This document shows, piece after piece, positions 1-64,000 of a stretch of DNA of 64,000 nucleotides (within the stretch, counting starts at the first letter, position 1; every line of letters begins with the position of its first letter). The stretch spans positions 18,600 through 82,599 of the forward strand of contig MHEE01000002.1 in NCBI GenBank assembly GCA_001805105.1, in the 5' to 3' direction. Both the position numbers and the translations under genes were made by a program. A model generated the notes under the pieces. That model saw only the letters and a program-made list of their open reading frames with translations. It was not told the origin of the DNA and searched no databases. The stretch is from Nitrospirae bacterium GWF2_44_13. GTDB lineage: Bacteria; Nitrospirota; Thermodesulfovibrionia; Thermodesulfovibrionales; UBA1546.

Positions 1-1451
1 TAACCTGCCTTTTCCATGCTCCTGCCGCTCTGTTTCCATATCTCTCCGTGAAGTAAAAACCAGCCTGCGGCACCCATTGCAAGAGAGGCAAAAGATATCT
101 TTAAAAAAGATTTAATTATCCTTCCTGCTCCCAACCTTTCCAGTTTTTTTCTCAGAAAATAAAAAAGAAGAAGAAAGTTCACGGTTGACGCAAGGGCATT
201 TGCAAGAGCAAGGCCGCTGTGTTTTAACGGCCTCATTAGTATCAGGCTAAGGATAATATTTGTCATTACTGTAACCACAAGAATTTTAATCGGCGTTTTC
301 GTGTCCTGCATGGAATAAAAACTTGCAGTCACAATCCTGACTCCGACTATGGCCCATATGCCAAGGGAATAAAACAGAAGCGCATCAGCAGTTCCTGCTG
401 TCGCGGCATAATCAAACTTTCCTCTCTGAAAAAGAATATTGACAATCGGCTCTCTTAACGCAATCAGCCCTGCCATTGCCGGAATCGTTATGAAAAAAAG
501 AAGCCTTAGCGCAAACGAGAAATCATCCCTGAGTTTTTCATAATCCCCTTTCAGCGCATGTTCCGACAAGGTTGGCAATACAGCCATCCCCATAGCAACC
601 CCGAATATCCCGACAGGGAACTGGACAAGGCGCATCGAATAATACAGATATGTGATGCTTCCCGCAGCAAGGTATGACGCAAGGATTGTGCTTATAAAAA
701 TATTTATCTGTGCAACAGCCATCCCCATGGTTGCGGGAAGCATAAGAACAGACATCTTCTTAAGCCCCTGATGCCCTAAATCATACTCCGGCCTAATGCT
801 GTATCCGTTTTTTAAAAAAGACGGTATCTGAAATGCAAACTGAACAAAACCTCCCAATGCAACGCCTATTGCAACTGCGATAATAGGCTGTTCCATTTTT
901 GAAGCAAGCGCTATAACTGTGACAATTATTGAAACATTAAGCATTGCCGGCGCCAAAGCCGGAATAAAAAATACGCGCCTTGAATTTAATGCGCCCATAA
1001 TAAGCGCTGCAAGACTGATGAATAAAAGAAAGGGAAACATTATTCGCGTAAGAAGAACAGTCAAGGAAAATTTCTCCGGCATATTTAAAAAACCCGGAGC
1101 TATCGCTGTAACAATTGAGGGAGCAAATATAATTCCGATTAGACAGATTAAACCGACAAATATAATTATAAAAGTAAATGTAACCCTTACAAGTCTTTTC
1201 GCTTCATCTTTACCGTTCTTAGCCTGATACTCTGTCAGTACAGGTATGAACGCAGATGACATTGAGCCCTCTGCAAAAAGTTCCCTCAAAAGATTCGGAA
1301 TCCTGAATGCAACAAAGAAGGTGTCTGAAAGTCCCGTGGCCCCGAAATAAATTGCAAGAATCATGTCTTTAACATAACCGAGGACACGGCTGATAAATGT
1401 GGCCGCGGACATAATGCCGGCAGCTTTGGTTATATTTCTTTTTTCGTCCAT
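1..1451 (-). CDS. murJ: Lipid II flippase MurJ (MviN family), C-terminus cut by window edge
   Basis: Read on the minus strand from the ATG at 1451, the frame stays open to the window edge, about 483 residues of a family usually 500-530 long. The start MDEKRNITKAAGIMSAATF and the following ISRVLGYVKDMILA and LFAEGSMSSAFIPV segments are typical of MurJ/MviN. Many hydrophobic helices follow, as expected of this 14-TM MOP-superfamily transporter that flips undecaprenyl-linked lipid II across the inner membrane for peptidoglycan synthesis. The last codon in the window begins TA, so either a stop or Tyr comes next. It lies 11 bp downstream of the K+ channel gene on the same strand. A stretch resembling a Shine-Dalgarno (AGGGGAT) lies about 14 nt before the start. 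Confidence 0.93.
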   Translation of the reverse strand, partial: MDEKRNITKAAGIMSAATFISRVLGYVKDMILAIYFGATGLSDTFFVAFRIPNLLRELFAEGSMSSAFIPVLTEYQAKNGKDEAKRLVRVTFTFIIIFVGLICLIGIIFAPSIVTAIAPGFLNMPEKFSLTVLLTRIMFPFLLFISLAALIMGALNSRRVFFIPALAPAMLNVSIIVTVIALASKMEQPIIAVAIGVALGGFVQFAFQIPSFLKNGYSIRPEYDLGHQGLKKMSVLMLPATMGMAVAQINIFISTILASYLAAGSITYLYYSMRLVQFPVGIFGVAMGMAVLPTLSEHALKGDYEKLRDDFSFALRLLFFITIPAMAGLIALREPIVNILFQRGKFDYAATAGTADALLFYSLGIWAIVGVRIVTASFYSMQDTKTPIKILVVTVMTNIILSLILMRPLKHSGLALANALASTVNFLLLFYFLRKKLERLGAGRIIKSFLKISFASLAMGAAGWFLLHGEIWKQSGRSMEKAG

Positions 1452-1462
1452 GCCGCTGTTTG

Positions 1463-2449
1463 TTATCCCCTGACCGCTTTAACCTCTCTGATGCTTTCGG
1501 ATTCACCGATTAGTATTACAGCATCTCCTGTTTCAATCCTCTCATCGCAAGACGGATTAAAAATGTATCTGTCGCCTTTTCTTACGGCAACCACAGAGAA
1601 TCCTTTTCTTTCCATAAGGCCCGAAGTTTTCAGCGTCTTGCCTGTAAATACAGAATCAGCATCCACAAAAATATCTTCAACCCTGTACACCTCTTCCTGA
1701 TCTTTCAGCATCTTATCCAGAAATGTAACGGCCTCCGGCCTGACCATAGCAGACGTCATCCTGAGCCCGCCTATAAATTTTGGCAGGACTACGCCGTCAG
1801 CGCCTGCCCTCCTCATCTTTTCTTCAGACTCATCTTCTTCAGCCCTTGCAATAATTTTCAACGATGGGTTAATGCCTCTTGCCGTAAGGATTAGAAGAAG
1901 ATTTTCCGCATCAGTCGGGAGAGAACAAAATACGCCTTTTGCATTCGTGATATTTGCGGACTTTAAAATAGAACTGATCGTTGCATCGCCCTTAATGAAT
2001 AATCTCTTTTCCTCTGAAAGCCTTCTGCATTCCTCTTCATTTTTATCTATGGCAACACACGGCCTTCTTGTTTTATGGAGCTCGTCAATAATATGCCTTC
2101 CTATTCTTCCCATACCGCAAACAATATAATGCCCTTTTAATCCTGCTATTATCTTTTCCATTTTTCTCCTCCTGAGTATTTCGCTCAACTCTCCCTCAAC
2201 CAAAAAAGCGGTAAATGTCGATATGCCAAATAAGAGAACACCCATTCCAAATATAATCAGGAATATAGTAAACACCCTGCCATTCGGGGATAATGGATTC
2301 ACCTCCATATAGCCTACAGAAGCGATGGTGATGACCGTCATATACAATGAATCAAGCATGCCCCATCTCTCTATCAGGGCATACCCTGCTGTCCCCGATA
2401 TAATTACAATGGCAAGAAGTATGAGAGCAAAGACAAGCCTTTTTATCAT
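1463..2449 (-). CDS. Ion channel/TrkA-N type potassium channel protein
   Basis: A 328-residue protein with the layout of MthK-like bacterial K+ channels. It has an N-terminal TM helix (about residues 5-25), a pore loop with the filter-like SVGYMEV (about 45-52), a second TM helix (about 60-87), a TrkA-N (RCK) Rossmann domain starting at HYIVCGMGRIGRHI (about 107-120), and a TrkA-C domain (about 245-328). The family conducts K+ across the inner membrane under control of a nucleotide or ion bound to RCK. The filter departs from TVGYGD/E: Thr is Ser and the second Gly is Met, so K+ selectivity is not certain. A TATAAT sits 7 nt before the ATG and there is no Shine-Dalgarno. It is likely co-transcribed with murJ. 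Confidence 0.85.
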   Translation of the reverse strand: MIKRLVFALILLAIVIISGTAGYALIERWGMLDSLYMTVITIASVGYMEVNPLSPNGRVFTIFLIIFGMGVLLFGISTFTAFLVEGELSEILRRRKMEKIIAGLKGHYIVCGMGRIGRHIIDELHKTRRPCVAIDKNEEECRRLSEEKRLFIKGDATISSILKSANITNAKGVFCSLPTDAENLLLILTARGINPSLKIIARAEEDESEEKMRRAGADGVVLPKFIGGLRMTSAMVRPEAVTFLDKMLKDQEEVYRVEDIFVDADSVFTGKTLKTSGLMERKGFSVVAVRKGDRYIFNPSCDERIETGDAVILIGESESIREVKAVRG

Positions 2450-2488
2450 TTCATGAATTATAGCAAAAAACTATTCTAAAAAATCCAT

Positions 2489-2518
2489 TTGCAAAACACC
2501 TGCCCCTTTCTTTAAAAT
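2489..2518 (+). promoter_or_regulatory. Sigma70-type promoter of trpC, leaderless geometry
   Basis: TTGCAA (2489-2494), an 18-nt spacer and TAAAAT (2513-2518). The trpC ATG begins 6 nt after the -10 box, so the predicted transcript starts at or next to the start codon. No Shine-Dalgarno is visible in the intervening bases. Confidence 0.5.
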
Positions 2519-2524
2519 CCTTTC

Positions 2525-3310
2525 ATGGGAATTTTAGATGAGATAGTTTCAAAGAAGAAAGGAAGGCTTGGCATCGCAAAGTCCGGCGTGCCCTTGAAAG
2601 GCATTAAATCAAGGATTGCCGATGCAGGGAAACCAGGGGATTTCAGAAGCGCAATAAAGCGGAATCCTTCTGAAAGAATAAAACTTATTGCCGAGATAAA
2701 AAAGGCATCTCCGTCAAAGGGGGTTATAAGAGAAAAATTTGATCCGGTTGAAATAGCAACAATTTATGAAAAAAAAGCGGATGCCATTTCAGTGCTCACA
2801 GAAGAGGATTATTTTCAGGGCAGGCTGGAATTCATTTTAGCAGTGAAAACGATAACCACCATACCACTACTCAGAAAAGATTTTATATTTGACGAATATC
2901 AGATTTATGAGTCAAGGGCCAACGAGGCTGATGCAATACTTTTAATCGCCGCAATACTCAGTAAAAATCAGGCTGAAGAATACCTGCACCTTGCCGGAGA
3001 ACTTGGGTTGTCTGTGCTTTTTGAAGTCCATGATTTGAAAGAACTTGAAATGGCGCTTTCAGTAAATGCAGAAATAATCGGCATTAACAATAGGGACTTA
3101 AAGACATTAAAGATTGACCTCAACAATACATTCAAAATCAAAAAAGAAATCCCATCCGATAAAATCGTTGTCAGCGAAAGCGGAATCAAAACCCGTGATG
3201 ATATCCTACAGCTTGAATCAGCCGGCATTGACGCCGTTCTCATTGGCACTTCATTCATGGAAGCAAAGGATATAGGGAAGAAGATAGAGGAACTTTTCAC
3301 CGCTTCTTAG
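2525..3310 (+). CDS. trpC: Indole-3-glycerol-phosphate synthase
   Basis: Converts CdRP to indole-3-glycerol phosphate in tryptophan synthesis. The 261 residues match the usual single-domain TIM barrel. Visible family motifs in order are EIKKASPSKG (about 58-67, catalytic Lys), VLTEEDYFQG (about 89-98), LLRKDFIFDEYQI (about 113-125, catalytic Lys), INNRDLKTLKID (about 186-197), VVSESGIK (about 214-221) and VLIGTSFM (about 237-244). The gene stands alone, with no other trp genes in the window. Its 3' end overlaps the convergent YkgJ-like gene by 14 bp. Confidence 0.97.
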   Translation: MGILDEIVSKKKGRLGIAKSGVPLKGIKSRIADAGKPGDFRSAIKRNPSERIKLIAEIKKASPSKGVIREKFDPVEIATIYEKKADAISVLTEEDYFQGRLEFILAVKTITTIPLLRKDFIFDEYQIYESRANEADAILLIAAILSKNQAEEYLHLAGELGLSVLFEVHDLKELEMALSVNAEIIGINNRDLKTLKIDLNNTFKIKKEIPSDKIVVSESGIKTRDDILQLESAGIDAVLIGTSFMEAKDIGKKIEELFTAS

Positions 3311-3938
3311 AATCGAAATCGTCCATTATTTTTACCAGCTTCTTCCAGTCGTATGCCTGAAGGTTGACAACCTGCGCATGGATGAGATTGTTTTCTATGA
3401 AATGAATTTGTTCCTTCTCGTCAGTAATGCCGTAAAAAGGCAGTGTTGCCAGAAAAGCCTTTTTAGTGTAATCCTCTATCGGCGTCAGCACGTCATCTCT
3501 TCTTGTATGGTACGGGTCTTCGCCTTCAGCGCACGGCTTGTTGAAGACATTAAACTGCCGGCATGAAATAGGACGGATAACATGAATTGAGCAAGAGCCG
3601 TTTATGAGAAAAGAACAGGGGTCATTTTTTGTATGGCTTGAGAGTTGTTTTTTAAGTGTCTCACGAAGAGCCTGCTCTGCTTTCTCAGTAGCAAACCAGT
3701 AAATCCCCACAAGTTCTATTGGATAAACAGGGATGTCTTTATTCACCCTGCAGCAAATGTCACAGCTTTCTTTACATGCAAGCTCTCTATTTCTCCCGGC
3801 TTCTTCCTTGACTATTGCAACTGAGAGCCCTTCATCTATGATTGCATAAGAGTCCAGCAGAAGTGACAGCCACGGGAATCTTGGTTCGTCATCCGGGAAA
3901 CGCAGATGCTTTGAAAGATTTTTATTTGGCTTTTTCAT
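3297..3938 (-). CDS. YkgJ-type zinc/iron-chelating cysteine cluster protein
   Basis: A 213-residue, probably cytoplasmic protein. It carries the cysteine pattern of the YkgJ/CxxCxxCC family: CKESCDICC (about residues 55-63), then a second group CSFLINGSCSIHVIRPISC (about 108-126). Family members are thought to bind Zn or an Fe-S cluster, but their reactions are mostly unknown, so no function is assigned. It ends inside the convergent trpC gene (14-bp overlap). The start follows from the family-like position of the first cysteine block. No strong ribosome-binding site is seen. Confidence 0.75.
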   Translation of the reverse strand: MKKPNKNLSKHLRFPDDEPRFPWLSLLLDSYAIIDEGLSVAIVKEEAGRNRELACKESCDICCRVNKDIPVYPIELVGIYWFATEKAEQALRETLKKQLSSHTKNDPCSFLINGSCSIHVIRPISCRQFNVFNKPCAEGEDPYHTRRDDVLTPIEDYTKKAFLATLPFYGITDEKEQIHFIENNLIHAQVVNLQAYDWKKLVKIMDDFDSKKR

Positions 3939-3976
3939 GGTGGCCTGTTTAGCTGATTTGAAGTTATAGTGTTGTT

Positions 3977-4438
3977 TTATTTTTTAAGCATTCTGTTCTT
4001 TACGCTGTCAAGATACTTTATGAAAACCTCATGCTCTATCTTATCTGGAAAACACATCCTGCCTGCCTCAGGCTCTTTTATGACATTGCCGTTGTAATCC
4101 AGGAAAAGCAGCAGGCAGTCATTCTTGAAATCGTATTTTTCTCCGAGCGCCTTTTCCTCGGGCGAAAATTTTTTTGAAAGGTCTATAAATATCGGCACAA
4201 AATCAGAATTTATCTTTTTTACAATCTCGTCCTTGCTGTAAACGTTTTTCTGGAGGAATTCACATCTCGGGCATCCCCTTGCAACAGCAAAATCAACAAG
4301 CATGGGTTTTTTCTCAGCCCTTGCCTTCTCCATGCCCTCGTTAAGAGAGAACCACTTGACCTTCCCTGCGTATCTCTCCTCCGCCCACACGTTAACAGAC
4401 AGTATCAAAAAAATTGTTAGGAGTATTCTTGTTTTCAT
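3977..4438 (-). CDS. Exported thioredoxin-like protein with CPRC motif
   Basis: 153 residues with a clear signal peptide (hydrophobic residues 4-18 ending VWA). A thioredoxin-like fold of the thioredoxin_7/DUF255-adjacent type follows: PMLVDFAVARGCPRCEFLQ with the redox CPRC at about residues 55-58. It is probably a periplasmic thiol oxidoreductase. The segment where thioredoxins carry the cis-Pro (usually TP before the fourth strand) reads KNDCLLLFLD here, so the cis-Pro seems lost and a Cys sits nearby. Two more cysteines (GRMCFP) are present. The gene lies between lysS and the YkgJ gene on the same strand. Confidence 0.7.
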   Translation of the reverse strand: MKTRILLTIFLILSVNVWAEERYAGKVKWFSLNEGMEKARAEKKPMLVDFAVARGCPRCEFLQKNVYSKDEIVKKINSDFVPIFIDLSKKFSPEEKALGEKYDFKNDCLLLFLDYNGNVIKEPEAGRMCFPDKIEHEVFIKYLDSVKNRMLKK

Positions 4439-4475
4439 CGTTATTATGATTATAACATTAGTCCTTGCAGATTCT

Positions 4476-5954
4476 TCACGCTTCCGGTTTTAACTGAGGG
4501 AAAAGGATTACATCCCTTATTGACTGTGAATTTGTAAGCAGCATTACAAGCCTGTCAATTCCTATGCCCTCTCCTGCCGCAGGAGGCATCCCGTGTTCCA
4601 GGGCGCGGATAAAATCCTCGTCCATCCACATCGTCTCTTCGTCTCCCTTTTCCTTTGCCTCCACCTGCCTCTGGAATCTCTCCCTCTGGTCCATAGGGTC
4701 GTTGAGTTCTGAGAATGCATTGGCAATCTCCCTCGCCGCAACAAAGAGCTCAAACCTCTCTACAAGTTCAGGGCTGTCTTTTTTCCTCTTAGCAAGCGGT
4801 GAGAGTTCAACAGGATAATCAATTATGAATGTCGGCTGCGTAAGATACGGCTCAACCTTTTCTTTGAAAATCTCATCAAGAACCTTTCCAAGCGAAGCGC
4901 CTTTGTCTATCTCAATTTTATTTGCCTTTGCCCATGCCAATGCCCTGTCAATATTATTCAGAATGTCTGCAGGCACGCCTTTTTGAGTCAGCGAATAAAG
5001 AAAAGGTATCCTGGGCCATGGAGGGGTAAAATCTATCTCTCCCTCTCCAAATGGGACTTTCAAAATCCCGAGAGTCTTTTCTGTCACATAAGAGATAAGC
5101 TCTTCTGTAAGGGACATGAGATAATTGTAGTCTTTGTATGCGATATAGAACTCCAACATTGAAAACTCTGGGTTATGTTTAGTTGAGATGCCTTCATTCC
5201 TGAAATTTTTGTTGAGTTCATAAACTTTTTCATATCCTCCGACAAGGAGCCTCTTGAGATAAAGCTCAGGGGCAATCCTGAGATACAGTTCAATATCAAG
5301 CGCATTGTGATGAGTCTTGAAAGGCCTTGCAGCAGCGCCTCCCGGTATCTGGTGCATCATGGGCGTCTCTACTTCAATAAAACCCTTTGTCTCAAGGAAA
5401 TCCCTCACAGCCTTTATAATCGTGCTTCTTTTCTTGAATGTTTCTTTAACTTCCGGATTGACAATAAGGTCAACATACCTCTGCCTGTACCGCGTCTCTA
5501 TATCTTTAAGGCCGTGCCACTTCTCAGGCAAGGGCCGCAGTGATTTTGTGAGAAATGTGAAGTCATCAACCTCTATTGTAAGTTCATTTGTCTTTGTCCT
5601 GAAAAGCTTTCCGCTTATGCCAATGATGTCGCCGATATCCAGTTTTTTAACCACGCTGTATTTTTCATTGAGAATATCTTTTCTGAAATAAATTTGAATT
5701 TTCGCGGTTGAATCCTGCACATGCGCAAATGCAGCCTTTCCGAAATCACGCATCATGATTATTCTTCCGGCTATTACGCACTGAACAGGGGACGCCTCAA
5801 ATTCCTCTTTGGCTGTAGAGCTGTGCTTATTAATTAAATCCGATGCGTAGTTCTTTATGTCAAAACTGCCGCCAAAAGGCTCTACGTCTAACGCCTTCAG
5901 CTCATCAAGTTTTTTAATCCGCTGCTCTATGAGATCATTTGTTTCTTCCATCAT
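4476..5954 (-). CDS. lysS: Lysyl-tRNA synthetase, class II
   Basis: 492 residues, normal for LysS, which charges tRNA-Lys in the cytoplasm. An N-terminal OB-fold anticodon-binding domain (about 55-150) is followed by the class II catalytic core. Motif 2 is FRNEGISTKHNPEFSMLEFY (about 247-266) and motif 3 is GEGIGIDRLVMLL (about 466-478). The start has a good ribosome-binding site (AGGGGA just upstream of the ATG). Nothing in the core looks broken. Confidence 0.98.
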   Translation of the reverse strand: MMEETNDLIEQRIKKLDELKALDVEPFGGSFDIKNYASDLINKHSSTAKEEFEASPVQCVIAGRIIMMRDFGKAAFAHVQDSTAKIQIYFRKDILNEKYSVVKKLDIGDIIGISGKLFRTKTNELTIEVDDFTFLTKSLRPLPEKWHGLKDIETRYRQRYVDLIVNPEVKETFKKRSTIIKAVRDFLETKGFIEVETPMMHQIPGGAAARPFKTHHNALDIELYLRIAPELYLKRLLVGGYEKVYELNKNFRNEGISTKHNPEFSMLEFYIAYKDYNYLMSLTEELISYVTEKTLGILKVPFGEGEIDFTPPWPRIPFLYSLTQKGVPADILNNIDRALAWAKANKIEIDKGASLGKVLDEIFKEKVEPYLTQPTFIIDYPVELSPLAKRKKDSPELVERFELFVAAREIANAFSELNDPMDQRERFQRQVEAKEKGDEETMWMDEDFIRALEHGMPPAAGEGIGIDRLVMLLTNSQSIRDVILFPQLKPEA

Positions 5955-6011
5955 TTCCCCTATAAAATTTTATGTTTAAGTTAAAAGTATAATGATTGCC
6001 TCTCAGGCAAG

Positions 6012-8750
6012 TCAAGGAGACAAAACCCTTATCCGCTTTCTTGCTTCATCGGCAAACAGCAGGAAAACCGCAAAAGGAATCAGGACAAGCCATGCGCTGA
6101 AAGATATGGGATATGTGCCAAATATCTTATTGCCCCAGGGATGATAGACAATGAATAACTGAAGGAGAAGCTCTACGGCAATGCCTAAAAATATCAGCCT
6201 GTTTGTAAAGAATCCTATGCTGAATACGGATTCCCTCGAAGAGCGGCATGCAAAGACATTCCCTGTCTGGGTGATTATTATCGCTGTAAGACATGCTGTT
6301 GTCGCCTGCATGTAAAGGATGTTATTCGGCGAAAGCATCTCGCCCCATCTCCATCCTCCATTAAGCATCACATAGAAAAATCCGAACATGCATGCAGCAA
6401 CCTCAATCGGGCCGAGGAAGAGATACGCCCTGCTGATTAAAGAAAAATTCAGCAGTCTTTCCTGTAATTTTCTCGGCGGCTGTTTCATTATTCCCGGCAT
6501 TGGCTTTTCTGCGCCGAGCGCAAGCGCCGGAAGCATGTCTGTACCGAGGTCCACAGCAAGTATCTGTATTATCGTAAGCGGAAGCGGAATTTTCAGGAGG
6601 ATATATGCGAGATACGGCACAGCCTCCGGGATATTGGATGCAAAGATGTATGTTATGAACTTCTTGATATTCTCATATACTGTCCTTCCTTCTTCAACTG
6701 CATTGACAATAGTCGCAAAATTGTCATCAAGCAGAACCATATCAGACGCCTCTTTTGCAACGTCAGTGCCGGAGATTCCCATCGCTATTCCAATATCAGC
6801 CTTTTTAAGCGCCGGCGCATCATTGACGCCGTCGCCTGTCACAGCTACAACCTCGCCTTCTTCCTTTAATATTGATACAACCCTCATCTTGTGCTTGGGC
6901 GTCATCCGTGCAAATATAACCTCTTTTTCTAAAAGCTTCTCCCTCAATTCCTTATCACTCATCCGGATAAACTCAGGCCCTTCAATAACAACAGGATTCC
7001 CCTTAACAAGTTCTATCTCTTTTGCGATTGCAACCGCAGTCCTGCTTGCGTCTCCTGTAATCATTATTACCTTTATCCCTGCTTCGTGACATTTCCTGAT
7101 TGCCTCAGGCACCTCCGGCCTTGGAGGGTCTTCAAGCCCTGCTAATCCGGCAAAGACCATCTGACTTTCGAGTTCGGAGTTCTCTAACTTTTCACTTTTA
7201 ACTTTTTCCGCCTCAGGCGAACCCGCCGAAGGAGGGAACTTATAATTGTCATCAATCTCTTTGTATGCAAAGGCAAGCACCCTCAGCCCCTTATCCATCA
7301 TGGCATGATATTCATCGTTGATTTTTCTCCTTACCGTTTCATCCATCGGGGTTTTATCGCCGTTTATCAGGCTGTCGGTGCATAATGGAAGAAGGCCTTC
7401 CATCGCGCCCTTTGTGAAAGAAACAAAGGATGCACGATTTTTTTCATCCTGAATCGTGTATCCTGTCTCCTCGGCGACTCGCCCGAGGCGAGTATCCTGC
7501 ATCTTGTATACAGTGGTCATCATCTTTCTCTCGGAGTCAAAAGGTATCTCCGCTATGCGTTCGCCTTTAAAATCTCCTATTGTTTCTCTTGCAGCCTTAA
7601 GCAGTGCAACTTCTGTCGGATCGCCCCTGTATTGCCCTTCAATAAAACGTGCGTTATTGCAGAGATACGCTATTTTCAGCAAACTCTCCCGCGCCTTTTC
7701 TCCCCCGTCTATAGTCCATACCTTTGTTGCAGCCATCTTATTCTGAGTGAGAGTGCCTGTCTTATCCGTGCATATCACGGTTACAGAGCCGAGCGTCTCA
7801 ACCGAAGTCAGGGTTTTGATTAATGCCTTTCTCTTCGCCATCCTCTGGCTTCCCATTGCAAGGGCAAGCGTTACAGTAGGAAGCATTCCTTCAGGGATAA
7901 GGGCCACTGTTATCCCGATGGCAAATATGAAGTTGTTCCAGAAACTCCTGCCGATTAAAAACCCAAGCAAAAAAAAGAACACTCCAACCACAGCAGCTAT
8001 TACAGCAATGACTCTTGTAGCCTTAACAATTTCTTTTTGAAGAGGGCTGAGCCCTGCCTCTACAGCGCCTGTCAGGTGCGCTATGCGCCCGAACTCTGTC
8101 TGCATTCCCGTTGCAAATGAGACCGCCCTTCCTGAACCGCTCACAACTGCCGTGCCCGCAAAGACAAGGTTATGGCTCTCGATAAACTCTCCCTCATATG
8201 CCTCATGCCTTCTCAGCACAGGTTCTGACTCACCCGTGAGAGGAGCGTTGTTCACCCTCAACCCTGAAGTTTCTATGAGCCTTGCATCTGCAGGGACTTT
8301 ATCGCCCTCTGAAAGCAGGATGACATCGCCGTGGACAACATCACGCGCGTAGATTTCTTTTTCTTTCCCATCTCTTAAAACCTTCACGTAAAATGGCAGT
8401 AGTTTTTTTAATTCTTCAAGCGCCTTTTCAGCGCGGTATTCCTGAATAAAGGTGAACCCTGCATTAATGAATATGACGGCTATTATTGCTATGCCGAGGG
8501 TGAGCATGCCCTCGCCAGGATGGAGGTATTCAGACAAAAATGACATGAAGGCCGCTATCCAGAGGAGCAGCGCTAAAAAATGAGTGAACTGTTTAAAGAA
8601 TCTGATATAGAGAGGTTTTTTCTTTGCCTCTTTTATCTCGTTAAAGCCGAATTCGGAAAGCCGCCTTTTAGCCTCCTCTTCTGAAAGCCCGTTCTCTGAC
8701 GTAACAAGTGTGCGTAAGGCTTCTTCTTTTGTGAGATTATGTATCTTCAC
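6012..8750 (-). CDS. P-type cation-transporting ATPase (P2 type)
   Basis: 912 residues with the full P2-type layout: N-terminal cation ATPase domain (LTKEEALRTL), actuator motif LTGESEP (about 174-180), IPEGMLPTVTLALAMG in M4 (about 286-301), phosphorylation site CTDKTGTLTQNKM (about 328-340), the KGA nucleotide-binding motif, TGDGVNDAPALK (about 640-651) and C-terminal TM helices. The M4 and DLGTDMLPAL segments resemble Na+/K+-ATPase-like and Ca2+ pumps, so the ion (Ca2+ or Na+/K+) cannot be fixed. It is an inner-membrane pump. Two stretches of repeat-like sequence interrupt the N domain in frame (see repeat entries). Its start overlaps the stop of the upstream Usp gene by 4 bp (ATGA), implying translational coupling. 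Confidence 0.93.
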   Translation of the reverse strand: MKIHNLTKEEALRTLVTSENGLSEEEAKRRLSEFGFNEIKEAKKKPLYIRFFKQFTHFLALLLWIAAFMSFLSEYLHPGEGMLTLGIAIIAVIFINAGFTFIQEYRAEKALEELKKLLPFYVKVLRDGKEKEIYARDVVHGDVILLSEGDKVPADARLIETSGLRVNNAPLTGESEPVLRRHEAYEGEFIESHNLVFAGTAVVSGSGRAVSFATGMQTEFGRIAHLTGAVEAGLSPLQKEIVKATRVIAVIAAVVGVFFFLLGFLIGRSFWNNFIFAIGITVALIPEGMLPTVTLALAMGSQRMAKRKALIKTLTSVETLGSVTVICTDKTGTLTQNKMAATKVWTIDGGEKARESLLKIAYLCNNARFIEGQYRGDPTEVALLKAARETIGDFKGERIAEIPFDSERKMMTTVYKMQDTRLGRVAEETGYTIQDEKNRASFVSFTKGAMEGLLPLCTDSLINGDKTPMDETVRRKINDEYHAMMDKGLRVLAFAYKEIDDNYKFPPSAGSPEAEKVKSEKLENSELESQMVFAGLAGLEDPPRPEVPEAIRKCHEAGIKVIMITGDASRTAVAIAKEIELVKGNPVVIEGPEFIRMSDKELREKLLEKEVIFARMTPKHKMRVVSILKEEGEVVAVTGDGVNDAPALKKADIGIAMGISGTDVAKEASDMVLLDDNFATIVNAVEEGRTVYENIKKFITYIFASNIPEAVPYLAYILLKIPLPLTIIQILAVDLGTDMLPALALGAEKPMPGIMKQPPRKLQERLLNFSLISRAYLFLGPIEVAACMFGFFYVMLNGGWRWGEMLSPNNILYMQATTACLTAIIITQTGNVFACRSSRESVFSIGFFTNRLIFLGIAVELLLQLFIVYHPWGNKIFGTYPISFSAWLVLIPFAVFLLFADEARKRIRVLSP
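7165..7243. repeat. Repeat-like low-complexity insertion inside ATPase gene (site 1)
   Basis: Contains CTTTTCACTTTTAACTTTTT-type pyrimidine-rich sequence followed by a small GGCG/CGCC inverted repeat. It resembles AT-rich repeats found between genes here (for example 53786-53838). In frame it encodes a charged Ser/Glu/Lys-rich stretch just before the MVFAGLAGLEDPPR segment, where related pumps have few residues. It is read as a repeat tolerated in a surface loop. Confidence 0.45.
7445..7511. repeat. Palindromic repeat insertion inside ATPase gene (site 2)
   Basis: A perfect inverted repeat ACTCGCC-CGA-GGCGAGT (7477-7493) is flanked by direct repeats GTATCCTG (7458-7465 and 7492-7499). In frame it encodes a stretch between FDSERKMMTTVYK and SFTKGAME, where relatives normally have a short hairpin. 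It looks like a small mobile or minisatellite-type repeat kept in frame. Confidence 0.45.
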
Positions 8751-9586
8751 CCTTCACGTCTTGGCTTTAGAATTATAAGGTCGCAGGGAGTATTCCTCAG
8801 CACTTCCTCAACAGGATTGCCTTTTAATATAGAACTCAGCATGCTCCTCTGTCTGGCTCCCATTATTATAAGGTCATGCCTCTTAGAGAATGCCTCTATA
8901 GTAATCATCCTGCCTATGCTTCCGGGAACAGACCTCCCCGCATGGGCAATCCTGTATCTCTTCATATGCTCCATGAAATCTGATATGTCTTTGGGAAGGT
9001 TCTCTGCCCACTCAATCGGCGTCAGATGAATTTCTCCATGAAAAAATTTTGACACTGTTTCCGGAGAGTGAAATATAAAAACCTCCGAGCCGAATGCCTG
9101 CGCGATCTTTGCCGTAAAATATGCCCTTTCTTCAACATGATCTATTCTTGCTTTTAGCGGGACAAGAATCTCTTTTGGATGTATCCTGCCTGTGTGCACC
9201 ACCCTGACGATAGCCATTGAACAGGGAAGGCTGAGAGAAAGGCGTCTTGCAATAGTGCCCGCAAAAAATCTCCGTTCAATATCTTCCTTTCTTGTTGAGG
9301 CAAAGACAATATCTATCCTCTCGCCCCTTACAAGTTCGCCTACCTTCCTTACAGGGTCTCCTGTCTCTGTTATAGCCTCTATCTCTATGCCGATTTTTTC
9401 TGCCTCGAGAAATATCCGCTTCACCGCCTCCTTTGCCCTGTTAATTGTAGAGGCCGTCATTTCTTTCTCAGCAACAAAGCAGAGATAAAGCCGTGCACCG
9501 CAGATTCTTGCAAGATTCATCGCATACCTTGCAGTAACCTCTGAGTTAAGGTGTTCATTCACTGCGGTGAGAATTTTCTTGTACAT
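8747..9586 (-). CDS. Universal stress protein, tandem Usp domains
   Basis: 279 residues forming two Usp (adenine-nucleotide-alpha-hydrolase-like) domains: residues 1-135 beginning MYKKILTAVN, and about 140-279 beginning KEILVPLKA. The second holds a nucleotide-binding-like GARQRSMLSSILKGNPVEEV (G-x2-G-x9-G type, first Gly pair imperfect), so ATP binding is uncertain. Overlap of its stop with the ATPase start (ATGA) ties the two together, perhaps as a stress- or ATP-sensing regulator of the pump. A TATAAT lies 6 nt before the ATG with no Shine-Dalgarno. Confidence 0.87.
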   Translation of the reverse strand: MYKKILTAVNEHLNSEVTARYAMNLARICGARLYLCFVAEKEMTASTINRAKEAVKRIFLEAEKIGIEIEAITETGDPVRKVGELVRGERIDIVFASTRKEDIERRFFAGTIARRLSLSLPCSMAIVRVVHTGRIHPKEILVPLKARIDHVEERAYFTAKIAQAFGSEVFIFHSPETVSKFFHGEIHLTPIEWAENLPKDISDFMEHMKRYRIAHAGRSVPGSIGRMITIEAFSKRHDLIIMGARQRSMLSSILKGNPVEEVLRNTPCDLIILKPRREG

Positions 9587-9709
9587 ACAAAGATTATACT
9601 GCTGTTTGATTAGACTTCTAAATATTTTATTGTATTGTATTTGGGGGGGATGCCGGCAGTGCGGAAAAATTCAACGAATAAAGGCTGTGTGGCACAACGG
9701 CCGGATCTC

Positions 9710-9747
9710 AAAAAAAAAGGATGCGACAGTTATCTGTCTCATCCTTT
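9710..9747 (-). terminator. Rho-independent terminator of the dsrE-tusA operon
   Basis: The stem is 13 bp with one mismatch (9734-9746 pairing 9717-9729) around a 4-nt loop. On the minus strand it is followed directly by a run of nine T residues (9718-9710). It begins 15 nt after the tusA stop. Confidence 0.88.
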
Positions 9748-9761
9748 CTGCGTCTAAAATC

Positions 9762-10013
9762 TCAACCCTTCTGGATATAAATATCCCAGGAGCCTTTTGC
9801 ATCGTCTTTTACCGACTCAAACTTATGCCCCTGTTTTTCGCACCATTTTGGAAGGGAATCTTCTGCTGACGCAGGCGCGTCACAGAGTACCTTTAATATC
9901 TGCCCGCTTGACATCTTCTCCACTGACTTCTTTGTCAGCACTAACGGATAAGGACATACCCTGCCCAGTACGTCAAGCACTTGGTCCGGTGTTTTGCTGC
10001 TTAGTTCTCCCAT
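9762..10013 (-). CDS. tusA: TusA/SirA-family sulfur carrier protein
   Basis: 83 residues with the hallmark CPYPLV (C-P-x-P, about residues 19-22) whose Cys carries a persulfide in TusA proteins. Family members pass sulfur to DsrEFH/TusBCD-type partners for tRNA thiolation, cofactor synthesis or dissimilatory sulfur metabolism. The ATG at 10013 was chosen over a longer upstream frame because a strong AAGGAGG lies just before it and the longer version would overlap the upstream gene. It is the last gene of a four-gene operon with three DsrE-like genes and is followed by a terminator. Confidence 0.92.
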   Translation of the reverse strand: MGELSSKTPDQVLDVLGRVCPYPLVLTKKSVEKMSSGQILKVLCDAPASAEDSLPKWCEKQGHKFESVKDDAKGSWDIYIQKG

Positions 10014-10032
10014 TTGTAAAACCTCCTTTTTA

Positions 10033-10443
10033 TTAAAAGAATAAAATGTGTTTTGCGTCTTCCATCGCTTTCTGTATCTCAGAAAACGGAGCAACCTTTA
10101 TCTTCTTGTCAGCGCCCATATCTTCGGCATCAGGCATCATATCCTCGGAGATGCCATATTTAGCAAGGTCTTCCTTGCAGACAAGCACATCAAGGTCCAC
10201 AAGGAGACAATTTTTAAGATGGGTTTCCGTGCTTGTTACCTCGTATAAGTCCATTGCCTTCTGCCCCTTTTGAAGTCCAAGCACCCCTTCACCGACAAAA
10301 CATAACGTCGGCGTTACTGTATCGCCATCCTCAAGCAGTATTTCAACAGTCTGATAAGCTATAGCGTGGGTTATTGCAAGCCTTGATGTTTCACCTTTAT
10401 ATTGAGGTTTTTGCACCACAAAAGCAAGTTTTACATCACCCAT
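10033..10443 (-). CDS. DsrE/DsrF-like family protein
   Basis: 136 residues of the DsrE/DsrF-like sulfurtransferase-type fold: MGDVKLAFVVQKPQYKGE, a middle TPTLCFVGEGVLGL, and LVCKEDLAKYGIS with a Cys in the loop where DsrE-type proteins hold their active cysteine. It probably handles protein-bound sulfur together with TusA. A clear SD (GGGGGGAA) precedes the ATG. It starts 1 bp after the upstream gene ends. Which sulfur pathway it serves is not shown by the sequence. Confidence 0.8.
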   Translation of the reverse strand: MGDVKLAFVVQKPQYKGETSRLAITHAIAYQTVEILLEDGDTVTPTLCFVGEGVLGLQKGQKAMDLYEVTSTETHLKNCLLVDLDVLVCKEDLAKYGISEDMMPDAEDMGADKKIKVAPFSEIQKAMEDAKHILFF

Positions 10444-10444
10444 C

Positions 10445-10804
10445 TTATTCCCCCCCTATCTGAAGCACTCTATCCGAGGCGTGTATCTTTGCAAGATACC
10501 AGTGCATGGCATTCCATTGTATCTTCTCAATGCCCTCAGGTTTCTGGATGCCTCTTGCCACCGTGCAAGCCTCGCATGTGCATATTTCCACACCCTTTTC
10601 AATAAGCGCCTTTAAATGTTTCTCGCCTGTTGAATAGTCTTTTAAGTGCTTCTGATGAGCCTTGACAGACCCTGCTGCATTGCCTGCAAACCAGATATTC
10701 ACTTTATGCCCTTTATTTACTGCGGCCCCAGCAAGTTTTACGACAAAGTCATAACTCATATTGCCAATAAGTCCCGGAAAACATCCTACGGTTAAAGTCG
10801 CCAT
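10445..10804 (-). CDS. DsrE-like sulfur-relay protein with CTCEAC motif
   Basis: 119 residues beginning MATLTVGCFPGLIGNMSYDF, with VNIWFAGNAAGS and the cysteine-rich VEICTCEACTVARGI (about residues 80-94). The latter matches the active loop of DsrE/TusD-like proteins. It is probably a cytoplasmic persulfide carrier forming a complex with the neighbouring DsrE proteins. The SD (TAGGAGGT) is ideally spaced. Confidence 0.8.
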   Translation of the reverse strand: MATLTVGCFPGLIGNMSYDFVVKLAGAAVNKGHKVNIWFAGNAAGSVKAHQKHLKDYSTGEKHLKALIEKGVEICTCEACTVARGIQKPEGIEKIQWNAMHWYLAKIHASDRVLQIGGE

Positions 10805-10814
10805 CTTATACCTC

Positions 10815-11111
10815 CTAAATCCACGCTAATTTATCGTATTCATTAAAGATAAGATCCACCACATCGCTGTAATTCACAACCCTTACACGCTTGTCAACAT
10901 CCGCATCCTTCATCCCTCTTGTCTGTATATCTTCAGACAGGGCATACAGATTCAGTGTTTTATTCAGTAGGGAAGACGCTTCCCCGTTTTCTTTTGTAGT
11001 TGCATGATAAACACCGTTTGCCACAAATATAATACCGAGTTTATCAGCCTTTAATCTGTCCAGTGTATCGTACGTCAATTTAAAATCGCTGACAAATACA
11101 GCTAATTTCAT
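10815..11111 (-). CDS. DsrE/DsrH-like sulfur-relay protein
   Basis: 98 residues from MKLAVFVSDFKL; GIIFVANGVYHATT and LYALSEDIQTRGM follow the DsrE/TusB-like pattern. The strong GGGAGGA 7 nt upstream of the ATG at 11111 selects this start over longer frames. It lacks the active-site Cys of its neighbours, so it may be a structural partner, as DsrH-like subunits can be. It is the first gene of the operon DsrE-like, DsrE-like, DsrE-like, TusA. Confidence 0.72.
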   Translation of the reverse strand: MKLAVFVSDFKLTYDTLDRLKADKLGIIFVANGVYHATTKENGEASSLLNKTLNLYALSEDIQTRGMKDADVDKRVRVVNYSDVVDLIFNEYDKLAWI

Positions 11112-11254
11112 GCCATTTCCTCCCATCGTTAGATTTTTTTCTGAAGAAGAATCCTCACAGGGATAGATTTTATACCAAGTTATTCGCCAGTTTGTCAATA
11201 AGAAAACCCGTACAGGCAAAGACCTGGCATTGAGGTGCACATCATGGAATAATG

Positions 11255-11284
11255 TTGAATTGTGGCCAGCTTAAGGCTTAAAAT
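11255..11284 (+). promoter_or_regulatory. Promoter of uvrB, leaderless geometry
   Basis: TTGAAT (11255-11260), an 18-nt spacer and TAAAAT (11279-11284). The uvrB ATG begins 5 nt later. No Shine-Dalgarno is present. No SOS-type operator was recognised nearby. Confidence 0.4.
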
Positions 11285-11289
11285 TCCCT

Positions 11290-13281
11290 ATGGGCAATTT
11301 CAGAATCTCCACAGTCTTCACGCCAAGAGGCGACCAGCCCACGGCAATAAAAGAACTCACCTATGGAATAGAAAAAAAGCTGAGGCATCAGGTGCTCCTC
11401 GGAGTAACAGGCTCGGGCAAAACGTTTACAATAGCTAACGTCATTGCAAACGTGAACAAACCCGCTCTTGTCATAGCGCACAATAAGACACTTGCAGCGC
11501 AACTGTACGGCGAGTTCAAAGAGTTATTTCCGGAAAATGCAGTAGAGTTTTTTGTGAGCTACTATGACTATTACCAGCCCGAGGCTTATATCCCTACCAC
11601 TGACACATATATAGAAAAGGATTCCTCAATAAACGATGACATAGACAGGCTGCGGCACTCAGCTACAAGGGCAGTGCTTGAAAGAAGAGACACTATCGTT
11701 GTTGCATCGGTCTCCTGCATATACGGCATCGGTTCGCCGGAGGATTACAGAAATATGCATCTTCTGATAGAGGAAGGAATGCATACAGACAGGGATGAGA
11801 TACTGAAAAGGCTTGTTGAGATGCAGTATGCGCGCGCTGATACGGACTTCCATAGAGGAACCTTCAGGGTAAGGGGAGACATTGTGGAAGTCTATCCATC
11901 CTTCTCTCTTGACAGGGGGATAAGGATTGAGTTTTTTGGAAGTGATATTGATGCAATCAATGAATTCGACAACCTGACAGGCGACAGGACACGCAGGATT
12001 GAGAAAGTCGCACTGTTTCCGAACAGCCACTGGATAACGCCGAGGGAAAAGCTTGAGCCGGCGTTAAAGAGAATAGAGGCTGAGATGAATGAAAAGATTG
12101 AGTCTTTTCTGAAAGAAAAAAAGATATTTGAGGCGCGCAGGATTGAACAGAGGACAAGGTTTGACCTTGAGATGCTCAGGGAATTCGGATACTGCCACGG
12201 CATCGAAAACTATTCAAGGCAGTTGAGCGGAAGGGCAGCAGGAGAGCCTCCGTATACACTTATTGATTACTTCCCTGAAGACTTTTTGATTGTGATAGAC
12301 GAATCCCATGCAACAGTGCCACAGATAGGAGGCATGTATGCAGGTGACCGCTCAAGAAAACAAACGCTCGTTGATTACGGCTTCAGGCTGCCTTCAGCGC
12401 TTGACAACAGGCCTCTGGCATTTGTGGAATTTGAACATCGGGTAAAGCAGGCCATCTATGTCTCGGCCACGCCGTCTCAATATGAAATAGAAAAATCAGG
12501 AGGGAGAGTCACAGAACAGATTATAAGGCCGACAGGGCTTGTAGACCCGAAACTGACAATAAGGCCTGTATCATCTCAGGTAGACGACTTGTTAGAGGAA
12601 ATACGGAAGAGAGCAGAAAAGAAGGAACGCATACTTGTCACAACGCTCACAAAAAAGATGGCAGAGGATTTAACAGACTACTATGCCAATCTAGGCATAC
12701 TGGTAAGATACCTGCATTCCGATATAGCTACGCTTGAGCGTGTTGATATAATAAGGGACTTGAGGCTCGGGGAATTTGACGTGCTGATAGGCGTAAACCT
12801 CCTCAGGGAAGGGCTAGACCTTCCCGAGGTGTCGCTGGTTGCGATACTGGATGCCGACAAAGAAGGCTTTCTCCGTTCAGAGCGCTCTTTAATACAGACA
12901 GTAGGACGCGCGGCACGGCATATAAATGGAGAGGCAATTCTGTATGCAGACAAAATAACGGGCTCTATAAAAAGGACTATGGATGAGACAACCAGACGGA
13001 GGAATATACAGGAAAGGTACAATAGGGATATGAATATTACACCTGAGACTGTTAAAAGCAATATAAAAGATATATTAAGCTCCATCTATGAATCGGACTA
13101 CTGGACAGTGCCTGTTGCGGCAGAGGGAAAAGCAGAATACGGATATGACGATGAAACGCTTAAAAGGCTTGAGGGAGAGATGAAAGAGGCTGCCAAGAAA
13201 CTTGATTTTGAACGCGCGGCGGCAATAAGGGACAGGATTAAAGAGATAAAAAATAAGATGATTGAGATAGGAATAAAATAA
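11290..13281 (+). CDS. uvrB: Excinuclease ABC subunit B
   Basis: 663 residues, typical of UvrB, the damage-verifying helicase-like subunit of nucleotide excision repair. Walker A is [10 protein letters not shown] (about 36-45). The beta-hairpin [12 protein letters not shown] lies at about 92-103. The DEAD-like box is [15 protein letters not shown] (about 335-349). YVSATP and [14 protein letters not shown] follow, and the C-terminal UVR motif that contacts UvrC is at about 620-655. The start gives the usual N-terminus [17 protein letters not shown]. The TAA shares one base with the next ATG. Confidence 0.98.
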
Positions 13282-13673
13282 TGGATAGAAGGCCGCATAT
13301 CCTGCCAAAATACATAATATATGGCTTCTTTGTTATCGGCCTTATCTCTGCGATAGCATTCAGGGCAATTATAGTATTCCAGCATCTCGAGCCTTCATGG
13401 GTAAGGCCTGTGTGGTATGCAGGCATTGTCGGATACATCTTCTTCTTTCTCTACAGATACAGGATAACAAAGAAGAGGAAGAAGGCTATAGATGATTTTG
13501 AGCTCATTGCCAAGGTGAAAGCCAACGCCTGCCTCACTGAAGAGGACAGGGAAATAGTTCTGTATCTTCTCTCATCAATAAAATCCTCACCCGAAGACCT
13601 GAACTATGCGATAATCTTCATCCTTTCAATTCTCGCAATACTCGCAGATATTTTGCTAAGCATCTTAAGGTGA
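13281..13673 (+). CDS. Small membrane protein of unknown function
   Basis: 130 residues with hydrophobic helices at about 12-32, 42-60 and 110-129, and a charged middle (KKRKKAIDDFELIAK) ending in a helical segment. No family is recognised. It overlaps the uvrB stop by one base (TAATG), so it is very likely translated from the uvrB message. That does not prove a role in repair. Confidence 0.7.
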   Translation: MDRRPHILPKYIIYGFFVIGLISAIAFRAIIVFQHLEPSWVRPVWYAGIVGYIFFFLYRYRITKKRKKAIDDFELIAKVKANACLTEEDREIVLYLLSSIKSSPEDLNYAIIFILSILAILADILLSILR

Positions 13674-13690
13674 AATTCCCAGCCTTACAG

Positions 13691-13720
13691 TTGCAGAGCA
13701 GAATCGAAATGAAGTATTAT
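13691..13720 (+). promoter_or_regulatory. Probable promoter of selC
   Basis: TTGCAG (13691-13696), an 18-nt spacer and TATTAT (13715-13720), placing the start a few bases before the tRNA-Sec 5' end. Confidence 0.45.
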
Positions 13721-13729
13721 CATCACATT

Positions 13730-13827
13730 GGGAGTGCATAGGGTTCTGGTGTCCCTCCCGGCCTTCAAAGCCGGTGTTTCCGGCCACAAACCGGAAGGGT
13801 GGGTTCGATTCCCACACGCTCCCGCCA
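13730..13827 (+). tRNA. selC: tRNA-Sec (anticodon TCA)
   Basis: A 98-nt tRNA including the encoded CCA. Bacterial tRNA-Sec features are all visible: acceptor stem GGGAGTGC/ACGCTCCC (seven pairs including a G-T; the eighth position is a C-A mismatch), discriminator G, 5-bp T stem GTGGG/CCCAC with TTCGATT loop, anticodon stem CCGGC/GCCGG with loop CTTCAAA giving TCA (13765-13767), and a long variable arm with TTCCGG/CCGGAA. It reads UGA as selenocysteine when SelB and a SECIS are present. selA, selB and selD are not in this window. A UGA-containing DsbC-like gene lies at 46948-47745. Confidence 0.96.
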
Positions 13828-13855
13828 TTAAACTTCTCTCAAATATAGCCAGAAC

Positions 13856-14683
13856 TCAGAGATATTGTGAGATAAACCTGTTCAGCCCGTCAGTGTAAAT
13901 TTTCCCGGATGTCAGAAATCCATCATTATGACCGTCTGTTATCTGAAGAAACTCCTTTGGCTCTACTGCCTTTTTGAAAAGCGCAGCGCCATGCTCATAA
14001 GGAATCATCTCGTCCTGTGGACTGTGGATAAAAAGTTTCGGCATCACAATCTTGTCCACTTTATCAATAGTTGGATATTGAAAACGGCTGATTAATCTTA
14101 TAGGAAGGTACGGGAAAACCTTTGCGCCGAGAGCAGGAATAGATTTAAACCCCGATTCAATAATAATCCCTGCTGCCTTATGCCTGAGCGCAAGCTCTGC
14201 TGCAACAGCGCTTCCCAAAGAGCGGCCGAATAATATAATTTTTTCAGGAGGCGCGCCTTTCACATTAACAAGATAGTCCCATGCTGATTCTGCGTCAAGA
14301 TAGGTCCCCTCTTCTGTCGGCAAGCCTTCACTTCTTCCGTAGCCCCTGTAATCAAATATAAGAACGCTGAGGCGGAGGTCGTGAAATATTTTTATGGAAT
14401 ACAGACGGTGTGAAATATTGCCTGCATTCCCGTGGCAGAAAAGCACAACCCCGCGCTCATCCTTTGCAGGCACATACCATGCCGAGAGATTAACGCTGTC
14501 TTTTGTTGTCAGAGTAAGCTCTTCATATTTTAAGCCTATGTCCGCTGGCGTTCCCTCTATATCCTTTGTGGGATAATAAACCATGCTGCCCTGTCGCAGA
14601 TAAACAAAACTGACAAGGAGCAGATAACCAAGGGCCAGCCCGATAAAAATTGTGTAAATCATTCTTCTTGTCTTTATTGCCAT
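13856..14683 (-). CDS. Membrane-anchored alpha/beta hydrolase (S33/BEM46-like)
   Basis: 275 residues with one N-terminal TM helix (about 10-28) and then an alpha/beta-hydrolase fold. The oxyanion region is LFCHGNAGNISHR (about 82-94). The nucleophile elbow is GRSLGSA (about 153-159, Ser). A late Asp in HSPQDEMIPYEH (about 220-231) and His in TDGHNDGF (about 249-256) complete the triad. It resembles the BEM46/YfhR-like hydrolases. The substrate is unknown. It is probably anchored to the inner membrane with the domain outside. Confidence 0.85.
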   Translation of the reverse strand: MAIKTRRMIYTIFIGLALGYLLLVSFVYLRQGSMVYYPTKDIEGTPADIGLKYEELTLTTKDSVNLSAWYVPAKDERGVVLFCHGNAGNISHRLYSIKIFHDLRLSVLIFDYRGYGRSEGLPTEEGTYLDAESAWDYLVNVKGAPPEKIILFGRSLGSAVAAELALRHKAAGIIIESGFKSIPALGAKVFPYLPIRLISRFQYPTIDKVDKIVMPKLFIHSPQDEMIPYEHGAALFKKAVEPKEFLQITDGHNDGFLTSGKIYTDGLNRFISQYL

Positions 14684-14740
14684 AATTCAATAACTGACAG
14701 CTGCTGCATCGCTTCCAAGGAATATTATATAATACTTACA

Positions 14741-14827
14741 GCCGAAGTGGCGGAACTGGCAGACGCGCTAGGTTCAGGGTCTAGTGGTCGAAAGGCTGTG
14801 CGGGTTCAAATCCCGCCTTCGGCACCA
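14741..14827 (+). tRNA. tRNA-Leu (anticodon CAG)
   Basis: A class II tRNA of 87 nt with encoded CCA. The acceptor is GCCGAAG/CTTCGGC, the anticodon loop TTCAGGG gives CAG (14775-14777), a long variable arm follows, and the T arm is CGGGTTCAAATCCCG. A TATAAT (14728-14733) lies just upstream. Confidence 0.96.
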
Positions 14828-14856
14828 TTCATTCTACCTTCTGCTATACTTTACTC

Positions 14857-16596
14857 ATGAAGAATCAGGAAATAGCCGCTATCTTCAATGAGATTGCCGG
14901 CCTGCTTGAGATAAAAGGCGAGAATCCATTCCGCATCAGGGCATACAAACGGGCTGCGCAGAACATTGAGGGACATGCTAAAAACATCGCAGGCCTGACC
15001 AGAGAAGAACTCCTTGAAATACCGGGCATAGGGAAAGACCTCGCTGACAAGATTCAGGAATATTTAAAGACAGGAAAAATCGCAAGTTATGAAGAGCTGA
15101 AAAAAGAAGTTCCCGAAGGCCTTTCTGAACTCCTTTCCGTTCCAAGCCTAGGCCCGAAAACAGCAAAACTCCTTCACGAAAAACTGAAAATAAAAAACAT
15201 TGACGAGCTTGAGAAGCTTGCCGGAGAACATAAACTCGTCGGCCTCCCGGGAATAAAAGAAAAGACAGAGGAAAATATAATCAGAGGGATTGAGATGCTC
15301 AAAAGGGGCAAGGATAGGCAGCCGCTTGGAAGGGTGCTGCCGCTTGCCTCTGATATTGTGGAATACCTCAAGAAAAATGCGCCTGTTAAAAAAATAAGCG
15401 TTGCAGGAAGCCTGCGGAGGATGAAAGACACTGTAAGGGACATTGATATTCTGATAACCTCGTCCAATCCGCATGATGTCATGAAAACATTTGTTCATCT
15501 TCCTGATGTAAAAGAAGTATTGATGCAGGGCCCCACAAAATCAAGCATTATAACGAGAGAGGAAATTCAGGTTGACCTGCGGGTAGTTGAAGAAGAATCT
15601 TTCGGAGCAGCGCTCGCTTATTTTACAGGCAGTAAAGAGCACAATATACGTTTAAGGGAGATGGCTGTAAAGAAGGGGCTTAAGATAAATGAATACGGCA
15701 TATTCAGGGAAAAAGACAACAAAAAACTCGGAGGCAAAAACGAGGAAGACATCTACAACATACTCGGGCTTCAATACGTCCCGCCTGAAATGAGGGAAGA
15801 CAGGGGAGAGCTTGAGGCTGCCCTGAACAAGGCCCTTCCTAAACTAATTGAACTTAAAGACATAAGAGGAGACCTTCATGTGCACAGCGAATGGAGTGAC
15901 GGAAGCCACACATTTGAAGAACTTGCCGGTGCGGCAAAAGAAAGGGGATATGAGTATATAGCCATAACAGACCATTCAAAAGGGCTTGGCATTGCAAGGG
16001 GGCTGAATGAGGAAAGGCTGATGGAGGAGAAAAAAGCAATAGACGCTCTAAAGAAAAAACTCCGCGGTTTTAAACTCCTGATGGGGATTGAGGTTGATAT
16101 AAGAAGCGACGGCAGGATGGATTTTTCTGATGAAGTCCTTGCAAAGATGGATATTGTTGTTGCATCAATACATTCCGGGTTCAGACAGAGCAAAGAGCAG
16201 CTTACAAAAAGGCTTGTCTCGGCAATGAAGAACCCCTATGTATCTGTGATTGCGCATCCAACAGGTAGGCTTATTGGAGAAAGAGACCCCTATGAGGTAG
16301 ATATGGACTATATCCTTAAAATTGCACAAGAGACAGGAACTGCCATTGAGATAAATGCATACCCGCTGAGGCTTGACCTCAATGACATCTATGCAAAAAC
16401 AGCAAAGGAACTTGGGATTAAGTTTGTCATAAGCACAGATGCACACCTCACAAGCCAGTTTGACTATATGTCTTACGGCGTAGCAATAGCAAGGAGGGGA
16501 TGGGTTGAGAAAAAAGATGTGCTGAATACAATGAGCTATAATTCTCTTTTAAGGGCCCTTCGCAGCAAAAGACTGAAAAAGAATATGCTATATTAG
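14857..16596 (+). CDS. polX: Bacterial family X DNA polymerase with PHP domain (PolX)
   Basis: 579 residues in the usual bacterial PolX order: helix-hairpin-helix/8-kDa region (about 1-150, with LLEIPGIGKDLADKI), palm domain (GSLRRMKDTVRDIDIL, about 184-199, with catalytic D-x-D), then a C-terminal PHP domain (LHVHSEWSDG at about 341-350, later HSGF, AHPTGR and STDAH metal ligands). Relatives have gap-filling polymerase plus 3'-5' exonuclease/AP-endonuclease activity in base-excision-type repair. TATACT lies 6 nt before the ATG and no Shine-Dalgarno is seen. Confidence 0.96.
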   Translation: MKNQEIAAIFNEIAGLLEIKGENPFRIRAYKRAAQNIEGHAKNIAGLTREELLEIPGIGKDLADKIQEYLKTGKIASYEELKKEVPEGLSELLSVPSLGPKTAKLLHEKLKIKNIDELEKLAGEHKLVGLPGIKEKTEENIIRGIEMLKRGKDRQPLGRVLPLASDIVEYLKKNAPVKKISVAGSLRRMKDTVRDIDILITSSNPHDVMKTFVHLPDVKEVLMQGPTKSSIITREEIQVDLRVVEEESFGAALAYFTGSKEHNIRLREMAVKKGLKINEYGIFREKDNKKLGGKNEEDIYNILGLQYVPPEMREDRGELEAALNKALPKLIELKDIRGDLHVHSEWSDGSHTFEELAGAAKERGYEYIAITDHSKGLGIARGLNEERLMEEKKAIDALKKKLRGFKLLMGIEVDIRSDGRMDFSDEVLAKMDIVVASIHSGFRQSKEQLTKRLVSAMKNPYVSVIAHPTGRLIGERDPYEVDMDYILKIAQETGTAIEINAYPLRLDLNDIYAKTAKELGIKFVISTDAHLTSQFDYMSYGVAIARRGWVEKKDVLNTMSYNSLLRALRSKRLKKNMLY

Positions 16597-16598
16597 AA

Positions 16599-17909
16599 AT
16601 GATGAAAAAATTTGTATTACTGATAATTTTAATTCTTGTTCTCCCCCTGTCCCTCAATGCGGAAGTAAAGGAATACAAGCTTGACAACGGCTTAAAAGTC
16701 CTTGTCATTGAAGACCATAAGGCTCCGCTGGCGACTTTTCAGATATGGTACCGCGTCGGCTCAAGGGATGAGCCTGCGGGAAAAAACGGCATAAGCCATC
16801 TGCTTGAGCATATGATGTTCAAAGGCACTCCGAAATACGGCTCTAAGGAATTTTCAAAGATGGTGAAGAAAAAAGGCGGAGTTGACAACGCCTTCACAAC
16901 CAAGGATTACACCATGTATTATCAGACGCTTGCATCAGACAGGATAGACATATCCATAGAGCTTGAGGCTGACAGGATGCAAAACCTTATCCTTGATCCA
17001 AAAGAGGTTATTGCGGAAAGAGATGTCGTGATGGAAGAGCGCCGGATGCGGTATGACGACGACCCTCAGAACTCATTATACGAAGAGGTGTTGGCTGCTG
17101 CGTTCAAGTCGCATCCCTATCACTGGCCTGTGATAGGCTGGATGTCCGACATTTCTTCAATAGAAAGAGAGGGCCTTCTCAGTCATTACAAGGCATATTA
17201 TTCGCCTGACAACGCAGTGATTGTTGTTTCAGGAGATGTTCAGGCAGATGAAATTATCAAAAAGATAACAGCAGCTTTCGGAGACATTTCTCCCGCTTCC
17301 GGCAGAGCAGTTGTCACTTCAAAAGAAACCGAACAGAAAGGCGAGCGGAGAATAAGCCTAAGGAGAGAGGCGGAACTTCCATATATAATCGCTTTATATC
17401 ACACGCCGAGTTTTCCGCATCCGGACAGTTATGCCCTTGAGGTGCTTGGAATGGTTTTATCAGGCGGCAAAAGCTCGCGGCTCTACAAGTCAATGGTCTA
17501 TGAGAAAAAACTCGCCATCGGCGCTTCTGCCGACTACAGCGGTTTTAATAAAGACCCGTATCTTTTTTTGTTTGACGCAACAGCAGCTCCCGGCAAAGAC
17601 ATAAAGGATGTTGAAAATGCGCTGTACGTTGAAATAGAAAAAATAAAGAAGGAGCTGCCGTCAGAGCGCGAAGTGCAGAAGGCAAAGAACCAGATTGAGG
17701 CGTCGTTTATAATGGGGCAGGACTCAATATATTATCAGGCGCAGATAGCGGGGATGTTTGAGATGCTCGGAAGCTGGAAACTTAAGGAAGACTATATGGA
17801 AAACATAAAAAAGGTTAAGCCGGAAGATGTAACCCGTGTTGCAAAAAAATACCTCCATGAAGATAACAGGACTGTGGGAATTCTAATTCCGACAAAAAAT
17901 CCAAAATGA
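16599..17909 (+). CDS. M16-family zinc peptidase, catalytic subunit
   Basis: 436 residues with a signal peptide (hydrophobic 5-18, cleavage near LNA-EV). The mature part is an M16B peptidase. HLLEH (about residues 67-71) is the inverted zinc motif HxxEH, followed by the downstream Glu region ERDVVMEERRMR (about 144-155). It is expected to act in the periplasm on unfolded proteins or peptides. It starts 2 bp after the polX stop, and its own stop overlaps the next start (ATGA). It pairs with that gene as an active/inactive heterodimer. Confidence 0.92.
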   Translation: MMKKFVLLIILILVLPLSLNAEVKEYKLDNGLKVLVIEDHKAPLATFQIWYRVGSRDEPAGKNGISHLLEHMMFKGTPKYGSKEFSKMVKKKGGVDNAFTTKDYTMYYQTLASDRIDISIELEADRMQNLILDPKEVIAERDVVMEERRMRYDDDPQNSLYEEVLAAAFKSHPYHWPVIGWMSDISSIEREGLLSHYKAYYSPDNAVIVVSGDVQADEIIKKITAAFGDISPASGRAVVTSKETEQKGERRISLRREAELPYIIALYHTPSFPHPDSYALEVLGMVLSGGKSSRLYKSMVYEKKLAIGASADYSGFNKDPYLFLFDATAAPGKDIKDVENALYVEIEKIKKELPSEREVQKAKNQIEASFIMGQDSIYYQAQIAGMFEMLGSWKLKEDYMENIKKVKPEDVTRVAKKYLHEDNRTVGILIPTKNPK

Positions 17910-19249
17910 AAAATTCAAAATTTAAAAAGGTCATAATTTCTTCAATAATTTTTAACTTTGCACTTTTACTTTATAACTTTCCATTATACGCCCTTGAGGC
18001 AAACAAAAAGATTCTTCCTAACGGGCTTACGGTTCTGCATTCTGAAAAGCACAATCTGCCTATTGTCATGATTACCATGATTGTAAAAGCAGGCGTCCTT
18101 GACGAGCCCAAGGAAAAGGCAGGGCTTGCCTATCTTACGGCGGAACTTCTTGATGAGGGTACCAAGAGCAGAAAATCCTCTGAGATAAGCGAGGAGATTG
18201 AATTCATAGGCGCAGGGCTTGGCGCCTCGGCAGGAAGCGATTACACAACAATAACACTTTCCGTGCTTAAGAAAGACATAGAAAAGGGATTTGAGCTTTT
18301 TTCGGATATACTTCTGAATCCCGTATTCCCTAAGGAAGAACTTGACAGAAAAAGAGAACTGATAAAAGGCTCTCTGAAACAGAGGGAAGAAGACCCCTCT
18401 TTCCTCGCAGAGCGTTCGTTTAAAAAAGAGGCCTTTGGAGAACATCCTTACGGCAGGCTCGTGGAAGGCTCAACAGAAACCCTTTCAGAAATAACACGCG
18501 AAGACCTTCTGGGATTTCATTTAAAATATTTCATCCCCAATAATGCAATGCTTTCAGTTGTCGGAGACCTTACGCCTGCTGAATTAAACTCTCTTATTAA
18601 ACAATATCTCTATTCATGGGAAATAGCTGAACTGCCCGAGAGGAAAATTCATCCCATGAACGAGGAAAAAACAAAAAAGGCCGTGAAGATAGACAAGGAC
18701 GTTACGCAGGCAACTATAATCATCGGGCATCTCGGAATAAGCAGGGACAATCCTGATTACTATGCCGTGTCTGTTATGAACTATATACTCGGCAGCGGCG
18801 GTTTTTCATCAAGGCTTATGCAGAAGATACGAGACGAGCTGGGGCTTGCTTATGACGTCAGAAGTTTTTTTACCGCAAGCAAGGAAAAGGGTTTATTCCA
18901 GGCGGAAGTACAGACAAAAAATGAATCGGCAAATACAACGACAGAAGAGATATTGAAACAGATAGAAAAAATCAGAAGAGAGGAAGTCTCTGACGAGGAA
19001 CTTTCAGGAGCGAAAGACTATCTTACAGGGAGCTTCCCAAGAAGGCTTGACACCAGCAGGAAGATGGCAGATTTCCTGGCTACTGTTGAGTTTTATAACC
19101 TTGGCTTGGATTACGCAGAAAAATACGTTTCTTTCATAAATGCGGTAACTAAAGAAGATGTGCAGCGTGTTGCCGGAAAATATCTTGATGCGGAGAATTT
19201 TGTGCTGATTGTTGTTGCCAACCAGAAAAAAGCCGGGATAAGATATTAG
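17906..19249 (+). CDS. M16-family peptidase-like protein, non-catalytic partner
   Basis: 447 residues with a signal-like N-terminus (hydrophobic about 9-29, ending LYA-LE). The M16 fold is clear (LPNGLTVLHSEKHNLPIV, then the SSRLMQKIRDELGLAYDV region), but the HxxEH position reads AGLAYLTAELLDEG with no His, so it cannot bind zinc. It keeps the Arg and Tyr typical of the R/Y subunit in bacterial M16B heterodimers. ATGA overlap with the catalytic partner supports a complex. The first 30 codons sit in AT-rich sequence resembling intergenic repeats in this window. Confidence 0.92.
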   Translation: MKNSKFKKVIISSIIFNFALLLYNFPLYALEANKKILPNGLTVLHSEKHNLPIVMITMIVKAGVLDEPKEKAGLAYLTAELLDEGTKSRKSSEISEEIEFIGAGLGASAGSDYTTITLSVLKKDIEKGFELFSDILLNPVFPKEELDRKRELIKGSLKQREEDPSFLAERSFKKEAFGEHPYGRLVEGSTETLSEITREDLLGFHLKYFIPNNAMLSVVGDLTPAELNSLIKQYLYSWEIAELPERKIHPMNEEKTKKAVKIDKDVTQATIIIGHLGISRDNPDYYAVSVMNYILGSGGFSSRLMQKIRDELGLAYDVRSFFTASKEKGLFQAEVQTKNESANTTTEEILKQIEKIRREEVSDEELSGAKDYLTGSFPRRLDTSRKMADFLATVEFYNLGLDYAEKYVSFINAVTKEDVQRVAGKYLDAENFVLIVVANQKKAGIRY

Positions 19250-19253
19250 GCTA

Positions 19254-21137
19254 TTACCGTTTCATAGCCAGAAAAACAGTTAAAACCTCAGGATCAAAGT
19301 GTGTGCCTGCAAGGGAGCGCATATGTTTTATTACCTTTTCTTCTTTAAATGCCCCGCGGTATGATCGATTAGAGCAGAGAGCATCCCAGACATCTGCTAT
19401 TGCAAAGATTCGGGCTGCTATAGGGATATTTTCTCCTGTTAATCCCTGAGGATAACCTGTGCCATCCAATTTTTCGTGGTGGCAGTAAGGGATATCAAGT
19501 GCAGGGCGCAGAAAATTAATTGGTGAGAGCATTTGGTATGCATATAGAGGGTGCCGTTTCATTATTTCCCATTCTTCTTCATTGAGAGGGGAAGGCTTTA
19601 ACAATATGCTGTCAGGGATTCCAAGCTTGCCTATGTCGTGCAATAAAGCGCCCCTGCGAATGTGCACAAGTTCAGATTCGGTCAGTCCTACAGCGCGGGC
19701 TATCTGCAGAGCTATCTCTGTGACACGTTGAGAGTGCCCCTCGGTTTCCTTGTCTCTTAGGTCGAGAGCGCGAGACCAGCCAACCAGGGCAGAATCATAA
19801 GCAAGTGTTATCTCTATGTTCGAGGATTGAAGTTCATTGAATAGAGTTGCATTATCTATTGCAATGGCAGTCTGAGCAGCAAGGGCACCCATAAATTCTA
19901 ACCATTCAGAGTCAGGGGTTATAGGGGTGCGGTGAAAAAGCTCGAGAGTGCCATTGACATGTCCCCTGGCTATTAGCGGCAAGCCATAATAAACGACTAT
20001 CCCTTCTTTTTCAAAGAGAGAACGGTTAACACCGGGTATTTCTTTCTCATGGAGATTCGGGATGCTAATGAGACGCCGCTCAAGGGCAACCTGGCCTGCA
20101 AGGCCTTCTCCCAATTTAAGTTTAATATTACGTATGTCATGGGAACGAAAGCCACGGCTTTCAGCATATTCCATAGTAAGTGTATGCCGGTTGAGTAACA
20201 TGATTACAGCTGCATCAATATTAAGCCGATCTATTAAATGATCCAGCAAAACATTGAGTATGATTTTCAGGTCTAAGCTGGAGAGGATCGCCATATCAAT
20301 ATCTCGCAAGGTTGTAAGACGCTGAATTTGACGCTGAATCTGCTCCTCAGTCCTTTTACGCTCTGTGATATCTTCGCAGGTCGTAACAATTCCGATGGGC
20401 TGGCCCTCCCTATCTTTAACAACATCCGACATCAACTGTACAGGGAAGGAACTGCCATCTCTGCGTACATTAACCCCTTCTCGCCTCCAGCTTGTAAGCT
20501 CATTCAACTGGCTGAGCGTTCTCTTCTTCCGGTAAGCAGAAGGAGCAAAACGGTTTACTTCTCTGCCTAATAACTCTTCGACAGAATATCCGTGCATTCT
20601 TGCTTCGGCAGGATTTGTATATAAAATCATTCCTTCGGCATCAGTGGTTGTAACGCCAAGCTGCATTGTCTCAACTGCCTTCTTCAATGCAAAAAGTTCT
20701 TTTTCATCTGATTTCTGCTTCGTAATATCATGTGAGGCAGCCAAAACATAAGCAACTTTTCCCTTATTTGTCCAATATGGATAATAAGTCACATGTATAG
20801 TTTTCAATCCTAATGCAGAAAATTTAAACTTTACCTGATAATGAACCTTTTTCCCTTCAAAACAATTGTCCAGATGGGGCTTTATGACTTTTTCAAAAAC
20901 TTCCTTGCTCCATATATCAGATACAGATTTATTAACCATTTCCTGCCGTTTCTTATTGTGGGCCATACAGTACGAGTCATTTACGGCAACATATTTATAA
21001 TCTGCATCTATGAGGCATAAAAACCCATGGGGGTGGTTGCTAATGAACTCGTATTTTCTCCCCATTTCCTTCAGGGCCTTTTGGCGGGATTTTACTTTCT
21101 CTAACTTAGCCGTTGTATTAGGCCTCTTCTTTGCCAT
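19254..21137 (-). CDS. PAS-PAS-GAF-HD-GYP response protein (c-di-GMP phosphodiesterase)
   Basis: About 627 residues: a PAS domain (about 28-140), a second PAS with PAC (about 145-270), GAF (about 285-435) and C-terminal HD-GYP (about 455-625). The HD-GYP signature is intact (HDIGKLGIP, HHEKLDGTGYP, IADVWDAL), so it should hydrolyse c-di-GMP. There is no TM helix, so it is a cytoplasmic sensor, possibly of a small molecule or heme bound by PAS or GAF. Two adjacent ATGs exist at 21140 and 21137. The second is 7 nt from a TATTAT -10 box and fits leaderless initiation. Confidence 0.92.
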   Translation of the reverse strand: MAKKRPNTTAKLEKVKSRQKALKEMGRKYEFISNHPHGFLCLIDADYKYVAVNDSYCMAHNKKRQEMVNKSVSDIWSKEVFEKVIKPHLDNCFEGKKVHYQVKFKFSALGLKTIHVTYYPYWTNKGKVAYVLAASHDITKQKSDEKELFALKKAVETMQLGVTTTDAEGMILYTNPAEARMHGYSVEELLGREVNRFAPSAYRKKRTLSQLNELTSWRREGVNVRRDGSSFPVQLMSDVVKDREGQPIGIVTTCEDITERKRTEEQIQRQIQRLTTLRDIDMAILSSLDLKIILNVLLDHLIDRLNIDAAVIMLLNRHTLTMEYAESRGFRSHDIRNIKLKLGEGLAGQVALERRLISIPNLHEKEIPGVNRSLFEKEGIVVYYGLPLIARGHVNGTLELFHRTPITPDSEWLEFMGALAAQTAIAIDNATLFNELQSSNIEITLAYDSALVGWSRALDLRDKETEGHSQRVTEIALQIARAVGLTESELVHIRRGALLHDIGKLGIPDSILLKPSPLNEEEWEIMKRHPLYAYQMLSPINFLRPALDIPYCHHEKLDGTGYPQGLTGENIPIAARIFAIADVWDALCSNRSYRGAFKEEKVIKHMRSLAGTHFDPEVLTVFLAMKR

Positions 21138-21144
21138 CATTTTT

Positions 21145-21172
21145 ATAATAAGACTTTTTATAACCTTGTCAA
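21145..21172 (-). promoter_or_regulatory. Promoter of the PAS-GAF-HD-GYP gene
   Basis: On the minus strand: a perfect TTGACA (21172-21167), a 16-nt spacer and TATTAT (21150-21145). The start codons begin 4 and 7 nt downstream. Confidence 0.65.
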
Positions 21173-21249
21173 CCTTTCTTTTATAAAGTTATAATCTTTA
21201 AGCAGCAAAATTAGGGATAAAATAGATTCCGGTTAACTTTTTGATTGAT

Positions 21250-22239
21250 ATGGCGTTCAAAGATATTATAGGACAGAAAAAAGCGGTAAACATCCTGCTT
21301 GGCACGATGGCAAGGAACAGGATTCCTTCGGCATATCTCTTTGCGGGCGAATCAGGCATAGGCAAAAAATTCACTGCGATTAACCTTGCAAAAACTTTGA
21401 ACTGTCAGAAGCCAAAAACCCCTATTGATTGCTGTGATGAGTGCCCCTCTTGCAAGAAAATAGCCTCGCAGACACACCCTGATTTTCTCATGGCAGCGCC
21501 TGAAAAGGGAGAGATACGGGTTAATGAGATAAGAATGATTGAAGAAGCTATTTCACTTGCGCCTTACGAGGGAAAAAGAAAAGTCGTGATTGTTGATGAC
21601 GCGGAGACAATGAACCCGTCTGCCGCTAATGCATTTCTTAAAACACTCGAGGAGCCTCCTCCGCAGAGCATCATAATTCTTATTTCAGCAAGCCCTGACA
21701 GCCTGCCTGAAACAATAAGGTCGCGGTGCTCAAGGATAAATTTTTCGCCTCTGGCTCCTGAGCAATGCAAAGAAGTCATAAGGGGCATTGACAATCAGGA
21801 TGCGGAGCTTACCGATTCCCAACTGTCAACTCTTTCAAGGCTTTCCATGGGAAGGCCCGGACTTGTAATCTCAAGCGACCTCATGGAAGAGAGGGACTGG
21901 TTTTTCAATCTTTTCGGGGAAATGTCAGGAGGCAGAAATAAAGAGACATGGGCAGACAAGGAAGAGATGGAATTATGGTTTAATAAGGCCTTCATGCTTT
22001 TAAGGGATATTGCCGTATTAAAGATAACAGGGAAAAGCGACATGCTGATAAATACAGACCTTAAAGACAGCTTCGCCGAGATGAGCAAAACGATAGTGAT
22101 GAAAGATATAGTAGATATTTACGGCAGGCTGTCATTTTTGAAGGGTTATCTTGGCTTTAACTTGAACAAATCAATTACATGGAATTATGTAACAATTATA
22201 ATGCAGAATTTAAAATTAAAAGGATTCCATAATTTTTAA
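21250..22239 (+). CDS. holB: DNA polymerase III delta' subunit
   Basis: About 329 residues from MAFKDIIGQKKAVNILL. It is a clamp-loader AAA+ protein with Walker A-like AGESGIGKK (about 33-41), a zinc-binding module (CQKPKTPIDCCDECPSCKK) and the sensor region FLKTLEEPP (about 134-142). SRC at about 160-162 is the arginine-finger-type motif. An upstream in-frame TTG (21241) is an alternative start. The order holB-ricT-metG matches the conserved holB-yaaT-metS neighbourhood known from Firmicutes and others. Confidence 0.93.
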   Translation: MAFKDIIGQKKAVNILLGTMARNRIPSAYLFAGESGIGKKFTAINLAKTLNCQKPKTPIDCCDECPSCKKIASQTHPDFLMAAPEKGEIRVNEIRMIEEAISLAPYEGKRKVVIVDDAETMNPSAANAFLKTLEEPPPQSIIILISASPDSLPETIRSRCSRINFSPLAPEQCKEVIRGIDNQDAELTDSQLSTLSRLSMGRPGLVISSDLMEERDWFFNLFGEMSGGRNKETWADKEEMELWFNKAFMLLRDIAVLKITGKSDMLINTDLKDSFAEMSKTIVMKDIVDIYGRLSFLKGYLGFNLNKSITWNYVTIIMQNLKLKGFHNF

Positions 22240-22276
22240 TTTTGCATTTTGAGTTTTTAATTTGCCGGAGGAATAA

Positions 22277-23197
22277 ATGCCAGACGTTATCGGAATAAGA
22301 TTTAAGGACTGCGGAAAGATTTACGACTTTGAGGCCAATGGTTCAGGCGCGGAATTTAAAAAAGGAGACTGCGTAGTAGTTGAGTCCGACCTTGGCCTGA
22401 GCATAGGGAGCGTAATTATAGAGAGGCGCACAGTTGATACATCTGCCAGAGAACTAAGTAAAGTGCTGAGAAAAGCAACTGAGGATGACTTTAAACAAAA
22501 ACAGGACAACGAGGCATTTGAGAAAGAGGCGAAGGATTATTGCATAGAGAGGATTATGGCGAGGGGACTTCCGATGAAGTTTGTGTTTGCGGAATCTACT
22601 CTGGACAAAAAACGAATAGTTTTTTATTTCACGGCGGACGGAAGAATAGATTTCAGGGAGCTTGTAAAAGACCTCGCTGCAAAGTTCAAGACGCGCATAG
22701 AAATGCGACAGATAGGGGTGAGGGATGAGGCAAAGATAGTCGGAGGTTTTGGAATGTGCGGCAGAGAACTATGCTGCAGGACATTTCTTACGTCATTTGA
22801 GCCGATATCCATCAAAATGGCAAAACAGCAGGAACTCGTACTCAACATGAGCAAGCTGTCTGGGATCTGCGGCAGGCTTATGTGCTGCCTTAGTTATGAA
22901 ATTCCTGATGAATCAGCCAGGATCCAACCCAAGGATAATACAAGGGTCATGGAAGAGAACACGCCTCTTGAGGATGAAACAGAAGTCGCAGACTTGACTC
23001 TACGAGATGCAGTAGTAGAAACTATTTCGAGACATACAGAAACACCGCCCCCTGCTCCCCAGAGCGCTACGCCTGCTTCTTCTGACAAACCTCAGACAGA
23101 AACTGCCAAGGAAAATGCAACAGGACAAAAACAAGAGACCGGGCAGGAACAAAGAAAGCGCAAAAGGTGGCACTGGAGAAAATTCCATAAAAAATGA
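22277..23197 (+). CDS. ricT: PSP1-domain protein, RicT/YaaT family
   Basis: 306 residues. The N-terminal two thirds are a PSP1 domain with the signature cysteine groups GFGMCGRELCC (about 156-166) and SGICGRLMCCLSYE (about 195-208), which in RicT help bind Fe-S clusters in the Ric complex that affects RNase Y and mRNA maturation. The C-terminal 70 or so residues are Pro/Thr/Gln-rich and end strongly basic (KRKRWHWRKFHKK), a likely disordered, nucleic-acid-contacting tail. SD CGGAGG precedes the ATG. Confidence 0.9.
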   Translation: MPDVIGIRFKDCGKIYDFEANGSGAEFKKGDCVVVESDLGLSIGSVIIERRTVDTSARELSKVLRKATEDDFKQKQDNEAFEKEAKDYCIERIMARGLPMKFVFAESTLDKKRIVFYFTADGRIDFRELVKDLAAKFKTRIEMRQIGVRDEAKIVGGFGMCGRELCCRTFLTSFEPISIKMAKQQELVLNMSKLSGICGRLMCCLSYEIPDESARIQPKDNTRVMEENTPLEDETEVADLTLRDAVVETISRHTETPPPAPQSATPASSDKPQTETAKENATGQKQETGQEQRKRKRWHWRKFHKK

Positions 23198-23223
23198 TAA
23201 AGCCAGTCTATAAGAACCTTTAA

Positions 23224-24810
23224 ATGAAACAGCGATTCTACGTTACAACTCCAATCTACTATGTCAATGATAGCCCGCACATAGGCCACGCATACACTAC
23301 CATTGCAGCGGATATTCTCTCACGATACAACAGACTGCAGGGAAAAGAAGTTTTTTTTCTTACAGGCACTGACGAACATGGGCAGAAGGTGGAAAAGGCA
23401 GCCGCGGAAAAGAAACGCACCCCGAAGGAACATGCAGACATCATGGTGGACAATTTCAGAAATCTCTGGAAAAGGCTGAACATATCCAATGACGCATTTA
23501 TCCGGACAACCGACGACGCACACATCAAGAGTGTGCAGGGACTTCTTCAGATGCTCTGGGATAGAGGAGAGATTGAAAAAAGGGAATACTCAGGCTGGTA
23601 CTGCACTCCTGATGAGCGTTTCTGGACTGAAAAGGACATAGTGGAAGGCAACTGCCCCGACTGCGGCCGACCTGTTGACCGGATACATGAAGAGAACTAT
23701 TTCTTCCTCATGTCGAAATATCAGGAAAGGCTCATCAAATATATCGAAGAGAACCCCGCCTACATACTCCCGGACACAAGGAGAAATGAGGTTCTCGGAT
23801 TTCTGAGGAACAACACTCTAGGAGACCTCTGCATCTCAAGGCCCAAAAACAGGCTTTCATGGGGAATTCCATTGCCGTTCGATGAAAACTTCGTCACCTA
23901 TGTCTGGTTCGATGCACTGGTGAATTACTTTTCTGCAACGCGTTACCTTGTGCCTCATCCGGAAAATGCAAAGCTTGGAGATTTCTGGTGGCCTGCCAAT
24001 CACCACCTTGTGGGAAAGGATATTCTTACTACCCATGCCGTATATTGGTCTACAATGCTAATGGCATTAAACCTTCCTCTTCCAAAAAATATTTTTGCCC
24101 ACGGCTGGTGGACAGTTCATGGAAAGAAGATGTCAAAGTCCCTCGGAAATATGGTTGACCCCAATGCCATGGTCGAAAAATACGGTGTGGATGCCCTGAG
24201 GTATTTCCTGTTCCGCGAGGTGCCTTTCGGGCTTGACGGAGACTTTTCAGAGCAGGCTCTCATTAACCGTATAAACACAGACCTCGCAAATGACCTTGGC
24301 AACCTCGTAAGCAGATTCATTGCAATGGCAGAGAAATATTTTGGAGGAGCAATTGATATTGAACGCATAGATGCAGGCGCATCGCGTGAGTTTGAAGAGC
24401 AGTGCGCTTATGCACATATGAATGTGCACAGAAAAGAATATTGGTCCCATCTGCAGTTCAGCCTGATGCTTGAAAATATCTGGGCTATAATCGGGGAGGC
24501 GAATAATTATATAGCAAGGAAGGAGCCGTGGAAACTCGCAAAGGAGAATACGGATCAATTGAAAATTGTTATGTTCAATATCTGGAATGCCTTGCGAATC
24601 ACAGCGCTCTCGCTTTATCCTTTTATGCCCGATACTGCCGGGAAGATATGGATACAGCTTGGCTTGAAATCTTTGGTTGATGAGGCAAAACAGTACAGCC
24701 CTGAGATTTTTGAATGGGATTGGAAGCCTTCTTATGAAATAAAAGTCTCTAAGGCGGAACACCTTTTCCCGAGAATTGAGATAAAGGATAAGAATAAAGA
24801 CAGGGGATAG
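23224..24810 (+). CDS. metG: Methionyl-tRNA synthetase
   Basis: 528 residues, class I. The HIGH motif lies in NDSPHIGHAYTT (about 16-27) and the KMSKS motif in GKKMSKSLGN (about 299-308). The zinc-binding insert includes CTPDERFW and CPDCGRPV (about 127-151). The protein ends after the anticodon-binding helical domain without the C-terminal dimerisation/tRNA-binding OB domain found in about 650-residue forms, as in many short MetG proteins. Confidence 0.98.
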   Translation: MKQRFYVTTPIYYVNDSPHIGHAYTTIAADILSRYNRLQGKEVFFLTGTDEHGQKVEKAAAEKKRTPKEHADIMVDNFRNLWKRLNISNDAFIRTTDDAHIKSVQGLLQMLWDRGEIEKREYSGWYCTPDERFWTEKDIVEGNCPDCGRPVDRIHEENYFFLMSKYQERLIKYIEENPAYILPDTRRNEVLGFLRNNTLGDLCISRPKNRLSWGIPLPFDENFVTYVWFDALVNYFSATRYLVPHPENAKLGDFWWPANHHLVGKDILTTHAVYWSTMLMALNLPLPKNIFAHGWWTVHGKKMSKSLGNMVDPNAMVEKYGVDALRYFLFREVPFGLDGDFSEQALINRINTDLANDLGNLVSRFIAMAEKYFGGAIDIERIDAGASREFEEQCAYAHMNVHRKEYWSHLQFSLMLENIWAIIGEANNYIARKEPWKLAKENTDQLKIVMFNIWNALRITALSLYPFMPDTAGKIWIQLGLKSLVDEAKQYSPEIFEWDWKPSYEIKVSKAEHLFPRIEIKDKNKDRG

Positions 24811-24813
24811 TAT

Positions 24814-26124
24814 TTGCAAACTGCTGACTATATTATTCAGGCTGATTACATCATAACAATGAACAATGACTTGACTGTCATTAGGAACAGCGCTCTTGCT
24901 ATTCAGGGGAATAAGATTGCAGACATAGGAAGCCCTGATGACATAACAAAAAAGTATTCCTCAAAAAATATAATCGACGGCAAAAACACAGCAGTTATCC
25001 CCGGACTAATAAACACTCACACCCATGCGGCAATGGTCTATTTCAGGGGCATGGCAGATGACCTGCCTTTAAAGGAATGGCTTGAAGAACATATTTGGCC
25101 TGCCGAAAATAAGTGGCTCAGCCCTGAGTTTGTATCCGACGCAACAGAGCTTGCCTGTCTTGAGATGCTTAAGGCAGGGATTACAACATACAATGATATG
25201 TATTTCTTTGAAGACGCGGCAAGCAAGGCTGCTAAAAAAATCGGCATGAGGGCTGTTCTTGGCGCAGGGATAGTTGACTTCCCCACAGTCGCAGGCAATT
25301 CGGCAGATGAATATTTAAACAAGGCGGAAAGATTCATAAAGGAATGGCAAGGCGATGCTTTGATTGTCCCGTGCATTGCGCCTCATTCAGCTTACGCATG
25401 CAGTCCTGAGACTCTCAAAAAAGTAAAAGAACTTGCTGATAAATACAATGTCATGATTCACACGCATCTTTCAGAGACAAAGTGGGAGGTTGAAGAGATA
25501 AAGGGCAAATACGGCTTAACCCCTGTTGAGCATCTAAAAAAAATCGGCCTTCTTGATGAGAACATTATTGCAGCCCACTGCGTTTGGGTTGGTGAGAAAG
25601 ATATAGAGGCTATTGCAAAACACAAAGCCGGAGTCTCTCACTGCATAGAGAGCAATCTTAAATTGAGTTCGGGCATTGCGCCTGTGCCTGAGATGCTTAA
25701 GGCAGGCGTAAAGGTAAGCCTTGGAACAGACGGCGCCGCAAGCAATAATGACCTTAATATCCTTAGCGAGATGTCAACTGCAGCGAAAGTGCATAAGGCG
25801 GTCTCAAATGACCCTACTGTTCTGAATGCAAAAAAAGCTTTGCTCATGGCGACAAAATGGGGCGCAGATGCTCTTGGACTCGGAGGCCTTACAGGCAGTC
25901 TTGAAAAAGGCAAGGCGGCAGACATAGCAATAATAAACCTGAATAAGCCTCATCTTATGCCTCTTTATGATATTTATTCACACATGGTCTATTCAGCGCG
26001 GGCATCAGATGTAGAGGCTGTATTTGTTAACGGCAAGCTCGTGGTTGAGAATGGAAGACTTTCAACTGCTGATGAAAATGAGATAACAGCTAAGGCCAAA
26101 GAGTGGCGATGCAAGATCAAATAA
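24814..26124 (+). CDS. mtaD: 5-methylthioadenosine/S-adenosylhomocysteine deaminase (MtaD-type amidohydrolase)
   Basis: 436 residues of the amidohydrolase superfamily: metal site NTHTHAAM (about 67-74), HTHLSET (about 214-220), AAHCVW (about 250-255) and LGTDGAASNNDLN (about 305-317), typical of MTA/SAH deaminases that salvage methylthioadenosine. Guanine- or chlorohydrolase-like activities remain possible. The TTG start at 24814 is supported by AGGGGA about 8 nt upstream. It follows metG by 3 bp, which joins two methionine-linked functions. Confidence 0.88.
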   Translation: MQTADYIIQADYIITMNNDLTVIRNSALAIQGNKIADIGSPDDITKKYSSKNIIDGKNTAVIPGLINTHTHAAMVYFRGMADDLPLKEWLEEHIWPAENKWLSPEFVSDATELACLEMLKAGITTYNDMYFFEDAASKAAKKIGMRAVLGAGIVDFPTVAGNSADEYLNKAERFIKEWQGDALIVPCIAPHSAYACSPETLKKVKELADKYNVMIHTHLSETKWEVEEIKGKYGLTPVEHLKKIGLLDENIIAAHCVWVGEKDIEAIAKHKAGVSHCIESNLKLSSGIAPVPEMLKAGVKVSLGTDGAASNNDLNILSEMSTAAKVHKAVSNDPTVLNAKKALLMATKWGADALGLGGLTGSLEKGKAADIAIINLNKPHLMPLYDIYSHMVYSARASDVEAVFVNGKLVVENGRLSTADENEITAKAKEWRCKIK

Positions 26125-26143
26125 CTTGTGCAGAACTTCAGGA

Positions 26144-26563
26144 CTAAGGGAACTCAGGCAGCAGGCTCATCAGCCTCCAGTGTTTAAAGCCGCTTTCAGT
26201 CACATACGCCCACTTCTGAATGTCCAGCAGGGTCCTCATCCTGTATGAAGAAAGGGAATAGTAGTCTATCTCCACCTCAACCTGAGCAGTGCCTTTCTCC
26301 TCGTCATACCCTACACTCACAATGCGGCGGTCTATCACTTTAATATTCTTCGCTGCTTTTACCCTTGCACTGAATTCCTTTGCAATGCTCTCCGAGGCAA
26401 AAAAGCCTGCGGCATCAAAACTCTGGGAAGACAAAAACTTATTATATTTGTTGATGCTGTCATCAAATTCCGTCCGCACAGACATCGCCGGCATACAGGC
26501 GGAAAGTGCTATGGCAGCAAGCATGCTCCAGAAAATAATCAGGATTTTATTTTTCAAAAGCAT
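26144..26563 (-). CDS. Small lipoprotein of unknown function
   Basis: 139 residues from the ATG at 26563, with a hydrophobic leader ending in a lipobox (ALSAC, Cys 23). The mature part has alternating charged and beta-like segments (KGTAQVEVEIDYYSL) and the end FKHWRLMSLLPEFP, reminiscent of small NTF2-like or DUF4440-like domains, but no family is assigned. The start lies 1 bp after the recR stop with GGGAG as SD, so it is translated from the recR message. It is probably anchored to the outer or inner membrane. Confidence 0.75.
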   Translation of the reverse strand: MLLKNKILIIFWSMLAAIALSACMPAMSVRTEFDDSINKYNKFLSSQSFDAAGFFASESIAKEFSARVKAAKNIKVIDRRIVSVGYDEEKGTAQVEVEIDYYSLSSYRMRTLLDIQKWAYVTESGFKHWRLMSLLPEFP

Positions 26564-26564
26564 T

Positions 26565-27158
26565 TTACATCTCCCTTCTTCCCTCAAGCGCCTTGCTTAA
26601 AGTTACTTCATCTGCAAATTCAATATCGCTTCCGATGGGAAGGCCGTAGGCGATTCGTGTAACTTTCACATTAAAGGGCTTCAGAACATCTTTTATATAC
26701 TGTGCTGTCATCTCTCCTTTTGTATTGGGATTCGTCGCAAGTATTACCTCCGCTACGCTGTCGCCTCTCACCCTTTCCACAAGCTCAGCTATCTTTAGCC
26801 TGTCCGGCGTCATCCCGTCTATAGGCGAGATTGAACCGAGGAGGACATGATAAAGGCCGTTAAATGTCCTTGCCCTTTCAACGACAAGGATGTTGCTCGG
26901 CTCTTCCACAATGCATATCTTTGTTCTGTCCCTTGACTCGTCCCTGCATATACCGCACACCTCGGTGTCCGTAATGTTAAAGCACCTGATGCAGAACCTT
27001 GCCTTCTCCTTCACATCATTGATAGCTTTGGCTATGTCTTTTGCGCTTTCTTCAGACAGCGTAAGTATGAAAAAGGCAAGCCTCTGCGCGGTCTTTCTTC
27101 CTATCCCCGGGAGTTTTGTAAGTTCGCTTATGAGGTTTTCTATTATTCCTTGCGCCAT
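26565..27158 (-). CDS. recR: Recombination protein RecR
   Basis: About 197 residues. An N-terminal helix-hairpin-helix (ISELTKLPGIGRKTAQRLAF) is followed by a four-Cys zinc finger CIRCFNITDTEVCGIC (about 52-67) and a Toprim domain (KICIVEEPSNILVVE and later VILATNPNTKGE). It works with RecF/RecO to load RecA at gaps. The ATG at 27158 was preferred over TTG/GTG codons just upstream. The dnaX-ybaB neighbours common in other genomes are absent here. Confidence 0.96.
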   Translation of the reverse strand: MAQGIIENLISELTKLPGIGRKTAQRLAFFILTLSEESAKDIAKAINDVKEKARFCIRCFNITDTEVCGICRDESRDRTKICIVEEPSNILVVERARTFNGLYHVLLGSISPIDGMTPDRLKIAELVERVRGDSVAEVILATNPNTKGEMTAQYIKDVLKPFNVKVTRIAYGLPIGSDIEFADEVTLSKALEGRREM

Positions 27159-27333
27159 AATCACCAAGCCTCTTTAGAATATCGTTTAGAATCTTTCGTT
27201 GTCAATAGAAGTCGAGGCTATATTTGCAGCGATTGTATTACTTAACCCGAAAATGTATTTGAGAAGACATTCGTCGGATGTGTGCCTGCCATAGGAATAA
27301 ATGTTAGCATTTCCAGAAAAAACAGCGGCGCAG

Positions 27334-28227
27334 TTATTTTGCTTTAACAACAAGCACGGCGCATTCGGCAGTGCCGATAACCCTCTCTGTCACGCTTCCC
27401 ATGAGAAGCCTTGCGAGCGCTGCCTTGCCGTGACTGCCAACCACTATCAGGTCTGCTTTCTTCTCTTTCGCAGCCTCTATAATCGCTTCGTAAGGCCTTC
27501 CGGAATAAATCAGCCCTGTTGTCTTTATCCCTTCTTTTTCTGCAGGGCCTTTAACCTTTCTGACATTATCCTCTGCAACCTTAAATTCCTCATCAGCTAT
27601 AAGACCCTTCTGCATCTCGGAATGAACGATATCAAACGGAGATAAGGACTCGGATGGAACTACGGAAATAACAATAAGCTCCGAGTCGCAGCGCTTTGCA
27701 ATGCTTACAGCCTCGGAGGCTGCCGCAGCGCTGTATTTAGAACCATCGGTAGCTATAAGAATATTCTTAAATTCAAGCCTTGCAGCCCTTGGAACAACTA
27801 AAACATTGCACGGTGAGTGGCCAATGGTCCTCGCTGTCTCGCTTCCCATCAGGAGCCGCTTCAGCCCTGTCCTTCCGCGCCTTCCCATGATTATCATGTC
27901 TGCCTTATTTTTCTCTGCCTCTTCAACTATATATCTGTAAGGCTCTTCTCCCTGATGTGCGATTATCTCGCAGTTAACACCTGCTTTTAATGCCCGCGCC
28001 TTTACTGATTCAAGGTGCTCCCTTGTCTCTTTTTCCGCCTTCTCAATAAGCTGAGGAGCTATTGTCTCGTACTCGGGATTTGTCTCTATCACAGCGACTG
28101 CAACCAACTTGCTTGAGCATGTTTTCGCAAGGTTTATCGCTTCTCTTACAGCGCCTTCACTGAACTCTGAACCGTCTGTCGGTACCAATAATCTTTCAAG
28201 TTTTGCAGTTGAACATGCCTGTGCCAT
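27334..28227 (-). CDS. Universal stress protein, tandem ATP-binding Usp domains
   Basis: 297 residues, two complete Usp domains (about 8-148 and 152-297). Each carries the G-x2-G-x9-G-S/T ATP-binding signature: GRRGRTGLKRLLMGSET (about 124-140) and GSHGKAALARLLMGSVT (about 270-286). It is likely a cytoplasmic ATP-binding stress regulator. Its SD (GGAGGT) lies inside the end of the upstream membrane-protein gene. It is the third gene of a TSUP exporter/membrane protein/Usp operon. Confidence 0.93.
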   Translation of the reverse strand: MAQACSTAKLERLLVPTDGSEFSEGAVREAINLAKTCSSKLVAVAVIETNPEYETIAPQLIEKAEKETREHLESVKARALKAGVNCEIIAHQGEEPYRYIVEEAEKNKADMIIMGRRGRTGLKRLLMGSETARTIGHSPCNVLVVPRAARLEFKNILIATDGSKYSAAAASEAVSIAKRCDSELIVISVVPSESLSPFDIVHSEMQKGLIADEEFKVAEDNVRKVKGPAEKEGIKTTGLIYSGRPYEAIIEAAKEKKADLIVVGSHGKAALARLLMGSVTERVIGTAECAVLVVKAK

Positions 28228-28228
28228 T

Positions 28229-28672
28229 TCAGTGACCTCCTGTCTTTAAGATTCCGCTTGCCGCGAGGGCCAAAACAGCCACCTCGACAATTGCAATTAT
28301 CGCATAAGCCGTATCCTTCTTCCTGATTAGAATAGGTAAAATTACCATGTAACACGCAACTGTCAGTCCTGCCAGCATAGTAATTCCAACAAAATTCAGG
28401 TAATCGCCATTGCCCGCCAGCTTAATCCAGCCCCAGCCGGTCGGCACATTGAAAGCCTGATTGAAATCGTGAGCTCGCATACTCCAGTATGCTATCTTTG
28501 AACCCGGAGGAGTTTTAGAAAGGTCCCCGATAGGTATGTAACTTGGCAGCAATCCTGATATATACACGATAAAGAAAACTATAAGCAGGGCAAGCCCAAT
28601 CCACATCCCAATATTTAAAACGCCTGCATATGCAAGCTGCTCTTCCGACGCTTTCTTCTTATTTTCTGTCAT
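28229..28672 (-). CDS. Multi-pass membrane protein of unknown function
   Basis: 147 residues with hydrophobic helices at about 25-43, 92-114 and 122-143. A loop between the first two contains PSYIPIGDLSKTPPGSK and a Trp/Gly-rich GWGWIKLAG. No domain is recognised with confidence. Its place between a TauE/SafE exporter and a Usp, with tight spacing on both sides, suggests it works with the exporter, possibly as a small accessory subunit. Confidence 0.7.
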   Translation of the reverse strand: MTENKKKASEEQLAYAGVLNIGMWIGLALLIVFFIVYISGLLPSYIPIGDLSKTPPGSKIAYWSMRAHDFNQAFNVPTGWGWIKLAGNGDYLNFVGITMLAGLTVACYMVILPILIRKKDTAYAIIAIVEVAVLALAASGILKTGGH

Positions 28673-28681
28673 CTTATCCTC

Positions 28682-29656
28682 CTATTCCCATATACCAAGG
28701 CCCTTGAGCAGCGCCCTGGTTCCGGCAAAAAACAACAGGCCGATAACCATCGATTTAATGGCCTTAGGTTTTGACTTTACAAGTATCTTAACGCCTACAA
28801 TCGAGCCGAGCATTATGCCGACAATTGAAGGCACAACAATCATGGGCAATACTGCCCCCTGATTGAGATAAACCCATGCTGCTGAAGTGTCAGTTATGGA
28901 AAGAAGAAATTTGCTTGTTGCAACAGATATTTTAAGCGGGGCCCCCATCAATAAGTTTAAAACAGGAACATTGGCCCAGCCGGCGCCAAGCCCGAACATG
29001 CCGGCCATTACACCGATGACTATAAATAAAGCCAGACCCTGAGGAGTTCTATGGACCTGCCACTCAATGTCTTTTCCCAAAGATTCTTCTCTGTATATCC
29101 CCATAATATGAAGGCTTTGAGACAGATTGTCCGGTTTCGCAACATTGGGGAAGTCGGACTTCTTAGCCGTGATCATAATCGCTACGATGAAAAGGATTGT
29201 CGCTCCGAGAAGGGTATTGACTACGTTTGGCTTGAGAGCAAGACCTATCATCGCACCAACGATTGCAGCTGACGATGCGATAAGCGCCACTGGCAATGCC
29301 AGTCGAAGGCTCGCGAGGTTTCTTCTCAAGAGGCCCGGCCCGGCCGCGAGAGCTCCCGCAAGAGCAACGAGCAGCCCGGCGCCCCTTACAAAATCAATAT
29401 TGAACGGGAAAAACCCGCCTATAATGGGGACAAAAAGAACGCCTCCGCCGACACCTCCAAGAACAGCAAGGATGCCTAAGATAAAGGTAACAACAAATAA
29501 AGCCAAGGGCCAAACCCACCATGGCGTGGTTGATGCTGAAGCAGTTTCCTTTGCAACCTCCTGAGTTTCTGATGCAAAAGCAGATATACTAACGAATAGG
29601 GCCATTATTGAAAGAACAACAATCAAAATCTTTAAAACTTTCCTTGAATGAATCAA
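28682..29656 (-). CDS. Sulfite exporter TauE/SafE (TSUP) family permease
   Basis: About 324 residues. A signal-like helix lies at residues 6-25, then helices carry the TSUP glycine-rich signatures LAVLGGVGGGVLFVPI and MAGMFGLGAGWANVPVL. The family exports sulfite, sulfonates or related C2/sulfur anions across the inner membrane. The TTG at 29656 was chosen because AAGGAGG lies 7 nt upstream and it gives a clean leader. An ATG at 29698 is the alternative. With the TusA/DsrE operon it adds to the sulfur-handling character of the window. Confidence 0.87.
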   Translation of the reverse strand: MIHSRKVLKILIVVLSIMALFVSISAFASETQEVAKETASASTTPWWVWPLALFVVTFILGILAVLGGVGGGVLFVPIIGGFFPFNIDFVRGAGLLVALAGALAAGPGLLRRNLASLRLALPVALIASSAAIVGAMIGLALKPNVVNTLLGATILFIVAIMITAKKSDFPNVAKPDNLSQSLHIMGIYREESLGKDIEWQVHRTPQGLALFIVIGVMAGMFGLGAGWANVPVLNLLMGAPLKISVATSKFLLSITDTSAAWVYLNQGAVLPMIVVPSIVGIMLGSIVGVKILVKSKPKAIKSMVIGLLFFAGTRALLKGLGIWE

Positions 29657-29805
29657 TTCGCTTCCTCCTTGCTCTGCCAATATTGTTTCATTTAGCAATG
29701 ACGTGTTTAATTATTGAAACAGTTTCTATATTAACTCCATGACATTCAGAGGGTCAAGAGAAAGCGGATATTAAATTTTTATGAACCTATAAGAATAAAT
29801 TTGTT

Positions 29806-30681
29806 TCATGTTTTATCTGGCCTTTTCTCCCACCGCCTGTAATACATTTCTCCGAAAAATATCGCCGCAAACGCAAGTATAACCCCTGCAATGACATCCA
29901 CAACATAGTGATACCTGCAATAGACAGTGGAAAATAAAAGAAGGATCACAACAGGCAGATAAATCCGGAATAGAGTTTTCTTGTACCTGTATGCAAGGTA
30001 CAGCACTGTAAGCGCAACGCCTGTATGCCCGCTCGGGAACGCATCACGCTTTATGCCCTCAAGCCTATTCAGCAGATTCTGCATCGGCTCCGCCATTAAA
30101 AAACCTTCCAGCCTCTGCGTCTGTAAATGAGCAAGCGCAAACCTCGGCCCGAGCGCAGGCCAAACTATGTACCCGATATATGATAGATAAAAACAAAAGA
30201 GTATCAGAAACAGCGACCTGTCAAACTCTTTTCTCTGGTTGTTCCTTAGCAGCGCTATACCGAAAACAATAGGCAGGAAATAATATGTAGAGTATGCTGT
30301 CTGAAGAATGTCTGTAAGAAATGGATTCATTATCGCTTCAAGCATGACAGTGGGATGATTGCCGAAGATAATATAATCAAGCTTTATAAGCAGCGAGTCT
30401 ATATCCATGGGATTTACGTAATGGACAACCCATTCAAGACTGTCAAAGAGTATGATAACGCATATCATCGGAAATACAAGGTCATAGGTTATCCTCATAA
30501 ATCTGTTCCTATCCCTGAATCTTATAATTATGAATTGCAAAATAAGGAGCGCGGCATATATTGAAATTAAGAGCAGTCTCTTCGGGATAGCAGAGTTAAA
30601 TGCAATCGTGAGCAGCAGTAATATGCTCACAAATACCACTGTCACAGCATCAGCAGGCCTTAAATTAAATAGTTTTTTCAT
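29806..30681 (-). CDS. PAP2-superfamily membrane phosphatase
   Basis: 291 residues with at least five to six TM helices. PAP2 motifs: PALGPRF (about 165-171, as in the AUR1/inositolphosphotransferase-like branch), PSGHTG (about 206-211) and R-x4-H-x3-D in CRYHYVVD (about 249-256). It is expected to dephosphorylate or transfer a lipid head group at the membrane surface. Its start overlaps the NYN gene stop by 4 bp. Confidence 0.85.
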   Translation of the reverse strand: MKKLFNLRPADAVTVVFVSILLLLTIAFNSAIPKRLLLISIYAALLILQFIIIRFRDRNRFMRITYDLVFPMICVIILFDSLEWVVHYVNPMDIDSLLIKLDYIIFGNHPTVMLEAIMNPFLTDILQTAYSTYYFLPIVFGIALLRNNQRKEFDRSLFLILFCFYLSYIGYIVWPALGPRFALAHLQTQRLEGFLMAEPMQNLLNRLEGIKRDAFPSGHTGVALTVLYLAYRYKKTLFRIYLPVVILLLFSTVYCRYHYVVDVIAGVILAFAAIFFGEMYYRRWEKRPDKT

Positions 30682-31232
30682 AACTTGCTCATTGCCCTCG
30701 TTTTTGCCTTCTCTTTTTTTGAAAGCCTTCTGGGGCTTCCTTTTTTAGGAGGTTCATATTCATCTTCGTCAATCAGGTCAAATTCGCCCTTCTCAACCCT
30801 TAAGGGCTTGCCGAGTATATCCGAAAACTCATCCGATGAGACAACAACAGAGCCATTGGCCCATGCATGGTCTGCAATCTCCCTGTCAGAAGTTATAACA
30901 ATCCACTGTTTTTTTTCAGATGATACGATTCTCTTTATGACAGCATCTGCCTTTTCTCCGAGCCTTGAATAGATTACTTTGATACCCCCTGTTACTGAAT
31001 GGGACTCCTCACCGCTTCCGCTTTTCCATCCGTCAAACACAACAGTGATATCGTGTCCCTTAATTTTCCTGTATTCAGCAAGCCTCTCCACAAGCCTCTG
31101 CCTCTGGTTTTCAAGGTCTTTGTGATGTATGCCTATCAGATTATATCCGTCTATTATTATTGAAGCGATATCGCACCTCCGATTCCCATGTATTATAACG
31201 GAATTTTTTGCCCCCTTGACAATAGGCATCAT
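30678..31232 (-). CDS. NYN-domain (YacP/PIN-like) RNA-binding nuclease
   Basis: Up to 184 residues. IIIDGYNLIGIHHKD opens a NYN/YacP-type PIN-like fold. FDGWKSGSG, VITSDREIADHA and VVSSDEF carry the spaced Asp residues of its metal site, and the C-terminus is basic (KKGSPRRLSKKEKAKTRAM). The family acts on RNA, probably tRNA or rRNA. The start is doubtful: the outermost ATG at 31232 adds about 22 unlike-family residues and overlaps a divergent promoter. A TATAAT at 31197-31192 and GGAGGTG at 31180-31174 point instead to a start near 31169, where only an ATC codon is available. Confidence 0.82.
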   Translation of the reverse strand: MMPIVKGAKNSVIIHGNRRCDIASIIIDGYNLIGIHHKDLENQRQRLVERLAEYRKIKGHDITVVFDGWKSGSGEESHSVTGGIKVIYSRLGEKADAVIKRIVSSEKKQWIVITSDREIADHAWANGSVVVSSDEFSDILGKPLRVEKGEFDLIDEDEYEPPKKGSPRRLSKKEKAKTRAMSKL

Positions 31233-31256
31233 GTATGTTGTAATAATAATACAACA
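31216..31256 (+). promoter_or_regulatory. Promoter and operator of the xre-immA pair
   Basis: A consensus TTGACA (31216-31221), a 17-nt spacer and TGTAAT (31239-31244). Over the -10 lies a perfect inverted repeat TGTTGTA-7-TACAACA (31236-31256), which is the expected place for an autorepressing HTH protein. The start codon follows 21 nt later with a GGGAGGGGG SD. Confidence 0.8.
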
Positions 31257-31277
31257 GATGGGAGGGGGTAAATTTTT

Positions 31278-31649
31278 ATGAATGCAACATTATTTGGAGA
31301 TTTTTTCAAAAAGAAACGGATTGAATTAGGCAAAACTCTAAGGCAATTCTGTCTTGAAAACAATCTTGACCCCGGAAACATCAGCAAACTTGAACGAGGG
31401 CTTCTTCCTCCACCGCAGGGCGCTGACAAGCTTGAAGCATATGCACAGAGCCTGAAGATAAAGAAGGGGTCAGATGACTGGTACGAGTTTTTCGATCTTG
31501 CACGATTGAGTGCAGGCCGAATTCCAGAGGAGATACTCTCTGATAAAGAATTGCTTTCCAAGCTTCCTTTAGTCTTTAGAACATTGAAGGGACAAAAGCT
31601 CACAAAAGAGCAGCTTAATAAACTTGCAGAGAAGATAAAGAGTGCGTAA
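31278..31649 (+). CDS. Xre-family HTH regulator (antitoxin-like)
   Basis: 123 residues. The N-terminal lambda-repressor-type HTH (KKKRIELGKTLRQFCLENN, then DPGNISKLERG, about 11-50) is followed by a helical region. It lies next to an ImmA/IrrE peptidase gene whose ATG overlaps its stop (TAATG), the layout of Xre/COG2856 pairs. In such pairs the peptidase cleaves or inactivates the repressor, or the pair acts as toxin-antitoxin. Autoregulation through the inverted repeat over its own promoter is likely. Confidence 0.88.
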   Translation: MNATLFGDFFKKKRIELGKTLRQFCLENNLDPGNISKLERGLLPPPQGADKLEAYAQSLKIKKGSDDWYEFFDLARLSAGRIPEEILSDKELLSKLPLVFRTLKGQKLTKEQLNKLAEKIKSA

Positions 31650-32296
31650 TGGCAGAAGAACCTTTTGTTCCTCCGATTCTTTCCTATGAGCAGATAAACG
31701 AGTATGCTGAAAAATTTCTTAAAAAACACAAGGCAGATAAAAAGCTGCCCGTTCCCATTGAAGAGATTATAGAATTTGATTTAGGGTTAGACATAATTCC
31801 CTTCCCGAATCTTCAAAAGGACTTCGACATAGATGGTTTCATATCAGGCGACCTCACATCCATTTACGTAGACCAATTTATCCTGACAGACCGACCTTCA
31901 CGTTATCGCTTCACCCTTGCCCATGAAATCGGTCATTTTGTTTTACATAAAAGCTTTATGCAGAAAATTCATCCGAGAAGTGTTTCAGCATGGGAGGACT
32001 TTGTCTTGACTGTTGATGTTGAGGACTATGAATGGGTGGAGTGGCAGGCATATACTTTCGGAGGCATTGTTCTTGTCCCTCGCAAATATCTTCTTAAAGA
32101 CATAGCTGAACAGATAAAAGCTCTTAAGGCTAAAATAGCTCTTGTGAAAGCGAAAAAGATTCCGCAAGACTCGTATAAAGAATATGTCATCAACGCAATA
32201 GCCGAAAAACTTATTACAACATATGATGTATCAATAGATGTTCTGGTTAAGAGGATTTCAAAAGAAATCGAGAAGGGCATGATCTCAATTCCGTGA
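31649..32296 (+). CDS. ImmA/IrrE-family metallopeptidase
   Basis: 215 residues. The zinc motif HEIGHFVLH (about 92-100) follows RFTLA, as in ImmA/IrrE/COG2856 proteins. A downstream acidic WVEWQAYTFGG (about 130-140) supplies the third ligand region (E-W-Q-A). The substrate is probably the neighbouring Xre protein. It is followed by the convergent DUF3644/helicase operon, so it may belong to the same accessory island. Confidence 0.9.
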   Translation: MAEEPFVPPILSYEQINEYAEKFLKKHKADKKLPVPIEEIIEFDLGLDIIPFPNLQKDFDIDGFISGDLTSIYVDQFILTDRPSRYRFTLAHEIGHFVLHKSFMQKIHPRSVSAWEDFVLTVDVEDYEWVEWQAYTFGGIVLVPRKYLLKDIAEQIKALKAKIALVKAKKIPQDSYKEYVINAIAEKLITTYDVSIDVLVKRISKEIEKGMISIP

Positions 32297-32352
32297 TGGG
32301 AAGGCTATAAGGGATGAGGGAGAGTGTGGGTGGGGAAAATAGAAGCGATACA

Positions 32353-33330
32353 TTAAACGGTTTCTTTTAAAGTCTGCCCTTCACTCAAATGTGCAATAAT
32401 AAAATCAATCCATTTTTGATACCAGTACCATGTTCCACATATATCTATGCCGTAACCTTTAACTGGATTTTTTGCATCATTCGACTTCCATAAAAAAGTG
32501 TGCGCCGATGGGCCAAAATTACTAAAGCCAGCTTTCTTTACTTCATTAAACACAGCTTTTCTGAGAAATTTAGGTTTTTCCTTTTCGTCTTTTACCCAGT
32601 ATTCCTTCGAAATCGTTTTGGCCAACTCTGAGTTTGGATCAATGAATTCGATTACTCTGTCAGCCTGCCCTTCCCTTTTCGCCACAACTTTAGTAAATAA
32701 AAGTCTATAAGCATACCTCTCGCTATTTAATTCCTCGCCGCTTAGGGAATCATCAAAAGCAGCAATATATGACTGTATGTTTTTGGGAATTAAATTTTCT
32801 TTGTCTTTGATGGTTTTAGTTTGATGATAGTCTAACTCGGCAAACTGCAAACTTAATGCAAGGTTATTATCTAAAGAATACCTTTCCCCAAATAACTTTT
32901 TCAGGTAATAATTATAATTTAAAGCACATGCCTGATACCTGGCCGAAAGATAAGAGTCCAAACCCCTTGCCTTTTTATGTTCAATTTGGTTTCTTAATCC
33001 AATAAGAAACAGGAGGTTATTTATTGTATGTTTATCAAGTGGACAAGTCTGCTGCGAGAGACATTCTTTTAAGTCCCAATATTTGATACTGCCATCGGGA
33101 TTTCTTACAAATTTTTTGCGCTTCCCAGGGGTAGTAAAATAACGATAATCAATCCTCTTAGCTCTGTAATAAGCATGAAGAAGATATGTCCATGCAATCA
33201 CAAAAAGAATAATAAATGACTCGGTTTTGAAAGAAGTCAGGGGATTGTTATATATCTGAACGGCTGAAAGAGCGGCCTCTTTTGACTTTAGTATCAACTC
33301 AACTTTTTCAGAAAAGATTTTTTTCGACAA
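32353..33330 (-). CDS. DUF3644-like protein of the helicase operon
   Basis: 325 residues. The opening (KSKEAALSAVQIYNNPLTSF, residues 12-31) followed by a hydrophobic FIILFVIAWTYLLHAYY and RNQIEHKK (about 112-119) resembles DUF3644-type proteins seen near restriction genes. The RNQIEHK segment recalls HEPN-like RxxxxH, so a HEPN-type RNase role is possible but not shown. The TTG start is supported by GGAG 7 nt upstream. It begins 1 bp after the helicase stop. Confidence 0.7.
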   Translation of the reverse strand: MSKKIFSEKVELILKSKEAALSAVQIYNNPLTSFKTESFIILFVIAWTYLLHAYYRAKRIDYRYFTTPGKRKKFVRNPDGSIKYWDLKECLSQQTCPLDKHTINNLLFLIGLRNQIEHKKARGLDSYLSARYQACALNYNYYLKKLFGERYSLDNNLALSLQFAELDYHQTKTIKDKENLIPKNIQSYIAAFDDSLSGEELNSERYAYRLLFTKVVAKREGQADRVIEFIDPNSELAKTISKEYWVKDEKEKPKFLRKAVFNEVKKAGFSNFGPSAHTFLWKSNDAKNPVKGYGIDICGTWYWYQKWIDFIIAHLSEGQTLKETV

Positions 33331-33331
33331 T

Positions 33332-36300
33332 TTAACTCCGCCGCCTATTGATTTTTCCCCATTTAAACCCTATCTCCTCAAGCTTTTTAGTCCTATCGGG
33401 CGACAGTTTACCATTTCTGTAGTGATATATTTGAACAGCTTGCCATTGGCCAAGCTTAAAACCTTCAGGCGTGACATAACCATTTGGTGCATTGGGTTTA
33501 CCGAATTGTTTTTTATACATGATGGTTCCTTGCATGCCTTTTTTAAATGCCGCTTCGTGTGGGTCCCATTCAAAACCTATTTCTTCAAGCCTTTTTATCC
33601 TATCAGGCGACAATATGCCTTTCTGATAAAAAAACCTTTGCGCTTTTTGCCATGCCCCAAGCGGATACTTTTGTGGCATTTTATAATTTTTTGGTGCATT
33701 AGGGTTACCAGATTGTTCTTTATACTTTAAAGTTTCTTGGATTCCTCTCTCAAATGCAGCTTCTTTTGTATCCCATTTAAAACCTATTTTTTCAAGCCTA
33801 TGAATATCGCTTCCAGATAATTGCCCCTTTTTATAAAATTGTCTTAGATTTACTTGCCAAATTCCTAACAAGTACCCTTCTTCAGTTTTATAATTTTTTG
33901 GTGCATTAGGGTTGTCGTATTGTTCGCTATATTTCAAGGTCTCTTGAAAGCCTTTTTCAAATGCTGCTACTCGACGCTCTTCGTCGATGTTCCATTTGAA
34001 TCCTATATCTTCCAGTCTGTAAATCTTATCTGACGATAGCTTGCTGTTTTTATATTTCGTTCTTTGCTCAGATTGCCATTTGCCGAGTTTATAGCCACGA
34101 TCTGTTATATACTTATTCGGCGCATGTAGCGACTTGGATTGTTCCTTATATCTCAATGATTCCCGAAAGCCCTTCTCAAAAGCCTCATCTTTAAGAACCC
34201 ACTTAAACCCAATCTCCTCAAGCCGTTTAATCCTATCAGACGCCAGCAACTTCTTTCTATATAATTGCCTCTGCTCGCTTTGCCAAGACCCGAGTTTAAA
34301 CCCTGCTAAATTTACAGAACGAGATGCATTAGGGTTTCCTTTATTTTGCGCCTTGAATTCCAACGTTTTTTGAAAACCATTCTCGAATGCCTTTTCAAAA
34401 GCGTCCTCTTTAATAACCCACTTAAACCCAATCTCTTCAAGTAGTTTAAGTCTATCTGGTGCCAACTGCCTATTCTTATAGTATTGCCTAATATTAGCTT
34501 GCCATAGCCCAAGTGGATAACCCGTTTGTGTTTTATAGGTTTGAGGCGCATTAGAATCGTTAAATTGCTTTTTGTAATTTAGGGTCTCGCTGATCCCCTT
34601 ATCAAAAGACTCTTGCATAAATTCATCTTTGGGCAGCCATTTAAAACCTATTTCCTCAAGGCGTTTAATCCGATATGGAGATAACTTGCCCTTTTTATAA
34701 TATTTTCTTAGATTCATTTGCCAACTTCCAAGAGCATAACCTTCCGGCGTTTTATAGCCTTGAGGGGCATTGGGGCTTCCAAAATATTCTTTATATCTTA
34801 TGGTCTCATGCAATCCTTTTTTAAACTTTTCATCGAGTAACTCCTCATATTTGAACCACTTAAACCCTACGTCTTGAAGTTTTTGAATTCTATCTTTTGA
34901 AATTTTACCCTTTTTATAAAACTGTCTTTGGTCCGTTTGCCACTGCCCGAGCTTAAACCCTTCTGAGGTGGTATATTCATAAGGCGCATTTGCTTCCCCA
35001 AATTCCTCTTTATGCCTTAACGTCAACCCATACCAAAAATCCCAAGACCGTGCTATCAGCTCGATTGTTTTTGTATAAAGCTTCTTAATAAAACGTTTGT
35101 GATCTATTTTCTCTGTAAGCTTATAAAACTCAACTTTTTCTGCATACTCTGACATTATGTTTTGCCATTTCTCCGAATCTTCCTTGTTCTCTCCTTGCAT
35201 TGTCCTTAACTGCGAGACAATGGATTCAAGCCGCTGGTCTTGGCCCATCATTGCCTGAAGGACTTCCCATACAGTGTCAAAGTCAGAGCTTTTTAAGAAG
35301 TCTTCTGGAGTCGTATCCTCATCAACCACAACAGGGATAAAGATATATCCTTTTTCCTTCCACTCTGCTTTTCTCAATGCCCTTCCTGTTGCCTGAACAA
35401 TATCAATAATGCTTTTCTTCGGATCGATGAAGGCAACTGTGTCAACAGCAGGCACATCAACGCCTTCAATAAGGCATCTTGCATTGCTCATGATTCCGAT
35501 TTCTGATTCCCTGAATTCCTTCATTATGCCGTTTCTATAACCTGAAGACATTGTGCCGTTGACATGGAACAGATTAATATTTTTATCGGCTGTAGAAGCG
35601 CCTGCCAATTTGATGACCTCTTTTATGCTGTAAGGTGAATCGGGTTGTGTGAATGCCTTTGCACTTGGAACCCTGCTGTGGAATGTGAAAACCTTTTTCA
35701 GGTTATATGCATTCAATGCCTTAACCAATGCAACCTGTTTTGCGAATGCCTTTGCATCCCATTCCTTGCTGTCGTCTGTAGTAACCTCCCCGCCCTGTTG
35801 TATTATCTCTCTGACCTCTCTGTCGGTAACGCAGATAATAACAACTTTGTAATCTGTAATCAGGTTCTTTTCTATTGCCTGCCCAAAGGTCATCTCATAA
35901 AAAGGCTTCCCGTAAATCTCATTATCATCCATGCTGTAAAGGAGGATATCTTTCTCTTTTGCCTTCTTTGAAATGTGAGGCGCGTAGATTCTTGGAGTTG
36001 CTGTCATGAAGATTCTTTTCTTAATAGAAACGTTTTTGTCATCAATCGCCATATTCCAAACTCCGACATCCGAGCCTGTTGTCCGATGGGCTTCATCAAA
36101 GATTGCTGTGTCAAAATCAATCCCTGCATTCTTCACGGCTTCTGTCAGAACCTTGCTCGATTGATATGTTGAAAGCAGAATGGAAATAATTGAAGGCTCA
36201 TTTTTAAGAAACTCGGATACAACTCCTGTATCGGTAGTTACAGGCACATCCATTTCATAGAGATGCTCAACCGGCGAGTCTTTGCCTAAATCAACAGTTG

Positions 36301-37078
36301 TGTCACTGCATAGGCATAAATAGCGGAATGGTTTCAGGGATGTATTCGCTGCCCATTCTCTTAAAGTCTGTGACATTAAAGAAAGGCTCGGAACCATGAT
36401 AAGAATGCGATTACCGCCAATTTTTTCAGCAATCCACATTGCAACCAGAGTTTTTCCTGTCCCGCATGGAAGGATAAGCTGGCCTCTGTTGCTTTCTTTA
36501 AAGTAAGAAAGCGCTGATTCTATTGCTTCCTGCTGTGTCTGATGTGGTGTTTTTTTCTTTTGCGGTTCGATTCGCTGTTCTTTAAGATATAGCCTGAGGC
36601 GGTCAAAGAAATCAGAATCAAGCTGGTCAAAACGGTCAACAAGAATCCGGCTCTGATTTGTCCTGTCATTTATTGCAGTAGGAAGGCTGTTTGCATTTGT
36701 TATTGTTATTCTCCAGTTTGCCCTGTCTGAAACAGTGAAGAAAGTGGAAAGTTCTCTTAAGGTCGGCATGTCCTTTCTGTCGCTTCTGAATTTGGCCTGA
36801 TAGGCAAAAAGTTTTTCGTCTATGGTTACAGCAAGGCCGTCTATGCCTATATCCTGAATCCCCGGATATCCAAGTTTCTGCCTTAAAGATTGCGGAATCT
36901 CATTTTGCCGGTAAACCTTCTCGAATTGAAAAACAGGGTCAAGGACAAAGAACGCCTTGCAGAATTGTTCAAATGCCTCGCCTCTTTCTTGCTCTGAAGG
37001 CAGGGCTGCAATCCGGGCTTCAAGCTCAGCCCATGAAGATATGCTTTCGGTCAAACTTATAAGATTAACCCTCTGCAC
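33332..37078 (-). CDS. Restriction-like nuclease/SF2 helicase with eight helicase-associated repeats
   Basis: 1248 residues. An N-terminal restriction-endonuclease-like domain (about 30-165) has the pattern DIGIDGLAV (about 76-84) and AYQAKFR (about 92-98), a D-QxK form of the Mrr-like PD-(D/E)xK site. An SF2 helicase follows: Walker A LPCGTGKT (203-210), DEAH (328-331), MTATP, and RALRKAEW-type motif VI. About 560 C-terminal residues form eight helicase-associated (PF03457-type) repeats of about 70 residues, each with a NAPxxY and LGxWQ core ending IGFKW. It resembles type III/IV-like defence helicases. Start GTG. Confidence 0.85.
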   Translation of the reverse strand: MQRVNLISLTESISSWAELEARIAALPSEQERGEAFEQFCKAFFVLDPVFQFEKVYRQNEIPQSLRQKLGYPGIQDIGIDGLAVTIDEKLFAYQAKFRSDRKDMPTLRELSTFFTVSDRANWRITITNANSLPTAINDRTNQSRILVDRFDQLDSDFFDRLRLYLKEQRIEPQKKKTPHQTQQEAIESALSYFKESNRGQLILPCGTGKTLVAMWIAEKIGGNRILIMVPSLSLMSQTLREWAANTSLKPFRYLCLCSDTTVDLGKDSPVEHLYEMDVPVTTDTGVVSEFLKNEPSIISILLSTYQSSKVLTEAVKNAGIDFDTAIFDEAHRTTGSDVGVWNMAIDDKNVSIKKRIFMTATPRIYAPHISKKAKEKDILLYSMDDNEIYGKPFYEMTFGQAIEKNLITDYKVVIICVTDREVREIIQQGGEVTTDDSKEWDAKAFAKQVALVKALNAYNLKKVFTFHSRVPSAKAFTQPDSPYSIKEVIKLAGASTADKNINLFHVNGTMSSGYRNGIMKEFRESEIGIMSNARCLIEGVDVPAVDTVAFIDPKKSIIDIVQATGRALRKAEWKEKGYIFIPVVVDEDTTPEDFLKSSDFDTVWEVLQAMMGQDQRLESIVSQLRTMQGENKEDSEKWQNIMSEYAEKVEFYKLTEKIDHKRFIKKLYTKTIELIARSWDFWYGLTLRHKEEFGEANAPYEYTTSEGFKLGQWQTDQRQFYKKGKISKDRIQKLQDVGFKWFKYEELLDEKFKKGLHETIRYKEYFGSPNAPQGYKTPEGYALGSWQMNLRKYYKKGKLSPYRIKRLEEIGFKWLPKDEFMQESFDKGISETLNYKKQFNDSNAPQTYKTQTGYPLGLWQANIRQYYKNRQLAPDRLKLLEEIGFKWVIKEDAFEKAFENGFQKTLEFKAQNKGNPNASRSVNLAGFKLGSWQSEQRQLYRKKLLASDRIKRLEEIGFKWVLKDEAFEKGFRESLRYKEQSKSLHAPNKYITDRGYKLGKWQSEQRTKYKNSKLSSDKIYRLEDIGFKWNIDEERRVAAFEKGFQETLKYSEQYDNPNAPKNYKTEEGYLLGIWQVNLRQFYKKGQLSGSDIHRLEKIGFKWDTKEAAFERGIQETLKYKEQSGNPNAPKNYKMPQKYPLGAWQKAQRFFYQKGILSPDRIKRLEEIGFEWDPHEAAFKKGMQGTIMYKKQFGKPNAPNGYVTPEGFKLGQWQAVQIYHYRNGKLSPDRTKKLEEIGFKWGKINRRRS
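33347..35040 (-). repeat. Eight in-frame tandem coding repeats (helicase-associated domain)
   Basis: Units of about 204-228 bp recur at the NAP/NAS/HAP codons near plus positions 33490, 33694, 33904, 34123, 34325, 34549, 34759 and 34987. Each unit encodes the repeat core ending in an IGFKW or VGFKW. The units are diverged, not identical. Confidence 0.85.
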
Positions 37079-37171
37079 AAAAGAAGTTTAGCTTAATGGA
37101 CAATTTTGAATCAAGGATTATATGCCCTATTCTTCGGATTTTCCTGCCATCCCGATAAGTTATAATAAATC

Positions 37172-39061
37172 ATGTTTAAAGACCGTGATTATGACGTAAT
37201 TGTTATCGGCGCGGGACACGCAGGCTGCGAAGCGGCACTCGCTTCCTCGCGCATGGGTCTTTCCACATGCCTTTTCACCATTAACCTTGATACAATCGCG
37301 CAGATGCCGTGCAACCCTGCAATAGGAGGATTAGCAAAGGGGCATCTCGTCAGAGAGATAGACGCCCTCGGCGGGGAAATGGCAAAGATAACTGACAGCG
37401 CAGGAATTCAGTTCAGGATACTGAACAAGTCAAAGGGGCCTGCTGTGTGGTCCTTGAGGGCACAGGCAGACAGGGTCTTGTATAAACTTGCAATGAAAAA
37501 GGTTCTTGGGTCTCAAAAAAATCTTGATATAAAACAGGCTTTCGTAGATGAAATTGCCGTGGAAGATGGAGAGGTAAAAGGCATTCTTACGTCATTGGGG
37601 ATATTCTACGGAGCTAAAGCTGTTATAGTGACAACAGGGACCTTCCTCAAGGGATTAATGCACATAGGTTTTGAGAACTTCTCTGCGGGCAGGGCAGGAG
37701 AATTCCCTTCTATCGGCTTATCGGAATCATTAAAAAAACTCGGCCTTGAGATGGGACGGCTTAAGACAGGAACTCCTCCGAGGCTTGACGCAAAGACAAT
37801 AGATTTCTCAAAGACAGAGCCTCAATACGGGGATGACCCGCCTGTTCCGTTCTCTCACAGCACAGAGAAGATTACAAACCATCAGCTTCCCTGTTTCATA
37901 ACCTATACGAATTCTGAAACTCACTCGGTAATCCGCGAAAATTTGGACAGGTCTCCTCTTTACAGCGGAAAGATACAGGGAGTCGGGCCGAGATACTGCC
38001 CTTCAATAGAAGATAAGGTTGTACGCTTTTCCGAAAAGCCAAGGCATCAGGTATTTCTTGAACCTGAAGGGCTTGAGACAAAAGAATATTATGCAAATGG
38101 AATATCCACGAGCCTTCCTTATGATGTGCAGGTAAAACTTGTGCGGACCATTCCCGGGCTGGAAGCTGCCGAAATAATGCGGCCGGGCTACGCAATTGAA
38201 TATGACTTTGTGTATCCTACACAGTTAAAACACAACCTTGAAACAAAGCGCATCAAGGGGCTTTTTCTTGCGGGACAGATTAACGGGACTTCCGGATATG
38301 AAGAGGCCGCAGCGCAGGGTCTGATGGCGGGGATTAATGCATCGCTGAAAGTTCAGGATAAAGAGCCTCTAATGCTTGAAAGGCATGAGGCTTATACCGG
38401 TGTTTTGATTGACGACCTCATAACAAAAGGCACCTCAGAGCCGTACAGGATGTTCACCTCACGCGCAGAATACAGGCTCCTTCTGAGGCATGACAACGCT
38501 GACTTAAGGCTGATGGGAAAGGGGTTCAGCATAGGGCTTATCAATGACAGTGATTTCAAAAGATTTGAAGAAAAAAAACGACTTATCTCAGAAGAAATTG
38601 AAAGGCTTAAGAAAACCAGGCTTAAACCCTCTGAGGTTAATGAGGCTCTCGCAGAGGTAAGCGCCTCTCCTGTGTCAGAAAATATAAGCCTTGAACAGCT
38701 TTTAAAAAGGCCTGAGATTGTATATAATCTTATCAGAACGCTCTCCCCCCCGGAAAAGACTTTGGAGCCTGACATAGAGAATCAGGTTGAGATACAGGTA
38801 AAATACGAGGGATATATCCTCAAGCAGACAGAAATGGCAGAAAAGCTTAAAAAGATGGAAGGCAAAAAAATACCTGACAATTTTGACTATGCTTCCATAA
38901 ACGGGCTTTCAACAGAGGTTCTTGAAAAACTCCTGAAGATAATGCCTGCAAACATAGGGCAGGCAGGCCGGATTCCGGGGATTACGCCGGCAGCTCTGTC
39001 GCTTCTGCTGATAAGCATAGAAAAAAGAAGAAGACAAAGAGAGACACGAAGACCCTCTTAA
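37172..39061 (+). CDS. mnmG: tRNA uridine-5-carboxymethylaminomethyl modification enzyme MnmG
   Basis: 629 residues, normal for MnmG (GidA), which with MnmE installs cmnm5 at U34 of tRNAs using FAD and folate. FAD-binding [19 protein letters not shown] (about 11-29). Signatures [15 protein letters not shown] and [15 protein letters not shown]-like (about 367-381) are intact. TATAAT (37161-37166) lies 5 nt before the ATG and there is no SD. Confidence 0.98.
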
Positions 39062-39066
39062 AACCT

Positions 39067-41079
39067 ATGAGAATGGGAAAAAAATTCAATGTCATAACCC
39101 TGATAATCATTGCAGTTTTTACGGCAGCAGGTGTCGCCTTTTACTTTCTTGCCCATTACTTGTTTGAAGGCACAACAGCGCTCATAGTATGCCTTGCCGG
39201 CTGTTTGGCTATTGCGATAATCGTACTCATCTTCCTAAGGGGATATGTAACAAAAAACATCGTTCAACCGCTTAAGAATATGCATACAAACAGTTCAGCG
39301 ATAATAACTGAAATCAGCGAAGGAAACTACAACAATAGGATTGATATTAAAACAGGCGATGAGATTGAAGAACTCGCAGACAACTTCAACCAGATGGCTT
39401 CAGTCGTGCAGGAAAGAGCAGCAACGCTTAAAGATGTATTGAAAAAGGAACAGAATGTCATACGGTCCCTTACAATGCTTTCAGAGATGATGGGATTCAT
39501 AACCTCAGAACTTAAGATTGAGTCAATCCTCCAGACATTTCTTGAAATGACAAAAAACCTCTTGAAGGTTGAGGATAGCGGAATTTTCATATTTGAGGGA
39601 GAGGAAAAAGAACTGAAACTTTTCAAAACCACAATGAAAGGAGATGCCCCCGTATCTCTTGACTGTGCCAGGGCAATGCTTGCGGGTCCTCTCGGAAAGG
39701 CAGCAAAAACCTCCTCCGTATTAAGGATAAATGAGGTTGCAGCGGGATTTCCTCCTGATCATCCGGCTGTCAGAAATTTTATGGCTGTTCCGCTTCGCTC
39801 GTCAAAAAATAAGATGTCAGCGCTCTTGGTCACAATAAACAAGAACGGCGGTTTCACTCCTGATGATGAAGATACGCTTTTTAGCTTTGCGTTTCAGGCT
39901 TTTCAGTCGCTTGCCCTTCATGAAGAGATTGCGCGCCTTGCCGTAACAGACGGGCTTACCGGGCTTTACAATCACAGGGCTTTTCAGGAACAACTATCCG
40001 AAGAAACAAACAGGGCAGAGAGGTATTTCAAAACATTTTCCCTGATTATGCTTGACATAGACCATTTTAAGTCTTTCAATGACATTTATGGCCATCAGGC
40101 AGGAGACCATGCATTGAAAGAAATATCAAAGATTATAAGAAACGAATTAAGAACCGCCGATTTCCCTGCAAGGTACGGCGGAGAGGAGTTTATACTTATA
40201 TTGCCTGAGACACCTGTAGACGGCGCTCTGATTGTCGCAGAGAGGATAAGGCACGCAGTAGCCGAGTATCAATTTATGTCAGAAAGCAGCGAAAGGCTGC
40301 TGCTCACTGTAAGCGCAGGGGTTGCCTGTTATCCTGATGATGCAACTCCAAAGGAAGACCTTATAAAGAAGGCTGACCATGCTTTATATTTCGCAAAGGG
40401 CCGCGGAAGGAACGCGGTCTGCACGTATCAGGAAACCATCGCAGGCATAATCAAAAAAATACCCGAAGAAATAGATGCCATTCTTAAGGACCCGGAACTG
40501 CGGGATATAGAAAAAATCGCACACGGAATTGACGCAAAATCACACTATACAAAGGGCCATTCTCTTGAGGTTGCGGCATATGCCATAATGCTGGGCAAAA
40601 ATTTGCGCCTTGAACAGCCGCAAATGGAGAGCCTGAGGATTGCGGGCATACTTCATGACCTAGGCAATATAGGCATTCCCGAATATATACTGAATAAGCA
40701 GGGGCCTCTTACACAGGAGGAAAAGAGCATAATACAGGGGCATCCTGGACTCGCTGAAATGGTGCTTATAAAATACCCTCTCATAGATAAGGTTCTCCCT
40801 GCAATTCTATATCATCACGAAAGATTTGACGGCAAGGGGTATCCTCTCGGATTGAAGGGAGGAGAAATACCCCTCCTTGCAAGGGTGCTGTCTATTGTTG
40901 AGGCCTATCAGGCGATGATCTCCCCGCGGCCCCAGCGCAGAAGAAAAACAAGGGAAGAGGCTATCTCAGAACTCAGAAAAGAGGCGGGTTCCCAGTTTGA
41001 CCCCGACATAGTTAAAACATTCATTGAATCATTACAGGAGAAAAAGGGCGGCTCTGAACAGCGGGCATCTCTTGACTAA
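39067..41079 (+). CDS. Membrane HAMP-GAF-GGDEF-HD-GYP hybrid c-di-GMP protein
   Basis: 670 residues: two N-terminal TM helices (about 10-29 and 37-57), HAMP (about 58-112), GAF (about 140-285), GGDEF (about 300-455; RYGGEEF at about 369) and HD-GYP (about 480-650). The cyclase half has a usable GG[E]EF site. The HD-GYP half is altered: HDLGN instead of HDIGK and VEAYQAM where VADAYDA would place a metal-binding Asp, so phosphodiesterase activity is doubtful. It starts 5 bp after mnmG. Confidence 0.92.
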   Translation: MRMGKKFNVITLIIIAVFTAAGVAFYFLAHYLFEGTTALIVCLAGCLAIAIIVLIFLRGYVTKNIVQPLKNMHTNSSAIITEISEGNYNNRIDIKTGDEIEELADNFNQMASVVQERAATLKDVLKKEQNVIRSLTMLSEMMGFITSELKIESILQTFLEMTKNLLKVEDSGIFIFEGEEKELKLFKTTMKGDAPVSLDCARAMLAGPLGKAAKTSSVLRINEVAAGFPPDHPAVRNFMAVPLRSSKNKMSALLVTINKNGGFTPDDEDTLFSFAFQAFQSLALHEEIARLAVTDGLTGLYNHRAFQEQLSEETNRAERYFKTFSLIMLDIDHFKSFNDIYGHQAGDHALKEISKIIRNELRTADFPARYGGEEFILILPETPVDGALIVAERIRHAVAEYQFMSESSERLLLTVSAGVACYPDDATPKEDLIKKADHALYFAKGRGRNAVCTYQETIAGIIKKIPEEIDAILKDPELRDIEKIAHGIDAKSHYTKGHSLEVAAYAIMLGKNLRLEQPQMESLRIAGILHDLGNIGIPEYILNKQGPLTQEEKSIIQGHPGLAEMVLIKYPLIDKVLPAILYHHERFDGKGYPLGLKGGEIPLLARVLSIVEAYQAMISPRPQRRRKTREEAISELRKEAGSQFDPDIVKTFIESLQEKKGGSEQRASLD

Positions 41080-41107
41080 AAACCCTTCTACAGGCTTAAA
41101 TAAGAAT

Positions 41108-41863
41108 ATGAAGAGAATAAAGACAGCGCTTATGCTTACAGCTCTAATATCCGTATTATCGTGTTCGGGCAAGCCCGCGATAAAACCCGCAGAAGTATTT
41201 GACGGCCCGAAGTCCTTCGCAAAGGCAAATGAACTGATGGACAAAGGGGAATACGAAGAGGCAAGGACAGCGCTCCTTGAGATTAAAAGCAGGGACCTGA
41301 CAAAAAAGTATGCTCCGATGGCGCAGCTCAGGATTGCTGATTCGTATACAAAAGAAGCAGAGCCTGACCGTGCAGTTGAAGAATACAGAAAATTTCTGGA
41401 TATTTATCCTGAGCATAAATACGCATCCTATGCCCAGTTCCAGATCGCGATGATTTATTTTAATCAGATAGAGGGGCCTGACCGCGGATACGGAGGAGCA
41501 TCAAAGGCGCTTGAAGAATTTGAAAGACTAAAGAGAATGTTTCCGAGAAATCCCTACAGGGACATAATAGGGATAAGAATTGAAAAGTGCAAAAATATAA
41601 TAGCAGAGCATGAATTTCTGGTTGGCGCATTTTATTACAAGAAAGATTCCTACAGCGCAGCAATTAAAAGATTTCAGGGAGTGCTCCGGAAATTTCCGGA
41701 GTTTAAAAAAGAGGCCGGCGTCCTCTATCATCTGGCAATGTCTCATAAAAAACTCGGGGAAAAAGACAAGGCAAAAGAGTATTTTAAACTTCTCATAGAG
41801 AAACATCCCAAGAATAGTCTTATCCCGCAGGCAAAGAAGGAACTCTCATCCATCAAACCGTGA
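41108..41863 (+). CDS. bamD: BamD-like TPR lipoprotein
   Basis: 251 residues from the ATG at 41108. The lipobox (SVLSC, Cys 19) is followed by tetratricopeptide repeats (KANELMDKGEYEEARTAL, then KYASYAQFQIAMIYF) that match the BamD/YfiO layout of five TPRs. It is expected to sit on the inner face of the outer membrane and help BamA fold beta-barrel proteins. CpoB/YbgF-like tetratricopeptide proteins are an alternative. The longer upstream frame overlaps the previous gene and lacks a leader, so it was rejected. Confidence 0.83.
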   Translation: MKRIKTALMLTALISVLSCSGKPAIKPAEVFDGPKSFAKANELMDKGEYEEARTALLEIKSRDLTKKYAPMAQLRIADSYTKEAEPDRAVEEYRKFLDIYPEHKYASYAQFQIAMIYFNQIEGPDRGYGGASKALEEFERLKRMFPRNPYRDIIGIRIEKCKNIIAEHEFLVGAFYYKKDSYSAAIKRFQGVLRKFPEFKKEAGVLYHLAMSHKKLGEKDKAKEYFKLLIEKHPKNSLIPQAKKELSSIKP

Positions 41864-42603
41864 AGCGTAAAGCGTTAAGCGTTAAGCGCAAACCAAAGCC
41901 GGAACTCTCATCGCCTGCTACGCATCACGCATCACGCATCACGCCTCTTTACTATCCAGTATTGCTGAATCTGAAAGGTAAAAAGTGCATAGTTGTCGGC
42001 GGGGGCAAGGTAGCGGAAAGGAAGGCGCTGCCGCTGCTCAAGTCTGGCGCAAAGATAACAGTAATAAGCTCTGAATGCACAGGGAGGCTTAAAAAGGAGC
42101 ATCTGCGAGAACGCATAAAATATATCTCCCGCAGATATAAAAAGGGCGACCTTAAAAATGCATTCCTCGTCATAGCTGCTACAGACTCTAACGAAACAAA
42201 CAGGAAAATCTCAGAGGATGCCACCTGTCTTGTAAATGTTGTTGACAAACCTTTGCTCTGCAATTTTATAGCGCCGGCTGTTGTAAGGCGAGGCCCATTA
42301 ACTATTGCTGTCTCAACATCAGGCATAAGCCCTTCCCTTGCAAGAACTATCAGGAAAGAGCTTGGAGGACTCTACGGACGTGAATTCGTAAAGCATCTGA
42401 ACTATATGAAAAAAATGCGCGCAAAGGCGCTTAGAGAGATTAAGGACAAAAAGAAGCGGAAAATATTCCTGAAAGACCTGGCAGCAGAAGCATGGGATAA
42501 GCTGCGTTCATCCGAAAAATGCATTAGCAAAGGCATGAATGCCTTTGCATGTAAAAAATCACGAACGGCTTATAAACTCCCTGAGCCATTTGTTTCTTGG
42601 TGA
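41860..42603 (+). CDS. Precorrin-2 dehydrogenase/sirohydrochlorin ferrochelatase (CysG N-domain type)
   Basis: Up to 247 residues. The core begins [25 protein letters not shown] (shown in part: [12 protein letters not shown], an NAD-binding P-loop) and includes [12 protein letters not shown] and [17 protein letters not shown], signatures of the NAD-dependent step to siroheme. The GTG at 41860 overlaps the BamD stop, but about 30 N-terminal residues are encoded by tandem repeats (41862-41945). The true start may be nearer position 41950. The C-terminus overlaps rpoD by 45 bp. Confidence 0.87.
41862..41945. repeat. Short tandem repeats at the siroheme gene start
   Basis: Two arrays lie close together: AAGCGTAAAGCGTTAAGCG-type heptad repeats (41862-41889) and CGCATCA units (41920-41945). 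A 12-bp GGAACTCTCATC occurs twice (41839-41850 and 41901-41912). They look like simple intergenic repeats that the reading frame crosses. Confidence 0.7.
42527..42548 (-). terminator. Likely rpoD terminator hairpin
   Basis: A perfect inverted repeat GCAAAGGCAT-GA-ATGCCTTTGC, 11 nt after the rpoD stop on the minus strand. A T-rich stretch (TTTTT) follows 6 nt later, so it is a weak intrinsic terminator. It lies inside the 3' coding end of the opposing siroheme gene. Confidence 0.5.
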
Positions 42604-44124
42604 GTGCTTCAGTTTCCTGATTGCACCAACCTCTATCTGTCTTATCCTCTCCCGCGTAACTTCAAATTCTTTTCCTAGTTCTTCGAGCGTTTGAGGCGCT
42701 GTGTCGTCTCCTATGCCAAATCTTTTCCTTAAAATTTTCTGTTCTTTTTCATTGAGGGTGCAGAGAGTTTTGTCTATCTGAGCCTTCAGGTCATTTTGTA
42801 TTGCCGCATCCAGGGGAGACAGCGCAGTTTTATCCTCAATAAAATCACTGAGATAGCTGTCTTCATCGTCTCCTATCGGGGTTTCAAGCGATACCGGTTC
42901 TCTTGCCACCTTTAGTATGCTCCTGATTTTTTCCGCCGGCAACTCCACCTTATAAGCAATCTCCTCTGCAACAGGTTCTCTTCCAAGTTCCTGCACCAGC
43001 TCTCTTGTTGTCCTTGTTATGCGGTTTATAGTCTCAACCATATGAACGGGGATCCTTATTGTACGCGACTGGTCTGCAATCGCCCTCGTAACCGCCTGCC
43101 TTATCCACCATGTTGCATAAGTGCTGAATTTATACCCTCTTTGGTATTCAAACTTATCACACGCCCTCATTAAGCCTATGTTGCCCTCCTGTATCAGGTC
43201 AGAAAAACTTAAACCTTTCCCCATGTATTTTTTTGCTATGCTGATAACAAGTCTCAGGTTCGCTTCTATAAGCGCTTTCTTCGCCTCAAGGATTTGCTGC
43301 TCACCTTCCAGTAGAAGCCTCAGCGTCTTTTTTGTTTCTTCCGCCTTAATGCCGAGCGCTTCTTCTTTTTTTGCCAGATATTCCCTGCATTCATTGTAAG
43401 CGTTAATCAGAGCGCATGCGCCGTCCTTTAGGTTTTTCTTCACCTTTATGTCTTTGCCTATATCAGCATGAATGCCGTTCTGTCTGAGTTTTTTTCTGAT
43501 AACTGACAGCTTTTTGTCTGTTTCTTCAATGCCGGAAATTGCATTTTTTATTTCCTCGGAAAAAACAGCCACCGCATCTTCTTTTAACTTCAGCTTATCT
43601 ATTTTATCCAGTATTTTAGCCGTATTATCCTCAAGCATACGAATTGTTTTTTCCTCTCTCTCTCCTCCTTCAGCTTCAAGCCTTTTTAGGCACGCCTCTC
43701 TCTTTTCATGCAGTTTCTTTATCTGAGCCGTTACATTAAAGAATATCTTTCTTTCAGCAGAAAGGTCTTCTTCAAATGCCTCCTCGCCATCCTGTATTAT
43801 TTCTGCCAGCGGCGCATTTCTTTTTTCAATCAGCTCTCCCAATTCAATCAGTTTCCTGACTGTAAACGGCAGGACAAAAATAAGCTCCGCCACTTTCCTT
43901 TTGCCGCTTTCAATCCTTTTCGCTATCTCAACTTCCCCCGCTTTCGTGAGAAGGGAGACACTGCTCATCTCCTTCAAATATATCTTTACAGGATCATATT
44001 CCATATCCTGAAGGAGAGGCTTTTCTCTCGCCTCTTCTACTGCCTCGTCCTCCAGCGCATCCTCCAGTAAAGAAAGCCTTTCCCTGTCTTCGTCTCCTTC
44101 AAAGTACTCAGGCTGTTCTCTCAT
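42559..44124 (-). CDS. rpoD: Primary RNA polymerase sigma factor (sigma70)
   Basis: 521 residues. Region 1.2 ([18 protein letters not shown]) near 43-60, a long non-conserved helical spacer (about 75-285), region 2 with [20 protein letters not shown] and [13 protein letters not shown] (about 290-350), region 3, and region 4 ending [19 protein letters not shown]. The KFSTYATWW -10-recognition segment is fully conserved, in line with the TATAAT boxes seen here. It overlaps dnaG by 17 bp (macromolecular-synthesis order dnaG-rpoD). Confidence 0.97.
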
Positions 44125-45796
44125 CTTTTCTCCTTGCTATTTTTTGTTTTTCCGCCAAGAGGCTGTTCAGAAGCCGTAAATCTCCGGCGGTTTTAGCGAG
44201 CCTTATCCTTTCTTCTATTTCGCAATACGCCATATCTCTAAGGCAATCCCTGACATTATTATCAACATGTTCAATATCAAATCCGGGATTAAGTGACAGC
44301 CTTGTGATAAGCGCCTTCCCTTCATCATTTAGAATACCGAGCATTGTATTCATATTCAACCTTTCGGCTGAAGGTTTAATTTCCTGAAAAATCTGTCTTA
44401 CTACAGGATTGCACACTCTGTCAATGTTAAGCTTAGCAAAAATATACGGCGCCCTGTCAGGAAATGCCACTATGGCGCTAAGAAGCAAAACTTCCTCATC
44501 GTAGAAAAAACCGGCAGTTCTTGCGACACCGGCTGTTTTGGCTATGCCTGCTTTTTGCTCATACTTTTTAGTCTCCCCTCTGAGAACAGCTTCCCTTATC
44601 CCTGACTTTTCCGCTAATTCCTTGAACAACTCTTCTCTCAGTATCAAATCCTTTGCATTGTCTATTATCCCGATAGCTGTCCTGACATTGTCCGGCTTAT
44701 CCCCCTTCAACCTAAGAATGAAGTCCACCATGGACTCTGACTTTGACAGTTTAATCTGAAATGCGCGGCTTCCGTTTTTCCTGAGAAAACTGTCGGGGTC
44801 GTCTCCCTCGGGAAGAAGCAATACCTTGCTCCTGAATCCATGCTCATAGAGAATTGACAGCGACCTCTTCGCGGCTGCAATGCCTGCCGAGTCACTGTCA
44901 AAGACCAGAAGAACTTTCTTTGTAAACCTCCCGATTTTCTGCAGATGTCCTGTTGTCAGCGCAGTGCCCAGAGGAGCAACCACATTCAGAAAGCCATGCA
45001 TGTAGCACATGATTACATCAAGATACCCTTCAGTTATCATGACATAACCTTTTTTCCGTATCTCATCCTTTGCAACATTAAGCCCGTAAAGGGTTTCACT
45101 TTTTTTAAACAGTAAGGTCTCGGGAGAGTTGAGATATTTCGGCATTGAGTCGTCAATAACCCTTCCGCCAAAAGCAACAGCATCCCCCTGTATATTGAAT
45201 ATCGGAAACATAATCCTGTTTCTGAAAACATCGTGCAGCCCGCTTTCTCCTGTGAAGATAAGTCCTGACTGCGTAATGAGCAAATCATCAAACCCCTTTG
45301 TCCTCAAATGCTGATAAAGAACCTTTCTCCCCCTGTCCGCATACCCAAGAGAGAATGCCTCAACCATCTCATGGCTTACTCCCCTCTTGTTAAGATATGC
45401 GACAGCTGTTTTTGATTTTTTGAGATTCCCTGTAAATGCATTCAAGGCCTCTTTCTGAATAACATAAAGCCTTTCTTTTCTTTCAGTCAGGCCGTCCTCA
45501 AACCCGTAGCCCGAAAGTTGTACGCCCGCCTTTTTGGCAAGCATCTTGAGCGCCTCCTGAAAATTAAGGTTTTCATATTTCATTACGAAACCGAATATAT
45601 CTCCTCCTGCTCCGCACCCGAAACAATGGAATATCTGCTTGCTCTGGCTTACCATGAATGACGGGGTTTTTTCTGCGTGGAAAGGGCAGTTCGCCCTATA
45701 GTTCTGTCCTGCCTTTTTGAGTTCTATATAATCCGAAACCAGTTCTACTATATCTATGCGCGACTTTATGTCATCAAGGATTCTGTCTGTTTTCAT
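44108..45796 (-). CDS. dnaG: DNA primase
   Basis: 562 residues. The CHC2 zinc module is [14 protein letters not shown]...HCFGCG (about 37-64). The catalytic core includes [12 protein letters not shown] and the Toprim sites ITEGYLDVI (about 255-263) and [14 protein letters not shown] (about 295-308). The C-terminal helicase-binding region (about 430-560) is present but short. It synthesises RNA primers for replication. Confidence 0.97.
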
Positions 45797-45859
45797 AAAT
45801 TATATTCCACATACGACTAAGACAGGAGTGATATATTTTTTAAATAAATACATGATTAT

Positions 45860-46816
45860 TTAGTTTCTGCTGACTCTCTTGAAACCTGAACACTCAAGAA
45901 TCTCAAGCAATGAACTACGAGACAATTCATCCAGAAGCAAGTTAATGCCGACATTATCACTTGCAATATGCCCTGCAATAACAACATTGAGATGATTTTT
46001 CTCAGCTTCCTTACGGTGTTCTTCCCCAAGATGCATGGCAACGATTGTATTTACCCCGCCTGCTGTGAGGCTTTCAAATATCTCCTTTGAACCCTCTGTT
46101 CCGCCTGTCATGTCAACAAATATTTTGCCTGCCCTTCTGTTCTTAGAGCCTATTAGTATCTTCGGGCCTGCGCCGTTAAAACTTGCCGTCCTGTATTCAG
46201 GTATGCCTTTCAATGCCTCCATCACATCTGAAATCCTGTAAGGTTTCTTTTCGTCAAAAAGCCTCTGCAGATAAGTTGCGACCATATTATCAGCAGGGGT
46301 ATGAAGACAGACGAACGGAATCCCCAACAGCTTTGCCGCATCAACCGCCCTTGTGTGATTAACAGGCATAAGTTTTCTCTCAACCTCTTTTATCCTGCCG
46401 TCCATAAGGTCTTCAGCCACATTAATGGGCACACCGAACCTGTGCAATATGTCTGACTGCATCTGCATAACAGAATAGAGGTTTGCATATGCCCCGCCCT
46501 CGGGATGATGAGAGATTAGCAGGTCTACGCTCTTCCCTTTTGCCTTCAGGTTTTCGGCAAGCAATAACTCTCCAACCTCTATGTCTATTCCGACAAGGGC
46601 TGATTTTATCTTTTCTTCGCCGGTGCCGTTTAATATCCTTGAATCAGAATACGGGTTTTCAAGCGTTTCACTGTCAAAAAATTCTTTTTCGTCTTCCTTG
46701 AGTTTCTCAAAATCTTTTTTCCTCGCATCAAGCTCTTTAAGGACAGCATCTTTTCCGCGGGGGTCATTTTCAACGCCTGTGGATACAGCCTTTTTATAGA
46801 GTTCTTTAAGTGTCAT
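45860..46816 (-). CDS. NIF3/NGG1p-interacting-factor family protein (DUF34)
   Basis: 318 residues. SALVGIDIEVGEL and ISHHPEGGAY (about 107-116) carry the His-rich metal site of NIF3 proteins, and MHLGEEHRKEAEKNHLNVVIAGH (seen around residues 260-285) the second half. The family often behaves as a GTP cyclohydrolase 1 type 2-like or metal-dependent hydrolase, but its real reaction is unsettled. It has an SD-like AAGGA before the ATG. Confidence 0.87.
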   Translation of the reverse strand: MTLKELYKKAVSTGVENDPRGKDAVLKELDARKKDFEKLKEDEKEFFDSETLENPYSDSRILNGTGEEKIKSALVGIDIEVGELLLAENLKAKGKSVDLLISHHPEGGAYANLYSVMQMQSDILHRFGVPINVAEDLMDGRIKEVERKLMPVNHTRAVDAAKLLGIPFVCLHTPADNMVATYLQRLFDEKKPYRISDVMEALKGIPEYRTASFNGAGPKILIGSKNRRAGKIFVDMTGGTEGSKEIFESLTAGGVNTIVAMHLGEEHRKEAEKNHLNVVIAGHIASDNVGINLLLDELSRSSLLEILECSGFKRVSRN

Positions 46817-46872
46817 TTGGAATCCTTTTTATCGGAGATTTGATGGTTTATTCTATTTGTTGTCTTTTCTGT

Positions 46873-46900
46873 TTGTCAATCGCTTTTGCTATCATATAGA
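46873..46900 (+). promoter_or_regulatory. Probable promoter of the selenoprotein gene
   Basis: TTGTCA (46873-46878), a 16-nt spacer and TATAGA (46895-46900), 47 nt upstream of the SD-supported start at 46948. Confidence 0.4.
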
Positions 46901-46947
46901 TAAAAAACTTCAGAATTCATTTTATGCTACCACCGGCAGGGATAAGT

Positions 46948-47745
46948 ATGTTATGTTATATTGTAATGCGTAAATACATATTTTTTATTTTTATATTCGT
47001 TGCTGCATCTATGCTGAGTGTGCCGCTGTCGTACGGCAGCAGCGATGCTGACCATGACTGCACAAAATGTCATAAGCTGACCTTAGACGAAGCACAAAAT
47101 ATAGTTCAGGGAGGCATACCTGCTTCCAAGGTTCTTGAGATAAACCCCGGCCCTGTCAAAGGCGTATGGGAGATAGTTTTTGAAGTAAGAGGGCAGAAGG
47201 GGATAGTCTATGTAGGCCTTTCAAAAGAACTTCTCATCTCAGGCGACATATTTGACCTCAAGGCAAAGAGAAACCTCACAGGCGAAAGACTTTCCAATCT
47301 CAATAGGATAGATATATCAAAGATACCTCTTGACAGCGCTTTGGTAATGGGCGACAAAAATGCGCCAAAGAAAGCCATTGTCTTTACAGACCCCGATTGA
47401 CCATTCTGCGGAAAACTTCATCTGGAGATGAAGAAGGTTTTAGAGAAAAGAAAAGATATAGCCTTTTATCTGAAAATGTTTCCTCTGGTAAAGCTGCATC
47501 CGAAGGCCTACGAAAAATCAATGACAATAGTATGCAAAAAGTCATTAGAGCTTCTGGAAGACAACTTTGCCGGCAAAAAACTTCCTCCTCCTGAATGCAA
47601 AACCAAAGAGATAGACGAAAACCTAAAACTCGGAGAAAGACTCGGTATCACAGGCACTCCCGCAATTATATTCCCTGACGGAAGTATTGTCCCAGGAGCA
47701 ATGGCTGCCGACGCCTTAATCTCGCGGATTGACAGAAAACCTTAA
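46948..47745 (+). CDS. DsbC-like periplasmic disulfide isomerase, predicted selenoprotein (UxxC)
   Basis: One 265-residue reading frame interrupted by a single in-frame TGA at 47398-47400 (residue 151). Signal peptide (residues about 7-30), a CTKCH motif (about 37-41), a DsbC-type dimerisation domain (IVYVGLSKELLISGDIFDL), then VFTDPD-U-PFCGKLH. The TGA stands where DsbC/DsbG proteins have the first Cys of C-x-x-C. After it come MKKVLEKRKDIAFYLKMFP, and the cis-Pro GITGTPAIIFPDG. A hairpin follows at bSECIS distance and selC is in the window. Start 46948 is supported by AGGGAT; 46966 is the alternative. If TGA were a stop, the thioredoxin fold would be lost. Confidence 0.85.
47398..47441 (+). 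promoter_or_regulatory. Predicted bacterial SECIS element with Sec codon
   Basis: The UGA at 47398-47400 is followed by a 7-bp perfect stem CTTCATC/GATGAAG (47416-47422 and 47427-47433) closing a TGGA loop. AAAA (47412-47415) and TTTT (47438-47441) can extend it past a bulge. The loop begins 22 nt after UGA, inside the known range of about 16-37 nt, and has G in its first two bases. Confidence 0.7.
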
Positions 47746-47771
47746 ACAACAAAATATTTTCAAATAATTTT

Positions 47772-47800
47772 TTGTCCGACTCCTTTATTTACACTATGTA
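47772..47800 (+). promoter_or_regulatory. Possible promoter of the PocR/GGDEF signalling operon
   Basis: TTGTCC (47772-47777), a 17-nt spacer and TATGTA (47795-47800). The GTG start at 47901 has its own SD (AGAGG). Confidence 0.35.
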
Positions 47801-47900
47801 ATTAAAAGGTCATGACCTTTAGTGTTCTATGTTTATTCGTGTTGACGCAATGTGAAGTTTATGATAACCTTTTACTAAATTATTCTGTGTCAGAGGAAAA

Positions 47901-49427
47901 GTGTTTAGCACTGATAGGGCAAGACACCTGCAAAACCTTTTTTTATCAGAGAGCTGGGAAGGCCGCTTCAAGGCCCTTTCTGATACTACAGGATTCAATC
48001 TAAGAATTTATTCGGAAGATGGGAACCAAATTTTTTCTACTGAGAGCTATTATCCAATGTGCAGGGGTTTGCTCTCTGCGCCTGATTTTAGGTCTAAATG
48101 CGATACCTACTGCCACAACACTATGATGGGAGCTTTTAGTAAGGGCCTCCCAATATTCTACAAGTGTTATGCAAAAATAATGAGCTTTGCCTTCCCGGTC
48201 GAATACATGGGTGAAAAGGTAGTAATTTTAGGACAGGGGTCATTTTCTACCTACGAAGATTTCCGCGAATTTATAAAACATTTAAGCTTTTCTAAGGTTA
48301 AAGATTTTGCTGTAACAGGCCCCCTTAAATTTACTACTGCTGAAGATGCAAGAAACGCATGCAGTCTTGTGGATAGTTCTATAACTCAGCTTTTAAAAAA
48401 CACTCAGGAAACCATTACACTTAAGGAAAAGGTGGACAGCCTGAAAGAAGTCCTTGGCATGCGGGGGGTTGCTTCTAAGGAGCAACCGGAGACACTGCTG
48501 CAGACAATTCTTGATAAGTCTGCTGAGCTGCTCAAGGCAGAACAGGGGTCCCTGATGCTGCTTGACCATGAAACCGAGGAGCTGCTTCTTAAGGCAAAAA
48601 GAGGTATAAACAATAACCTAACAGAAAAACTCAGGATTCAAAAGGGTGTGGGAATAGCCGGGAAAGTAGCCGAACTAGGGGAACCATACCTTGTCGAGGA
48701 TGTTGAAAACGATCCAAGGATTAAGCAGAAAAACAGACTGCGGTATAAGACAAGGTCCTTTGTCAGCGTGCCCATAACGATAGAAGGCCGCATCATTGGA
48801 GTGCTGAATCTGTCAGATAAGATAACAGGTGAGATCTTCAATAAAGAGGACTTGGAACTCATTCAATCCTTTGCAGCTCAGGCCGCTATTGTTATGGAGA
48901 GAAATGTGTTTTATACACAAACAGAAGAGCTGAGAAAATTAGCCATGACAGACTCCCTCACAGGTTTGCCAAACCGCAGATGCCTAATGGATAGACTAGA
49001 AGAAGAATTATTGCGTTCTGAGAGACATGGCCGGCTTTTAAGTCTTCTGATGGTGGATATAGATGGGTTTAAGGGTTATAACGACATATTGGGCCATCCT
49101 ATTGGCGACAAGGCGCTTAAGGCTATAGCAGAGTCTATATTGAGATGTGTGAGGTCTGTAGATATAGCATCTCGTTACGGCGGAGACGAATTTGTAATAA
49201 TACTGCCGGAAACAGGCAAGACATTAGCTGTTAGTATAGCAGAAAGATTAAGGAGTGATGTAGCAGAGCTCGAATCACTGCCGGAAAGCGTAACTCTTAC
49301 AATCAGCATCGGCATCGCTTCTTATCCGGAAGATGGTAAGATAAGTGAGCTGCTTCTTGAAAATGTTGACAAGGCCCTCTATCTTGCTAAGAATAGAGGA
49401 GGAAACAGAATAGAGGTGTTTTCATAA
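47901..49427 (+). CDS. PocR-GAF-GGDEF diguanylate cyclase
   Basis: 508 residues. A PocR sensory domain (about 15-175; Cys in CRGLLSAPDFRSKCDTYC) is followed by GAF (about 190-340) and GGDEF (about 345-508; RYGGDEF at about 426). PocR domains bind small ligands in anaerobic sensors. The GGDEF site is intact, so it should make c-di-GMP. The GTG start is supported by AGAGG 5 nt upstream. It is the first gene of a four-gene signalling operon with the next gene 1 bp away. Confidence 0.88.
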   Translation: MFSTDRARHLQNLFLSESWEGRFKALSDTTGFNLRIYSEDGNQIFSTESYYPMCRGLLSAPDFRSKCDTYCHNTMMGAFSKGLPIFYKCYAKIMSFAFPVEYMGEKVVILGQGSFSTYEDFREFIKHLSFSKVKDFAVTGPLKFTTAEDARNACSLVDSSITQLLKNTQETITLKEKVDSLKEVLGMRGVASKEQPETLLQTILDKSAELLKAEQGSLMLLDHETEELLLKAKRGINNNLTEKLRIQKGVGIAGKVAELGEPYLVEDVENDPRIKQKNRLRYKTRSFVSVPITIEGRIIGVLNLSDKITGEIFNKEDLELIQSFAAQAAIVMERNVFYTQTEELRKLAMTDSLTGLPNRRCLMDRLEEELLRSERHGRLLSLLMVDIDGFKGYNDILGHPIGDKALKAIAESILRCVRSVDIASRYGGDEFVIILPETGKTLAVSIAERLRSDVAELESLPESVTLTISIGIASYPEDGKISELLLENVDKALYLAKNRGGNRIEVFS

Positions 49428-49428
49428 G

Positions 49429-51099
49429 ATGCCCTTAAGAATACTCCCTGAAAAAGATTTTTTTGACAGAAAAGAAGAACTGGCAGGCCTATACCGCAGA
49501 TCCCTTGAAATAGAGAAGGGCATTACACAAAGCGCCTTTCTTTCAGGGAGTAGGGGCGTTGGCAAAACAGAGCTTCTCAAACAGTTGTTTAACCAGCTAT
49601 TCTGGAAACAGGATAAGATAGCCCCCTTCTACTATTCTATAAACAGCGCAATACTGTCTGTGTCAGAGTTTTCAAGGGATTATCTAATGCGTTATATCTG
49701 CCAGAGACTTGCCTTTGAAAACAAGGAATCATCACTTATATACCTTGAGGGTTTATCAATAGATGGCTTAACCTCTATTTTAGAGGAGAGGAAAGCCTTT
49801 TGGGCGCTCGAGATCCTTGACGGATATATCCAGTGTCATGAACCTATAGATTCCCTTCGCATCGCATTAAATGCACCACATCAATCAACCCTTGCTACTG
49901 GGATATCTGTAGTGGTAATGATAGACGAGTTTCAGCGGCTGAATAATTTTCATATTAGCGGCAATGCTGCCCCGATGCTGTCCGCCCTCTTTGAAATGCC
50001 GCTGTCTTTTAGAAAGACGCCGCATTTGATTACCGGCAATCAGGCTGAGATTCAAGAAATGCCTGTCATAGGCGCTCTTACGAGGATAGGTGTGCAACCC
50101 CTCCAATTAGAAGATGCTGCTCTGATGTTTTCCTCCTTGCTTGATGGGCATGGCATTAAGATTAGTTTAGAGCCCCATACCCTCCTTAATCATCTTGGAG
50201 GCAACCCCTTTTACATTAAATGTGTCGCAAGGGCAGCGGGCCTGAGTAAAAAATCAGAGGAGAAGGATTGCTGGAGGACTTACATAGATGAGATTAGTGA
50301 TGGGAATATATACTTTTACTGGTTATCAGTCCTAAAAAGTTTTTTCCCTGAGTTAGGTAAAAGGAGAAAGGTTCTTGAGATCACCAACAGGATTTATCAT
50401 ACAGGAGAATCTCTTACACAGCATAGGATTTCAAAGGCCTTTTCTTTAAGCGAGAGAGATACGGAAGTAATCACTACCGCCCTTTATCGCGCAGGTTTTG
50501 TTAGAGGAGAATTTGGCGTCTTCAGAGCGCCTGAAGATAGGGTTTTAATAGACTTTATAGACTGTCTCTACATGAAGGAGGTTCGCGGTAAATCCTATAG
50601 AGATATTGAAATAGGACTGCTTGAAAAGGCGGCAGATACTAAGTCTAAGGGCACATCTTTTGAAATGACAATACCAATGGTCAGAGAGGCTGAACTTGTT
50701 GCGGCCCAGTGCCTTGAACAGATAGGTAAAAATCTGCATTTAGATGAGGATGTCATCGGTCAGCTTCAGATGGCTGTCATCGAGGCATGCATAAATGCCA
50801 TGGAGCATAGCAAGGGAGGAGATAAGAATATCTATTTGAGTTTTAATTTTACTGAAGACCTGGCAGAGATATCCATTGAAAGCTCTGGCAGAGGCTTTGT
50901 ATCTCAAGAGACAGGGGAACCATTTATTGGAAGAGGGCTTAAGGAAGACGCCGGCAGGGGATGGGGGATAAAACTTATGAAAAACTTTGTTGATTCAGTG
51001 AGATTTGAAAAGACAGAACGAGGGACAAAGGTGGTTTTGGTTAAGAACCTTTTGAAAGAAGCCAGAATTAATAAGGAGGGCTCAGCAACCTGTGAATAA
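49429..51099 (+). CDS. AAA (ORC-type) ATPase fused to RsbW-like HATPase kinase
   Basis: 556 residues. An N-terminal AAA_16/ORC-like ATPase has Walker A GSRGVGKT (40-47) and Walker B VVVMIDEF (161-168). A winged-helix-like middle (about 290-370) is followed by a C-terminal HATPase of anti-sigma-kinase type (AVIEACINAMEH at about 448-459, GRGWGIKLMKNF at about 517-528). The last part should phosphorylate a STAS protein. A STAS gene follows directly with an 8-bp overlap, so partner-switching is likely. The AAA part may sense or gate this. Confidence 0.85.
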   Translation: MPLRILPEKDFFDRKEELAGLYRRSLEIEKGITQSAFLSGSRGVGKTELLKQLFNQLFWKQDKIAPFYYSINSAILSVSEFSRDYLMRYICQRLAFENKESSLIYLEGLSIDGLTSILEERKAFWALEILDGYIQCHEPIDSLRIALNAPHQSTLATGISVVVMIDEFQRLNNFHISGNAAPMLSALFEMPLSFRKTPHLITGNQAEIQEMPVIGALTRIGVQPLQLEDAALMFSSLLDGHGIKISLEPHTLLNHLGGNPFYIKCVARAAGLSKKSEEKDCWRTYIDEISDGNIYFYWLSVLKSFFPELGKRRKVLEITNRIYHTGESLTQHRISKAFSLSERDTEVITTALYRAGFVRGEFGVFRAPEDRVLIDFIDCLYMKEVRGKSYRDIEIGLLEKAADTKSKGTSFEMTIPMVREAELVAAQCLEQIGKNLHLDEDVIGQLQMAVIEACINAMEHSKGGDKNIYLSFNFTEDLAEISIESSGRGFVSQETGEPFIGRGLKEDAGRGWGIKLMKNFVDSVRFEKTERGTKVVLVKNLLKEARINKEGSATCE

Positions 51100-51445
51100 T
51101 TTTTCGATATTATCAAAGACAATTAACGGCATAGTTATTTTTTTGCCTAAAGGTTATGTAAATGATCTCGGAGCCGAGAACCTCGAGCATGCCTGTGAGG
51201 AGTTTCTGAGTAAAGAGATGAAGAAGGTCGTAATAAATTTCTCAGAGATACAGTATATTAACAGCATCGGTGCGTCAATTTTTACCGGAATAGTTCAAAA
51301 GATTGCAGAGCATAACGGCATGCTCTGCTTTACTAATATGAAAAAGGTTCACAGCGATGTTTTTGAGATGCTCGGAATTACAAGGCATGTAAAGGTTTTC
51401 AAGGAAGAAAAAGACGCTGTTAATTTCTTGAAAGAGTCCAATTAA
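51092..51445 (+). CDS. STAS-domain anti-sigma factor antagonist
   Basis: 117 residues. STAS fold with FSEIQYINSIGASIFTGIVQ (about 50-69), where the Ser of NSIGAS is the usual phosphorylation site. It probably binds the upstream HATPase kinase. The GTG start overlaps that gene by 8 bp. The SD AAGGAGG lies about 12 nt away, a little long. No sigma factor gene is next to it, so its output partner is unknown. Confidence 0.87.
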   Translation: MNNFSILSKTINGIVIFLPKGYVNDLGAENLEHACEEFLSKEMKKVVINFSEIQYINSIGASIFTGIVQKIAEHNGMLCFTNMKKVHSDVFEMLGITRHVKVFKEEKDAVNFLKESN

Positions 51446-51446
51446 A

Positions 51447-52676
51447 ATGGCGGAAAAAAGAAATATAACCCGGCTTATCTTCAGCATATCGTCTCTTGTT
51501 GATCTGGGGCAAGAGGTTACATCTGCAAAGAGCTTCAACGAGAGGATGAAGACCGCCCTTTATGTCGTCACAGGGATGTTTTCTGTCCCAAAGGCTGCTC
51601 TGCTTGTATACAATTCAAATCAGCAGAGGCTGAAACTGCTTACGCATAAAGGTCTCAAAGATACCACATGGGGAAATATACATGTAAAGGCAAAGCACAT
51701 AAAGAGCTTTAGCAAGAATGAACCGTACAGTTTAAGTAAGATAAAAACGAATTTTCTTTATAATCCCAACACGGAGGCGTTAGAGAAATTTCATACAAAG
51801 ACATTTATCCCTCTGTTTGCAAAGGATGAATTTGTAGGCGCTATATGTCTTGGGAAGAGGCTCTCACGACCTTCTTATCTTCGGAGTGAAAAAAATGTGC
51901 TTAAGGTAGTGGCCAATCAGATAGCAATAACACTGCATAATTCATCCCTCTTTAGGAGGCTGACAAACAAGGTGAATGAAAATAAAAAATTATATGAAAA
52001 TATGAGGCATATATACAATGACACCATTAAAGCCTTTGCTGCTGCGATCGACGCAAAGGATGTATATACAAAGAATCATTCATTCAGGGTTGCAAAATAT
52101 GCCGTTGCCATAGCAGGGGAGCTTGGCTGGAAGGAAAAGGACGTCGAGGCGATATATGTGGCAGGTCTTCTCCATGACATAGGAAAGATAACAATCGACA
52201 GGGGCGTGATAAATAAAGGGGAAGATCTATCAGTGTCCGAGCTGAGCGAAATAAAAAGGCATCCCCAGATTTCCTATGACATACTTTCAAAGATAAATTT
52301 TCCGTGGAAAGACCTCGTGCACTTTGTGAAACACCACCATGAAAGGATAGACGGCAGGGGGTATCCAGACTCTCTTCAGGGCGAAGAGTTAAGCGACGGC
52401 GTAAAGATACTTGCGATTGCAGATGCCTTTGATGCAATGACCACAGACCGGCCGTACAGGAAAAAACTGTCTTTGACCGAAGCGTTACATGAAGTAAAGA
52501 AGTGTCTGGGCACGCAGTTTGACAGAAGGATATCAAATGTCTTTTTCAGGGTTCTTCAGAAAGAGATCAAAGGAGAAACTAAAGAGGCGCAGATACTTCC
52601 TCATTTAGACAAAGGCTTCAACCCTACGGTTATAACCTCACTCCTTGAAACAATTACCGCTGAACTTTCAGCGTGA
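51447..52676 (+). CDS. GAF-HD-GYP c-di-GMP phosphodiesterase
   Basis: 409 residues. GAF (about 20-170), then HD-GYP (about 190-370) with intact HDIGKITI, HHERIDGRGYP and IADAFDAMTTDRPYR, so it should hydrolyse c-di-GMP. It starts 1 bp after the STAS gene and closes the operon, giving one cyclase and one phosphodiesterase around the partner-switch pair. Confidence 0.92.
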   Translation: MAEKRNITRLIFSISSLVDLGQEVTSAKSFNERMKTALYVVTGMFSVPKAALLVYNSNQQRLKLLTHKGLKDTTWGNIHVKAKHIKSFSKNEPYSLSKIKTNFLYNPNTEALEKFHTKTFIPLFAKDEFVGAICLGKRLSRPSYLRSEKNVLKVVANQIAITLHNSSLFRRLTNKVNENKKLYENMRHIYNDTIKAFAAAIDAKDVYTKNHSFRVAKYAVAIAGELGWKEKDVEAIYVAGLLHDIGKITIDRGVINKGEDLSVSELSEIKRHPQISYDILSKINFPWKDLVHFVKHHHERIDGRGYPDSLQGEELSDGVKILAIADAFDAMTTDRPYRKKLSLTEALHEVKKCLGTQFDRRISNVFFRVLQKEIKGETKEAQILPHLDKGFNPTVITSLLETITAELSA

Positions 52677-52696
52677 GTGATTCTCTGTGCAGAATC

Positions 52697-52783
52697 TGGT
52701 GCCGGTGGGGAGAATCGAACTCCCACTGGGTCGCCCCAACCGGATTTTGAGTCCGGCGCGTCTGCCAGTTCCACCACACCGGC
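52697..52783 (-). tRNA. tRNA-Leu (anticodon CAA)
   Basis: A class II tRNA on the minus strand with encoded CCA (52699-52697). The acceptor is GCCGGTG/CACCGGC-like, the anticodon loop CTCAAAA gives CAA, and a long variable arm is present. No integrase or attachment repeat is seen beside it. Confidence 0.95.
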
Positions 52784-52805
52784 TTAATTTTCTATAACAT
52801 TGCAG

Positions 52806-53783
52806 TTAAGCCTCTGCAACGTCAAAACTTCCGATCCGCCTGAGTCTTTTATACCTTTCATCTATGAGCTTCCCACCGCTCTTGCTGCCAAGCTCTCCTA
52901 TTGACTGCATTATTACCTCGGAAATATTTTTCGCAACTGCTTCCGGGTTTCTGTGGGCGCCGCCAAGCGGCTCTGGTATTATCCCGTCAATTATCTTAAA
53001 CCCGAGAAGGTCCTGTGCGGTAAGCTTGAGCGCAGCCGCGGACTTTGAGAACTCCTCAGGAGTAAGCTCACCGTCTTTTTTCCATAATATCGCAGCGCAG
53101 CCTTCAGGCGATATAACGGAATAAACGGAGTGCTCAAGCATATAAATCCTGTCTGCAACTCCCAATGCAAGCGCCCCGCCGCTTCCGCCCTCGCCGATGA
53201 CAACAGAGATTATAGGAGTCTTTATTTTTGACATCTCCATGAGATTTGTTGCTATTGCCTCTGATTGGCCTCTCTCTTCAGCGCCTATGCCGGGATAGGC
53301 TCCGGGGGTGTCGATAAGCGTGATTATAGGTTTCTTGAATCTCTCTGCAAGTTTCATGAGCCTCAGCGCCTTCCTATAGCCCTCCGGCTGCGGCTGCCCG
53401 AAGTTTCTATAGATCCTCTCCTTTGTCCCTCTTCCCTTCTGGTGGCCTATTATCATTACATGCACGCCGTTTATAGTTGCAAAACCTCCGGCTATTGCAG
53501 GGTCATCGGAGAACCTCCTGTCGCCGTGAAGCTCTATGAAATCTTCTGAAAGCATGTCTATGTAGTCAAGGGTATACGGCCTGTCAGGATGCCTTGCAAG
53601 AAGAGTTTTCTGCCATGGATTGAGATTGGAAAAGATTTCAGAGCAGAGTTCTTTTGCCTTTTTCTCAAGCTTTTTTACAGCCGAGGTTATATCCATGTCT
53701 TTCCTGTTAGAAAGACTTTTAAGCTCCTCTATTTTAAGCTCAAGCTCTTCTATGGGCTTTTCAAACTCAAGGTAATATCTCAT
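52806..53783 (-). CDS. accA: Acetyl-CoA carboxylase carboxyltransferase subunit alpha
   Basis: 325 residues, typical of AccA, which with AccD transfers the carboxyl group to acetyl-CoA in fatty acid synthesis. Helical N-terminus, then [19 protein letters not shown] (about 82-100) and [18 protein letters not shown] (about 155-172), and [15 protein letters not shown]. It lies downstream of dnaE on the same strand, a familiar neighbourhood. Confidence 0.97.
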
Positions 53784-53785
53784 AA

Positions 53786-53838
53786 TAAGTTATAAGTTAA
53801 GAGTGAAGAGTTAAAAAACTTTCAACTTCTAACTTGTT
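53786..53838. repeat. AT-rich imperfect inverted repeat between dnaE and accA
   Basis: AAGTTATAAGTTAAGAGTGA and its near-inverse TTCAACTTCTAACTTGTTAT recall sequences at 7165-7243, 17889-17960, 22205-22262 and 58809-58880. It looks like a member of a dispersed low-complexity repeat family; it overlaps the dnaE stop by about 10 bases. Confidence 0.4.
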
Positions 53839-56800
53839 ATTCTCACTGCTCCTTTCCCGAGTATCCCTTCAAGCCTGCCTATCAGCATGCTGTTTGGATC
53901 TATCTGAAACCCTGTGGCAATAAACACCTCAGAGTCAGGCAAATCCATTTTTAAATATAAAGGGCATTCCCCTGAACTGCCTGACAGCGCTTCCCGAATA
54001 TTTTCAAGAATTAAACCGTCAGCAATGGGGTATTTTATACTAATCTCGCATTTTAAGCCATTTTTTGAAGCCATGCTGTCGATCCCGGCTATCTCTCTTA
54101 ATAGGAGCTTAATGCCCTTTTCTGTCCTGTCAATGGTTCCCTTCACTGTCACAAGAGTGTCTTTCTTAAGAAGCCCAAGACTGTTTCTATAGATATCCGT
54201 GAAGGCTATGGCTTCCACGCTGCCTTCCTCATCTTCTATTGTCAGATATGCCATTGTATCCGTTGTGCCCTTTTTTTGAAATTTCTTAATAGATGCGATT
54301 ACGCCTGCGATCTGGACATCTTCCCTATCAGACATACTGCCTATCTCAGAGGTCTTTTTTATGTTCAGGGCAGAGAGCTTTCCCCTGTATTTCATAAGCG
54401 GATGGCCGGTTATGTAAAAACCAAGGGCATCCTTCTCATTTTTCAGCAGTTCTGCTTCATCCCATTCCTCAGATGAAATTTTCGGTTCAAATTTTTCATC
54501 GCCAAAAATGCTCTGCTGGCCGCTATGCCTTGAACCCTTGCCGTTGCTGCTCAGAATATCGTTGACAGCGCGCATCGCAGTCCCTCTTGAAACGCCTATA
54601 GAGTCAAATGCGCCTGCCTTCACAAGGCTTTCAAGGACTTTCTTATTAACCTTTCGCGAATCAACTCTTTGGATGAGGTCTGCAATTGATTTGAACGGCC
54701 CTCCGCTTTCCCTGACTTCAAGGACAGCCTCTATTGCCGCGCCGCCTACGCCCTTTACAGCCTCAAGGCCAAAACGTATTGAGTTGCCTATAACCTTGAA
54801 CTCCCGTCCAGAAAGGTTTATGTCAGGCGGAAGCATCTCAATCTTCATGTTCCTGCATTCGTTGATTGACTTTACTATCTTGTCAGTATCGTTCACGTCA
54901 AGACTGAGGGTGGCTGCCATGAATTCAACAGAATAATGCGCCTTAAGATATGCCGTCTGGTACGCGATGAATGCATAGGCAGCTGAGTGGGACTTGTTGA
55001 ATCCGTACTGGGCAAAGGGTTCCATTTTTTCAAAAAGCTTTGCTGCCTTTTTTTCGGCAATGCCGTTTTTGACTGCGCCGCTGACGAAACTCTCTTTCTG
55101 TTCCATCATCTCTTCAATCTTCTTTTTCCCCATTGCCCGCCTGAGGATGTCTGCCTGTCCCATGGTGAAATTAGCAATCTTATTTGCTATCATCATTACC
55201 TGTTCCTGATACAGGATAATCCCATAGGTCTCATCAAGTATCTCCTTGAGCTGCGGCAGGACATAGCTAATCTTTTTCTCTCCCTTCTTGCATTTGATAA
55301 AGTCATCTATCCATGCCATCGGCCCGGGACGGTAAAGCGCAACAAGAGCGATAAGGTCTTCAAACCTGTTAGGCTGCATCCTTATGAGAATGTCCCTCAT
55401 CCCCTCGCTTTCAAGCTGGAATACGCCTGTTGTATGGCTTGAGCTGAGCAGTTCATATGTCTTTTTGTCATTGAACGGTATGTCATTAAGATTAAGGTCC
55501 CTGCCTGTCTGCTTGATATACCCCAATGTTTTCTCAATGACCGTAAGCGTTTTCAGCCCAAGAAAATCAAATTTAAGGAGCCCGATTTTTTCCAGAGACC
55601 CCATATCAAATTGGGTCACGATGCTTTCGTCAGCCGGGTTTCTGTAAAGAGGCGTATAATCAGTCAGAGGGGTCGGCGAAATTACCACGCCTGCGGCATG
55701 TGTAGATGCATGTCTGTTAAGTCCCTCAAGTCTTACTGCTATGTTGAGAAGTCCTTTCACGCTTTCATCGGAGTCATATGCCTGCTTAAGCTGCGGCTCA
55801 AGCCTTAATGCCTCTTCGATGGTTATCTTTAACTGGTTCGGAACAAGTTTTGCGATTTTATCAACTTCAGCATAGGGTATATCCATCGCACGGCCCACAT
55901 CCCTTATAGCCGCTTTTGCAGCCATGGTGCCGAATGTTATTATCTGGGCAACATGCTCCTTTCCGTATTTGCCTGATACATAAGATATTACGTCTCCCCT
56001 CCTGTCCTGACAGAAATCAACATCAATATCAGGCATGCTTATTCTTTCAGGATTCAGAAACCTCTCAAAAAGCAGGCCGTATTTAAGAGGGTCTAGCTCT
56101 GTTACATCAAGACAGTAAGAGACAAGGCTTCCGGCAGCTGACCCCCTTCCGGGCCCTACGGGTATGTTATTGCTTCTTGCGTAACGTATGAAATCCCAAA
56201 CTATCAGGAAGTAAGAGGCATAGCCCATTTTTCTTATAACATTCAATTCCGTCTGCAGCCTTTCCTTGTACAACTGGGGAGCGTCTCTGCCGATTTTTCT
56301 TTCAAGGCCGGCGGCGGCAAGCTTTGCAAGCAAAAGATAGGGGTCTTCGCCGCCTTCGACCTTGTATTGCGGAAGAAGGATTTCTCCGAGTTTGAATTCA
56401 ACATTGCACCTTTCAGCAATGGTTATTGTATTTTTAACAGCTTCCGGAATATTCTTAAAGATCTCTTTCATCTCTGAAGGTGACTTAAGGTAAAATTCAT
56501 CGGAACTGAATTTCATGCGGTTCAGGTCTTTAAGTGTTTTACCCGTCTGGATGCAGAGGAGAACTTCGTGAGCCTTTGCATCGCTTTTTTTGAGATAATG
56601 GGAATCATTTGTTGCAACAAGGCCGATATGGAGTTCCTGCGAAAGCTCTATAAGCTGTTTGTTTACCTCTATTTGTTCAGGCAAACCGTTTGCCTGTATC
56701 TCCAGATAAAAATTATCCGGGCCGAGTACGTGTTTATAAGCAAGCGCCTTTTCCCTTGCCCTGTCAAACATGCCTTTCTGCAGATAATAGGGTATTTCGC

Positions 56801-57233
56801 CCTTGAGGCAGGCTGAAAGGCCTATAAGCCCTCCGCTGTACTGCTCAAGGATAGCCATGTCTATCCGTGGCTTGTAATAGAAGCCTTCTGTATATGCCCT
56901 TGTAACCAACGTGACAAGGTTTTTGTAGCCTGCGTTATCTTTCGCAAGCAGTATGAGATGAAAGGACTTCTCATCGTTTTCTGCGCTGTTTTTGTCAAAG
57001 CGGCTTCCCGGAGAGACATAAAGTTCGCATCCGATTATGGGTTTAATGCCTGCCTTTGAAACCTGCTTATAAAAATCTACTGCTGCAAAAAGATTGCCGT
57101 GATCTGTTATGGCAAGAGCAGGCAGCCTGAACTGTTTTGCCTGTTCAACAAGCTCTTTTATCCTTATTGCGCCGTCTAAGAGGCTGTATTCAGTGTGGAG
57201 GTGCAAGGGGACATAGTCCGAATGTGAATGCAT
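53829..57233 (-). CDS. dnaE: DNA polymerase III alpha subunit
   Basis: 1134 residues, normal for DnaE1. The N-terminal PHP domain has YVPLHLHTEYSLLDGA (about 7-22). The palm has PDIDVDFCQDRRGD (about 395-408) with the catalytic Asp pair. A helix-hairpin-helix region and a C-terminal OB fold (VQIAGVIASIKKFQKK) complete the usual order. Perfect -35/-10 spacing upstream and a start 6 nt from the -10 box indicate a leaderless message. Confidence 0.98.
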   Translation of the reverse strand: MHSHSDYVPLHLHTEYSLLDGAIRIKELVEQAKQFRLPALAITDHGNLFAAVDFYKQVSKAGIKPIIGCELYVSPGSRFDKNSAENDEKSFHLILLAKDNAGYKNLVTLVTRAYTEGFYYKPRIDMAILEQYSGGLIGLSACLKGEIPYYLQKGMFDRAREKALAYKHVLGPDNFYLEIQANGLPEQIEVNKQLIELSQELHIGLVATNDSHYLKKSDAKAHEVLLCIQTGKTLKDLNRMKFSSDEFYLKSPSEMKEIFKNIPEAVKNTITIAERCNVEFKLGEILLPQYKVEGGEDPYLLLAKLAAAGLERKIGRDAPQLYKERLQTELNVIRKMGYASYFLIVWDFIRYARSNNIPVGPGRGSAAGSLVSYCLDVTELDPLKYGLLFERFLNPERISMPDIDVDFCQDRRGDVISYVSGKYGKEHVAQIITFGTMAAKAAIRDVGRAMDIPYAEVDKIAKLVPNQLKITIEEALRLEPQLKQAYDSDESVKGLLNIAVRLEGLNRHASTHAAGVVISPTPLTDYTPLYRNPADESIVTQFDMGSLEKIGLLKFDFLGLKTLTVIEKTLGYIKQTGRDLNLNDIPFNDKKTYELLSSSHTTGVFQLESEGMRDILIRMQPNRFEDLIALVALYRPGPMAWIDDFIKCKKGEKKISYVLPQLKEILDETYGIILYQEQVMMIANKIANFTMGQADILRRAMGKKKIEEMMEQKESFVSGAVKNGIAEKKAAKLFEKMEPFAQYGFNKSHSAAYAFIAYQTAYLKAHYSVEFMAATLSLDVNDTDKIVKSINECRNMKIEMLPPDINLSGREFKVIGNSIRFGLEAVKGVGGAAIEAVLEVRESGGPFKSIADLIQRVDSRKVNKKVLESLVKAGAFDSIGVSRGTAMRAVNDILSSNGKGSRHSGQQSIFGDEKFEPKISSEEWDEAELLKNEKDALGFYITGHPLMKYRGKLSALNIKKTSEIGSMSDREDVQIAGVIASIKKFQKKGTTDTMAYLTIEDEEGSVEAIAFTDIYRNSLGLLKKDTLVTVKGTIDRTEKGIKLLLREIAGIDSMASKNGLKCEISIKYPIADGLILENIREALSGSSGECPLYLKMDLPDSEVFIATGFQIDPNSMLIGRLEGILGKGAVRITS

Positions 57234-57239
57234 AGAAAA

Positions 57240-57268
57240 TATTAACTATATGAAAGCTGCCAAGTCAA
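57240..57268 (-). promoter_or_regulatory. Promoter of dnaE, leaderless geometry
   Basis: On the minus strand: TTGACT (57268-57263), a 17-nt spacer and TTAATA (57245-57240), then 6 nt to the ATG. No Shine-Dalgarno is seen. Confidence 0.55.
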
Positions 57269-57298
57269 CCTTATCTGTGACGATTATAACCCATTATC

Positions 57299-57328
57299 TT
57301 TACAATGACTCGTTATTGCGATTATAAT
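57299..57328 (+). promoter_or_regulatory. Promoter of htrA, leaderless geometry
   Basis: TTTACA (57299-57304), an 18-nt spacer and TATAAT (57323-57328), then 7 nt to the ATG. No Shine-Dalgarno is seen. Confidence 0.5.
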
Positions 57329-57335
57329 TAAAAAT

Positions 57336-58808
57336 ATGCGGAAAAAAATACTAATCGGCATAATCGTACTGCTGTCAGGATTCCTCCTTGCGGGGATTTC
57401 ATTTTATATCTTTGGCAGGATTGCCCCGAGCCGCTCGGGGCTGACTGTAACAGCGCCCCCGAGAGTGCCGAGCCAGATACTAGAGACATCTAAGGCATTC
57501 TCCGAGATAGCAAATAGCGTCTCTCCTGTTGTTGTGAATATCTCAACAACAAAGATTGTCAAAAGAGAGGCGCCATCTTTTTTTGACGACCCGTTTTTTA
57601 ATTTCTTCGGCTCGTCTCATGATTTTGGCTCACCTAAAAAATGGAAAGAGCAGAGCTTGGGCTCAGGCGTTATTGTCTCCGGCGACGGCTATATAATCAC
57701 AAACAACCATGTTATTGAGCAGGCTGAAGAGATAAAAGTAACACTTTATGACAAAAAAAGCTTTAAGGGAAAAATTGTCGGCGCTGACCCGAAAACAGAC
57801 ATAGCAGTAATAAAGATTAATGCAGGCAACCTGCCGGCAGCCGCATGGGCAGACTCTGATAAACTGCAGGTCGGAGAATTCGTCCTTGCTATCGGCAATC
57901 CATTCGGCCTGAGCCACACAGTAACAATGGGCATAATAAGCGCAGTGGGAAGAGCAAGCGTGGGGATCACAGACTACGAAGACTTCATACAGACAGACGC
58001 TGCTATTAATCCGGGCAATTCCGGCGGCCCCCTTGTAAATATCAAAGGCGAAGTTATCGGCATAAATACGGCAATATTTTCAAAGACAGGAGGGTATCAG
58101 GGCATAGGGTTTTCGGTGCCGAGCAATCTCGTGCGCTCTGTAATGGAAGACCTTATAAAATACGGCAAGAAAACAAGAGGCTGGCTCGGAGTCTCGATAC
58201 AAAAACTGACGCCTGAACTTGCCGAGAAATTCGGGATCAAGGATTCGGATGGGGCGCTTGTAGGCGATGTTGTAAAAGGCAGCCCCGCTGAAAAGGCAGG
58301 CATAATGCGCGGCGACATATTCCTTGAATATAGCGGTAAAAAAGTAAAAGATGCCGATGGCCTGAGAAATACAGTTGCCCAAACCAAAGCAGGCTCTCAG
58401 GTAAATATCAAAATACTCAGAAAAGGGAAAGAATATAATTTTACCGTAACAATAACAGAATCTCCGAAAGAACCCGGAGAGGCAAAGATTGAGTCGGTTC
58501 CAGCGGATGCCGCACGGGGGGACGCGCTGGCAGGGCTTGAAGTAATAGAGCTGACAAAAGAGATCGCCCAGCAGTTAGGACTGAACAGAGACGAGAAGGG
58601 CGTGGTGCTTTTAAAGGTAGAGACTGGAAGCGCGGCAGATGAGGCTAAACTCAGAAAAGGAGATGTCATCCAGGAAATAGACACCAAAAAGGTGGCCAAT
58701 ATCAATGATTTTAATAAAATTGCCCCTACTATAAAGCCGGGCGCAACAGTGTTGCTTTTCATTAACAGAGGCGGGCAAAAATTTTACACGGCAATAAAGG
58801 CATCATAG
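57336..58808 (+). CDS. degP: Periplasmic serine protease, HtrA/DegP (Do) family
   Basis: 490 residues. An N-terminal hydrophobic anchor or signal (about 5-25), then the trypsin-like domain with the triad His in NNHVIEQ (about 124), Asp in DPKTDIAVIKI (about 155) and Ser in NPGNSGGPLVN (about 228). Two PDZ domains follow (about 285-370 and 400-488). It degrades or refolds misfolded envelope proteins. It starts divergently from dnaE. Confidence 0.96.
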   Translation: MRKKILIGIIVLLSGFLLAGISFYIFGRIAPSRSGLTVTAPPRVPSQILETSKAFSEIANSVSPVVVNISTTKIVKREAPSFFDDPFFNFFGSSHDFGSPKKWKEQSLGSGVIVSGDGYIITNNHVIEQAEEIKVTLYDKKSFKGKIVGADPKTDIAVIKINAGNLPAAAWADSDKLQVGEFVLAIGNPFGLSHTVTMGIISAVGRASVGITDYEDFIQTDAAINPGNSGGPLVNIKGEVIGINTAIFSKTGGYQGIGFSVPSNLVRSVMEDLIKYGKKTRGWLGVSIQKLTPELAEKFGIKDSDGALVGDVVKGSPAEKAGIMRGDIFLEYSGKKVKDADGLRNTVAQTKAGSQVNIKILRKGKEYNFTVTITESPKEPGEAKIESVPADAARGDALAGLEVIELTKEIAQQLGLNRDEKGVVLLKVETGSAADEAKLRKGDVIQEIDTKKVANINDFNKIAPTIKPGATVLLFINRGGQKFYTAIKAS

Positions 58809-58890
58809 AGGAAATTTAAAATTAAAAATTTAAAGTGTAAAATTTAGCAATAATAATTTTTCTTTTTGAATTTTGAATTTACGTAGAGGT
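58809..58890. repeat. AT-rich low-complexity repeat upstream of PIN/TRAM gene
   Basis: AAATTTAAAATTAAAAATTT followed by a near-inverted AATTTTGAATTT. Similar AT-rich stretches lie at 17889-17960 and 22205-22262. No promoter was singled out in it. Confidence 0.4.
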
Positions 58891-58909
58891 AAAAAAGGAG
58901 GTGAAGAAT

Positions 58910-59899
58910 TTGATTTTTATCGTTTTAAGAATAGCTGTATTTGCAGTCTTTTTAATGGCAGGTTATCTGCTTGGCGGTAAATATGATTCTCCTGTTATCG
59001 GCGCTGTATGGGGTGCGGCAGCCGGAGCGCTTACCCTTTTTACGGAAACCGCTCTTAAAAAAATTTCAATCGGTGTGGTGATTGGCGGAATATTTGGCGT
59101 GTCAGCAGGCCTTTTATTTGCAAATCTGGCGCTTTTCCCCCTGAAAATAATTGTTCCGGATTATGGGACAACCGCATTTCTTTTGAATGCATTATTCGGG
59201 TATACGGGATTGCTAATAGGGCTCCGGCGTGGTAAGGAACTTACCGTATCAGGCATACTCAGGATTTTCAGGGGACAGGGGATTGAGGAGGACCTCAAAC
59301 TGCTGGATACAAGTGTAATAATAGACGGCCGTATTGCAGACGTATGTGAAGCAGGGTTTATAGAAGGGACCTTTATAACGCCGCAGTTTATTCTACAGGA
59401 GCTGCAGTACATTGCGGATTCTCCTGACCCTCTTAAAAGGGGGCGCGGAAGACGTGGGCTTGATGTTCTCCACAAGCTCCAGAAGATGTCCAATGTGACT
59501 GTAAAAATAGTTGATGAGGATTTTCCGAAAATAAAAGAAGTTGATTCAAAACTCGTAGCGCTTGCGCGGATGCTTGACGCAAAAGTAATAACCAATGACT
59601 TTAATCTCAACAAGATTGCCGAACTTCAGGGAGTATCTGTCCTGAACATACATGAACTGGCAAATGCCCTAAAGCCTGTTGTCCTTCCCGGCGAAACCAT
59701 AAAACTCTTTGTCATCAAAGAAGGGAAGGAGCATAATCAGGGTGTAGCGTATCTTGACGACGGCACGATGGTTGTTATAGAAAACGGCAAGAGGCTTATC
59801 GGTAAAAACGTTGATGTTACTGTGACAAGCGTCCTCCAGACAACAGCGGGCAGGATGATATTCTCCAAGACAAAAGAGGATTACGAGAGAGAGAATTGA
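58910..59899 (+). CDS. Integral membrane PIN/TRAM-domain protein (YacL-like)
   Basis: About 329 residues. Four hydrophobic helices (about 1-105), a PIN domain (LLDTSVIIDGRIADV, about 127-141; later DFNLNKIA) and a C-terminal TRAM domain (GETIKLFVIKEGKEH and beyond, about 260-325). PIN suggests a nuclease and TRAM RNA binding. YacL-like proteins precede ispD in many genomes, as here. The TTG at 58910 was chosen since AGGAGG lies 8 nt upstream. Confidence 0.88.
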   Translation: MIFIVLRIAVFAVFLMAGYLLGGKYDSPVIGAVWGAAAGALTLFTETALKKISIGVVIGGIFGVSAGLLFANLALFPLKIIVPDYGTTAFLLNALFGYTGLLIGLRRGKELTVSGILRIFRGQGIEEDLKLLDTSVIIDGRIADVCEAGFIEGTFITPQFILQELQYIADSPDPLKRGRGRRGLDVLHKLQKMSNVTVKIVDEDFPKIKEVDSKLVALARMLDAKVITNDFNLNKIAELQGVSVLNIHELANALKPVVLPGETIKLFVIKEGKEHNQGVAYLDDGTMVVIENGKRLIGKNVDVTVTSVLQTTAGRMIFSKTKEDYEREN

Positions 59900-59933
59900 G
59901 GGCGGTAAAATAGTTTATGCGTTTATTTAACAG

Positions 59934-59971
59934 CAAGGGTATAACATGTTGGCCAACATGTTATACCCTTG
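59934..59971. repeat. Perfect 38-bp palindrome, possible bidirectional terminator
   Basis: CAAGGGTATAACATGTTGG (59934-59952) is followed at once by its exact reverse complement (59953-59971). As RNA it forms a 17-bp or longer stem with a GGCC apex. Only three T residues follow on the plus strand, so termination strength is doubtful. A protein-binding or other role is possible. Confidence 0.6.
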
Positions 59972-60000
59972 TTTAGCCTGATGAATATGCAAATTGACAA

Positions 60001-60723
60001 ATGAAACAAATTACAGCCATTGTTCCGGCAGCCGGGCTCGGAAAAAGATTCGGACAGGGAGGCAACAAGCCGTTCCGGATGCTTGGTAATAAACCGCTGG
60101 TTACATGGGTTTTTGAGGTATTAGAATCCGTTAACGAGATCGCAGAGATACTGCCTGTTTTTAAAAAAGATGATATGGCGCTTGGATGTGATTTGTTAGA
60201 GAAATTTAAATTCTCAAAGATTAAAAGGATTGCGCCCGGAGGAAAGGAGAGGCAGGACTCTGTTTACGGCGCACTTGTTTTGATAGACAAAGAAACCGAT
60301 GCCGTGCTGATACATGACGGCGTGCGGCCGCTCATCGAAAAATCTATCATTGAAGAATCCATAAGACAACTCAGGAGAGTTGACGGTGTTGTTGTCGGAG
60401 TACCACTTAAAGACACGATTAAAAAAATCTTAAGTTTCGGGTCTCAGGGGTTAACTGAAGTTCTTGTCCAAAAAACTTTAGACAGGAAATCTCTCTGGGC
60501 GATACAGACGCCTCAGGTCTTTAAATATTCTGTGCTGATGAAGGCATACAGAAAAGCAATGGACGAGAGGTTCTACTCAACAGACGATTCCGCAATAGTA
60601 GAGAAATACGGAGGCAAAGTAAAAGCAATAATGGGCTCTTACAGCAACATAAAAATAACAACTCCCGAAGATATGGATATAGCGGAGCTTCTTTTAAAAA
60701 AGAGGGCTGAAAGCGCATCATGA
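60001..60723 (+). CDS. ispD: 2-C-methyl-D-erythritol 4-phosphate cytidylyltransferase
   Basis: 240 residues. Second dedicated step of the MEP isoprenoid pathway, transferring CMP to MEP. CTP-binding IVPAAGLGKRFG (about 8-19), GGKERQDSVYGAL (about 80-92), IHDGVRPL (about 104-111) and a late TDDSAIVEKYG. Stop overlaps the ispF start (ATGA). No SD is visible. Confidence 0.97.
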   Translation: MKQITAIVPAAGLGKRFGQGGNKPFRMLGNKPLVTWVFEVLESVNEIAEILPVFKKDDMALGCDLLEKFKFSKIKRIAPGGKERQDSVYGALVLIDKETDAVLIHDGVRPLIEKSIIEESIRQLRRVDGVVVGVPLKDTIKKILSFGSQGLTEVLVQKTLDRKSLWAIQTPQVFKYSVLMKAYRKAMDERFYSTDDSAIVEKYGGKVKAIMGSYSNIKITTPEDMDIAELLLKKRAESAS

Positions 60724-61190
60724 GAACAGGTTTTGGATATGATTCACACAGGCTTATTAAGAGGCGCAAGCTCATTATCGGAGGGGCAGAGATACCTTTT
60801 GAAAAGGGGCTGGCAGGGCATTCGGATGCGGATGTCCTATGCCATGCAATAATAGATTCTCTAATCGGCGCCCTTGGCCTCGGAGACATAGGAAAACACT
60901 TTTCTGACACAGAACCGGCATGGAAAGACGCATCAAGCATTGCCTTGCTTAAGAATATAATTGAAATGGTAAATCGTGATGGTTTTAAAGTCCTGTGGAT
61001 AGACTCAACAATAATTGCGGAAAGACCAAGGCTTTCGCCATACATTGATTCCATGAAAAAGGCTCTTAGCGGTGCAGGGATTCCTCCGGAACTTATCAAT
61101 ATAAAGGCAAAGACAAACGAAGGAATGGGTTTTACAGGCAGGGGCGAAGGCATCGCGGCATACGCTGTATGCCTGCTCAGGAAAATCTGA
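60720..61190 (+). CDS. ispF: 2-C-methyl-D-erythritol 2,4-cyclodiphosphate synthase
   Basis: 156 residues, the usual length. Metal-binding GYDSHRL (about 6-12) and GHSDADVLCHA (about 35-45), TDTEPAWK-like SDTEPAWKDASS (about 62-73) and the C-terminal KAKTNEGMGFTGRGEGIAAYA. Makes MEcPP in the MEP pathway; overlaps ispD by 4 bp. Confidence 0.98.
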   Translation: MRTGFGYDSHRLIKRRKLIIGGAEIPFEKGLAGHSDADVLCHAIIDSLIGALGLGDIGKHFSDTEPAWKDASSIALLKNIIEMVNRDGFKVLWIDSTIIAERPRLSPYIDSMKKALSGAGIPPELINIKAKTNEGMGFTGRGEGIAAYAVCLLRKI

Positions 61191-61264
61191 TTTGAATCTG
61201 ACTTATCAGCAATAACTCCGGATAAATGTATCCCTGAGTCATTTAATCCCTTAAGAATTGACCA

Positions 61265-62143
61265 ATGGACAACAAAAATTTAGTTATAAACCTCAATAAG
61301 CCAAAAGGACTGACCTCTCAGCAGGCAGTCACAAAGGTTAAAAAGCTCTTCGCAGCCAGAAAAGCCGGACACGCCGGAACGCTGGACCCGCTTGCTACAG
61401 GCATCTTGCTTGTATGCCTGAACGAGGCGACAAAAATAACAAGATTTCTCGCAGAGGCCGACAAAGAATACCTTGCCATGATGAAACTCGGCGAACGGAC
61501 AGACACGTTAGATTCCGAAGGAAAAATAATTTATAAAGCTCCGCATTTCTCGGTGGATAAGAATCTGATAGAAACTATCCTTGAGCGCTTCAGAGGCAAT
61601 ATTGAACAAATCCCTCCCATGTATTCTGCAATAAAGGTCGCCGGCAAGCCCCTTTACAGACTTGCGCGCAAAGGCATAGAAATAGAAAGGCAGCACAGGA
61701 GCGTAAATATATATGCGCTTGATATAGCTGGCTTTGCCCCTCCTTTTCTGGAGATACGAGTGCTATGCTCCAAGGGAACATATATCCGCACTCTGTGTGA
61801 TGACATAGGAACAGCGCTTGGAATAGGAGCGCATGTCGTTGAACTTAAGAGGACAAAAATAGGAGATTTTATTTTTAAGGACTCCGCTGATTTTGACAAA
61901 TTGCCTAATAAAGAAAAAGCTGTTTGTTCCATTGACGCTTCACTCAGCCATCTTAAGGATGTCATCCTCACCAGCCGTGACTTTATCAAGATGGCAAACG
62001 GGGCCATGATAACATCAGAGAATTTGCCTGAATTACCGGCAGATTCGTATCTGAGGCTTAAAAATCCTGACGGTAAATTGTTTGCAATAGGCAAGTCAAC
62101 AGGCTCAGGGATAAAAATAGAGCGGCTGCTGCATATCCTTTAG
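61265..62143 (+). CDS. truB: tRNA pseudouridine-55 synthase
   Basis: 292 residues. Forms pseudouridine at U55 in the T loop. Catalytic Asp in KAGHAGTLDPLATG (about 34-47), YLAMMKLGERTDTLDSEG (about 70-87), MYSAIKVAGKPLY (about 118-130) and RVLCSKGTYIRTLCDDIG. The C-terminal small domain is present. Confidence 0.98.
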   Translation: MDNKNLVINLNKPKGLTSQQAVTKVKKLFAARKAGHAGTLDPLATGILLVCLNEATKITRFLAEADKEYLAMMKLGERTDTLDSEGKIIYKAPHFSVDKNLIETILERFRGNIEQIPPMYSAIKVAGKPLYRLARKGIEIERQHRSVNIYALDIAGFAPPFLEIRVLCSKGTYIRTLCDDIGTALGIGAHVVELKRTKIGDFIFKDSADFDKLPNKEKAVCSIDASLSHLKDVILTSRDFIKMANGAMITSENLPELPADSYLRLKNPDGKLFAIGKSTGSGIKIERLLHIL

Positions 62144-62233
62144 CATTACGATGGAATCGCCAATTCTTAAACCAATATATTATAAATTCTGCGAAAGCTT
62201 TTGATATATCTGGAAAATTCACATAAAAATAAC

Positions 62234-62262
62234 TTGACAAGTTGCGTATTTTCTGGTATTTA
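62234..62262 (+). promoter_or_regulatory. Promoter of the pilMNO operon, leaderless geometry
   Basis: Perfect TTGACA (62234-62239), a 17-nt spacer and TATTTA (62257-62262), then 7 nt to the pilM ATG. No Shine-Dalgarno is seen. Confidence 0.65.
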
Positions 62263-62269
62263 TTAAGTT

Positions 62270-63322
62270 ATGCTTTTTGGCAGTAAAGGCTCTATAGGTT
62301 TAGACATAGGCTCAAGCTATTTCAAGGTAGTGCAGGTCAAAGACACCAAGAGGGGCTACGAGCTTGAACTTTTTGATACGCTTCCGATTGCGCCTGAGAT
62401 TATAGTTGATGGCGCCATAATAGACTCGCTCAGGCTGGTAGAAGCCCTCAAGGAACTTACAAGAAAAGCCCGCGTAAGAACAAAAGATGCAGTAATAGGG
62501 ATCTCAGGGCATGCTTCAGTGATTATAAAGCGGATATCGCTTCATGAGATGTCAGAGGATGAGCTTGCCGAATCAATAAAATTTGAGGCGGAACAGTATG
62601 TCCCGTTTGACATTGAGGATGTGAACCTTGATTTTCAGATACTCGGCCCCAGAGAAGAGCCCGGGCAGATGGACGTTATACTCGTTGCGGTTAAAAAAGA
62701 CATAATCAATGAATATGTTGCAGTTGTAAAAGAGGCAGGCCTGAATCCGATAATAGTGGACGTAGCTGCCTTTGCTCTTGAAAACATGTATGAAATCAAT
62801 TACGAGATTGAACCGAACAGGAATGTGGCGCTGGTCAATATCGGGGCGAGCACAATAAATATAACCATCCTTAAGGGCGGGGTTTCCGTGTTCACAAGAG
62901 ACAGCTCCCTTGGAAGCAATCTGTACACAGAAGCCATTCAAAAGGAATTCAGCATTACTTATGAAAACGCTGAAAGACTTAAAAGGGGAGAGGCCATAGA
63001 GGGCGTGTCTCCCGGAGACGCATATTCCGTGGTTATGAATACCTCTGAGGATTTAATCAATGAAATAGGACGCTCGTTAGATTATTACAAAAGCACCACA
63101 CTGCATGAAGACATACATGAGGTAATACTGAGCGGAGGAGGAGCGCTTATAAAAGATTTTCCGAGGGTCCTCTCGGAAAAAATCGGGGTTGAATCAAAAG
63201 TGGCAGAGCCGTTTAAAAACATCGCAATACCTAAAAAATTTGATTTTTCATATATACAGGAAATGGCGCCTATTGCAGCTATTGCCGTAGGGCTTGCGCT
63301 AAGGAGGCTTGGGGACAGATGA
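62270..63322 (+). CDS. pilM: Type IV pilus assembly protein PilM
   Basis: 350 residues, actin-like ATPase fold. IGLDIGSSYFKVVQ (about 8-21), the AEQYVPFDIEDVNLDFQIL segment (about 105-123) and ILSGGGALIKDFP (about 284-296) are typical. PilM sits on the cytoplasmic side and binds the PilN N-terminus. Overlaps pilN by 4 bp. Confidence 0.97.
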   Translation: MLFGSKGSIGLDIGSSYFKVVQVKDTKRGYELELFDTLPIAPEIIVDGAIIDSLRLVEALKELTRKARVRTKDAVIGISGHASVIIKRISLHEMSEDELAESIKFEAEQYVPFDIEDVNLDFQILGPREEPGQMDVILVAVKKDIINEYVAVVKEAGLNPIIVDVAAFALENMYEINYEIEPNRNVALVNIGASTINITILKGGVSVFTRDSSLGSNLYTEAIQKEFSITYENAERLKRGEAIEGVSPGDAYSVVMNTSEDLINEIGRSLDYYKSTTLHEDIHEVILSGGGALIKDFPRVLSEKIGVESKVAEPFKNIAIPKKFDFSYIQEMAPIAAIAVGLALRRLGDR

Positions 63323-63861
63323 TAAGAGTAAACCTCCTGCAAGTAAAGCGCAAGAAAAAACCCAAGGCGGTTCCGGTATTTATTATCAATAGCGTCCTGT
63401 TCACCTTGGCAGCAATCATTGCCTCAGGGTATCTTTTTTACTATTTCAGTTCCCAAATAGCCTCACTACAACAGCAAAAAAAGGCTAACGAAGCAACAAT
63501 AGCGGACCTGAAAAACAAGATAAAGGAAGTGGAAAACTATGAATCACAGAAACAAACGCTTGAAAAGAGAACAGGCATAATAGAACAGCTTAAAAAGAAT
63601 CAAAGCCTCCCCGTAAAAATACTTTCGGAGATGGGCAATGTGCTGCCAAACGGCGTCTGGCTTCAGTCCATGTCTATAACAGGCAATGAAATAAAGATAA
63701 GCGGAACAGGTTTTACAAATGAGGACGTGGTTAACTATGAAAAGAATCTTAGAAAGTCTCCTCTTTTTACCGACGTAACCCTTCATGGCACACAAAAGTC
63801 AGCCGCAGGCAAGGTAGTAACTTATCAATTTAATATAACGTGCAAGGTGAAGGCAGGATAA
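63319..63861 (+). CDS. pilN: Type IV pilus assembly protein PilN
   Basis: 180 residues. It begins MIRVNLLQVKRKKK, the conserved motif that contacts PilM, followed by one TM helix (about 20-42), a coiled coil (about 45-85) and a periplasmic ferredoxin-like domain. It links cytoplasmic PilM to PilO in the pilus alignment complex. Confidence 0.96.
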   Translation: MIRVNLLQVKRKKKPKAVPVFIINSVLFTLAAIIASGYLFYYFSSQIASLQQQKKANEATIADLKNKIKEVENYESQKQTLEKRTGIIEQLKKNQSLPVKILSEMGNVLPNGVWLQSMSITGNEIKISGTGFTNEDVVNYEKNLRKSPLFTDVTLHGTQKSAAGKVVTYQFNITCKVKAG

Positions 63862-63862
63862 C

Positions 63863-64000
63863 GTGGATCTCAAGTTTAATATAAAATTTGATATAAAAAA
63901 GGTGCCCAAAGGCGCAAGAATAGCCATTGCTGTTGCGCCGGCAGTAATTATCGCAATACTGTTTGTCGTGCTTGTGTATATGCCTAAGACAAAGGAAATC
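63863..64000 (+). CDS. pilO: Type IV pilus assembly protein PilO, truncated by window edge
   Basis: 46 residues visible from a GTG start 1 bp after the pilN stop. A short charged N-terminus (DLKFNIKFDIKKVPKG) and one TM helix (AVAPAVIIAILFVVLVY) fit PilO. The gene position after pilN supports the call. Confidence 0.82.
   Translation, partial: MDLKFNIKFDIKKVPKGARIAIAVAPAVIIAILFVVLVYMPKTKEI

Follow-up and report, generated by a model that had tools for sequence, protein, structure and literature searches.

The window, a stretch of 64,000 nucleotides from the genome of Nitrospirae bacterium GWF2_44_13, carries a predicted selenocysteine (Sec)-containing DsbC-like protein gene and a gene for tRNA-Sec. 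The features discussed below are:

13730-13827, + strand: tRNA-Sec (selC), anticodon UCA (ARAGORN; Rfam RF01852, 66.6 bits)
46948-47745, + strand: predicted gene for the DsbC-like selenoprotein, 265 aa when the UGA is taken as Sec, stop codon TAA at 47743-47745
47059-47073, + strand: CxxCH motif (C38-T-K-C41-H42) just N-terminal to DsbC_N; C, C and H present in 76/88 homologues
47101-47280, + strand: DsbC_N dimerisation domain, residues 52-111 (PF10411, E 1.2e-8, 34.9 bits against a gathering cut-off of 25)
47356-47721, + strand: thioredoxin-like catalytic domain, residues 137-258 (PF13098, Thioredoxin_2, E 6e-19; conserved columns)
47398-47400, + strand: in-frame TGA, predicted Sec151 at the first position of the active-site CxxC (TGA/Cys alternation in homologues)
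47416-47433, + strand: SECIS-like hairpin, 7-bp stem CTTCATC/GATGAAG with loop TGGA, stem start 15 nt past the UGA

The start of the DsbC-like gene is uncertain, with ATG codons at 46924, 46948 or 46966. Translated with TGA as Sec, the frame 46948-47745 contains this one TGA only and is otherwise open. Translation also bears out the earlier note, which had read the TGA as replacing the first Cys of CxxC (VFTDPD-U-PFC, U151-P-F-C154) and had described a thioredoxin-like half beyond it with the cis-proline (P238) in GTPAIIF. Gene calling with table 11 splits the locus into two ORFs of 158 and 105 aa, as had been expected of gene callers. The N-terminus of the protein is hydrophobic and signal-peptide-like, and full-length homologues within the genus are 87-92% identical. 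Gene neighbourhoods of the homologues show no conserved partner and a mostly divergent 5' neighbour. Further TGA-joined ORF pairs in the window carry no obvious Sec-like motif.

Three sources supplied the homologues: the genomes of 61 relatives, 18 contigs from the GTDB genome collection, and a search across the phylum. The first set has TGA at the critical codon in 52 distinct loci and TGT or TGC in 43, with no third residue, and the second set adds 12 distinct TGA loci and 17 distinct Cys loci. The in-frame TGA is not a chance occurrence, because the same codon is TGA in 64 distinct homologues across both sets, against 60 with TGT or TGC and none with any other residue. Such strict alternation supports Sec at the first CxxC position. 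Homologues with Cys at residue 151, which the earlier note had thought worth seeking, are thus plentiful, and the reading frame of the homologues continues past the codon rather than stopping there. The window gene is confirmed as a real and well-supported predicted selenoprotein. One Sec copy (L103) has the motif U-P-F-S, with Ser in place of the resolving Cys. A single stop codon in a MAG and the two ORFs of standard gene calling might suggest that the TGA is an artefact of sequencing or assembly, or that the gene is a split pseudogene. This explanation is refuted by the same TGA in independent assemblies of many genera and by the conservation of frame and active-site residues on either side of it, which leaves it a negligible chance.

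The predicted Sec-for-Cys switch is spread over the whole order (Thermodesulfovibrionales-like Nitrospirota). Two TGA loci of the second set (L148, L149) belong to another family of the class. Matches in the contig scan of the GTDB collection all fall in Nitrospirota-type records, among them one labelled Nitrospinota, whose sequence is identical to that of G004, and one labelled only 'uncultured bacterium'. The earlier note had regarded a DsbC-type selenoprotein as an unusual case. The prediction of Sec in the DsbC type holds, but the gene is no isolated oddity: it belongs to a large family found across the order.

The hairpin downstream of the UGA is convincing by comparison of homologous sequences only, not from a single-sequence fold. 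Its stem halves lie at 47416-47422 and 47427-47433 and enclose the apical loop at 47423-47426. The earlier note was right about a 7-bp stem after the UGA but placed it 22 nt downstream, which is where the loop starts; the stem itself begins at 15 nt. Sec copies share the near-invariant consensus CTTCATC-NGGA-GATGAAG, with NGGA or NGGT and a G in the apical loop in all but one. All seven pairs form in 51/52 Sec loci of the first set versus 2/36 Cys loci, and three Sec loci (L036, L082, L083) show compensatory double changes from T-A to C-G. Sliding the partner by 1-3 columns as a control gave full stems in 0/52. The second set repeats the pattern, with 7/7 pairs in 12/12 Sec loci and a full stem in 0/17 Cys loci. 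Leu157 is encoded by CTT and Lys162 by AAG in 52/52 Sec copies each, and both codons vary in Cys copies, which points to a constraint at the RNA level. Folding of the single sequence, which had been proposed as a check, gave no significant stability (z -0.3 to -1.6).

The machinery for Sec insertion is encoded in the same genome. ARAGORN and Rfam both recover the tRNA-Sec that had been noticed in the window, and selA (L001, 626.6 bits), selB (L002, 385.8 bits) and selD (L008, G000:C17:20278-21204, 362.9 bits) were all found when looked for elsewhere in the genome. SelD has an in-frame TGA of its own (SCAGUAAKF) and is itself a predicted selenoprotein. Across the relatives selB scores above its cut-off in 59/61 genomes and, being near-universal in the order, does not discriminate between Sec and Cys copies. 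A point against the Sec reading is one genome (G045, 99% complete) that contains two Sec-DsbC copies and no match to selA or selB, perhaps owing to a gap in the assembly. Insertion of Trp or some other amino acid at the UGA, or a different genetic code in this lineage, would by itself be compatible with a lone in-frame TGA. However, homologues have only Cys or TGA at this codon and never Trp, table 11 gives good readings of the other genes in the window, and tRNA-Sec, selA, selB and selD coexist in the genome with a hairpin that tracks the TGA copies. We consider readthrough of this kind highly improbable.

Sec and Cys have been swapped repeatedly in this lineage. A quick tree with SH-aLRT as its only branch support requires at least 15 changes between Sec and Cys labels, six of them forced by well-supported branches, a count that gives no direction. 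Many genomes have Sec and Cys copies side by side, and the genome of the window itself has a Cys-containing DsbC paralogue (L066, G000:C1:2013-2789). Two Cys copies retain an intact hairpin, L042 (1578-2372 in G004), which comes from the same genus as the window and is 89% identical, and L021 (G024). Because their hairpins are intact and they are placed among Sec copies in the tree, they likely represent recent changes from Sec to Cys. In a further Cys copy (L022, G009) the hairpin is decaying. The hairpins of all three are probable fossil SECIS elements left after a recent Sec-to-Cys change, a feature that the earlier note had not noticed.

The assignment to the DsbC type relies on domains and fold. 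A DsbC_N dimerisation domain is the hallmark of DsbC/DsbG isomerases, and a Pfam scan finds it (PF10411) in 47/47 aligned members. The catalytic domain contains U151-P-F-C154, a second Cys pair (C196/C217) and P238, with both the Sec/CxxC site and P238 conserved across the alignment of homologues. DsbC is the top NCBIfam model for the window protein, yet at 76.6 bits against a curated cut-off of 215. A sequence search of the PDB with the window protein returns DsbC proteins as top matches. In an AlphaFold model built from 47 homologues (pLDDT 90.9), DsbC structures are also the first fold matches (E 1e-14). TM scores over the full length reach about 0.46/0.56 (rmsd near 7), modest values that may stem from the orientation of the domains; the catalytic-domain-only structures 3gv1 and 9dcg match at TMt 0.80-0.81. 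The DsbC-type architecture proposed earlier is thus upheld by DsbC_N with Thioredoxin_2, by the top NCBIfam model despite its score and by the fold matches. Since the equivalog cut-off of NCBIfam DsbC is missed, we label the predicted protein DsbC-like instead of treating it as orthologous to E. coli DsbC.

We consider it very likely that the gene product is an exported thiol:disulfide isomerase or reductase of the DsbC type, with Sec as the N-terminal nucleophile of CxxC and with UGA decoded via the hairpin. DsbC attacks substrate disulfides with the first Cys of its CxxC, which is kept reduced via DsbD/CcdA. Judging by the sequence, its conservation and the Sec machinery in the genome, SelB and Sec-tRNA(Sec) would recognise the hairpin past the UGA at 47398 and insert Sec. 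The mature protein would consist of the DsbC_N dimerisation domain and the thioredoxin-like domain. By analogy with DsbC chemistry, the selenolate would attack wrong disulfides of exported proteins, and resolution of the selenenylsulfide would fall to Cys154. Electrons probably come from the single DsbD_TM (CcdA-like) protein that the genome was found to encode.

How far such a protein would work as an isomerase is a separate matter. Neither DsbB nor VKOR was found in the genome of the window, and only one DSBA-like match exists besides the two DsbC paralogues, so there is no clear sign of the classical oxidising route through DsbA and DsbB that would call for an isomerase. The protein may serve chiefly as a reductase. 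A selenoprotein that is mostly a periplasmic disulfide reductase, acting for example on the CxxCH of apocytochrome c or in defence against stress, would fit the apparent lack of DsbB and VKOR and the cytochrome c assembly proteins that accompany the CcdA-like protein in the genome. Against this stands the dimerisation domain in every member scanned. We regard this alternative, which concerns function only, as possible if somewhat doubtful, and retain the DsbC-type isomerase or reductase as the preferred reading.

The CxxCH motif, which the earlier note did not remark on, is kept in Sec and Cys homologues alike and is present too in the phylum-level homologues checked. Because C38, C41 and H42 are kept together or mostly lost together, the conservation points to a single functional entity, perhaps for binding haem c or a metal. 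In the homologue alignment, residues 28-150 hold no His or Met that is invariant and could act as the distal, second axial ligand, the domain scan gave no cytochrome family match among members, and the passages of PMC7084401 consulted describe no haem-bearing CXXCH DsbC. A DsbC-like selenoprotein with covalent haem c on the N-terminal CxxCH, linking the selenothiol site to one-electron transport in bacteria apparently lacking DsbB and VKOR, would be a rather improbable arrangement.

Having Sec at the active site of a disulfide isomerase should shift the redox potential and the rate at which exported proteins are proof-read. Natural Sec and Cys versions that are 89% identical within one genus, together with apparent fossil SECIS elements, provide ready pairs for studying the benefit of Sec and its loss. 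Because ordinary gene calling splits such genes, counts of selenoproteins in this order are probably too low.

Lists of prokaryotic selenoproteins name a 'Thiol:disulfide interchange protein' (PF13098, UxxC) and a 'DsbG-like' family and have no entry for DsbC (PMC9312934, PMC13188914). The predicted Sec-DsbC family is thus unnamed in the lists consulted. Among the titles and abstract openings listed, which cover few subscription papers and hence are no proof, none is on a Sec-containing DsbC. The first of the listed families has been placed in Geobacter and Syntrophus (PMC1794560). PF13098 is the best Pfam match of the window protein too, and WP_011366075.1, a 'Thiol:disulfide interchange protein', shares UxxC in this Thioredoxin_2 domain. 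The domain cd02953, which we take to be the DsbD gamma group, presumably lacks DsbC_N. It is to cd02953 that an ocean survey maps the name (PMC2398784), which speaks against identity, although the families are set apart by names in papers only. We judge it unlikely that the two are the same family, a question of novelty only. A Prx-like selenoprotein has been described as fused to a domain called DsbC (PF11412; PMC9402790), a Pfam model that differs from that of the window protein. The 'DsbG-like' selenoprotein (PF13462 / NF041057) is also a UxxC thiol oxidoreductase, and PF13462 is matched here too; NF041057 is matched by 0/47 members at E 0.001, and the window family differs in its full DsbC_N architecture. 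The DsbA-like selenoprotein (PF01323, UxxC) likewise has a periplasmic thioredoxin fold with UxxC, but is an oxidase family without the dimerisation domain. E. coli DsbC and its relatives (PDB 1eej, 4npb, 4i5q) likewise combine DsbC_N with a thioredoxin-like domain and share CxxC, TcisPro, the second Cys pair and a signal-peptide-like N-terminus; the best structures are 23-26% identical to the window protein. Compared with DsbC, the window protein has predicted Sec for the first active-site Cys of CxxC and a CxxCH ahead of the N-terminal domain.
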